Origin: a virus
Length of the DNA stretch: 34,757 nucleotides
Virus record (IMG/VR): IMGVR_UViG_3300009175_000004
Location: 1-34,757 of that record
Strand: one strand, 5' to 3'
Shown here piece after piece: positions 1-34,757 of this stretch (the stretch's first letter is position 1; every line of letters begins with the position of its first letter). Below the pieces are notes generated by a model that had not been told where the DNA came from, did no database searches, and saw only the letters and a list, made by a program, of their open reading frames with translations. The position numbers were made by a program, and so were the translations under genes.

Positions 1-123
1 GGGATCGAGGAGCCAGCGTAAAGGAGGATTGAACCCGTCGCGACGTTGAGAGAACTTGAACCCGACACAGGCACCCCCTTGATGCTTCGGAGTCGGAGCG
101 TCTGAAGCTCCCAGAGCCGATAC
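1..123. repeat. Terminal direct repeat, left copy (circular genome join)
   Basis: These 123 bases are identical to 34635-34757. The open reading frame entering from the right end continues in frame through the join into the left end. This fits an assembly overlap of a circular or circularly permuted genome better than a biological terminal repeat. Confidence 0.95.
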
Positions 124-698
124 ATGAAATTGTTGAAGTCAACTTGGTCCTGATCGAACCGCGCGAGCCACCAGACCGGAACATCGCCGAGCGTGAGCAG
201 CGCATGATCGGTCGGTGCATACGAATTCCCGAACGTGACGCGGATCGAGTATTGATCGGGATAGCTCACTGTGTAGTGGCCCGGTGGGACAAGTACGCCT
301 GCCTCATACACAGCGGGCGGCGCGTAGGTCCATGAGTTCTCAGGATGGAAAAGCTGCTGAGGCGCAAGCGGGGCACAGATAGTGAAGATCTTCGTGCTTC
401 CATCGCCTACTCCAAGCGCAAGCGTGTTGATCGTGACTTCGCTGGGGTCGGAGAAATAGAAGCAATCATACGAGCCGAGCCGCGCGGTAAAGAAGTCCTG
501 TAGCGTGCGCAGCTCATTGTAACCCGTGCGCTGATCCAAGAACTCATACGTCATTTGCCACTGGAAGAGCGGATGCGAGTAGAACGACGCGCGGATCTCA
601 TGCCCGCTCGGGCTGGTCTGGATCTGCGTCGAGAAGATGGGTGAGCGTTGGATGTCCCATGTCAGGCCAGGGAGGACGGGGAAAAGTTCGGTGCTCAT
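1..698 (-). CDS. Tail protein: DUF2460 domain, N-terminal part of a DUF2460-tail collar fusion (runs off the left edge)
   Basis: This is the 5' part of a gene that continues at 34634 and stops at 34229. The whole gene is 1,104 bp (367 residues) and stays in frame across the circular join. Residues 1 to about 208 resemble the DUF2460 (TIGR02217) tail family: an N-terminal FPVLPGLTW motif, then TYEFLDQRTGYNELRTLQDF, and a terminal stretch ending YRLWELQTLRLRSIKGV. The family sits in the distal tail of GTA-like phages next to DUF2163, which is the next gene here. The ATG at 698 overlaps the tape-measure stop as ATGA and has a GGGGGC purine stretch upstream. The unusual part is the fused collar domain (see the piece at 34229-34757). 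Family assignment is from motif memory; the fusion is seen directly. Confidence 0.85.
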   Translation of the reverse strand, partial: MSTELFPVLPGLTWDIQRSPIFSTQIQTSPSGHEIRASFYSHPLFQWQMTYEFLDQRTGYNELRTLQDFFTARLGSYDCFYFSDPSEVTINTLALGVGDGSTKIFTICAPLAPQQLFHPENSWTYAPPAVYEAGVLVPPGHYTVSYPDQYSIRVTFGNSYAPTDHALLTLGDVPVWWLARFDQDQVDFNNFMYRLWELQTLRLRSIKGVPVSGSSSLNVATGSILLYAGSSI

Positions 699-2479
699 CG
701 TGCCCCCTGCATCGCATAGTTCCGGCCTGCGATCTTCGTTGCCTGTGGGAGCACTCGCGCGATCTGCTTTGCTACGGCATGGGGATCAAGTGCGCCGTGA
801 ATGTGGATCGTCGTGCCTGCGTTCATGCCTTGCTTGGATCGGATATTCTCCGTCTTCGTCATGATACGCTCGCCCTCGTGAACGTAGACCGGCCCATCCT
901 TCGGCACGTTCGGCATACCATAGCGAGCCATGGGGAGATGACCCATGACGTTCGCATATGCCGCAGCCGCGACACCGGGCGCAAGCTCGGGGCCGATGAT
1001 GGGGATTGCCGCTGTGCTGGCGAAAGCGTTCGCATACGCGGCGTTCGCCTCAGACTCGATGTCTGCTTGGTTCGTCGCGTGAGTCATCACCTGTTGCGTG
1101 ATCAATTGTTCGACCCACTTCTCGCCGATCTGCTGGAAGACATCCAGGATGCCCGCGCCCAGATTGCGGAACAGGTCACTCATCGTGTCCGTGAAGCTCT
1201 TGCCGGCCTTCAGATCGTCCACGAAGCCACGTTCGATTGTCATAAAGAGGCCCATCCAGAGCTTCGTTTCCTCGGCCACTTCCTTCTTCAGCCGTGCGAA
1301 GTTCTCCATCTCGAACTTAGACTTGATCTTCGCAAGCTCAAGCTGTCGCTTCTGTTCGGCTTCCACGTCCTTCTTCGTGTCGCCCGTGTCAGCCTGATAG
1401 ACCGTATCCTCATAGCCATACATGACGCCCTTCTCGGTTTCCTTGTAAGTCGGGAGGAGCAGCTTTTTCTCGGACTTCTCTTTCTCCTCCTTGTCCGTCG
1501 TAGGCGGCTTCTTGATCTTCTCCCTGTTCGCGAAGTGCTCTGCAAACTTCGAGTATTCAGCGAACGCAGCGTTCGCGCGTTCCGTCTCGTCCGCAATCTC
1601 TGCGATTGTCTCGGCTGCATCCTTACTGCCAGCGATAACCTTCATTTCGTTCCACCATGCACGCATGGGGGAGATGCCTGCCCGGAGCTGGGCGAGATAG
1701 TCGCGCTGCATATCGACAAGCCCGCCTAGCTTCTCAGTGATAAACGGGAGCACCTGAACACCGATCTGTGCCTTCGCCAGATCCCACATGTAGCTCAGTT
1801 CGCCCGTCTCTTTCGTGTAGAGCTTGACCTTTTCAATCCCATCGGTGGTCATATGATCGCCGATCATGTTGACGCTCTTGGTCGCGTCGTTCATGTTCTC
1901 GGCCAGCTTCTCAAGCTCTGCACCTGCGCCCGTTGCGCCACGACCAAGCGCGAGCGTTAGGAACCCATCACGCGCAACGCCCTCTTGATAGTCATGCGAC
2001 TTCTCTGTGACCTTCGCGAGATATGAGCCGAAGTCATCGGACGCAAGCCCAGCGGCATTAGAGACTCCGATCAGATCAGACACCTGATCGTTATGCTGTT
2101 TGAGGCTGCGCGTCGCACCAACAACGAGTCGGTTTAAGAAGTCTAGCGACGTGCCGGACATGCGCGTTGCCATGTCCCATTTGTTCAACTCCAGAACGGA
2201 AATGCCCGTCATGGATGCGGTCTTCTCATATTGCTCAGCGGCTTCTCGTGCGGATTCAATCGAGGCTATAATAGCCTCGCGCACACCCTCAAATGCCAGC
2301 GCAACGCCGCCGATGATAAGTGCAGATGCGCCGAACTCCTTAACGACATCGGACAGCGACGAGAGATCACCCTTCATGCCCTCCGTCGCGTCCTTAATCG
2401 CATTGCGTGCCGATGATGCGCCATCAACTACGCCGCCGATCTCGGCCCCAAATTTTACATTGATGCCTTCATCAGCCAC
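695..2479 (-). CDS. Tail tape measure protein
   Basis: 594 residues; sets tail length and is ejected with the DNA in siphophages. The N-terminal half is long, alanine/serine-rich and helical. A hydrophobic stretch around residues 50-72 (ASALIIGGVALAF) could be membrane-active. The middle is strongly charged and coiled-coil-like (around 310-420, many K/E), and the C-terminal part is rich in A, G and Q. It lies directly after the frameshifted tail chaperones, the standard place for a tape measure. Its ATG at 2479 overlaps the preceding stop by 8 bases, and its stop forms ATGA with the DUF2460 gene. It is short for the family, which suggests a tail of modest length (inference). Sequence itself is poorly conserved in such proteins, so the call rests on position, size and composition. 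Confidence 0.88.
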   Translation of the reverse strand: MADEGINVKFGAEIGGVVDGASSARNAIKDATEGMKGDLSSLSDVVKEFGASALIIGGVALAFEGVREAIIASIESAREAAEQYEKTASMTGISVLELNKWDMATRMSGTSLDFLNRLVVGATRSLKQHNDQVSDLIGVSNAAGLASDDFGSYLAKVTEKSHDYQEGVARDGFLTLALGRGATGAGAELEKLAENMNDATKSVNMIGDHMTTDGIEKVKLYTKETGELSYMWDLAKAQIGVQVLPFITEKLGGLVDMQRDYLAQLRAGISPMRAWWNEMKVIAGSKDAAETIAEIADETERANAAFAEYSKFAEHFANREKIKKPPTTDKEEKEKSEKKLLLPTYKETEKGVMYGYEDTVYQADTGDTKKDVEAEQKRQLELAKIKSKFEMENFARLKKEVAEETKLWMGLFMTIERGFVDDLKAGKSFTDTMSDLFRNLGAGILDVFQQIGEKWVEQLITQQVMTHATNQADIESEANAAYANAFASTAAIPIIGPELAPGVAAAAYANVMGHLPMARYGMPNVPKDGPVYVHEGERIMTKTENIRSKQGMNAGTTIHIHGALDPHAVAKQIARVLPQATKIAGRNYAMQGAR

Positions 2480-3079
2480 GGAGCACCCCGCCCTTGAACA
2501 ATGAGAGGAATGGCGCGTTAAACGCCGGATCGTCTGTCTTCACGTTGTGCTGCGCCGTTCGCTTCTTCGATGAGCGATGCCCCAGGCCATACAGATAGCT
2601 CGCAGCCATCTCGTGGATCGGCGGGTGCTCTGTCCAGTAGTCAAGCAGCATGATCATCTCGGGAAGTGTGACTTGCGTGTAAATGTGCTGGAGCGTCCAG
2701 CCTGTCACCGTAACGACACGGGCGAAGAGCCAATCCCAATCTAGCTCTTCGCCCCCTCCGCTTCCCCCTCGGATGGCTCCTTCGATTGCAGGCCGCTTAC
2801 CCGGATGACGTGCTTAAAGAGCGTGCAGACCTCATACAGACTGCATCCATTCAGCACGTCATCCTTCGTGATCGAACCGTCTACACGCGACAGAGAATCG
2901 ACGACGTGCAGGAGCATGTCGTCGAATGCCTCTTGGATCGTGCGCGTGCCATCGGCGACAGCATCAGCCAGGGGCAGAAGCTGATAGCGCACGATGCCCG
3001 AAGGAAGGGCCGACAGCGTGAACGGGCGGCCCCCGATGGTAACGGTGTCGATGACGGGATTGAACGGAGTGAGCGGCAT
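2472..3079 (-). CDS. Tail assembly chaperone, frameshifted long form (GT-like), via -1 shift near 2752-2756
   Basis: The upstream frame (2741-3079) ends at TAG 2743-2741. A second frame, open upstream of the shift, reads GEELDWDWLFARVVTVTGW and then continues to the stop at 2472. A -1 shift at the G5 run (2756-2752) joins the two into a product of about 202 residues. The downstream frame alone has only a GTG start at 2708, which would drop the DWDWLFARV segment; that segment looks like the natural start of the T-like domain (with LPEMIMLLDYW and HPPIHEMAASYLYG further on). Lambda G/GT-type chaperones before the tape measure use exactly this arrangement. The shift is inferred from frames and context, not measured. 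Confidence 0.75.
2741..3079 (-). CDS. Tail assembly chaperone, short form (G-like)
   Basis: 112 residues, the unshifted product. Residues 1-95 form a compact domain starting MPLTPFNPVIDTVTIGGRPF, followed by an acidic tail (EPSEGEAEGAKS) encoded over the G-rich slip site. In siphophages the short and frameshifted forms bind the tape measure and recruit tail-tube subunits. An AAGGACG ribosome-binding site lies 4 bases before the ATG at 3079. It follows the second tail-tube gene by 9 bases and precedes the tape measure, the canonical order. Confidence 0.82.
   Translation of the reverse strand: MPLTPFNPVIDTVTIGGRPFTLSALPSGIVRYQLLPLADAVADGTRTIQEAFDDMLLHVVDSLSRVDGSITKDDVLNGCSLYEVCTLFKHVIRVSGLQSKEPSEGEAEGAKS
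2752..2756 (-). other. Candidate -1 ribosomal frameshift slip site (G5 run)
   Basis: On the minus strand the reading GAG GGG GCG AAG AGC TAG becomes GGG GGC GAA GAG CTA GAT TGG after a one-base backward slip on the run of five G. The new frame stays open to 2472. The heptamer is not a textbook X-XXY-YYZ, since the A-site codon re-pairs poorly, so efficiency may be low or aided by structure. Confidence 0.6.
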
Positions 3080-3088
3080 GGTGCGTCC

Positions 3089-3874
3089 TTAGTTGGTCAG
3101 GCTGAGATAGCCGAGGATGTTGGCATCATTGGCGAAGAACTCACCAGACGCATCAGGGATCGTCCAGTCGTCGAGCTTGGTCGGCAGATTCCAGGCGTCC
3201 ATCGTGCTCTTGAGCATATGAAGCTGAGCTGTGTTGCCCTCGAAGATCGTGTTGAACACGACCTCGAAGTAAGGCGTATCGCCCATGAGATTGTTCGCGA
3301 TGGTGATCTCGCTTCCCGTCGTGGCCGTGTAGGTGTAGGACACAAGCAGGAGGTGTGCATCCTCGCTCGCCTTGAAGTCGTATTCACCCGTGTAGGACCC
3401 CGTGGCGGTCTTTAGGGAATACTCGCCATCGCTGCTCGGCGTGGTGTCATCAGCAACACGGGTATACGTGAGCCCGGTCGTGGCATTGCGAACGCCGAGA
3501 TCCTGTACGAACGTCGCAGCCTCGGCCACCGTGACCTTACCAGACGCAACGGTTAGAGCTTCATCAATCGCGGTGAGCTCCTGCTTCGCGGCGGTGAGCG
3601 TGCCGTTGAGGAACAGATCGTTGATCGCGCGGGCCTGAAGCTGGGCGCTCTTGGCCTTCCAGGTAGCCTTGCCCTTTCCGCGTGCGATCTTCAGCGCGAA
3701 CTGCCGATTGCCATAAAGCTGCTTCACGTCGAACTTGAAGTCGAGCGTGACATCCTGAAGGATGCCGAACTGAATCGGCGTAGGGTTGGTGACAGCGACA
3801 CCGGACAGAGCGCCGGGGATCGCATAGAGAGAGCCCGCGCCGAAGGCGGCTTGGACGGAGCTAAGTGAGGTCAT
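3089..3874 (-). CDS. Major tail (tube) protein, paralogue 2 (short form)
   Basis: 261 residues. It shares a clear backbone with the neighbouring 3907-5085 product: FGILQDVTLD(F/L)K, K(A/G)KATWKAKSAQL, QELTAIDEA, LMG(D/S)T, and DASGEF(F/I)ANDAN(I/V)LGY near the C-terminus. Tube subunits form stacked hexameric rings around the tape measure. Position between the tail terminator and the chaperones fits. AAAGGAC lies 6-8 bases before the ATG at 3874. Which paralogue is the main tube protein cannot be decided from sequence; this one lacks the C-terminal extension. Confidence 0.8.
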   Translation of the reverse strand: MTSLSSVQAAFGAGSLYAIPGALSGVAVTNPTPIQFGILQDVTLDFKFDVKQLYGNRQFALKIARGKGKATWKAKSAQLQARAINDLFLNGTLTAAKQELTAIDEALTVASGKVTVAEAATFVQDLGVRNATTGLTYTRVADDTTPSSDGEYSLKTATGSYTGEYDFKASEDAHLLLVSYTYTATTGSEITIANNLMGDTPYFEVVFNTIFEGNTAQLHMLKSTMDAWNLPTKLDDWTIPDASGEFFANDANILGYLSLTN

Positions 3875-3906
3875 GATGTGTCCTTTCTCGCCTCGTGCGG
3901 CGACTG

Positions 3907-5085
3907 TTAAGCGGGTTCAATGTAAAACGCGTTGGAGTGCTTCGTGTCCGTGCCGTCTGTGGCTGTGAGCACTCCGGGGAAGTCAGGGTAGAGCCATGCC
4001 ACGGGACCACCTCCTTCGTTGCCTGCTTGGTCGATGACGAAGTCATCCGGCGCGTTATCCATGACGGGTGTATCGAGCCCTTCATATTGCGCGTCATTGA
4101 TATAGAGCCCGACAGACTGCCCCGCGCGACTGTTCGGACTGTTGATGTAAACGCCCCAGTTATCGTAGCCCTGGCCTGTTACCGGGAACGAGATGGAGAT
4201 TGGCGCGACATGCCCATTGTATCGGTTGATATGCACACTCCACGGCTGGGGCATGTCATAGATGTAACCGTCGGGCGCAATCGCAGGAGCCATGACGGGC
4301 ATCACCGAGATGAGGAAGTAGGGGGGCTCAGGCGGATACGGAGACACGGGGGCATCGCCTGCGGTCATGTATCCGAGGACGTTCGCATCGTTCGCGATGA
4401 ACTCGCCGCTTGCATCGGGGATCGTAAAGTCATCCAGCTTTGTTGCAAAATTCCACGAATCCATGATCGACTTGAGCATGCGAATTCTGAAGTGCTTCCC
4501 CTCGAAAAAAGTATCGAAGATCATCTCGAAATAGACGGTGCTCCCCATGAGCTTGTTCGACAGCGTGACCTTCGAGCCCATGCTCACGCTGTAGCTGTAT
4601 GAGACGAGCATCGAAGCGCCTTCATCGTCAGCGTTGAACGAATAGACGCCCGCACTCACCGCGTATTCGCCCTTGCTCGGCGTGACATCGTTACGGATAA
4701 GCTGGACGCCCGTATCCGTATATTTCACGCCGAGATCTTCCAGGAACGTCGCAGCGTTCGAGATGGTGGCGGTCTGACTGGTCACGGTCTGCGCTTCATC
4801 AATCGCGGTAAGTTCTTGCGTGTTCGCCGTGATTGTGTCGCCGAAGAAGATCGAGTTAAGAGCGCGTGCGTCAAGCTGGGCGCTCTTCGCTTTCCACGTC
4901 GCCTTCGCCTTGCCTCGCGCTTGCTTGATCGCGAACTGGCGGCGCGAGAAAAGCGGCTTCATATCGTATTTCAGGTCCAGGGTCACATCCTGCAAGATGC
5001 CGAACCGCACAGGCGTCTTGTCGCCCTCCAGTGGGACGGCAAACAAGTACCCCGACCCGAAGGCGGCGAAGACATCACTACCCAT
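3907..5085 (-). CDS. Major tail (tube) protein, paralogue 1 with C-terminal extension domain
   Basis: 392 residues from the ATG at 5085 (GAGGGCG upstream); the open frame extends to 5115 but without a better start. Residues 1 to about 262 are homologous to the next gene product, ending in the same DASGEF-ANDAN-LGY motif. After a proline-rich linker (SPYPPEPPY) come about 125 extra residues with motifs such as WGVYINSPNSRAGQSVGLYI. These look like a beta-rich surface domain, as in siphophage tube proteins carrying Ig-like decorations. The gene overlaps the upstream terminator gene by 8 bases. Homology between the pair is seen; the decorating role is inferred. Confidence 0.8.
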   Translation of the reverse strand: MGSDVFAAFGSGYLFAVPLEGDKTPVRFGILQDVTLDLKYDMKPLFSRRQFAIKQARGKAKATWKAKSAQLDARALNSIFFGDTITANTQELTAIDEAQTVTSQTATISNAATFLEDLGVKYTDTGVQLIRNDVTPSKGEYAVSAGVYSFNADDEGASMLVSYSYSVSMGSKVTLSNKLMGSTVYFEMIFDTFFEGKHFRIRMLKSIMDSWNFATKLDDFTIPDASGEFIANDANVLGYMTAGDAPVSPYPPEPPYFLISVMPVMAPAIAPDGYIYDMPQPWSVHINRYNGHVAPISISFPVTGQGYDNWGVYINSPNSRAGQSVGLYINDAQYEGLDTPVMDNAPDDFVIDQAGNEGGGPVAWLYPDFPGVLTATDGTDTKHSNAFYIEPA

Positions 5086-5524
5086 TGAGCACGCCCTCGG
5101 ACACGACGACCTCAAGAGGCACGATTGCGAAGGACTGATCGCCTAGCACGCCCTCGTCCGTCTCGATGGGTCCGCTCACGACGGCCCATTGCACGAGCCC
5201 GCCGAGCGTCTGCTTCGCGCCGTTCACGGTAGAGAAGAGCGACGTAATCGCATCAATAAGAGGGTTCATCGCCGTCGCCGGGGCTTCGCCGCTGGCGAGC
5301 GTGGCGTTCGCATACATGACGACCGTGAACGATAGCTTGTGCATGGCCGGGCCACCCGCCCGACGGAGCGACTGCGGCTCATCGTTCCCGGCTGACAGGA
5401 AGAGCGCGGGCTGATCTTCGGGGGCCACCTCGCTCCAGTGGATCATCCGGCGCCCCGTCGTTTTGAACCCTGCCGCCCCTTGGAGCAGGTTGAAGAGCGC
5501 GACGTGAACCGCTTCCCGGCTCAT
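5078..5524 (-). CDS. Tail terminator-like protein
   Basis: 148 residues starting MSREAVHVALFNLLQGAAGF. The pattern of a short N-terminal helix, then FLSAGNDEPQ, then LSFTVVMYA strands, and a C-terminal strand ending VPLEVVVSEG matches the size and layout of small tail-terminator/neck proteins (lambda gpU-like) that cap the tube. It sits between the HK97-gp10-like gene (ATGA overlap) and the tube proteins, the usual place. Family assignment is by position and fold-like pattern. Confidence 0.7.
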   Translation of the reverse strand: MSREAVHVALFNLLQGAAGFKTTGRRMIHWSEVAPEDQPALFLSAGNDEPQSLRRAGGPAMHKLSFTVVMYANATLASGEAPATAMNPLIDAITSLFSTVNGAKQTLGGLVQWAVVSGPIETDEGVLGDQSFAIVPLEVVVSEGVLNG

Positions 5525-6084
5525 TTGGACGCCTCACTCATCGCTTTACGAAGCGCAAGAAGGATCTCGGGTTTCATCGCGTTCAGCGCAGCGCGAAGAA
5601 AAGAACGTTCGGGGATCTTCGACCCTGGGTGGTGCACGACCTTGGCAAACCGTAGATCCCCCGAAGCAAGGAATGCCGAGGTTGCCTCACGGGCAGACTT
5701 GGACTTCAAGTAACGCCCCATCTTGCTGGTCACCGTCTGCTGTGCCCAAGAGGAACCAAACATGAGTGCCCGAGCCCTTACAGGCCGGATGTCATGGGGA
5801 CTGGTCTGGCCTCCAAACTCATGGATGCGTGCATACTTCACATTCGTTCCGATGATCGCCTGATACGTCGTCGCGCTGATGTTGAGCTTGTAAGTGATCG
5901 AGCGGCGCAAGCGGCCCGTGCGAACGTGCAGGACTTGATCGCTGAGGAAGTCACTCTTCACAAAGTCACGTAACTTCACTGCGAGACGTTCAACGGTCTG
6001 CGCCATGTTCTTCTGCGCCCTATCAGGGAACCGCTCGAACATGCCGAGCGTTTTCTCGACGCCTAGAACTTCTGCGGTGATCAT
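5521..6084 (-). CDS. HK97 gp10-like tail completion / neck protein
   Basis: 187 residues. It has the hallmark HVRTGRLRRSI and KYARIHEFGG motifs and a C-terminal KIPERSFLRAAL, all characteristic of the HK97-gp10 family involved in joining tail to head. The middle contains an insertion (about residues 120-150) not needed by the motif set. ATGA overlaps join it to the connector gene before it and the terminator gene after it, so the three are translationally coupled. Confidence 0.85.
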   Translation of the reverse strand: MITAEVLGVEKTLGMFERFPDRAQKNMAQTVERLAVKLRDFVKSDFLSDQVLHVRTGRLRRSITYKLNISATTYQAIIGTNVKYARIHEFGGQTSPHDIRPVRARALMFGSSWAQQTVTSKMGRYLKSKSAREATSAFLASGDLRFAKVVHHPGSKIPERSFLRAALNAMKPEILLALRKAMSEASK

Positions 6085-6653
6085 CCGATCGACCTCCGAC
6101 GATAACGGTCGAGCGTAACTTGAACATCAGACGGCATGGAATCATTGTAACTCGCCGTCTGCTTTCCGCCGATGCTTTCGTTCCCCTTACCCGTGCGCGT
6201 GCGTTCGCGGAAGCGATGCACGACTAGCTTCGTGACAGCAAAACGAAGATCTCCGGGCAGATCGTCGATCGTTGCATACCCTGCGGTGTAGAAGATCTCG
6301 ACATTATTCTGCCCATGACAGAATGTGTAGCCTGACAGCCGCACGCACTGGTCTTTCGAGTTGAACGAGAAGCCGTCGCGGCTGGGAAGAGAACGCGCGG
6401 GGATGTTCTGATTGTTCACCATGACTGATGTGACGGAGGAAACGGGACCATAGGGCAGGGGCATCATGCGGCCGCCCCAACCGCTTTCGATGAAGTCATA
6501 CGAATTCTGGAGGAATGGATCGTCACAATACCGCTTTACGAATCCCGATTCTGCCGTGATGAGCAGCGCAAGAGCTGCATCAGCATTAGAGCTTGTTTCG
6601 GACATGTAGTTTTTCACATCGTCCAAAGTCGTCAGGTCACCCGCGTCGGACAC
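6081..6653 (-). CDS. Head-tail connector protein (gp6-like)
   Basis: 190 residues. The N-terminus (LTTLDDVKNYMSETSSNADA followed by LLITAESGFVKRYC) and the later NVEIFYTAGYATIDDLPGDL motif followed by AVTKLVVHRFRERTR are typical of HK97 gp6-like / adaptor proteins that dock under the portal. The start is GTG at 6653 with an AGGGGGAAG box, inside the end of the previous gene (17-base overlap). Gene order capsid - small protein - connector - gp10-like supports it. Confidence 0.83.
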   Translation of the reverse strand: MSDAGDLTTLDDVKNYMSETSSNADAALALLITAESGFVKRYCDDPFLQNSYDFIESGWGGRMMPLPYGPVSSVTSVMVNNQNIPARSLPSRDGFSFNSKDQCVRLSGYTFCHGQNNVEIFYTAGYATIDDLPGDLRFAVTKLVVHRFRERTRTGKGNESIGGKQTASYNDSMPSDVQVTLDRYRRRSIG

Positions 6654-6921
6654 GCTTCCCCCTACCTTGTTGGGACTGATTCTCAGTGCTAGAGCCCTTC
6701 GGAGGCTCTTGGTCTTGTCCTGATACGTCTGGAGTCATTCCGACGACCTGGGGTAAGCCAGCCTTCGGCGTCCTGGGCCCCCGAACATCCAGGAACCCAA
6801 GACGCCGAAGGTGAACGGCTGCGCCCTCCGGCACCTCGACGCAGTTCTCATCGTCGGCGTGATACCAGATACCGCCTGAATGACAGGTCGAGGAAGCGTG
6901 AGGAGAGCGCAGCCGAGCCAT
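6637..6921 (-). CDS. Small head-completion-region protein of unknown function
   Basis: 94 residues from the ATG at 6921, placed 1 base after the capsid stop and preceded by AGGGGG. It has a compact N-terminal half with SGGIWYHADDENCVEVPEGA and RRLGFLDV, then a proline/glutamine-rich, positively charged tail. The pattern of 'W-x-x-x-D followed by V-x-x-x-x-A-x-x-L-x-x-x-G' recurs in small phage proteins between capsid and connector genes. I cannot name a family. The frame extends upstream to 6981, but that part lies wholly inside the capsid gene. Confidence 0.7.
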   Translation of the reverse strand: MARLRSPHASSTCHSGGIWYHADDENCVEVPEGAAVHLRRLGFLDVRGPRTPKAGLPQVVGMTPDVSGQDQEPPKGSSTENQSQQGRGKRVRRG

Positions 6922-6922
6922 T

Positions 6923-8428
6923 TTACTTAACCCCCTGGATGGCGCCGAAGGCGAAGGGAACATGAAGCTCCAGGTTCGCATCGACGTAAATGCCCATCTC
7001 GTGCTTGCGATGAATCATCGGCCATTCCAATCCGTAGAACGGCTGGCGTTCACGGCAGACCCAGGGACCGGCTTCGAGGTTCTGGATCTGGTACGGAAGT
7101 TTGTCGCTCGTGAAGAGGATCGTGCCGTCGGGAATGTCGGGGTGGACATTCACGGGGATCTCGCGTGTCACGGTCGGGAACGGATTAAGCAGCGTGGGAA
7201 TATCGAAGCCGCCCATGATGCGCGAGCCGTCGCCGTTCGTGTTGATACGGACGATGGGCTTGCCGCTTCCGCCGCCGTTGCCGATCACGAGGCTGCGGAT
7301 CTGCATGGCCTGCGTGGGAGAGCACCAGATGTCGGTGGGGCCGAGCTTGTAGTTCGTAAAGAACGCTTCGAGCGCGGTCGTGATCATATCGACCCCGCCC
7401 TGTCCGTCGCTCGCCAGAGAAGCGCAGCCGGCGTCCACGAAATACATGTTATTTGTGGCGTACTTCGTCAGGTAGGACAGAAGGCCGTCGTACTCCAGCA
7501 CGGTCGAACCGTGGGTCGTCTCGTCGTTGTAGCTATAGTCAGCATCGGTAAGAGCACTAAAGTTCTGATTGCCGGAAGCGGGGAGAGCAGTCAGCGTGCA
7601 AGCGGGGATCGTAGTAATTTTTGCGATCTTCGCAGCCTGCCCGCTTTCCTTGCCGATATACCACGCATAGGCGACAGCGCCAGGAGTGACATCAGCGATG
7701 CAGTCAATAGCGTCGGGCGTGCTGTTGAGCGTGCAGTTCCCGATAGCGGAAGGACGACCGATGCCGCCGTTCACCTTGTCAGTCGTGCCGTCTGCGTTCT
7801 GACGATCGAACTGCTGCACGAGTCCAGTCGCGCCAACCGTGGCGTTCTTGTACGCCCAAAGCGTGAGGGGCACGCAATAAATGTCGTACGTGCCATTCGC
7901 CAGCGTGCCAGTGGTCGCGCTCGCAGTGCAAGTAGGTACCGCACCACGCCCGAGCGCACCACTCTGCATGCCGCCGATGAACTGCCACTCTTCCTGCTGC
8001 TGGAGAGCATAGATGCCGAGGCTCGTCGCAGTCGCTCGGACATCCTCGAAGTTCTCAGCCGCATAGCGAGCTTCCCAGGTCACGGGATTCTCAAGGCCGA
8101 GCCCAGCGTAGGCAGCGGACATGGGCAGGACGGTCGTGCTGATCACGCCGCCGCGATTGCCCTCACCCACGGACGGATGCACGGACTTGTCGAGAGCGAC
8201 GATCGCCTTCCAGCGATGCGAGGTATCGCCCTTGCCAGGGCGGCGGGGGATCTTCAGGCGCAGAGGCGTGATGAGGGGGATGGCCTTCTCAGAGGGGGCC
8301 TGGAGGTCATAGAAGACAAGGCCGGTGCTCTGAGTGATGCCACCTGCCTTCGCGAGCTCGGCACTCACGCCGGGGTTGGACTTCAGCCAGTCGCGGAACT
8401 CGGCGACAGATTCAGCGGTAAGGGACAT
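6923..8428 (-). CDS. Major capsid protein, HK97-like, with inserted domain
   Basis: 501 residues. The N-terminal part has APSEKAIPLITPLRLKIPR and a basic, glycine-rich loop. The C-terminal part has PVNVHPDIPDGTILFTSDKL and an ending (HRKHEMGIYVDANLELHVPF) typical of capsid proteins in this position. Residues about 160-300 look like an extra domain: they carry five cysteines (near 167, 185, 232, 243, 277) and the motif AVAYAWYIGKESGQAAKIA, seen in Ig/FN3-like inserts of capsid proteins. No separate large scaffold gene exists; that role is probably in the C-terminus of the protease gene. The ATG at 8428 follows an AAGGAA box. Confidence 0.87.
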   Translation of the reverse strand: MSLTAESVAEFRDWLKSNPGVSAELAKAGGITQSTGLVFYDLQAPSEKAIPLITPLRLKIPRRPGKGDTSHRWKAIVALDKSVHPSVGEGNRGGVISTTVLPMSAAYAGLGLENPVTWEARYAAENFEDVRATATSLGIYALQQQEEWQFIGGMQSGALGRGAVPTCTASATTGTLANGTYDIYCVPLTLWAYKNATVGATGLVQQFDRQNADGTTDKVNGGIGRPSAIGNCTLNSTPDAIDCIADVTPGAVAYAWYIGKESGQAAKIAKITTIPACTLTALPASGNQNFSALTDADYSYNDETTHGSTVLEYDGLLSYLTKYATNNMYFVDAGCASLASDGQGGVDMITTALEAFFTNYKLGPTDIWCSPTQAMQIRSLVIGNGGGSGKPIVRINTNGDGSRIMGGFDIPTLLNPFPTVTREIPVNVHPDIPDGTILFTSDKLPYQIQNLEAGPWVCRERQPFYGLEWPMIHRKHEMGIYVDANLELHVPFAFGAIQGVK

Positions 8429-8457
8429 ATGCGTATTCCTTTCAGGATGTGGGGTGA

Positions 8458-8583
8458 TTAGTGATGCGCAGGCTCAATGGGAGGGATGCCACCGCCAGGT
8501 GCGGGCGGCTCCTCCATCGTCATAGCCTCGGGCTGATCAACAGGAACGATGGGCTCTTCGGGGGTGGGCTTGGTATCAGGCAT
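8458..8583 (-). CDS. 41-residue proline/glutamate-rich protein between protease and capsid genes
   Basis: A short frame from ATG 8583 to TAA 8458. It has a strong GGAGAG ribosome-binding site 4 bases before the start. The product starts MPDTKPTPEEPIVPVDQPE and ends GGGIPPIEPAHH. Proline and acidic residues dominate, so it is likely disordered. The good Shine-Dalgarno and the exact fit between two genes argue that it is translated. It could be a small capsid-associated or linker protein; function unknown. Confidence 0.65.
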   Translation of the reverse strand: MPDTKPTPEEPIVPVDQPEAMTMEEPPAPGGGIPPIEPAHH

Positions 8584-8592
8584 GTTCTCTCC

Positions 8593-10203
8593 TCAGTAGG
8601 GGCGACCGTTGCGAAGGGCGGCCTTGGCAAGCTCTTCAATGGATGCGGTCTTGGGGTCGATGGGCTTCTCTTCATCCTCCTTCTTATTCAGGGGGTGGAC
8701 ACCCTTCTCAGTCAGGATCGCCAGTTCAAGCGGCGAAGCTGCGGGCGTGTTCTTCAATCGCTTCATCAGATCTTCGACGACGCTCGACAGATCCTCGACG
8801 GTCTTCGACAGCTTCTCGAACTTCTCGGACTTGTCGCTGTCCTCTTCGTCATCATCCTTCGCGCTGTCCTTGATGGAGCCGAGCACAGCCTTCTTCATTT
8901 TGGCGCACTCATCCATATGAGCATCAGCGGCGTCCTTCATGCCCTTGTGAGCAGCGGCCAGATCCCTGAACGCTTTTGCCACGTCCTCCTTGCTGGCGTC
9001 TTCCTTCAGACCGTGGACGGCTGCGGCGGCGTCCTTGTGTGCCTTGTGCGCTTCCTCAAGGTCCTTGTATGCCTTGAGAGCATCGGCGGCGTCCTTGTGC
9101 GCCTTGTTGAGTTCGTCGGTCATGTCTGCTTTCTCCTTTGTAGTGCCCGCACTCGGCGGGCCGTCCTTGTCGATGACTTTCTTCCACGCTGCGATGATCT
9201 TCGCCTTGATCTTCTTCACATCTTCGGGTGAGTAATTGGTCGCGTTCTTCTCCTTGTTGATGTAGTTCCAAGCCGCGCGAATATGCGCCTCTGTGTCGAT
9301 AGGATACTTCTTGTTCTTGTCATCAGCGAAGGCGACATTCCCGTACTTCTTCTTGCCTTCCTTGGGGTTTGTATCCTCACGCTGCGCGACCTTCTCCGCC
9401 TTCTCATCCCCACCCTTCAGAGGCATGCCACCGGGGCCCGCGACATCGGCGAGAAGTTCCTGAATCTCTTCCTCGGCCAACGACTCGAAGATCTCACAGC
9501 CGAGTGACAGCCATTCACGGAGCTTCTGTGGAATCGTGGACTCGTCGCCCTCGACTTCGGACTCTCTCTGCAAGCCGTCGATCATCCAGCCAATGGACTG
9601 AAGCATCGCGGCCATGCTCCCAACGTCGTATAGGGACTTCACGAGCGGCGCGGCAGATGTGGCAGTCACACCAGTCGGGGCAGTAGGTGCTTCCGATTCG
9701 TCCATGCTACCTCCATCGAATTTGGCAATTTCAAAACGGCAATCAGGATTCGCGGGCCGATCGACAAGGCTGATCTCCGAGAGCTTAATACCCGTGATGA
9801 CGCGCCGGTTCGTGGGGTCGTATTCGAGCTTTTTACCACCGACAGAGAAGCCCTTGAGTACGCCGGCCTTGACCTTCTTGATCGAGCCATCATCGACAAC
9901 GTGCGCTTCAAACTCCGTCTGCCCGTCATCGTTCACACGAATGGAGAGCGCCGAACCGGCAGCAATGTTCGAGTGCATCTCGCGAACCGCGCCCCACTTC
10001 ATGTAGTCAGGGATCGCCTTCTTGATCGCATCGGCGCGGATGATCTCACCATCGCTGTCCATCGACTCAGACGAAGCGATGCCGGAAACGATGAGCGTGC
10101 CGTCGTCCTGCTCCTCAGCTTTTGTGAACTCGCCGAAGAGGGAAAAGTCGTGTCGCTTTTCGCCAGCGGCCTTCAGGAGTTGATAGGTTCGGCTATCGGT
10201 CAT
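8593..10203 (-). CDS. Prohead protease (XkdF-like) with DUF6582-like segment and C-terminal scaffold
   Basis: 536 residues from the ATG at 10203 (AAGGTG 4 bases upstream). Residues 1 to about 160 form the serine protease: His77 in REMHSN and Ser120 in GFSVGG are the likely catalytic pair, followed by LSEISLVDRPANPD, a hallmark of the XkdF-like family. Residues about 275-345 (YGNVAFADDKNKKYPIDT, then AHIRAAWNYI and KIKAKIIAAWKK) match the DUF6582 pattern found in such proteins. The remainder is lysine/glutamate/alanine-rich with heptad-like repeats (DAADALKAYKDLEEAHKAH), probably a self-cleaved scaffold. A further start at 10221 is possible but has a weaker ribosome-binding site. Confidence 0.88.
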   Translation of the reverse strand: MTDSRTYQLLKAAGEKRHDFSLFGEFTKAEEQDDGTLIVSGIASSESMDSDGEIIRADAIKKAIPDYMKWGAVREMHSNIAAGSALSIRVNDDGQTEFEAHVVDDGSIKKVKAGVLKGFSVGGKKLEYDPTNRRVITGIKLSEISLVDRPANPDCRFEIAKFDGGSMDESEAPTAPTGVTATSAAPLVKSLYDVGSMAAMLQSIGWMIDGLQRESEVEGDESTIPQKLREWLSLGCEIFESLAEEEIQELLADVAGPGGMPLKGGDEKAEKVAQREDTNPKEGKKKYGNVAFADDKNKKYPIDTEAHIRAAWNYINKEKNATNYSPEDVKKIKAKIIAAWKKVIDKDGPPSAGTTKEKADMTDELNKAHKDAADALKAYKDLEEAHKAHKDAAAAVHGLKEDASKEDVAKAFRDLAAAHKGMKDAADAHMDECAKMKKAVLGSIKDSAKDDDEEDSDKSEKFEKLSKTVEDLSSVVEDLMKRLKNTPAASPLELAILTEKGVHPLNKKEDEEKPIDPKTASIEELAKAALRNGRPY

Positions 10204-10402
10204 GATGCACCTTCGTATCATCTTCGAGGATCACGCGTAACGCCGCGATGTTATCTTCTGTCGGATTGACCACGACCAGAGCAGCGGCATCACACAATCG
10301 CTGGTAGTAGTCTGCGAGCGTACGGCAGACCGTATGCCCTTCCGTCTCGCACTCCTGGTAAGCGCAAGTAGCATTGTGGGAGGTGATCACGGGCAGAGGC
10401 AT
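10193..10402 (-). CDS. 69-residue cysteine-containing protein, unknown function
   Basis: Starts at ATG 10402 (TAATG overlap with the gene before) and overlaps the protease start by 11 bases. The product begins MPLPVITSHNATCAYQECE and carries four cysteines in the first half (CAYQEC, then C in HTVCRTL, then C in RLCDAA), which might bind a metal. The second half is helical (TEDNIAALRVILEDD). The frame is open upstream, but that part overlaps the previous gene in another frame, so I prefer the shorter start. Not recognised. Confidence 0.6.
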   Translation of the reverse strand: MPLPVITSHNATCAYQECETEGHTVCRTLADYYQRLCDAAALVVVNPTEDNIAALRVILEDDTKVHHDR

Positions 10403-10797
10403 TAAACGGCTCCGAGAGCTTGTTTCCCGTACACCTTCGCACCCGTGCCCGCGATGGCCGACACGTAAAGGCGAACGAACTTCCACGGAATCCAGGGGCT
10501 CACGCTCTTGTCGCAGTCACCATCGCAGACGACACCAGAGCCAGCACCCGTACCGCTGAGGCTAATCGTGCTGCCCTTGCCCGCGATCGTCTTGCCATCA
10601 TCGGAGAACTGGAATTGGCAGGTAGCTGTCTGCGCCCCGCTCGTGCCTTCGATCTGGGCGAAAAACACATTAGGAACATTCCACACAGGAACCCAGGGCG
10701 TGTATCCCGTAGCGGTCAGAGCATCACCGATCGCCTTCGGGAACTTAGTGCTCAGATCAACAGGCGGGGAAACAAACCGCGTCGTTAGGAAACTCAT
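10402..10797 (-). CDS. Hypothetical virion-region protein (131 aa)
   Basis: 131 residues, beta-rich: FAQIEGTSGAQTATCQFQFS, a glycine/serine stretch (ISLSGTGAGSGVVCDGDCDK) and WKFVRLYVSAIAGTGAKVYG. The pattern resembles small beta-sandwich structural proteins (the WKFVRLYVS-type strand also occurs in phage decoration proteins), but I cannot assign a family. It is coupled to the portal stop (ATG at 10797, portal stop 10798) and lies in the capsid block, so a virion role is plausible by position only. Confidence 0.6.
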   Translation of the reverse strand: MSFLTTRFVSPPVDLSTKFPKAIGDALTATGYTPWVPVWNVPNVFFAQIEGTSGAQTATCQFQFSDDGKTIAGKGSTISLSGTGAGSGVVCDGDCDKSVSPWIPWKFVRLYVSAIAGTGAKVYGKQALGAV

Positions 10798-12957
10798 TTA
10801 ATCCTCCTCGCCCTGATCGGGCAGAATCGCGATGCGATCACATCGGCAGTTAGGGTGCGCGGGCTCATCGGCAGGCGTGCCATCCTTGAACTCACCATCG
10901 ACGGGCGCATCCTCGCCGTTCAGTTCTTCGCAGTCATCGCAGGCACCATCAGACGCGAGCCACTGCACACGCTCAACGCCTGCGGCCTTGGAAAGCTCGA
11001 TGTTGCCCTTCAGATCAGCGAACGCTGTTTCCGTTCGCGCGATCATCTCGGCACGCTCGGGGGAGAACGCCCACGAATCCTCCAGCTTGTTCGCGAGGTC
11101 GTCATTGCTCCAGCCGTTCTCCATAGCCTCGGTCACGAGATCACGAATATCAGAACGCGTCGTCTGCTCGATGTCTGTGATCTTCTCGGCGGCGTTCTTC
11201 TGCGCCCACTCGATCGCCTTCTCATTCGCGAGCTTCAACATCTCAGCCGTAGCATCGAGTGCTTCGCCCGCAGCGGCAACGCCGCCCTCATACACGTCCT
11301 GGCTGTGCTCTTTGATGTACTTCTTCAGACCATCGAAGTCACCGGACGCGAGAATGTTTTGTAATTCTGTTGCATCAGTCTTCGACATCTTCTCAGACGA
11401 GCGAAGACGCGCGACGACGGACTTGCGAATCTTCGTAATCTCTTTCATCACTCCGAGCGTGTACTTGTGCTCCATGCGAAGCAGATCTTCACGGTCACGC
11501 TTCGGGAGAACCTTCGTATGCTTGTGCGCTTTGATGACTTTTTCAGAGTCGGCCCCCGCCGAAGGCTTCGGTGTCTCTGTACCGTTCGCAGTGCTGGGAG
11601 CCGCAGCGAGAGCGCTAGTCGCAGCGGCGGGGGCTTCCTTCTTGGGGTCGAGTCCGATCGTGTCGCGTACTTCGTTCACGTCAAGGACGCCTGTCGTTAA
11701 ATAGATCTGATGCACCTGCGCGCGTACGAGCGGATCAATCGCCTCTTCAGTCACCCATGCAAACTCGGAATCAGCACGCCCCATGCGGCGGAGCATGTCG
11801 TCGACGAGTTCCTTGATCCAATCCTTGATGGGCTCCAGGCCCTCAGTGAGCGCGGCTTCCTGCGCCGTCTCCGCTGTCGCTCGGTTCATCTGACGCACGA
11901 ACGGAGTCGGGGGGAGGCTGAAGCAATAGCACACGACACGCGCAAGCCATTCGTCGAACTCGTCTTTGAGCGGGTCCTTCTTGGTGTTCTCAAACTTGCA
12001 TTCATTCCCGCCGGGAAGGATGAGCGGAAGGCCGCGCCGCTCTTTCGAGTTGCCCCGGAACTTCGCCATCCAGTGTGCGGCCAGCTTGCCGACTTCCTTA
12101 TCTCCCCATGAGTCAGGCACGCCGACGATCAGATCGGGGGTCGAGCCATCGGAGTACCAAGCGAGTTGGTGCATCTGACGACGCAGTGCCGTGTTCACAG
12201 TAACGATGATCTGCTCGACGGGTGAGAGCCCATAGCCCTTCTGATTGCGCGGGCGGCGCGGCGCATAGATTAGTTGCTCACGCGAGTATGCAACGGACGG
12301 CAGGCCTTTAATGAATTGCGTGTAGGCTTCACCTTCAAGCGGCACGCGACCCCACGGATCGAGGCGAAGCACGATCGTCGTGCCGTCAATGGGCTCGAAC
12401 CCCCACACGCTGCCATCGAGTGCGAGGCGTTGATAAATCGTCGCACAATCACCAACGAACATGTCTTCCAGGATTCGACAGAGCCATTGCTGCCAGCGTT
12501 CGCGCTTGTCAGGCGACTTGAAGAACTCGATGAGGTCCTGCTGCTCATCGCCGAACTTTTTCCCGCTTGGTGACTTACGGAGTCGGATCGTCCACTTCTG
12601 GCGACTGATCTGATCTTTGCGTGTCTCAATGCAGAGCCGCGTAAGATCGTGCGTATCTGCGAGCATGTAGAGTTCCTGGTACGGCGTGAACTCCTCAGCA
12701 CGTGGACGCCACTGGAGGTTCGCCGTCATCGGATAATCACGCAGACGGCCCGCGACCTCTTCAGGCGCAACGGGTGTAAGCGGAACACCAGGGCCGAAGT
12801 ACTGCTCGGCGGGGCTCGTGCCATTCCACACCCAGCGGGCGAGTGCTTTCGCGCGAGCCATCATGCCAGCCGATCGGAGCGAAGCTGCGGGGTCGGCTGT
12901 CGGAACGTCCACTTGACGTGCCCCCATTCCAAGTTGGCGTTCCAGTAGCGAAACCAT
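10798..12957 (-). CDS. Portal protein fused to a Mu gpF-like (MuF) head morphogenesis domain
   Basis: 719 residues. Residues about 70-440 resemble a phage portal: QISRQKWTIRLRKSPSG, RILEDMFVGDCATIYQRLA, the SVAYSREQLIYAPRRP segment and CYCFSLPPTPFVRQMNRATA are typical. The portal is the dodecameric DNA gate at the capsid vertex. An alanine-rich linker (about 450-475) leads to a helical region. The C-terminal 130 residues carry the MuF signature: MIARTETAFADLKGNIE, then DGACDDCEELNGE and PAHPNCRCDRIAIL. In most phages portal and MuF are separate genes; here they are one frame with no stop or frameshift. TAATG overlap with the gene before. Confidence 0.88.
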   Translation of the reverse strand: MVSLLERQLGMGARQVDVPTADPAASLRSAGMMARAKALARWVWNGTSPAEQYFGPGVPLTPVAPEEVAGRLRDYPMTANLQWRPRAEEFTPYQELYMLADTHDLTRLCIETRKDQISRQKWTIRLRKSPSGKKFGDEQQDLIEFFKSPDKRERWQQWLCRILEDMFVGDCATIYQRLALDGSVWGFEPIDGTTIVLRLDPWGRVPLEGEAYTQFIKGLPSVAYSREQLIYAPRRPRNQKGYGLSPVEQIIVTVNTALRRQMHQLAWYSDGSTPDLIVGVPDSWGDKEVGKLAAHWMAKFRGNSKERRGLPLILPGGNECKFENTKKDPLKDEFDEWLARVVCYCFSLPPTPFVRQMNRATAETAQEAALTEGLEPIKDWIKELVDDMLRRMGRADSEFAWVTEEAIDPLVRAQVHQIYLTTGVLDVNEVRDTIGLDPKKEAPAAATSALAAAPSTANGTETPKPSAGADSEKVIKAHKHTKVLPKRDREDLLRMEHKYTLGVMKEITKIRKSVVARLRSSEKMSKTDATELQNILASGDFDGLKKYIKEHSQDVYEGGVAAAGEALDATAEMLKLANEKAIEWAQKNAAEKITDIEQTTRSDIRDLVTEAMENGWSNDDLANKLEDSWAFSPERAEMIARTETAFADLKGNIELSKAAGVERVQWLASDGACDDCEELNGEDAPVDGEFKDGTPADEPAHPNCRCDRIAILPDQGEED

Positions 12958-13301
12958 TAGCTCATCCCCCTACCGTCTGAATGCTCACGCGACCATGCCT
13001 CGACGAGTTTACCTAGCTGCTGCATGATCACGGACAATCGCGCATCAATACGTTCCTCGAACTTCTCAAACTGATTATCCAATATCTCACGGTCTACGCA
13101 TTTTCCCTGGCACTTCGCCTGCTCAAACTTCATCGAGTTCAATGCGTCCCATATACGAGCATGCTTGTTTTCGTGTTCGTTCATCTCCTTTACTCGGTCT
13201 GCGTAATGCTCCTTATCGCGCTTCTGAATCCATCCAATCAACACACCGGCCTGCGTGACGAGCCCTAGCCCAAGTCCGAGAAGCTCAAGTGCGTTCAGCA
13301 T
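12957..13301 (-). CDS. Small membrane-anchored coiled-coil protein of the lysis block
   Basis: 114 residues. One N-terminal hydrophobic segment (LELLGLGLGLVTQAGVLIGW, residues 5-24) is followed by a charged, helical region (KEHYADRVKEMNEHENKHAR and later DNQFEKFEERIDARLSVIMQ). The layout, one membrane segment plus a coiled coil, resembles spanin-like or XhlA-like lysis helpers. It follows the holin gene with a TAATG junction. Two cysteines (KCQGKC) sit in the middle. Role inferred from architecture and position. Confidence 0.6.
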   Translation of the reverse strand: MLNALELLGLGLGLVTQAGVLIGWIQKRDKEHYADRVKEMNEHENKHARIWDALNSMKFEQAKCQGKCVDREILDNQFEKFEERIDARLSVIMQQLGKLVEAWSREHSDGRGMS

Positions 13302-13849
13302 TACTTCTCTCCGAGTGACTTGGAGAGGTTCTGAATATGACTGTTCGCGTCACTCGACCCGCCAAAATAATAGCCCATCACGTTCTGCGTGAAGGCCGCA
13401 CCCAAAGCACCGATAAGCATAAGAATCACATCATGGCTCACGGCATCTGAAGGGATACCCCACCTCAGCACGAAGATGAGCACAGCGAAGAAACCGATCG
13501 TCACGCCATACGCCAAGATACGCGGGGTCCAATCGCGTACATCTTCCTCGCGCTTGCGTGCGCTGTCGCGATCACCCGCAACGATGCGCTCCATCTCCTC
13601 GGCGCTGTTAATGTCAAGTTCCTTCATCCTTACGGCGAAGTCATCCTCGGCCTGCTTGAGTGCGATAATCTGTTCACCTGTGAGCGTGCCATCCTTGATG
13701 GCTGCGGCAATGCTCGCGGGGCTCGCGTCCTTCGTGCCGAGAATGTTACCGATGATCCCGCCGGCAAGAGCGCCGAAGGGACCACCGACAGCCGCGCCAA
13801 GCATGGGGGCATACTTCGCAATGAAAGGCTTCACGTCGTCCCATTTCAC
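13301..13849 (-). CDS. Holin, 3-TM type
   Basis: 182 residues from a GTG at 13849 that overlaps the preceding stop (GTGA). It has a glycine-rich hydrophobic N-terminus (about 14-38, GALAGGIIGNILG), a charged central helix (LKQAEDDFAVRMKELDINSA, AGDRDSARKREEDVRDWTPR), and two further hydrophobic segments (about 111-130 and 140-162). This pattern, including the DRDSAR...DWTPR motif, matches the 'Holin of 3TMs' family known from GTA-like elements. It would form the membrane lesion that releases the muralytic enzyme encoded next to it. Confidence 0.82.
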   Translation of the reverse strand: MKWDDVKPFIAKYAPMLGAAVGGPFGALAGGIIGNILGTKDASPASIAAAIKDGTLTGEQIIALKQAEDDFAVRMKELDINSAEEMERIVAGDRDSARKREEDVRDWTPRILAYGVTIGFFAVLIFVLRWGIPSDAVSHDVILMLIGALGAAFTQNVMGYYFGGSSDANSHIQNLSKSLGEK

Positions 13850-14244
13850 GGGGTCACCTCTAGGTCTAGATCTAAGCTGTTCTTGACAATGAGCCTATCG
13901 AGACGCTGTGCGACGATGCAGCCCTCGGACTCCTGCCCGTACTTCGCGAGATCCTTTGACGGACCATGGAGGAAGAAGCCGGAACGCCCGAACATGTTAT
14001 TCGACGAATCAGGGATCAACTCAGCGATGAGTGTGCCGAGCTTGCGCATGTGTGCCTGATCCGTCATGTTCGCCGTGTTCTCGTCAATCCATCGCAGCTT
14101 GTATTTACCCTGCGGGAGAGGACCAACGCAATGCACATTCTCCATCTCGGGGTTGTTCTTACCGAGATGGTTCCCCGCCCAGCCACGACAGACGAATTTA
14201 TCGTCCCTAGTCCACTGCCCTGTGCTCTGCGAGTACTTATTCAT
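13846..14244 (-). CDS. Putative muralytic enzyme, DUF2778/tlde1-like (endolysin candidate)
   Basis: 132 residues. GPLPQGKYKL (41-50) matches the conserved GP-[IL]-P-x-G-x-Y motif of DUF2778/L,D-transpeptidase-like proteins. A FFLHGP motif (His93) and SEGCIV with Cys109 supply the probable catalytic His and Cys. Enzymes of this fold act on peptidoglycan peptides. It lies directly before the holin gene, so it is the best candidate for the phage lysin; no other lysozyme or amidase is visible in the genome. AGGTGA lies just before the ATG at 14244. There is no signal peptide, consistent with holin-dependent release. Confidence 0.7.
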   Translation of the reverse strand: MNKYSQSTGQWTRDDKFVCRGWAGNHLGKNNPEMENVHCVGPLPQGKYKLRWIDENTANMTDQAHMRKLGTLIAELIPDSSNNMFGRSGFFLHGPSKDLAKYGQESEGCIVAQRLDRLIVKNSLDLDLEVTP

Positions 14245-14251
14245 GCTTCAC

Positions 14252-14869
14252 CTAGCTATGAGGGAAGCACGGAATCGCAACGACGCTGCCCGTCGAAAGC
14301 GTGATCGTGGCGTAACCTAACGTCCCCGAATATCCAGACGGCACGCTATTGATCGGAATTGCGACGGTCCCTGTTCCGACGGTGACAGGCGTAAGCTGGA
14401 GGTCTGTAATCTTCTTCGCGCCGTCCTTCAGCGTCTTACCGATGATGTCATTGAAGAGCGCGATATGGTCGACAGTCGAACTGGCGGGGCCAGTCACAGA
14501 GCCGACACCCGAACCGATGATGTTCCAATTTGCACCAACCGCAGCCTGCGTACCTGCGGCAGAGTCTGCGAGACAGTGAAGCTCATCACCCGCGACGACG
14601 GCAATACCACTCACACCACCGATGGTGCCAGCCACGCTCACGACGTAACACTCACCCTGCGCGGCGGCAGGGTAGTTCGGACTTGCAGAGCAGTCAATCG
14701 AGCCCGTATAGTTCACATCACTCGCAATCTGCCAGCCCGCGCCGAGCATCGAAGCGACAGCCACGGACGGCACGGCGATCGTGCCATTATCGGCGATGTA
14801 AGCACTCGTGCCGTCGTTGAAGTATCCCTTCGTCACGCCAGAAGGCGGAATCATTTTCGTTGTGCTCAT
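14252..14869 (-). CDS. Fibre- or decoration-like protein between terminase and lysis genes
   Basis: 205 residues. The N-terminal third contains VPSVAVASMLGAGWQIASDV, reminiscent of short repeats in phage surface proteins. The middle carries the fibre-stem motif GPASSTVDHIALFNDIIGKT, very like the 'GP-x(3-5)-D-x-I-A-x-F-(D/N)-x-x-x-G-K' element common in trimeric tail and head fibres. The rest is glycine/threonine/valine-rich and probably beta. It overlaps the terminase stop as ATGA. A fibre-like gene here, away from the tail-tip cluster, suggests a head fibre or decoration protein (inference). Confidence 0.6.
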   Translation of the reverse strand: MSTTKMIPPSGVTKGYFNDGTSAYIADNGTIAVPSVAVASMLGAGWQIASDVNYTGSIDCSASPNYPAAAQGECYVVSVAGTIGGVSGIAVVAGDELHCLADSAAGTQAAVGANWNIIGSGVGSVTGPASSTVDHIALFNDIIGKTLKDGAKKITDLQLTPVTVGTGTVAIPINSVPSGYSGTLGYATITLSTGSVVAIPCFPHS

Positions 14870-16197
14870 ACTCTCTCCTTTTCGCGGGCATCACGCTCGC
14901 TATCAAGCCATTTCAGGAAACCAGATCCAGGCATCGGCGCCATGAGATCCGTGATCGCCCATACGAGCGCGTCCATTCGATCGGGTGACTTCACGTCTTG
15001 CACGAGGGGGTCAAACTCGCAAAGCTGATCTTCGAGCCGTGGGAACGTGCCGACATGATGCACGCGACCTTGCTCATACAGAGCGGCCACGGGCTCTGCA
15101 CGGATCGCCTTGCCGCGTGATGCGTGAACGGACGAATAGGATATATTGCGGTCCTTCGTTCGGATCAGAGCCTCAACGAGATCACCGCCATTATTCACCT
15201 CGGCGACGACACGATCAGCCATGTGATCGGCATACGCCTTCGCAACACATGCACCCCATGCGTCAGGTGTCGCAAGCATGCTGAGATCGTCGAGCACATA
15301 GAAGTGCTCGGGGTCGCGATCATCCACACCCGCGACGACGATGCCCGTCTCGTCGCTGTCTTCATTGCTCGTCACGGCAGGGTCAACGGCGACGACGATG
15401 CGCGTAAGTTCGAGCGGGCGATGCAGCACGCGGGCTCTGTCGATATCGTCGCGCTTCCATAGCGCGTTCGGGTTGTCATCGAGCACATCGGCATGAATCT
15501 CTTGACGCCCTAACCGCGTGCCCTCATATCGCTTGATGATCTGATCGAGGAACGCCGCAGCTAGATTAGGCCGATTCTCGTACGTCGTGCCATGCGTAAC
15601 GATCGTGTTCGGATTGCTCATGATCTCCTTGACCAGAGCCGTTGGGCGTGGTGTCGTCGTCGCGACACACTGAGGACACGCCCCAAGCCGCAGACCCATC
15701 ATCATCTGATCCCACGACTCACGGTAACGCCATGCGGCGACCTCATCAGCCCAGACCTTCGAGTGCTGCTTGCCGCGCAGACGATCAGGCTCATCGGCTG
15801 TGAAGATTAGCGACTTGCACCCATTCGGCCAATCTAGACGCCGCTTGCTCGCGACGTACGCAGGCCGCTCATGCGGCGGGCAGATCGCGAGGATACCTGA
15901 CTCGCCCTCGATCATGATGTCCCGGGCGTCATCTGCAGTCGCGCCGATCAGATTGACGAAGGGGAAATTCCGATGCCATATGCGGACTGTCTCGCCACCC
16001 ACGCGCGTCTTGCCCCAGCCTCGGCCTGCCTTCGCAAGCCACGTTACCCAATCACCGGTCGGGATGATCTGACTTTCACGAGCCCAGAAGTTCCAATCGT
16101 ATGCGAGTGCATTCTTCTCTTCGAGTGTCAGCGCCTCAAACCGCACATGCTGTTCACGGAGCGGAAGAGCGCGGAACGTCTCGACATTATTTTTCAT
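14866..16197 (-). CDS. terL: Terminase large subunit
   Basis: 443 residues from the ATG at 16197, which overlaps the small-subunit gene by 11 bases; the frame is open further upstream only inside that gene. The ATPase has Walker A AKAGRGWGKT (55-64), Walker B VWADE (148-152) and a coupling motif ATTTPRP (179-185). The nuclease has Asp272 in VVAVDPAVTS and a C-terminal acidic motif (SPDRMDALVWA). The enzyme packages DNA through the portal and cuts concatemers. Packaging type (headful or cos) is not readable from sequence; the circular assembly is compatible with either. Confidence 0.95.
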   Translation of the reverse strand: MKNNVETFRALPLREQHVRFEALTLEEKNALAYDWNFWARESQIIPTGDWVTWLAKAGRGWGKTRVGGETVRIWHRNFPFVNLIGATADDARDIMIEGESGILAICPPHERPAYVASKRRLDWPNGCKSLIFTADEPDRLRGKQHSKVWADEVAAWRYRESWDQMMMGLRLGACPQCVATTTPRPTALVKEIMSNPNTIVTHGTTYENRPNLAAAFLDQIIKRYEGTRLGRQEIHADVLDDNPNALWKRDDIDRARVLHRPLELTRIVVAVDPAVTSNEDSDETGIVVAGVDDRDPEHFYVLDDLSMLATPDAWGACVAKAYADHMADRVVAEVNNGGDLVEALIRTKDRNISYSSVHASRGKAIRAEPVAALYEQGRVHHVGTFPRLEDQLCEFDPLVQDVKSPDRMDALVWAITDLMAPMPGSGFLKWLDSERDAREKERV

Positions 16198-16687
16198 CTT
16201 TGAGCACCGGGAGAACTTCGACACCATTGCGGAAGAGCTTCGCGCGTACTTCCTCAGTTTTGTCCACGAACTCCAACGGCTCACCGCCTGGGCCGGACAT
16301 TTCCGTTCGGGTCGGTGCATCCAGACCGATCAATTTGGCGCGTCGTTCCAGAATCCTGATCACTCGATCCACTGCACCCTGATTGCCACGTTTCATTTGC
16401 ACCATCATCTGAAGTAGGGCATCGTCGAGACGTGCGAGATCCAGATCGCGCAGTTCGGTGAGACTCTGGGTATTGAGTGCGTCGAGTTCAGCGAGACTCT
16501 TGCTAATCAGTTTGTGTACACGCTGCCGACTCACCCCAAGTTGTTGTCCCACCGCTTCAAGGCTCAACCCCATTTTTCGCAATTCGAAAGCTTTCGCACG
16601 GATTTCACGGCTCTTTATTGACCCTTTGCCTGTTTTGACACGACCTCGATCATGATTTGCCTTGTCAACCACCTTTGGGTTACTCAT
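16187..16687 (-). CDS. Terminase small subunit-like DNA-binding protein
   Basis: 166 residues from ATG 16687, which forms ATGA with the upstream stop. The N-terminus is basic (VKTGKGSIKSREIRAKAFEL), followed by a helix-turn-helix MGLSLEAVGQQLGVSRQRVH (about residues 40-60). A helical region suitable for oligomerisation follows (LDLARLDDALLQMMVQMKRG, then RVIRILERRAKLIG). Position directly before terL and the HTH-oligomerisation layout are those of a small terminase, which recognises the packaging start. The ELRDLDLARLDDAL stretch is typical. Confidence 0.85.
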   Translation of the reverse strand: MSNPKVVDKANHDRGRVKTGKGSIKSREIRAKAFELRKMGLSLEAVGQQLGVSRQRVHKLISKSLAELDALNTQSLTELRDLDLARLDDALLQMMVQMKRGNQGAVDRVIRILERRAKLIGLDAPTRTEMSGPGGEPLEFVDKTEEVRAKLFRNGVEVLPVLKDEK

Positions 16688-17721
16688 TTCAAATCCAAAC
16701 AAGATGAATCCAATTCATCAGGGAAGAGGTAATGATGGACCACTTCGCGTGGTGAATGCGGGATTGGGGAGGAATAATTGCTTTCCCAGCCCTTGATGAG
16801 ACAGGCGACGGAGTGATTGACTCCGGCGGGGGTGTTGGGTTCCATCCCGAGACAAACCCGGGCGAGATGTTCCAACGCGCACTTGAAGCATGATCCGCAG
16901 CGGTAGGGCATGAGTGGGCCGAACTTCCGTTCGTTGGCCCTGCGAGTGGGGTGCTTGTAGCGGGATGGCATAAAGCAGGACGCGAGAAGGGGGTAAAGAT
17001 CTGGCCTGAGCCGAGCGATGACCTTGTAGGCATCGGTGTCGGAAAGGAGTGGGACGTGTAGGGTGAATCCAGGCAGGTAAGCCTCGAAGATCGGCTGGGA
17101 AGCCTGATAGGTTTCGATGCAGTCGGTCCCGTTGTAGCGATAGGTCAGGTCCGCAAGGTGGTCTTTGGTGTGGTTGCCTTGGGCATAGTGGACGATCCCG
17201 AGTGGTGCGCCATATTCAATCGCCATCGCCAGAATCAACTGGTTCTTGACTGGAACCTCGACCATGATCCTCGTCCCGGCCTGCTTGACCGCTTCGACGT
17301 GCAGGGGCCAGGACATCTTTTCACAAATGGCCTTGGCTTGAGTGAGTTCGCCGGGGTAGGACCGGTTCAGGTTCCGGACAAAGAACGCGTGAGGTTTGAG
17401 CCCCTGTGACTCAAGCTGGAGACATGCCGCGACGGAATCCTTCCCACCTGTGAACGAAACCAGCACTTCTTTTTCCCTGGCTGCGCCAACAGGTAGGGGC
17501 TGCATGGTCATGTTCCGCCCGATCTGGAATGGCTTCCCCTGCATGACGTGTTCGATAAGCGGTTCCGCGCAGGTTGGAAAGCTGCTCCAGAAAGACGGTT
17601 GGCTTGGGGCCATCTCGTAGAACCGTTTGAACAGGCTGACAAGCGGTCCCGGAGGCGTTCCAAACTGGATGGACACCCCTTGGTTGACTTTTGGCTTTCG
17701 TGTTGGAGAGAGGATACTCAT
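16684..17721 (-). CDS. PP-loop ATPase of the PAPS reductase / adenine nucleotide alpha-hydrolase superfamily
   Basis: 345 residues. The PP-loop is SFTGGKDS at 89-96, followed by a Rossmann-type strand and helix (VAACLQLESQGLKPHAFFV). Such enzymes adenylate a substrate or bind PAPS. The C-terminus has a cysteine cluster RCGSCFKC (Cys275, 278, 281, plus 290), which could bind zinc or an Fe-S cluster. A CGxCxxC cluster next to a PP-loop also recalls QueC-type 7-deazaguanine enzymes, while DndC-type DNA sulfur enzymes belong to the same superfamily. True sulfate assimilation seems unlikely in a phage. ATGA overlaps tie it to the methyltransferase before it and terS after it. A DNA-modification role is an inference. 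Confidence 0.8.
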   Translation of the reverse strand: MSILSPTRKPKVNQGVSIQFGTPPGPLVSLFKRFYEMAPSQPSFWSSFPTCAEPLIEHVMQGKPFQIGRNMTMQPLPVGAAREKEVLVSFTGGKDSVAACLQLESQGLKPHAFFVRNLNRSYPGELTQAKAICEKMSWPLHVEAVKQAGTRIMVEVPVKNQLILAMAIEYGAPLGIVHYAQGNHTKDHLADLTYRYNGTDCIETYQASQPIFEAYLPGFTLHVPLLSDTDAYKVIARLRPDLYPLLASCFMPSRYKHPTRRANERKFGPLMPYRCGSCFKCALEHLARVCLGMEPNTPAGVNHSVACLIKGWESNYSSPIPHSPREVVHHYLFPDELDSSCLDLK

Positions 17722-18446
17722 CGGGGGCTCTTTCGAAGGATAAGGAAATCCTCGTTTCCTTCCGTGTCTACTTCCCCACCGTCCGCTTCAAGGGCGGCCC
17801 TGCCAATGACGTATTTGCCTTCATCCCTGGTTATGGCCCACTTTTCATCCTGGGCGATTCCTTTGGCGATGTCTGAAAGGGGAAACTGCCGGTTGCCGAC
17901 ATTCAGCACGAAATAGGCACCCGGTTTGAGTGCCGCCATGGTCTTCAGCAGGAATGGCCGGTAAAACCCTTCAACCCATGATTCGAATGTGGTGTAGCGG
18001 TTGTGGGACTGTGTTGCGTCCCCTGGGGCGTATTGCTCGGTGTCGTAGTAGGGGGGGGATGTGAGAGCGAAGTCAAACGATTCGGGCTCAAGGATGGAAT
18101 CCTCGAATGGCATGCAGAAGTTTTCTGCCGTGGATGTCGTGGCGGATTGTTTCAGGAACTCTACCATTTTTTTCCAACCCTCGGCTGTTTGTGTTGCTGG
18201 GTCGAAGCCGACATAGTGCCCGCCAAGGTTCGCTGCCAACCACCCGATCACACGACCACCCCACCCATGACAAGGATCAAGGGCCCTGCCGCCTGCGGGG
18301 CAATACTGGAGGTAAATATCCCTGGCGATGTTGGGCTGGAACTCAAACACCATTCCTTGGCCGCCCCAACCTGGCCCCGCGTATTTAATAAACTGGCTGG
18401 GGTGAACATCGCCTTCGTATTTCTCCGCCATCCATCTTGAACCCAC
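17718..18446 (-). CDS. DNA methyltransferase (N6-adenine or N4-cytosine type)
   Basis: 242 residues from GTG 18446; an in-frame ATG at 18431 preceded by AGGTGGG is an equally good start (237 residues). SAM-binding motif: ALDPCHGWGGRVIGWLA (55-71) followed by YVGFDP (78-83). Catalytic motif: FALTSPPYYDT (126-136), the [ND/S]PPY box of amino-methyltransferases. It has no obvious target-recognition domain, which is usual for phage orphan enzymes. It may mask DNA from host restriction. Its start lies 47-62 bases inside the ParB-like gene, an unusually long overlap. Confidence 0.87.
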   Translation of the reverse strand: MGSRWMAEKYEGDVHPSQFIKYAGPGWGGQGMVFEFQPNIARDIYLQYCPAGGRALDPCHGWGGRVIGWLAANLGGHYVGFDPATQTAEGWKKMVEFLKQSATTSTAENFCMPFEDSILEPESFDFALTSPPYYDTEQYAPGDATQSHNRYTTFESWVEGFYRPFLLKTMAALKPGAYFVLNVGNRQFPLSDIAKGIAQDEKWAITRDEGKYVIGRAALEADGGEVDTEGNEDFLILRKSPR

Positions 18447-19170
18447 CTGGCGGAACTTCGCCTTTTCGTTGCAGGATTTGACAAATTGGGATTTTTACTG
18501 GTTTCACAGGTAATCCGGTGAGGGTTGAAGAGGGTGGAAATCCAGTACCCCGTTTTCCCCCACGCGACAGTTTGTTGAACTGACCCATCGCCATGGCCGG
18601 GGTCATTAATCCCGCCGCAACCTCTTCCCCGTTCTGGGGCATGGGCCATGCAAGCTCGATTTGCTCCGCGATCTGTATTGCGTTGAACAGCATGGGGCGA
18701 TCAGACAGGTCGGCGGGTATCTCGGCGATACCGTTGTCGGTGGTGGTGTCCCGCAGCTGGTCGAGAAGCGACTGTAACGCGGGGTCTTCGGTATGGACCT
18801 CCGCGAGCAGGGCTTCGAGCATGAGCGAATCACTGATCGCCATTTCTGTGATGGGGTCAAGCAGGGCGAGGGCCAACCGTTCCTCATCCTCGGTCAGTTC
18901 CACCACGGTCACCGGGATGGTGGGAAGCCCCTGCCTCATAGCCTCTTCCACTCTCGCATGTCCGTCAATAACGTGACCGGTCGTTTTGTTCACCAGAATG
19001 GTTTTGATCCAGCCGAGTTCCTTCATGCTGCCGCGCAGGGCTTCCATCTGGTTCCCTGGGTGGCGGCGGAAGTTGAGGGGGTTCGCCAGAAGTTCCTCTG
19101 GTTTTACGTCCCCGTGTCCAACAATGCGGTTTTGGATCAATTCGACGGCATTTGCTGTGTTTTGTGTCAT
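18385..19170 (-). CDS. ParB/Srx-like domain protein
   Basis: 261 residues. Residues 15-110 form a ParB N-terminal-like domain: KPEELLANPLNFRRHPGNQM, then SMKELGWIKTILVNKTTGHV and IDGHARVEEAMRQGLP. The H-V-I-D-G-H-A-R motif is the nucleotide-binding/nuclease signature. No CTP-dependent partition HTH is visible, and phages of this type have no partition system, so it is not a plasmid partition ParB. Phage ParB-domain proteins often neighbour methyltransferases, as here. The C-terminal 50 residues overlap the methyltransferase gene. First gene of the leftward operon; GGAAGG precedes the ATG at 19170. Confidence 0.83.
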   Translation of the reverse strand: MTQNTANAVELIQNRIVGHGDVKPEELLANPLNFRRHPGNQMEALRGSMKELGWIKTILVNKTTGHVIDGHARVEEAMRQGLPTIPVTVVELTEDEERLALALLDPITEMAISDSLMLEALLAEVHTEDPALQSLLDQLRDTTTDNGIAEIPADLSDRPMLFNAIQIAEQIELAWPMPQNGEEVAAGLMTPAMAMGQFNKLSRGGKRGTGFPPSSTLTGLPVKPVKIPICQILQRKGEVPPGGFKMDGGEIRRRCSPQPVY

Positions 19171-19187
19171 ATATCGCCTTCCGTAGA

Positions 19188-19193
19188 ATTATA
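19188..19193 (-). promoter_or_regulatory. Candidate -10 box of the leftward (late) operon
   Basis: A perfect TATAAT on the minus strand lies 18 bases before the ATG of the ParB-like gene, in the divergent intergenic region. I see no good -35 hexamer at the proper spacing, so it may need an activator. It is the only gap upstream of the whole leftward operon, which makes it the natural promoter site. Confidence 0.45.
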
Positions 19194-19287
19194 CCTTCTC
19201 TGTCTATTTTCGCTACTTCACGGTTTTTGTTTATTAGACAAGTTTGAATAATCTTCTAACATTTTTTATTATTTTTCAAAAAAATCA

Positions 19288-19315
19288 TTGAAATGTTATC
19301 AAAAGGGCTTATACT
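19288..19315 (+). promoter_or_regulatory. Early rightward promoter P1
   Basis: TTGAAA (19288-19293), a 16-base spacer and TATACT (19310-19315), preceded by a very AT-rich stretch that could be an UP element. The spacer contains TCAAAAGG, and a second TCAAAA lies 23 bases upstream (19276-19281 and 19299-19304). The same arrangement occurs at the 25.0 kb promoter. A short hairpin (GAAGG/CCTTC) follows near the expected transcript start, then a GAGGAGG ribosome-binding site for the HTH gene. Confidence 0.75.
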
Positions 19316-19352
19316 TTTAATAGAAGGCCGTGCCCTTCCCGAGGAGGACTAA

Positions 19353-19547
19353 ATGAAGAAACTGAAAACAATAACCCTGCCAGGGTTGGTCAAGGAACTA
19401 GGCCCCGATGTGATTGCCAAGGCGTTGGATCTGAACGCCTGCACCCCTTATCTCTGGGCGCATGGAGCACGCCCGTCCTGGAAGAACGTCGAGAAGTTGA
19501 TGGCCCTGGCGAACGAACATGGGTTTCGGCTGGAGGTGATTCGATGA
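19353..19547 (+). CDS. Small helix-turn-helix protein (early regulator candidate)
   Basis: 64 residues. The sequence LVKELGPDVIAKALDLNACT followed by PYLWAHGARPSWKNVEKLMA has the helix-turn-helix spacing of small Cro/YdaS-like or bacterial XRE-type regulators. It is the first gene after promoter P1 with a strong GAGGAGG box, and its stop overlaps the exonuclease start (ATGA). By position it may control its own promoter and the matching one at 25.0 kb through the paired TCAAAA repeats; that link is inference. Confidence 0.65.
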   Translation: MKKLKTITLPGLVKELGPDVIAKALDLNACTPYLWAHGARPSWKNVEKLMALANEHGFRLEVIR

Positions 19548-20557
19548 ACACTGTGACCGAAATCACAGCATCAGAATCTGAACGACGTGCGGCATGGCTG
19601 GCTGATCGTCGAACCTGCATCACTGCGACGGACGTGGCCGCGATCCTGGGCCTGTCTCGGTGGAGCTCACCCATCCAGATTTACATGGACAAGAAGGGCT
19701 TACTGGAAGGCGGGGAGAATGAAAGCATGAGGTGGGGCCGCAGGTTGGAGCGTCCCATCCTGGAAGCCTACTCTGATGTGAAGCAGGTCCCGATTGCCTT
19801 TGCTGATCCCTACCAGTTACTGCGCTGCCCGACGCTTCCCCTGTTGGGCGCCACTCTGGACGCTAGATGGCTGGAAGGGGATACCCGCCCGGTGGATGCC
19901 AAGAACGTGCGACAGTTCGATGGGGCACTCTGGGGCGAGGCTGGGTCGGACGAGTTCCCGATCTACTACCAGCTCCAACTCATGGTTCAGATGATGGTCA
20001 CGGGTGCGCCCTTTGCCGACTTGGCTGTTCTGTTCTCCGGCTCCACCTTCGTGCCCTACACCATCGCCTTCGATCCCGAAACCGCTGAAATCATCACAGA
20101 GAAGGTGTCCGTGTGGTGGGAACAGCACATCGTCCAGGACAACCCGCCAGATCCGGATGGGTCGGTTGCCTGTTCGGAATATCTGAAGAAGCGGTTCGCA
20201 CGAGCCGGGGAGATCACCAAGGAACCCACCCCGGAATTGATGGAATGGATCTCAGAACGTGAGCAAGCCAGACTCAAACTTGAGGCGGCAGAGGCAACGA
20301 AGGCCCGCTTCGAAAACTTGATCAAGACCTATCTGGGCGAGGCGAATGCCGTTCCCGGTGTGCTGACATGGAAGAACAACAAGGGGTCCAAGGTCACCGA
20401 CTACGAGCACGCCTATCTGGAACTGATTTCCCAGATTGAACAGAACAACCCTCTCCGTATTCGCGATCTGGCACAGAACATCCTCGACAAGTTCACCATC
20501 ACCAAACCGGGGGCACGTGTCCTCCGCATTTCCAAACAGGAGCCCCTCAATGGCTGA
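19544..20557 (+). CDS. YqaJ-like (lambda exonuclease-type) recombination nuclease
   Basis: 337 residues. Key features are TATDVAAILGLSRW (28-40), MRWGRRLE with Glu69, GATLDAR with Asp106, and PVDAKN with Asp118 and Lys120, then the aromatic/glutamine motif YYQLQLMVQM (141-150). These form the PD-(D/E)xK active site of YqaJ/lambda-Exo proteins that resect double-stranded ends for single-strand annealing. The C-terminal third is helical and charged. It is coupled to the HTH gene and overlaps the next gene by 8 bases, the usual exonuclease-annealase pairing. Confidence 0.88.
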   Translation: MNTVTEITASESERRAAWLADRRTCITATDVAAILGLSRWSSPIQIYMDKKGLLEGGENESMRWGRRLERPILEAYSDVKQVPIAFADPYQLLRCPTLPLLGATLDARWLEGDTRPVDAKNVRQFDGALWGEAGSDEFPIYYQLQLMVQMMVTGAPFADLAVLFSGSTFVPYTIAFDPETAEIITEKVSVWWEQHIVQDNPPDPDGSVACSEYLKKRFARAGEITKEPTPELMEWISEREQARLKLEAAEATKARFENLIKTYLGEANAVPGVLTWKNNKGSKVTDYEHAYLELISQIEQNNPLRIRDLAQNILDKFTITKPGARVLRISKQEPLNG

Positions 20558-21536
20558 AGAACTCAAGACCTACACCCCCCTGCAGGTTGCCCAGACCCCT
20601 GCTGAAACTGCCACTGGTGCTCTGGCTGCCCAAGCAAAGGCCCTGGTTGAATCCCGCTATCTGGTCGCCTTCCAGCGTCCACGGGATCTTGATGTGGTGC
20701 GCCAGTCCTTACTGAAGGAATGCCGTCGCCCTGGTTTTGCGGATTCGGCGATCTATCACAAACCGATCGGGAATGGTGTGGAGGGTCCGTCCATTCGGTT
20801 CGCCGAGGCTGCCATTCGGGTGTTGACCAACATCCTGCCGGAAACCATGACTGTGTTCGATGATGCCGAAAAGCGGATTGTGCGGGTCAGTGTAACCGAT
20901 CTGGAGGCGAACGTCTGCTATTCCCAGGACGTGACGGTGGCAAAGACCGTGGAGCGTCGTTTTCTGAAGAAGGGGGAAACCCCCCTGAAAAGCCGCCTAA
21001 ACTCCAAAGGTGAACAAATTTTCATCATGGAGGCCACGGATGATGACATCCTGAATAAGCAAAATGCCATGATTTCCAAGGCGCTCCGAACTTTGGGGCT
21101 TCGATTGCTACCTGGGGACATTCTGGATGAGTGCATGGCGCTATGTCGAAAGGTTCGCCAGGACGAAGCTAGCAAAGATCCGGACGCAGCAAAACGGGCC
21201 ATCTTTGATGCCTTCGCCACTCTTGGCGTCAGCGCGGATGACGTAAAAGCCTACCTGGGCCACAAGGCTGAAGCACTCAATCCGAAGGAGATGGCAGACT
21301 TGCGCGGGCTGTTCGCAGCTCTACGAGATGGGGAAACCTCATGGAGAGAGATCATTGACGCCCGAAAGGTGGAGGAGAAGGGCGAGGAAACAACCCCGGC
21401 CAAGAAGGGGGGAGCTGGTCTGAAGGCTGCGCTCAAGGCCGAACCCATCAAGAACCAGGATGAGAAATTGCACGGCGCACCGTCACCTTACGATGATCTC
21501 ACTGGGGGCATGGCTGGTCTGTCGGATGTAACCTAG
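20550..21536 (+). CDS. Recombination-associated protein, probable partner of the YqaJ exonuclease
   Basis: 328 residues from ATG 20550 (AGGAG 7 bases before). The core is VESRYLVAFQRPRDLDVVRQ, LLKECRRPGFADSAIYHKPI and VEGPSIRFAEAAIRVLTNI, a pattern I have seen in phage proteins encoded beside YqaJ-type exonucleases. It lacks recognisable RecT, Erf or Rad52 motifs. The C-terminal part is rich in K/E/A/G and probably flexible, like single-strand-binding tails (it ends GGMAGLSDVT). By pairing logic it could be a single-strand annealing or binding protein; family name uncertain. Confidence 0.65.
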   Translation: MAEELKTYTPLQVAQTPAETATGALAAQAKALVESRYLVAFQRPRDLDVVRQSLLKECRRPGFADSAIYHKPIGNGVEGPSIRFAEAAIRVLTNILPETMTVFDDAEKRIVRVSVTDLEANVCYSQDVTVAKTVERRFLKKGETPLKSRLNSKGEQIFIMEATDDDILNKQNAMISKALRTLGLRLLPGDILDECMALCRKVRQDEASKDPDAAKRAIFDAFATLGVSADDVKAYLGHKAEALNPKEMADLRGLFAALRDGETSWREIIDARKVEEKGEETTPAKKGGAGLKAALKAEPIKNQDEKLHGAPSPYDDLTGGMAGLSDVT

Positions 21537-21539
21537 ATA

Positions 21540-22046
21540 ATGGTCTTCTCTGCAACCTTCATCCGTGACGCCTACTCTGTGCCCTATTTGGTGGCACGGG
21601 TGAAGGAAGCCCAGGTTCAGAGGGCCGTTCTTCAGATCCTTGCCGCCAAGCATATCCCAGCCGTGTCCGTTGACGTGGGCGGGAAAGACATCAGGGGCAG
21701 GGCATTTGGTGCGCTGAAACGTGCTGGTCGCCCTGATCTCACCCACCTCATCGCTGGTAAGACCGGGGCGGGGATCGCCGGGGTGGTGGATATCATAGGG
21801 GTGATTCCAGGAAAATTCCTGGGACCGCGCTGGGGCGTTCCCCTGTTTTTAGAGATGAAGGCCCCTGCTTGGTACTCCGTGAGTGACAAAACTGGAAAGC
21901 TGATTCAGATTCGTGCAGCCGGGAAGCTGACCCCACAACAAGAACAGTTTTTAACAACCATGGGTGAGGCTGGTGCTGTGGTTGGGGTGTGCTGGTCAGC
22001 AGCCGACCTGAAAAAGATATTCTCTGAAATAGGGCTTGAAATATAA
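21540..22046 (+). CDS. VRR-NUC domain nuclease
   Basis: 168 residues. The VRR-NUC (PD-(D/E)xK) pattern is present: an early Glu in RVKEAQVQRAVLQILAAKHI, GRPDL, Asp84 in VVDIIGVIPG, the LFLEMKAP motif with Glu105 and Lys107, and KLTPQQEQFL followed by AGAVVGVCWS. Phage VRR-NUC proteins are thought to resolve or trim branched DNA during replication. It starts 3 bases after the previous gene; the ribosome-binding site is weak, suggesting coupling. Confidence 0.85.
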   Translation: MVFSATFIRDAYSVPYLVARVKEAQVQRAVLQILAAKHIPAVSVDVGGKDIRGRAFGALKRAGRPDLTHLIAGKTGAGIAGVVDIIGVIPGKFLGPRWGVPLFLEMKAPAWYSVSDKTGKLIQIRAAGKLTPQQEQFLTTMGEAGAVVGVCWSAADLKKIFSEIGLEI

Positions 22047-22206
22047 CGAAAAGATTACATTATTGTATCTCTCAGCGGTAGGAATCCCGCACCCCAGAAT
22101 CTACCCCATCACCCCCTCGGTCAGGATAGCGACGACAAATTGGCGTTCGTGGCTGCGATTCCTGCTGGTTCCTACCGGGGGGGTGAGCCTTATTGGAGGG
22201 ACCGTT

Positions 22207-22431
22207 ATGGCCCGTTGGATCAAACAAACACTTTCTCTGGATGGGGGGAATATAGACGTCCTCCTGGAACACGATTTTGTCTGCATAGGAACCCCGAGTG
22301 AAATATGGGGAGAGCCCCCCGAAGAAGCCTTGACCTTCCGCCCTACATCACGAGACCAAGCAAACCAGATGGCAATCGCGCTTAGACTTGCGGCCAAACG
22401 GTTGGAGGATATGGGAAAGGGGATGCGGTAA
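22207..22431 (+). CDS. Hypothetical early protein (74 aa)
   Basis: Starts at ATG 22207 with an excellent GGAGGG box 6 bases before; the frame is open upstream to 22036 but that part has unlikely composition. The protein has a mixed N-terminus (ARWIKQTLSLDGGNIDVLLE) and a helical, basic C-terminus (QMAIALRLAAKRLEDMGKG). It joins the replication gene by TAATG. The 160 bases before it (22047-22206) hold no gene I can support. Not recognised. Confidence 0.65.
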   Translation: MARWIKQTLSLDGGNIDVLLEHDFVCIGTPSEIWGEPPEEALTFRPTSRDQANQMAIALRLAAKRLEDMGKGMR

Positions 22432-23291
22432 TGGAAGAAAAACCGCCATGGTTCAAGATGAATCCCTCTCAATTTCTTCAGGATTCTTTGATTGATTCTC
22501 TTTCAACATTGGAACTTGGGATCGTGTTCCGCCTACTTTGTCGGCAATGGATTGATGGATCAATCCCAGCAGACACCGACATGCTGTCAAGAATGTGCAG
22601 GGTGCCTAAAGAAACCATTGAGATGAGTTGGTCAATAATTTCACAAATCTTTCCCGAGATTGAAACAGGTAAACGGGCGAACCGGTTCATGTGGCATGAA
22701 CGTGAACTGGTAATGGTGGCCCACCAAAAGCGATCTGACGCTGGTAGGGATGCTATACGAAGACGATGGGATGTTATACGGGAGGAAAAGGTATCGAATA
22801 GGTCACCTATAGCAGACCTATTACAAGGACCTATAGCAGACCTTATACAAGACACAGACACAGACAAAGACAAAGATATAAAGATCGTGGCAAGCCACGA
22901 CCCCCCCCTGAATGGTCAACTTTTCCTCCCTGAACAGGAATTGGTTTTATCCCCCCCAGAGAAAAAACCAAAAAAGCCAACCAATGGGAAACTACCTGAT
23001 TCGCTGGAGGCCATTTTAGGGGGGAGAGACAGTCCCCTCTGGTCAGAATTTTGGGAGCTGAGTCCAATATGGCCCGAGGGTTCCAATATCAAAAAAAAGG
23101 AATCCGCCCGGGCGTATGCGGAAGCCCGCAAGGTGGCAAGTGCTGAATGTATTTACCGATGGGCAGAGTGGACGCTCAAGGATACCGACCGGAAGATAAC
23201 CACCCTGTCGGCTTGGCTGTCAAATCAGGATTGGGTCGGGAGGCAGGAGACACATGAAAACCGATCAAAACGGCAAGAGGTGGCAACATGA
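22431..23291 (+). CDS. DUF1376-containing replication protein
   Basis: 286 residues. The N-terminal domain (WFKMNPSQFLQDSLIDSLST, then LELGIVFRLLCRQWIDGSIP and ADTDMLSRMCRVP) is a DUF1376-type winged-helix region found in phage replication initiators/primosome proteins. A low-complexity middle (PIADLLQGPIADLIQ, TDTDKDKDIK) is encoded by tandem DNA repeats. The C-terminus (KKKESARAYAEARKVASAEC, then ITTLSAWLSNQDW) resembles helicase-loader-like tails. It lies directly before the DnaB-like helicase (4-base overlap), so it probably marks the origin and loads the helicase. Confidence 0.78.
   Translation: MEEKPPWFKMNPSQFLQDSLIDSLSTLELGIVFRLLCRQWIDGSIPADTDMLSRMCRVPKETIEMSWSIISQIFPEIETGKRANRFMWHERELVMVAHQKRSDAGRDAIRRRWDVIREEKVSNRSPIADLLQGPIADLIQDTDTDKDKDIKIVASHDPPLNGQLFLPEQELVLSPPEKKPKKPTNGKLPDSLEAILGGRDSPLWSEFWELSPIWPEGSNIKKKESARAYAEARKVASAECIYRWAEWTLKDTDRKITTLSAWLSNQDWVGRQETHENRSKRQEVAT
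22798..22893 (+). repeat. Candidate replication origin: tandem iterons inside the DUF1376 gene
   Basis: Two 24-base tandem copies (22805-22828 and 22829-22852) share the identical 15-mer ACCTATAGCAGACCT and a similar tail (ATTACAAGG / TATACAAGA). A perfect inverted repeat ATAGGT-C-ACCTAT overlaps the first copy (22798-22810). Next comes a run of 6-base repeats (ACAGAC, AAAGAC) and an AT-rich segment ending ATATAAAG. Iterons within an initiator gene followed by an AT-rich segment is the lambda O/ori design. Origin activity is inferred. Confidence 0.5.
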
Positions 23292-24649
23292 CCGCCGATC
23301 TCTTTCAGAACCTTTGTCGGCCAGCAGATGAGGAGGAACTGGTACGGTCCACCGTAGACGGTCTGCTCTCTGGGAATGCCGAGGCCCACCAAGCCCTGCT
23401 GGCGGTGCCGCTGGAGGCGTTCACGAGTCACCGGGCACGTGATGTCTGGTCTGCTGTCGGAACCCTTTACAGGAAGGGCCAGCCCCCGAACATCCCATCC
23501 ATTGAACGAGAGCTCTGGGGGGCAAACAGAAACGGTGCCGCCGCCGACTTAGAGCAATGGATCAACGACTCGGTGAACGGTGATCCCACCGTTTTAGCCA
23601 AACAGGTTCTCACCCTGTTTCAGCGACGGGAGCTGTTCCGAGCGTTCACCCGTGCCAGTCAGGACTGCTTGAACTTGCTTCTGGATCATCAAGAGACCAC
23701 CCAGGCCCTCGCCGCCCATTCGCTGGGGCTGATCTCTGGCGACATCGCCGACACGGTGAATGCCTGGGATGCCATGGAAGAAAAACTCGAACAGCACCTT
23801 AAATTCCGAGAGTGCCAGGAACACCAATCTAAACTAGCTTGGTTTGGCCTTGAAGTTCTGGATGGTGATCCCGAGGATGGTGGGGTTCCCTGTGCGCCCG
23901 GGCATCTCGTGATCGTCGCCGCCCGGCCAGGACTTGGTAAAACGGCACTCGCAACACAGATCGTCGGCGCGACAGCCCATCATGGGGAGAAGGTTTTCAT
24001 GGTCAGCCTAGAGTTAGGGCGTGACGAGATGTTGCAGCGGTTGGCCGGATGGTTCTCATCCACTCGCCGAGGCGCTTTCACCCATGGCACCTACACCTAT
24101 TTCCATTCTGCGCGGTTGCGGGCGGCCAAGGACGACATTCGCCGAGTGAGCATCTGGGACCCAGCAGGGCCGTCCTGGTCTCGGATCGAGGCGAAAATCC
24201 GAGGAGCGGCGCTGAATGGATTCCGTGTCGTGGTGATAGACCACTTCTCAGAAATAGATCTGCGCACCTTGATCCCCAAGTCTGGGCAACGCCGGGAAGG
24301 GGCGATGGAATGCGCTCGCCGATTGAAAATCACAGCCAAGGAACTTGGTATCTGCATCATCCTTCTGTCCCAATTAAACCGAGAGGTTCCCCCTGGGGAA
24401 ATCCCAGGCACCGAACATCTTAGGGAAACAGGTGAGCTGGAACAGGTCGCCTATTCAATCATCATGCTTTACCACCAAGGGACCGATGCTGCCGGGGGTG
24501 GCCGAAAGGCGCGCGGTCCAGACGCAGATCCCCCGATCGCCAAACCAACACTTCGGTTTGCCCTAGTCAAGAACAGGGATGGAAAAGCTGGCTATTCAAG
24601 GGCCCTGGATTTCGATGGTGGTTCCTGCCGGATGGTGGCCCATGACTGA
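23288..24649 (+). CDS. Replicative DNA helicase, DnaB-like
   Basis: 453 residues. The N-terminal helical domain (1-150) is followed by a RecA-type ATPase: Walker A ARPGLGKTA (212-220), the SLELGRDEM motif, Walker B FRVVVIDHF, and SQLNRE. The C-terminus has EQVAYSIIMLYHQ and a KPTLRFALVKNRDGKAG motif, matching the DnaB pattern '...KNRxGxxG'. It unwinds the fork as a hexamer. The 4-base overlap with the DUF1376 gene suggests they work together. No primase is visible, so the host's is probably used. Confidence 0.9.
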   Translation: MTADLFQNLCRPADEEELVRSTVDGLLSGNAEAHQALLAVPLEAFTSHRARDVWSAVGTLYRKGQPPNIPSIERELWGANRNGAAADLEQWINDSVNGDPTVLAKQVLTLFQRRELFRAFTRASQDCLNLLLDHQETTQALAAHSLGLISGDIADTVNAWDAMEEKLEQHLKFRECQEHQSKLAWFGLEVLDGDPEDGGVPCAPGHLVIVAARPGLGKTALATQIVGATAHHGEKVFMVSLELGRDEMLQRLAGWFSSTRRGAFTHGTYTYFHSARLRAAKDDIRRVSIWDPAGPSWSRIEAKIRGAALNGFRVVVIDHFSEIDLRTLIPKSGQRREGAMECARRLKITAKELGICIILLSQLNREVPPGEIPGTEHLRETGELEQVAYSIIMLYHQGTDAAGGGRKARGPDADPPIAKPTLRFALVKNRDGKAGYSRALDFDGGSCRMVAHD

Positions 24650-25007
24650 TCCCTTTTTTGAACGTGAAGTGAAATCGAGCATGGTCACCATTTCCCTGAT
24701 GGCGATCAACCACCCCCAGGACAGGGAGGCCATGTTCTGCCGGTTGATCCACGACTTCGCATCCCTGGAATGGTTCTTTGTTGAAGGGCCTATCTCCAGC
24801 CACCTAGAGGGGCTCATGAATGCGTGTTGCCTCGCCTGTGGCTCAGACATCCCACGGGTGGAACCGACCTACACTTTCCATACCCCCCTGTGGGACGAAT
24901 GGGCGCTCAAGGTGAACCTGGAGGCATGTCGGCGGGTGGGGGTGAGATACGGTGCCATCAACAATGCTCACCTGATCGAGTGGCTGAACTATTTTCAAAA
25001 GATTTGA
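24642..25007 (+). CDS. Hypothetical early protein (121 aa)
   Basis: Starts at ATG 24642, overlapping the helicase stop by 8 bases. The product is aromatic-rich with a Cys pair (NACCLACGSD). Notable segments are MAINHPQDREAMFCRLIHDF, HTPLWDEWALKVNLEACRR and INNAHLIEWLNYFQKI. It ends just before promoter P2; its last codons already contain the first TCAAAA repeat of that region. I do not recognise the family. Position suggests a replication-associated accessory role. Confidence 0.6.
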   Translation: MTDPFFEREVKSSMVTISLMAINHPQDREAMFCRLIHDFASLEWFFVEGPISSHLEGLMNACCLACGSDIPRVEPTYTFHTPLWDEWALKVNLEACRRVGVRYGAINNAHLIEWLNYFQKI

Positions 25008-25026
25008 AAAATATTCAAAAATAAGA

Positions 25027-25054
25027 TTGCAATCGGCTCAAAAGGCCTTATAAT
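25027..25054 (+). promoter_or_regulatory. Second early promoter P2 with leader
   Basis: TTGCAA (25027-25032), a 16-base spacer and TATAAT (25049-25054). The spacer carries TCAAAAGG at the same place as P1, and another TCAAAA lies 23 bases upstream (25015-25020 and 25038-25043); a third is at 24995-25000. The consensus of both promoters is TTGNAAT-N4-TCAAAAGGNCTTATANTT. The leader to 25154 is about 95 bases, begins with a TAGGG/CCCTA hairpin (25061-25075) and holds no convincing gene. Confidence 0.78.
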
Positions 25055-25154
25055 TAAGTATAGGGAAAAGCCCTAAGGAGCCTCTCTAGCGGAATGCGAC
25101 GTGCAGATCCCGCGCAACATCTCCTAACCAACCCCATACAGCGAGGAACCCGCT

Positions 25155-26123
25155 ATGGCACACAACCTTTACGAAAACAGCATGGCCTTCACTGGCGCAA
25201 AGCCTTGGCACAGCCTGGGAACGTCCTTTGACGGTGCCTTCACGGCTGAGCAGGCCATTGATGCCGCTCATCTCGGATTTGTGGTCACCAAGGAGCCTGT
25301 TTATCGCATGATCTGCGGGGAGCCTGCCCAGGTGCCCCATCAGTTCGTCACCGTGAACAACGACAATCAGGAAATTCTGGGGATGGTCGGGGATCAATAC
25401 GAGGTTTTGCAAAATCGGGAGGCTTTCGGATTTTTCGATGAACTTCTTTCAGAAACCGGTGCTACTTATCAGACTGCAGGGGCTCTCGGAAAGGGCGAAC
25501 GGATCTGGCTTATGGCAAAACTGCCGGAATCCTTTGACATTCTCATGGGCGACCAAGTGGATCAGTTCTGCCTTTTGTCGGCTGGCCACGATGGCAATTC
25601 TTCGGTAGACGTCCGGTTTACCCCCATCCGAGTAGTTTGCCAAAACACCCTGACCGCAGCTCTGGATGGCTCCAGAGAAACCGTGTCCATCCGGCATACG
25701 GAATCCTGCAAATCCCGGCTCTCTCAGGCTGCGATCATCCTAAAGGAAATGCGGGCCCACTTTGCCGCCCTCGGGGAAGTATTTCAGGAACTCGCTAGTG
25801 TTCGCATTGACGATGCCTGGATCGCCGCATACGAAGAGAAGCTGTTCGGCCCCATGCCTCAACAGGACGCCCACGGAATCACAAAGAACCTCTGGCAGAA
25901 GAAAATGACCGCCTACGAGGCCAAACTGGATCACGGAATGGGTGTCTGGATTCCCGGTGTGAAGGAAACCGCCTGGGGTGCATACAATGCTGCCATCGAG
26001 TTCGCGGACTATGAGTTTCCGGTTCGGGATGAAGAAAAGCGCACCGAGTCAATACTTTGGGGTCGGGCGAATGATTTCAAGCAAACCGCCTTTGATGCAG
26101 CTCTTGTGCTGGCCCGGAGGTAA
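25155..26123 (+). CDS. DUF932 (phage/plasmid-like, TIGR03299) protein
   Basis: 322 residues. Family hallmarks: KPWHSLGTSFDGAFTAEQAI, VTVNNDNQEILGMVGDQYEV, LQNREAFGFFDELL, GKGERIWLMAKLP, and the central STVD-type motif (SSVDVRFTPIRVVCQNTLTA). The C-terminal part is helical. DUF932 proteins are widespread in phages and plasmids; their activity is not established, though an association with replication or recombination is often suspected. It is the first and longest gene behind promoter P2, so it is probably strongly expressed early. Confidence 0.87.
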   Translation: MAHNLYENSMAFTGAKPWHSLGTSFDGAFTAEQAIDAAHLGFVVTKEPVYRMICGEPAQVPHQFVTVNNDNQEILGMVGDQYEVLQNREAFGFFDELLSETGATYQTAGALGKGERIWLMAKLPESFDILMGDQVDQFCLLSAGHDGNSSVDVRFTPIRVVCQNTLTAALDGSRETVSIRHTESCKSRLSQAAIILKEMRAHFAALGEVFQELASVRIDDAWIAAYEEKLFGPMPQQDAHGITKNLWQKKMTAYEAKLDHGMGVWIPGVKETAWGAYNAAIEFADYEFPVRDEEKRTESILWGRANDFKQTAFDAALVLARR

Positions 26124-26124
26124 T

Positions 26125-26349
26125 ATGTCCCTCGAAGAAATAATGAATCTGCTGGCGAAGTATGGTGATCCGTCTCTGCGAGTGATGAGTCGCGGCTGGT
26201 ATTGTGCGGTTCAGGTGTTTGATCCTAGCGATGGCATTCGGTTTGATGTCCGCTCTGATTTCGATCACGCAACTTCGATGGATGCCGCCAATCTCTGCAT
26301 GGAGCGGCTGAATACTTCACTAGCTCGTCTTGCCACACGCGGGGCATGA
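26125..26349 (+). CDS. Hypothetical early protein (74 aa)
   Basis: Starts at ATG 26125, 1 base after the DUF932 stop, with GGAGG 5 bases upstream. Pattern: SLEEIMNLLAKYGDPSLRVM, SRGWYCAVQVFDPSDGIRFD, VRSDFDHATSMDAANLCMER. A small alpha/beta protein with a C-terminal helix, similar in layout to short phage accessory proteins that sense or bind a partner, but no family can be named. Stop precedes the next start by 1 base. Confidence 0.65.
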   Translation: MSLEEIMNLLAKYGDPSLRVMSRGWYCAVQVFDPSDGIRFDVRSDFDHATSMDAANLCMERLNTSLARLATRGA

Positions 26350-26350
26350 A

Positions 26351-26551
26351 ATGAATCCCCGAAACGTCTCCAAGGCCCCTACACACTTGACCCGAGCCCA
26401 GGCCGCCCGTCTTCTAAAGATTCCTATGGTTTCGATCTACTGGCACTGTAGGAAAGGGGGGCCGTTCGAGGTGGAAACGTGGTGGGAAACGCCTATGATA
26501 CCCATGGAACAGATCATGGCCTTCCGAACCAAGCAAGGCCGGATGAGATGA
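26351..26551 (+). CDS. Small helix-turn-helix (MerR/excisionase-like) protein
   Basis: 66 residues from ATG 26351. LTRAQAARLLKIPMVSIYWH followed by CRKGGPF has the layout of excisionase/MerR-type DNA-binding domains ('a-x-x-L-x-[IV]-x-x-x-[ST]-[IV]-x-x-W/h-x-x-x-G'). It is probably a transcription factor or DNA-bending accessory. No integrase is present for it to serve as an excisionase. The stop overlaps the next gene as ATGA. Confidence 0.65.
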   Translation: MNPRNVSKAPTHLTRAQAARLLKIPMVSIYWHCRKGGPFEVETWWETPMIPMEQIMAFRTKQGRMR

Positions 26552-26868
26552 AACACCAGATCCGCCCCCGTCGGTTGGAGTCATTGGAATGGTTGGCCCT
26601 TGTTCGAGCGCTACCGTGCCTCTGTTGCACCAAAGATGATCTGACCCAGATAACACCAACCGAAGCCCACCACATCCGCAGAGACGCAGCCAGGGGCCTT
26701 TATGGATATTCTCAAAAAGCCAGCGATTTTGAGACAATCCCTCTTTGTGCCATTCATCACTGGAACGGGGTTCATTCGATTCTGTCTCATCGAGAATTTG
26801 AACGTCGATATGGCAACGAACGAGATCTGCTGGAAGAGATACTGATCAAGCTAAAGGGGATGGAATGA
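26548..26868 (+). CDS. HNH-type zinc nuclease, Ref/DUF968-like
   Basis: 106 residues from ATG 26548. Metal and active-site residues: Cys24-Leu-Cys26-Cys27 (LPCLCC), AHHIRR with His41/His42, and the LCAIHHWNGVH motif with Cys67, His70 and His71. The spacing and KASDFETIPLCAIHH resemble the P1 Ref / YbcO family ('K-x-x-D-x-x-x-I/V-P-L-C-x-x-H-H'), which are HNH-like nucleases linked to recombination. Together with YqaJ and VRR-NUC it makes a third nuclease in the early set. Confidence 0.8.
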   Translation: MKHQIRPRRLESLEWLALVRALPCLCCTKDDLTQITPTEAHHIRRDAARGLYGYSQKASDFETIPLCAIHHWNGVHSILSHREFERRYGNERDLLEEILIKLKGME

Positions 26869-27257
26869 CCACTTACTCCTACTCTGTGATTTCCCCCGCC
26901 TATCCCCGCGTCCAGCTCCGGCTGGTAGCCTACGCGCCAGCAGCGATGGCCGGGCTGTGGAAGATCGTCCTGCAGGTCATCGAGCACGGTCACCCGCTGG
27001 CCGAGCATCCAGTGTCCGAGAACGTGCTGGCCGATGAGCAGGCGGTCTTGGACTGGATCGCGTGGCAGGAGGGGGAGGGTTGGGATTTCGTGCCGGACGG
27101 ATACAAGGCGCGACAGAAAAAATCCCCCATGCCGATCGCGATCTCCGCGCGACAATTTCCAGCTGATCTGCGGAGCGTCTCTATGGGCGTTGACCGGCTG
27201 AAATCAAAAAATGGCCCGTGCATTGCGGTGCGCGGATTGCCTGGGGGAATACGGTGA
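26865..27257 (+). CDS. Hypothetical protein (up to 130 aa)
   Basis: Starts ATGA-coupled to the HNH gene. Segments: RVQLRLVAYAPAAMAGLWKI, VLDWIAWQEGEGWDFVPDGY. Codon choice and GC differ from the upstream early genes; from here to 28.4 kb the sequence looks like a different compositional block. The last 45 codons share DNA with the smaller frame 27211-27324, so one of the two may end or start elsewhere. Not recognised. Confidence 0.5.
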   Translation: MTTYSYSVISPAYPRVQLRLVAYAPAAMAGLWKIVLQVIEHGHPLAEHPVSENVLADEQAVLDWIAWQEGEGWDFVPDGYKARQKKSPMPIAISARQFPADLRSVSMGVDRLKSKNGPCIAVRGLPGGIR

Positions 27258-27324
27258 GAGCGGGCAAAACGCGCTCTTCGAGGCATTGAAGGAACTAGCA
27301 AACAAGAGGAGGACCAAGGCATGA
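27211..27324 (+). CDS. 37-residue protein, ATGA-coupled to the next gene
   Basis: Frame ATG 27211 to TGA 27324, product MARALRCADCLGEYGESG followed by a helical, basic C-terminus (FEALKELANKRRTKA). It has one CxxC pair. Its stop overlaps the start of the 84-residue gene as ATGA, which supports real translation. Against it: no clear ribosome-binding site and overlap with the end of the preceding frame. Confidence 0.4.
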   Translation: MARALRCADCLGEYGESGQNALFEALKELANKRRTKA

Positions 27325-27575
27325 TAAAAAGATCTCTCATCAGTTTTGACGCTGCAAACTTCGGAGAGCACAAATGGAAGCTCGTCGTGCTCTGCCAATT
27401 CGGCCCGATCAAATGGACGCGCGTGTACTATGCCTGTGGCGGCTTCAGAGTCTACGGTGACACAGCTGTTTCGGCGATTGACTGGCGCGATAAGAGCGGC
27501 GTGCTCATGATGAGTCGAACGCTTACGCACGATCTCGATACGCTGCTCAAGAGAGCAATGGCCTATGCGCGATGA
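27321..27575 (+). CDS. Hypothetical protein (84 aa)
   Basis: 84 residues with a well-behaved beta-rich composition: SLISFDAANFGEHKWKLVVL, FGPIKWTRVYYACGGFRVYG, VSAIDWRDKSGVLMMSRTLT. AGGAGG lies 8 bases before ATG 27321. It ends in ATGA with the first micro-membrane gene. No family recognised; small early or accessory gene. Confidence 0.6.
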   Translation: MIKRSLISFDAANFGEHKWKLVVLCQFGPIKWTRVYYACGGFRVYGDTAVSAIDWRDKSGVLMMSRTLTHDLDTLLKRAMAYAR

Positions 27576-27676
27576 AATGGCTGTACACAATCCTCGACTC
27601 GGGTATCGGATGTCTCCTGTTCTTGCTCCTCGGAATCGTCGGCATCGCGCTCGTTCTTCTGTATGGTCCGCGTTGA
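27572..27676 (+). CDS. 34-residue single-TM micro-protein
   Basis: ATG 27572 to TGA 27676. Residues 11-31 (GIGCLLFLLLGIVGIALVLL) form one strong membrane helix after a short N-terminal MKWLYTILDS. The start overlaps the preceding stop as ATGA. Such micro-proteins could be holin-like or host-takeover membrane peptides; function unknown. Confidence 0.55.
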   Translation: MKWLYTILDSGIGCLLFLLLGIVGIALVLLYGPR

Positions 27677-27777
27677 TTCACTTAACGGAGATCATTCGAA
27701 ACTTGAGTGAGACTGCGTTCTGGCTTCTGCTCGGATACATCGGTCTGCGCGTGCTGAAGATCTTCTTAAACGCCTGA
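27673..27777 (+). CDS. 34-residue single-TM micro-protein with TTG start
   Basis: TTG 27673 to TGA 27777, overlapping the stop of the previous micro-gene (TTGA). Residues 12-31 (ETAFWLLLGYIGLRVLKIFL) form a membrane helix. The TTG start with no ribosome-binding site implies coupling to the previous gene. Length equal to its neighbour may be coincidence. Existence is less certain than the previous one. Confidence 0.4.
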   Translation: MIHLTEIIRNLSETAFWLLLGYIGLRVLKIFLNA

Positions 27778-27818
27778 TTGCGACTGGTTCCGCTTGAGCG
27801 CCCTACAACACTACAGCG

Positions 27819-27949
27819 GCCTAACGGCAAAGATAACCGGCGCTGCCGGGGAAGGAGACAAAGCAATGGACCGAGAGATAGACGAGGAAGGCAATCTGGT
27901 AAGGCCATGGAGAACCAAGGCAACGTCCGGGTTGAACGATGGGTTAGGC
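27819..27949 (-). repeat. attC: attC-like recombination site A (integron cassette site)
   Basis: 131 bases. Read on the minus strand: R'' GCCTAAC, spacer CCATCG, L'' TTcAACcCGGaCG, a long variable loop, L' CGCCGGTTAT, spacer, R' GTTAGGC. L'' and L' pair once the lower-case bases bulge out. The bulged c and a occupy the same places as in classical attC sites such as that of aadA cassettes (TTcAAGCCGaCGC). The loop holds, on the plus strand, the GGAAGGAG box and ATG of the next gene. Confidence 0.78.
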
Positions 27950-28153
27950 GGCTGGCAACCATTTGAACTCGCCGACGAAAGTGAACAGAAACACGGTTGG
28001 ACAATCTCAACAAAGACGCTCGAAGCCATCAGAAAAAAGATCAAGGAATCTGGATTTGATGCGCCTAGCTGGGAAGGGATTGAGAACGTGCTGATCACCA
28101 TGACTGGGTTGAAAAGGAATCCAAAGGCTGAACCGGAAGTGGATGACGCCTAA
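27825..28153. mobile_element. Integron-type gene cassette 1 (329 bp)
   Basis: Bounded by the expected G|TT cleavage points of attC A (27825|27824) and attC B (28154|28153). It contains exactly one complete gene (27866-28153), which reads on the plus strand, opposite to the canonical attC direction. The gene's TAA ends on the last base of the cassette. No integrase is encoded in the genome. Confidence 0.7.
27866..28153 (+). CDS. Cassette 1 protein (95 aa), unknown function
   Basis: Starts at ATG 27866 with AAGGAG 8 bases before, both inside the variable loop of attC A; the coding sequence runs out through the R box and ends with the TAA of the next GCCTAAC. The first 28 residues are therefore encoded by the recombination site. 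The body is charged and helical: GWQPFELADESEQKHGWTIS, KTLEAIRKKIKESGFDAPSW, EGIENVLITMTGL. A longer frame from 27794 exists but lacks a ribosome-binding site. No family recognised; small orphan proteins are typical of integron cassettes. Confidence 0.65.
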   Translation: MDREIDEEGNLVRPWRTKATSGLNDGLGGWQPFELADESEQKHGWTISTKTLEAIRKKIKESGFDAPSWEGIENVLITMTGLKRNPKAEPEVDDA

Positions 28154-28246
28154 CGATCCCGACATAACCGGCCCCGCCGTGGGCCAGGAGGAACGACATG
28201 AAAAATCACACTGAAGGCGGGGTCCGAGTTGATGGAGTGGTTAGGC
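28148..28246 (-). repeat. attC: attC-like recombination site B
   Basis: 99 bases. Minus strand: R'' GCCTAAC, spacer CACTC, L'' CATcAACtCGGaCCCCGCC, loop, L' GGCGGGGCCGGTTATG, spacer, R' GTTAGGC. The L arms pair over 16 bases with only three single-base bulges (c, t, a). The loop carries the plus-strand AGGAGG box and ATG of the gene at 28198. The plus-strand TAA of the upstream gene lies in GCCTAAC. Confidence 0.82.
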
Positions 28247-28434
28247 GGCCCCTTTGGACATTTGAGAACTACCTGGAAGCCAAGGGATTTCAGGCCGATG
28301 CCTGCATTGCCACCACGCACCCGGACTTTTACCGGCTGGCGCGGAACCTTTGGGACGGCCTGAACGTGATTGCAGATTGCCGAACACATGACACACCAGC
28401 GGAATTTGCAGAGGATGCGCTGAAGGACGCCTAA
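28154..28434. mobile_element. Integron-type gene cassette 2 (281 bp)
   Basis: Lies between the expected cleavage points of attC B (28154|28153) and attC C (28435|28434). It holds one complete plus-strand gene whose start is in attC B and whose TAA ends on the last cassette base, the same design as cassette 1. Confidence 0.7.
28198..28434 (+). CDS. Cassette 2 protein (78 aa), unknown function
   Basis: ATG 28198 with AGGAGG 6 bases upstream, inside the attC B loop. The first 16-17 residues (MKNHTEGGVRVDGVVRR) come from the attC; the body is PLWTFENYLEAKGFQADACI followed by TTHPDFYRLARNLWDGLNVI and a C-terminal acidic helix. It ends GCC TAA at the next R box. Well-formed globular composition; not recognised. 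It probably depends on early transcription from upstream, since no promoter is seen nearby. Confidence 0.7.
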   Translation: MKNHTEGGVRVDGVVRRPLWTFENYLEAKGFQADACIATTHPDFYRLARNLWDGLNVIADCRTHDTPAEFAEDALKDA

Positions 28435-28527
28435 CGATTGCCTTAACCGGCCCAAGGGCCAGCGAGGAGATGGATGATGGAGAACAACACGCAGGCCCTT
28501 GGGTCCGAGTTGAAGCCCCGGTTACTT
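28429..28527 (-). repeat. attC: attC-like recombination site C, abutting the tail-fibre gene
   Basis: 99 bases. Minus strand: degenerate R'' AAGTAAC, spacer CGGGGC, L'' CTTcAACtCGGaCCC continuing AAGGGCC, loop, L' pairing over 19 bases with three bulges, spacer GCAATC, R' GTTAGGC. The R'' contains the TAA stop of the tail-fibre gene, as in a cassette gene ending in its attC. The loop has plus-strand GAGGAG and ATG codons, but the frame there soon stops in the fibre region. It also lies where the early and late units converge, so its hairpin might help to end transcripts. Confidence 0.8.
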
Positions 28528-30669
28528 ATTTCCCATCAGTTTAGAAACAAGTTCTTTCAATTCGGCCACTTCTGTTTCGATGGCCGAGATTCTAGCATTA
28601 TGAGTTACAAAATCTTGTTCTTGGAGTTGATGAATAATTAAGGTTGTTAACCTATCATAGGCTACACCTTGGGGCGTTTTAACGGCCCCAGATTTAACTT
28701 GGTGGTTGGGGGCGCCCCCTTCATTCAGCACGGTTTCATAATCATCCGCACTATAGCCGATCTGCACAAGCCGGGGATCACATTCATAAACCTCCTCCGC
28801 CGCTAACCCCCACCAAGACCATTGTGGGTTATCGGCTGGGCATAAAGACCTATACCAAATGGGACGCAACTTGTAAATATTAGCACTATAATCTGCGTTC
28901 ATTGTTTCGACATCAGTTTTATATTGCAATGACGATGTAGAGCGCAAGATATTATTACTCGCCCCGGAATCCAAAAAGGCATTCGCCGAGCTTGCCGTGG
29001 TTGTGATGCTCGGGAAAGAAACGGCACCTCTTAGGCCCCTCAGTGTAATACCCCAAGTTATCGTTCCACCTGCCGTTCCTGTTCCGGTCGATTCCAACCA
29101 CTGGCACTGAGATGTTGATGCCGTTGCCTGACATTGTGAAAGTGCAGCATAAAACGTACTTGCATTATTGAATTTCCAACCACCGCTTGCATAATAGGCA
29201 TTGCACACCAAATTGGATGCACCGCTGGCCCCCGTCTGTAATGCTAAAGAGGCATCGCCATTACTTACCGTCTTGAACGTGGTATCAAAATTGGTATTAG
29301 CTGTTCCCAAGAAAAGCTGGCTCCCAGAAAAAATAGCCTTGGTCGCCGAAATCCCACCCGCGCACTGAAGCGCCCCTGTAGTAGAAGAGGAAGTGTCGGT
29401 TGTGTCACCGAAAGTAACTAGGCCGGTGCTCGTCGCAATGGCCTTATTGGTCGTGCCACCTCCCGAGATTGCACCGATATTGAGCCCGATGTTTGTCGTG
29501 CAAGTCAGTCCTGAAGCGTTCTGAGCCCCGAGATTGATGCCATAGACCGTCGTTGCCGTTCCGGCGGTGAGCGTGTTCGTGGTCGCAAGACCCAGGGTGT
29601 AAGTGCCCACATTGGCTGAGGCGTTGTTGAGCGTTGACGCGAGGGAGACGGCACCCGCATTCGTCCAAGTCGAGGCCCCCGTGATGCTGGAGGTCCCGCG
29701 AAGGATATACGTCGATGTGCCCCCGCCAGAGTTGGATATTGAGAGCACAGACTGGGTTGCATACATGGCTGAGATTGTCCCGGCCCCATTGTGTGTCGCG
29801 CCCGAATAGACACCGGCCAGCCCGCTCATGTTGTTCCCGCTGGCGGTCGTGGCATCGGAGCGCATCCCGATTACTGTCGAAGTGCCCGACGACGCAGGGG
29901 ATGCGGTGATCTGTGAATACTGACCGTAGATCGAGCCGGAGATGTCCGCAGAGGTCGCAGAGATGCCGATCCCCCCCGTCACCGTCACGGATGCAGCAGT
30001 AGGGCTCGTGCATTCCGTGGCGTTCGTGGATGCGAGCACGCCCGAGAAGGTGTTCGTTCCCGACCACGTTTGCGCGACTTCCAGAAGCCCCATCGTGTAG
30101 GTCGCAGAAGACTCGGCGGGGATGTTCACCACCACGTTATTTGCCGTGGCCGCACCCTGTAGCTTATAGGTTCCACCACCAGAGGCAGCGTTCATGGCGT
30201 AGCCAGATCCAGACCACATCCACTTGGCGGCGCTGATTCCACCCGCACTTTGCAATGCCCCGGAGGCCGACGAGGTCGCGTCAGTGGTGTTTGTGAACTG
30301 CGTCACGGCGGCAAGCTGCGTGGAAAGATAGCTGGCGTCAATCTCTGCGAGCACATCAAGCGTCGCTCCAACTCCGATGGTGAACTTCCCAAGCGTGTAG
30401 CGGTTCGCGCCGTTGGCTACCTGCACCGTCACCGTAACGGCTGCTGTGTCCTCGTTATAGATACGGATGCCGTCAACAAGGCGCTGATCGGCTGCGGGGG
30501 CAGCGACAAGCGTCTGTTCGGACGCGCCATTGAGAGAGCCCTTGCCTCCCCCAAACGTGTCAGCCGTGGTATCGACATAGCTCGTGTTGTAGGTCGGGTT
30601 TGTGGTCGCAGCCGCGCCGGACATCTTGGCGATGATGGTGTCGGATGTTCCAAGCGAAATGTATTTCAT
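28522..30669 (-). CDS. Tail fibre / spike with C-terminal S74 intramolecular chaperone
   Basis: 715 residues from ATG 30669 (ATGA with the gene before; the frame upstream overlaps that gene). The long glycine/serine/threonine-rich stem has recurring motifs of the form T-T-G-A-L-Q-x-A-G-G-I-S (SSASGALQSAGGISAAK and SSTTGALQCAGGISATK), typical of trimeric beta fibres. The last 135 residues are a peptidase S74 domain: SSLQYKTDVETMN, WWGLAAEEVYECDPRLV, QGVAYDRLTTLIIHQLQEQD, ending in a coiled coil (EVAELKELVSKL). The 3' portion below about 29400 is clearly AT-richer than the stem. It is likely the main receptor-binding protein. Confidence 0.87.
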   Translation of the reverse strand: MKYISLGTSDTIIAKMSGAAATTNPTYNTSYVDTTADTFGGGKGSLNGASEQTLVAAPAADQRLVDGIRIYNEDTAAVTVTVQVANGANRYTLGKFTIGVGATLDVLAEIDASYLSTQLAAVTQFTNTTDATSSASGALQSAGGISAAKWMWSGSGYAMNAASGGGTYKLQGAATANNVVVNIPAESSATYTMGLLEVAQTWSGTNTFSGVLASTNATECTSPTAASVTVTGGIGISATSADISGSIYGQYSQITASPASSGTSTVIGMRSDATTASGNNMSGLAGVYSGATHNGAGTISAMYATQSVLSISNSGGGTSTYILRGTSSITGASTWTNAGAVSLASTLNNASANVGTYTLGLATTNTLTAGTATTVYGINLGAQNASGLTCTTNIGLNIGAISGGGTTNKAIATSTGLVTFGDTTDTSSSTTGALQCAGGISATKAIFSGSQLFLGTANTNFDTTFKTVSNGDASLALQTGASGASNLVCNAYYASGGWKFNNASTFYAALSQCQATASTSQCQWLESTGTGTAGGTITWGITLRGLRGAVSFPSITTTASSANAFLDSGASNNILRSTSSLQYKTDVETMNADYSANIYKLRPIWYRSLCPADNPQWSWWGLAAEEVYECDPRLVQIGYSADDYETVLNEGGAPNHQVKSGAVKTPQGVAYDRLTTLIIHQLQEQDFVTHNARISAIETEVAELKELVSKLMGNK

Positions 30670-31028
30670 GCCCTTCCCCTTCGCGAGACCATTCGTGCGT
30701 GAGCCCTGGTCGCATATGCCGATGCACTGATGGGATTGCCGCTGGTTCCGTCTCCCGTGAGGGGAGATGTGACTGAGATACCACCACCCGTTACCACGCT
30801 CCATGCAGCATTCTTCCGTCCATAGGTGTTGCCATCGCTCGGCGCGTCCGTGAGGTAGGCCCCGGAGATCTGGAAGTAAGCCGCCGCATGACCTTGAAGT
30901 AAGGCCGAGTTTACGGCCTGAGAGGACGCGCCGAGGAACGGACCATCGCTCATGTCGCTTGATGCAAGCTGGACTTCCTTCTCGCCCCTTCCAGCGGTGT
31001 TACGGGCGAGAACCTTCTGTGCGGTCAT
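30666..31028 (-). CDS. Small fibre-type protein (120 aa)
   Basis: Starts MTAQKVLARNTAGRGEKE, closely similar to the N-terminus of the upstream neighbour. The middle QGHAAAYFQISGAYLTDAPS is a common fibre motif, followed by VTSPLTGDGTSGNPIS, also typical of fibre stems; the last 20 residues are basic and overlap the start of the long fibre. Probably an adaptor or short fibre attached to the tail tip through the shared N-terminal motif (inference). Confidence 0.68.
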   Translation of the reverse strand: MTAQKVLARNTAGRGEKEVQLASSDMSDGPFLGASSQAVNSALLQGHAAAYFQISGAYLTDAPSDGNTYGRKNAAWSVVTGGGISVTSPLTGDGTSGNPISASAYATRAHARMVSRRGRA

Positions 31029-31570
31029 CAGGCCACCGTAATTTCACGCCCGGGAGTGAAGTCAGCCGTTACCGTCGTCCCGACATCGGCAATGTCTCCC
31101 AGGTATTGCTCAAGCGCACCTGCGGCACTCGGGCGAGTCGTGGTAACTCCGCCGCTCGTGGAGAGGTAGAGCGCCTTGCCCACGTCTGCTGCGGCGAATG
31201 CCCCGACTGGGATGACTGTGTTCCGTGCGCCGGTAAGGTAGACCGTCACGGCCTGACCGACCGTGTAGCCAGAGATCACGAACCCATGCGCGGGTTTCGT
31301 ATTGTCCGTCGCATCAGCGGGGCGAACGGTCTTCGTGCCGCCGTTGTTGTAGATGTTCACGAACATACCAGCGGTGAGCGCCGTCGCGCCGCACACGCCC
31401 GAGCTATCCGTATCCGGCCCGATGCCCGTAGGCATCTGCGCCAGCGCGAGGAGCCCGGTCGTAGGGTCGAGGCCGGGTATTCCGCCAGGGGTAGCAGTCT
31501 GGACGGGCACATACTCGATCTCTCCTCGTCCGCTGGTATTGCGCGTGAGCACTCGTTGCATTGTTGTCAT
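31028..31570 (-). CDS. Small fibre- or decoration-type protein (180 aa)
   Basis: Starts MTTMQRVLTRNTSGRGEIE; 11 of 16 aligned residues match the next gene product, suggesting a shared anchoring motif. The rest is glycine/threonine/valine-rich: GLLALAQMPTGIGPDTDSSG, HGFVISGYTVGQAVTVYLTG, DVGKALYLSTSGGVTT. The FVISGYTVGQ-V-x-V-Y element is frequent in phage decoration proteins. AAGG precedes the ATG. A virion surface role is likely. Confidence 0.65.
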   Translation of the reverse strand: MTTMQRVLTRNTSGRGEIEYVPVQTATPGGIPGLDPTTGLLALAQMPTGIGPDTDSSGVCGATALTAGMFVNIYNNGGTKTVRPADATDNTKPAHGFVISGYTVGQAVTVYLTGARNTVIPVGAFAAADVGKALYLSTSGGVTTTRPSAAGALEQYLGDIADVGTTVTADFTPGREITVA

Positions 31571-31582
31571 GATGATTCCTTG

Positions 31583-33373
31583 TTAGGCGAGCTTGATGGG
31601 GTTGGCAGGATCGAAAATAAGTGACAGGGACGTGTTGCGCCGAGCTACCGGGACCCACCACGCATCACCCGCGCCTATCGTCGGGATTGTCGCGGTGAGC
31701 TTGCCATCTTGGCCAAGATACAGATCTGATCCGTCCGAGCCGGGAAGGGCGAGCGGTGTCGTGTAGGCATTGTTGAGGATCATAGCGGCAGGAACCACTT
31801 CAGGTGCCGAGCCGGATTCGAGGATCACCCCGTCAACCTGCGGCAAGCTCACATCGGTTGAGTAGACTGGGAGTGCTACTCCGCCCACGAGTTTGAATGC
31901 CTGATTCGTGGCGAATGTCGCACCGAGCGTGACCGAGATGATGGGGCTCCATCCACTGCCGCCTGCTTGATTGATGAACGTACCCGAAGTCGCGTCATAC
32001 ACGAGTCCATCGCCCGTCTGCGGGTTGTTGATCGTCGCCGCGACGGGGCTCGGAGTGGTGACGTTCGGGGATACCTGCGTTCCGATCTGGATCGTGTATC
32101 CAATGGCCGTCGCGGAGCCGACGATGAACTCCTCAGCCGTGATCGACAGGACGTTGGATTCGTCCTCCTCGATCTCCGTGATACGGACCTTCGTGGCGGA
32201 CAGGCCGAGAACGGAATCAGTCAGCGATACAATGTCCATCGGCTCAAGTCGAGCGTGCTGCCATCCGAGTTTGAAATGGAACGTGCGACGGATGAGCGAG
32301 ACACGCTGGAGGATCGTCTGGGCGACATGGCTCGCAATGCTGCTTTCACAGATCGCATGGATAGCGATGTCGTCCATCGCACGCTCTCCGAATGCCTCGA
32401 TGCTGGCACTGTCGCGTACCGTTAAGGGGGTCGGAGCATAGTTGTTCGAGCGGTCCAGGAACTCCAGCGTGACCTTGTTGTATGCGTCAGATGGAGCAAC
32501 GATGTCGATCGTGATCGGATCGGTTCCGGGGCTGTCGGTGATGAAGTCGTCATCGGTGAGGTCATAGACGGCAGACGTGTCTGGCGTATAGGTGTAGGTC
32601 GTGGCTCCATACGTCGCGCTGATCTCCGTGTCGCCGTAGGGGATGATCTTCAGGAGCCCATCGGACCAGACGAGCTCCGAGTTGCACGCCTGCACCAGCG
32701 GTCCCAGGTGCTCACGCGCGGCCTGCACAGTGACAAGCGCGGGGCTCAAGAAGATCCCCGCCGCTGCGCAGTAATACTCGAAGCTCGCTGCACTTCCGAA
32801 AATGTTGGGGTCGAGGTATGCAGCGGGGATGCCTGCGCCGTATCCTGCGTTGGAAAGGATCGCCTCGATGGAATAGGGTGGGAATGCGTCAAGCTGGCCG
32901 AGCCGCTGGAGCTTCCCAATCACTTCAAAATTCAAGTTCCCTGGAGTGGGCTTCGCCCCGAAGCGTGTCGCACCTTTGATGCTCGCATAGGCGATCGCGT
33001 TGTAAGGGTAGGCGTCTGTCGGGAAGGTCGATAGAATGACCGAGTCTACAGCCTGCCCAATCGAGCCCGCGTGGACGGCCCACCCTCCGGGGATCGCGGC
33101 TGAGTTCGCGGCGTCCTGCCAATACTCCCCCACGCTGTCAATCTCGCCCTCGCAGAAGCCGACAAGCATCATGTATTCGCCGAGGTAGTTCGCCAGCCAC
33201 CCCCCCGGCTGATTCGCGTAAATCATCGTGCAGGGGATGCGCGTCTGACCATGAACGATGGGGATCGCAGCGCCCTGCGCTGCGCTCGTGTAGCGCATCC
33301 CCAGGACGGAGTTATCCCGCCCTGAGATCGGCTTGTCGGGCCCGCCGCTAGGATCAGTCGGAAGTTTCCTCAT
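31583..33373 (-). CDS. Tail tip hub protein (gpJ-like / phage tail protein family)
   Basis: 596 residues. The N-terminus (VLGMRYTSAAQGAAIPIVHG) and the YNKVTLEFLDRSNNYAPTPL and FKLGWQHARLEPMDIVSLTD segments are typical of hub proteins that follow DUF2163 in GTA-like and lambdoid tails. The hub forms the central tip and contacts fibres. The C-terminal 150 residues are fibre-like (TGDGLVYDATSGTFINQAGG), perhaps the docking site for the small fibre proteins. ATGA overlap with DUF2163. The stop sits in a GCCTAAC that I do not regard as attC. Confidence 0.8.
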   Translation of the reverse strand: MRKLPTDPSGGPDKPISGRDNSVLGMRYTSAAQGAAIPIVHGQTRIPCTMIYANQPGGWLANYLGEYMMLVGFCEGEIDSVGEYWQDAANSAAIPGGWAVHAGSIGQAVDSVILSTFPTDAYPYNAIAYASIKGATRFGAKPTPGNLNFEVIGKLQRLGQLDAFPPYSIEAILSNAGYGAGIPAAYLDPNIFGSAASFEYYCAAAGIFLSPALVTVQAAREHLGPLVQACNSELVWSDGLLKIIPYGDTEISATYGATTYTYTPDTSAVYDLTDDDFITDSPGTDPITIDIVAPSDAYNKVTLEFLDRSNNYAPTPLTVRDSASIEAFGERAMDDIAIHAICESSIASHVAQTILQRVSLIRRTFHFKLGWQHARLEPMDIVSLTDSVLGLSATKVRITEIEEDESNVLSITAEEFIVGSATAIGYTIQIGTQVSPNVTTPSPVAATINNPQTGDGLVYDATSGTFINQAGGSGWSPIISVTLGATFATNQAFKLVGGVALPVYSTDVSLPQVDGVILESGSAPEVVPAAMILNNAYTTPLALPGSDGSDLYLGQDGKLTATIPTIGAGDAWWVPVARRNTSLSLIFDPANPIKLA

Positions 33374-34224
33374 GAGAGCAGACCCGGATCAGGCATGGCG
33401 GGGCATCCGCGAAAGTGGAGAGCATTGTTGAATTTATTCGTGCAAGTCGTATTGCTCTTGTCGCATCCGGGGATGAGCTTGAACGTATCGCCAACCGTGG
33501 GCGCATTCGGCAGTGGCGTGATGGGCACCAGTGAGCCACTGGCCGATGACCGGATCACGCGACGCACGCCGGTATTCGGCCCGCTCGTGAACACGATGCG
33601 GCCTAGCTGCCAGTAGTTCGTTGCCTCCGTGAGTGACGCATTGTTGATGAGCAGCGTTGTTGAACCAGCCTCGACAGCCTTCGTGACTTCGTATGCGGCC
33701 TTGCTCAATGTGCAGAACGTGTCGAACAACTCGTTTGGACACGCGGCCTGGAAGTGATTGTGCGGCATCGGCGTGTCAAGCAGCTCCATCCATGACTTGA
33801 CAGTGATGTTCGCACTGTAACGCGACACGCTCACATCAGCGACGCGGCCCGAGAAGAGATAGAGCACGCCTGCGAACACATCACCCCATCGCTGCATGTA
33901 AGCCCTATCCAGATTGATCGTCGCGCCGTCCAGGAGCCCATTCGCGACGGCCTCAATGAACGGGATGCCACCTATGAGCACGTCGGGTGTCGTGTAGAGC
34001 GTGAGGTCGAGCGTCTGCACTTCCAGGCCAACCTTCGTCGTGAGCGCACCGCGCGAGAACATGACTTGATTGCAATAGTAGATGTTGCTGTTTGCATGGA
34101 TGTCCGTGTCGCCGTCGGTGTAGCAGTAGGTCGAACCATCCAGTGTCGTGATGGTGAGCAGATGCGCCATAAGAGTCTGCGGGAGTTGCAGGAGCGCGAT
34201 CAGAGCATCAGAGGCAGCTTTCAT
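33370..34224 (-). CDS. DUF2163 (TIGR02218) distal tail protein
   Basis: 284 residues from ATG 34224; the frame continues upstream only through the collar gene. Family features: VEVQTLDLTLY-type N-terminal beta domain, FSGRVADVSVSRYSANITVK, and the C-terminal cysteine motif GCDKSNTTCTNKFNNALHFR ending GCPAMPDP. DUF2163 proteins are baseplate-hub-associated in GTA-like tails and are encoded after DUF2460, as here. Confidence 0.87.
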   Translation of the reverse strand: MKAASDALIALLQLPQTLMAHLLTITTLDGSTYCYTDGDTDIHANSNIYYCNQVMFSRGALTTKVGLEVQTLDLTLYTTPDVLIGGIPFIEAVANGLLDGATINLDRAYMQRWGDVFAGVLYLFSGRVADVSVSRYSANITVKSWMELLDTPMPHNHFQAACPNELFDTFCTLSKAAYEVTKAVEAGSTTLLINNASLTEATNYWQLGRIVFTSGPNTGVRRVIRSSASGSLVPITPLPNAPTVGDTFKLIPGCDKSNTTCTNKFNNALHFRGCPAMPDPGLLS

Positions 34225-34228
34225 GGTG

Positions 34229-34757
34229 TCACGTCTTGATGATGTGATTAACAGAGAGGAATGGGTGCATCGTATTGTGGGCAGTGTCACCGCCTGCCGA
34301 GCCGAGCGTGGGTGTCTCTGTTCCGATTGTCCCGCCTGAGGCATTGAGGCTGTAGGGTCCCGTTGTCTTCGCTACGTCATCGGGGAATGAGTGCGTATGG
34401 CTGGGCATCTCGCCAGTGATGAGCAGGTGCGTCTCTTCTCCGCCCTTGTCTCCGAGTGCTCGGTTCGTTAGGTCCGTTCCGTGTCCGACACCAAGCGGTG
34501 AGCGACCACGGAAATCGGGCACGTTGAACGTCGTCGTATTGTCCCCTAATCCGTAGGTCGTGCCAATGACGCCGAACAGATCCGAGTAGGTCGAGCGCGA
34601 GACGGCTGCGCCATCGCAGGGCAGGAACCCATCAGGGATCGAGGAGCCAGCGTAAAGGAGGATTGAACCCGTCGCGACGTTGAGAGAACTTGAACCCGAC
34701 ACAGGCACCCCCTTGATGCTTCGGAGTCGGAGCGTCTGAAGCTCCCAGAGCCGATAC
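34229..34757 (-). CDS. Tail collar domain, C-terminal part of the DUF2460-collar fusion (enters from the right edge)
   Basis: The 3' part of the gene that starts at 698. From about residue 209 the protein becomes a phage tail collar domain: ILLYAGSSIPDGFLPCDGAA, LFGVIGTTYGLGDNTTTFNV, PDFRGRSPLGVGHG, and a terminal MPSHTHSF motif with NTMHPFLSVNHIIK. This is the microcystin-dependent-protein/collar signature, usually at fibre tips. A GTG at 34708 (residue 209) might give the collar domain alone, but there is no clear ribosome-binding site, so I read one fused protein. Confidence 0.87.
   Translation of the reverse strand, partial: YRLWELQTLRLRSIKGVPVSGSSSLNVATGSILLYAGSSIPDGFLPCDGAAVSRSTYSDLFGVIGTTYGLGDNTTTFNVPDFRGRSPLGVGHGTDLTNRALGDKGGEETHLLITGEMPSHTHSFPDDVAKTTGPYSLNASGGTIGTETPTLGSAGGDTAHNTMHPFLSVNHIIKT
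34635..34757. repeat. Terminal direct repeat, right copy
   Basis: Identical to 1-123; marks closure of the circular map inside the DUF2460-collar gene. Confidence 0.95.

Follow-up and report, generated by a model that had tools for sequence, protein, structure and literature searches.

Reversed gene cassettes between attC sites in an integrase-less phage with a probable acidobacterial host

Introduction

The locus described here raises the question whether three palindromes lying between small genes of a virus genome are attC sites of the integron kind and, if they are, how a phage that encodes no integrase would gain and express the cassettes that they bound. The whole stretch of DNA that was analysed, here called the window, is one virus record; it is 34,757 bases long, carries a terminal repeat of 123 bases and is therefore taken as a complete circular genome. 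A sequence-only reading had described the palindromes as attC sites without an integrase and had held that cassette arrays are not normally part of a phage. That last view is out of date, integrase-less cassette arrays (CALINs) having been published in 2023 by Qi et al. (PMC9892861) for Tetrasphaera phage TJE1, P12002L, PH101, MW202573 and other phages. CALINs in phages are in themselves a known kind, and the least expected feature of this one, the reversal of gene polarity relative to the attC sites, had been missed.

Results

The phage genome and its array

Terminase, portal, head, baseplate and replication proteins are encoded in the window, and a profile search of the whole record gave no PF00589 recombinase, in agreement with the earlier statement that no tyrosine recombinase is present. 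A complete integron has an intI gene, which the window lacks, together with an attI site and a Pc promoter, and a CALIN has at least two attC sites with no integrase gene nearby; the window has three sites and no PF00589 match. As the phage is complete and circular and encodes no tyrosine recombinase, the array is classed as a CALIN. In Table 1 it follows a run of plus-strand genes and faces a long, convergent minus-strand gene. Elsewhere in the window, at 16684-19170, adjoining minus-strand genes encode a protein with weak sulfurtransferase/PAPS-reductase-type matches, an unassigned protein that is a putative DNA methyltransferase, named from its sequence only, and a ParB-N-like protein; they are possibly a DNA-modification module.

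Table 1. Positions of the array and its neighbouring genes in the window.
Feature	Coordinates	Strand	Description
Upstream phage genes	25155..27777	+	DUF932 protein, HNH-type protein and small orphans, on the strand of the cassette genes; presumed source of array transcription
attC site A	27819..27949	-	131 bp; R boxes GCCTAAC/GTTAGGC; R2 62.0 bits, E 1.8e-13
Cassette 1	27825..28153		329 bp, exact, between cleavage points (R' to R')
Cassette 1 gene	27866..28153	+	95 aa, orphan; AAGGAG and ATG within the attC A loop; stop is the TAA of the attC B R box
attC site B	28148..28246	-	99 bp; R boxes GCCTAAC/GTTAGGC; R2 66.8 bits, E 1.2e-14
Cassette 2	28154..28434		281 bp, exact, R' to R'
Cassette 2 gene	28198..28434	+	78 aa, orphan; AGGAGG and ATG within the attC B loop; stop is the TAA of the attC C R box
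attC site C	28429..28525	-	97 bp; R2 40.5 bits, E 3.9e-8
Possible remnant frame	28470..28544	+	24 codons after GAGGAG in the site C loop; enters the tail gene, opposite strand, at its 3' end; possibly a gene remnant
Convergent gene	28522..30804	-	Tail-fibre-like by position and length only; PHROG matches without a named function

Identity of the palindromes

The palindromes were compared with two covariance models. R2 was built from 49 attC sites in bacterial loci, largely from integrons of Geothrix and other Holophagaceae, and includes no viral or window site. In the window it matched the three palindromes, each of them on the minus strand, and nothing else up to E = 10, and it found no attC in 586 kb of partial sequence from terminase-related phages. 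R2 is not wholly independent of the window, because its loci were found by a window-derived pattern and one training site resembles site B. R1, a narrower model made from class 1 plasmid cassettes and from sites of Silanimonas and other gammaproteobacteria, recognises arrays in Geothrix, Methylobacter and many viral records; it missed the window sites (best score 8.6 bits at site B, E = 4.4) and was for that reason used only as a seed. Rfam gave no relevant match for the window sites at E up to 1. The covariance-model check that had been proposed for these palindromes thus returned its three minus-strand matches with R2, and not with the narrower model.

Bacterial genomes with the same site type also encode an integron integrase, in 15 of 15 cases and in 14 of these above the family cut-off, which was exceeded in none of 14 control genomes. 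In a stem alignment of 73 phage and prophage sites, 95.3% of the cells are paired and the R boxes and bulged bases are conserved. Cells changed on both sides of the stem number 225 compared with 55 in shuffles, a count that leans towards structure because the alignment was itself fitted to structure. From the R2 matches, the two-sided stem covariation and the integrase in all 15 genomes with the site type we conclude that the window palindromes are attC sites in a phage without an integrase, as had been proposed from the letters of the window alone.

The finer structure agrees with the earlier description. Inverted R boxes of the form RYYYAAC and GTTRRRY are complete at sites A and B, and at site C one is intact and the other is reduced to GTAAC and overlaps the stop codon of the tail gene. 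The window holds six copies of GCCTAAC where 2.0 are expected, and five of these belong to the three palindromes. The L arms pair, with bases left extrahelical on the L'' side, and the terminal structure is variable. The minus-strand L'' arms of the three sites are GTTcAACcCGGa, CATcAACtCGGa and CTTcAACtCGGa, and in sites A, B and C the extrahelical bases are c, a and one extra bulged base. Calling the orientation of a palindrome might be thought arbitrary; this objection was rejected, the call being made from the side of the extrahelical bases and host arrays coming out forward by the same rule. Folding, also proposed as a check, succeeded in part: folded alone as DNA, site B (z -2.3) and site C (z -4.5) are more stable than their shuffles, whereas site A shows no stability above them (z -1.5).

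Phage terminators or leader hairpins could come to resemble attC by chance or convergence. The sites do stand between small genes and share bases with stop codons and ribosome-binding sites, and neither Rfam nor the class 1 model names them. This origin is refuted in the main by the R2 matches, which reach 66.8 bits, and by the integron integrase that goes with the site pattern in 15 of 15 bacterial genomes; the conservation of R boxes and bulges and one nearly alike site that adjoins IntI also speak against it, and we regard it as extremely improbable.

Relatives and presumed host

The region 26800-28600 shows no DNA similarity to phage records, and no relatives of the DUF932 protein were found on viral contigs. 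The nearest viral records have about 60-65% of terminase residues in common with the window phage. No empty site was seen, 22 whole terminase-related phage records searched with R2 carrying no attC. The sequence-only reading had named two outcomes as contrary to it, failure of the model to match and the same sequences occurring unchanged as fixed genes in related phages, and neither of them occurred.

Geothrix, Holophagaceae or Acidobacteria account for 9 of the 16 genome loci with the window-derived site pattern. In Geothrix campi, a contig holds a prophage at about 151-193 kb with homologues of the portal, capsid, tape-measure and baseplate proteins of the window phage and, by R2, an array of four attC sites; IntI is encoded on the same contig, and the genome, which has a large integron, gives 105 attC matches. 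This prophage (L024, L181-L184) is a distant relative of the window phage, with its own tyrosine recombinase and its own attC array. Another genome of the same phylum, Acidobacteriota (G308), encodes a terminase 63% identical to that of the window and has phage homologues together with one attC site on a second contig, whereas the best terminase among 398 genomes from the phylum of the gammaproteobacterium G014 is 53% identical. The host of the window phage is probably one of the Acidobacteriota, and probably one of the Holophagaceae.

Reversed polarity of the cassette genes

The lengths of 329 and 281 bp given previously for the two cassettes are exact, and their genes were rightly called small orphans: neither has a Pfam or PHROG match, no relatives of the cassette 1 gene were found, and the sole match of the cassette 2 gene, 17 residues inside another protein, is no real relative. 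Each gene sits in one canonical cassette, but backwards. Both are on the plus strand, against the attC polarity, which by its asymmetry is that of the minus strand, and neither cassette has the ordinary order of gene then attC in the direction of the attC top strand.

This reversal was followed in a phage set of ten arrays, made up of the window, the Geothrix campi prophage and eight viral records (G001-G008) found only by their attC pattern. Structural genes of phages were looked for in the window, in G001-G006 and in G008, and are present in all of these. The longest ORF is reversed relative to its attC in 43 of 56 phage cassettes compared with 4 of 52 ORF-bearing host cassettes (Fisher p = 6e-14). 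Thirty of the 43 reversed ORFs in phage arrays end on an R-box TAA, which the longest ORF of a host cassette never does (Fisher p = 2e-11). Reversed cassettes are the majority in each of the ten phage arrays, although these records are not fully independent because some have cassettes or attCs in common. That the reversed ORFs are chance ORFs was considered and rejected: among 49 reversed ORFs there are matches to a total of 41 PHROG families, and the 45 longest forward ORFs of the same phage cassettes match no family.

A Shine-Dalgarno sequence and a start codon stand in the attC loop, on the coding strand, at 24 of the 68 phage sites compared with 12 of the 66 host sites (p = 0.03), which is a weak contrast. 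The start lies in the gene's own attC loop in 24 of 43 reversed phage genes; the cassettes of the Geothrix campi prophage and several others have the start of the reversed gene just outside its own attC, so that a start in the loop is common but not general. Most of the other phage arrays, too, have a neighbouring run of genes on the strand of the cassette genes, and expression of the array would come from the adjoining operon. A general reversal of genes relative to attC is unreported as far as found in a term search of the literature, which does not prove absence, and to that extent reversed genes whose translation signals lie within the attC are new.

The window record is a metagenome assembly, in which a piece of a bacterial integron might have been joined to a phage contig. 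We give this next to no credence, since the record has circular ends with the 123-base repeat and similar arrays occur in nine other phage or prophage records, among which G001 is also circular and the Geothrix campi prophage is that of an isolate. The polarity, moreover, differs from that of bacterial arrays.

Movement and exchange of cassettes

The best direct trace of cassette movement comes from another phage record (G004), in which a 360-bp cassette is present in two copies with another cassette between them. The identity of the copies begins and ends at GTTAGGC, an exact R'-to-R' duplication such as would be left by an integron integrase, which recombines attC sites at G|TTRRRY. Capture of cassettes by a host integrase would be the corresponding process in the window phage.

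A second trace was found in the Acidobacteria MAG DX1.bin12 (L049). The attC of the first cassette after IntI and a likely attI is about 80% identical to site B, which is likewise about 80% identical to an attC of the Geothrix campi prophage. The ORF of this first cassette is reversed, with a possible start in the attC loop and its stop at the attI junction. Given this phage-like attC and reversed ORF, a host integron appears to have captured a cassette of the phage type, which would there read against the usual Pc direction. Behind it in the same locus, at 2927-3440, is a pair of near-identical cassettes (257 and 258 bp) in which no ORF reaches 40 codons. Across host integrons, very similar attC sites are found at 2762-2858 of a Holophagaceae integron (L025) and at 3347-3442 of a Silanimonas integron (L021), a likeness that suggests cassette exchange between phyla.

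Two of the phage records fit less well. G001 and G005 have a gene body in common that is 93% identical over 400 bp and bounded by R boxes (401-800 of L158 in G001, 1494-1921 of L163 in G005), and the flanking attCs are different on both sides; simple R'-to-R' movement does not account for this. Near-identical attCs also precede different genes in several phages. Both observations would be expected if the sites were true attCs by descent that now serve as fixed 5' leader hairpins presenting the ribosome-binding site in the loop, with genes swapped by homologous recombination between hairpins, and the loss of one R box at site C and the lack of an integrase in the phage point the same way. Against such a history stands the exact G004 duplication, which ends at GTTAGGC on both sides, and the R boxes and bulged bases that are conserved are required for integrase action and not for a leader. 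We think it unlikely.

Cargo of the reversed cassettes

The reversed cassettes of the other arrays encode an N6/N4 DNA methylase, a Mom-like protein, an RNA ligase, a PAPS-reductase-like protein and a helix-turn-helix protein, and a gene from one reversed cassette matches the Acb2/Tad1 hairpin domain weakly (E 3e-4). Judged from these protein families, the cargo may have a counter-defence role.

Discussion

The explanation that we consider likely is that the locus is an integrase-less cassette array of a double-stranded DNA phage of Acidobacteriota, with reversed genes and with shuffling by an integrase of the host. The array would stand at the downstream end of a plus-strand operon, and each cassette is a canonical R'-to-R' recombination unit whose gene is reversed relative to its attC. 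Transcription would come from the phage operon; the loop of the gene's own attC would supply the start codon with its ribosome-binding site, and the TAA of the next R box the stop. With start and stop signals supplied by attC and R box, a reversed cassette should be translated anywhere in that operon. A host integron integrase would most likely gain, lose and shuffle the cassettes by way of the folded bottom strand, which is the plus strand of the window, and the cargo might act in host takeover or counter-defence. Of this, the identity of the sites, the missing integrase, the gene polarity and, in another phage record, the exact cassette duplication are observed, and the catalyst, the expression from the upstream operon and the role of the cargo are inferred. 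Counting against this explanation are the failure of R1 to match the sites, the finding of the R2 loci by a window pattern, the G001/G005 gene body, the weak Shine-Dalgarno contrast, the starts that lie outside the loop and the fact that no empty site is known.

A wider proposal, to which we give about the same credence as to its opposite, is that phages keep their own pool of reversed-gene cassettes, in which the attC would also be a 5' leader whose loop holds the ribosome-binding site, the R box would also be a stop codon, the cargo would serve host takeover and counter-defence, the integrase of the host would do the shuffling, and the genes would be antisense to Pc once in a host integron. 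The use of attC as a folded bottom strand is held to give cassette entry in the sense direction of Pc (PMC8876359, PMC11023631). If the proposal is true, phages use the gene-capture machinery of their hosts with an expression logic of their own, and the arrays give methylase, DNA-modification and RNA-ligase genes a possible route from phage to unrelated phage, as well as between phages and the integrons of bacteria.

Among known systems, the class 1 cassettes of the aadA, dfrA and bla types have the same attC order as the window, namely R'', L'', terminal structure, L' and R', but their attCs are short with an AAGCCG-type core, and a class 1-based model misses the window sites. The phage CALINs of Qi et al. 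are attC arrays without an integrase in phages, as in the window, and IntI1 recombined five of the six phage attC sites tested there (PMC9892861). The article mentions same-direction cassettes for TJE1 and PH101 and divergent sites for P12002L; the passages covered by a term search of it contain no statement of a general reversal relative to attC, of a start codon in the loop or of a link to Acidobacteriota (PMC9892861). The sites of two of these phages were read by eye or by a simple scan. In MW202573 the CDS strand is opposite to the attC asymmetry and one CDS ends on an R-box TAA, like the window genes, whereas TJE1, on which R2 finds no site, has ordinary polarity as judged by eye. The sedentary chromosomal integrons of Geothrix and other Holophagaceae have the R boxes, L arms and extrahelical bases of the window sites. 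They differ in that an integrase is present, that most of their attCs are about 124 bp long and that host arrays carry forward genes in all but 4 of 52 cassettes, and one first-position cassette among them combines a phage-like attC with a reversed ORF.
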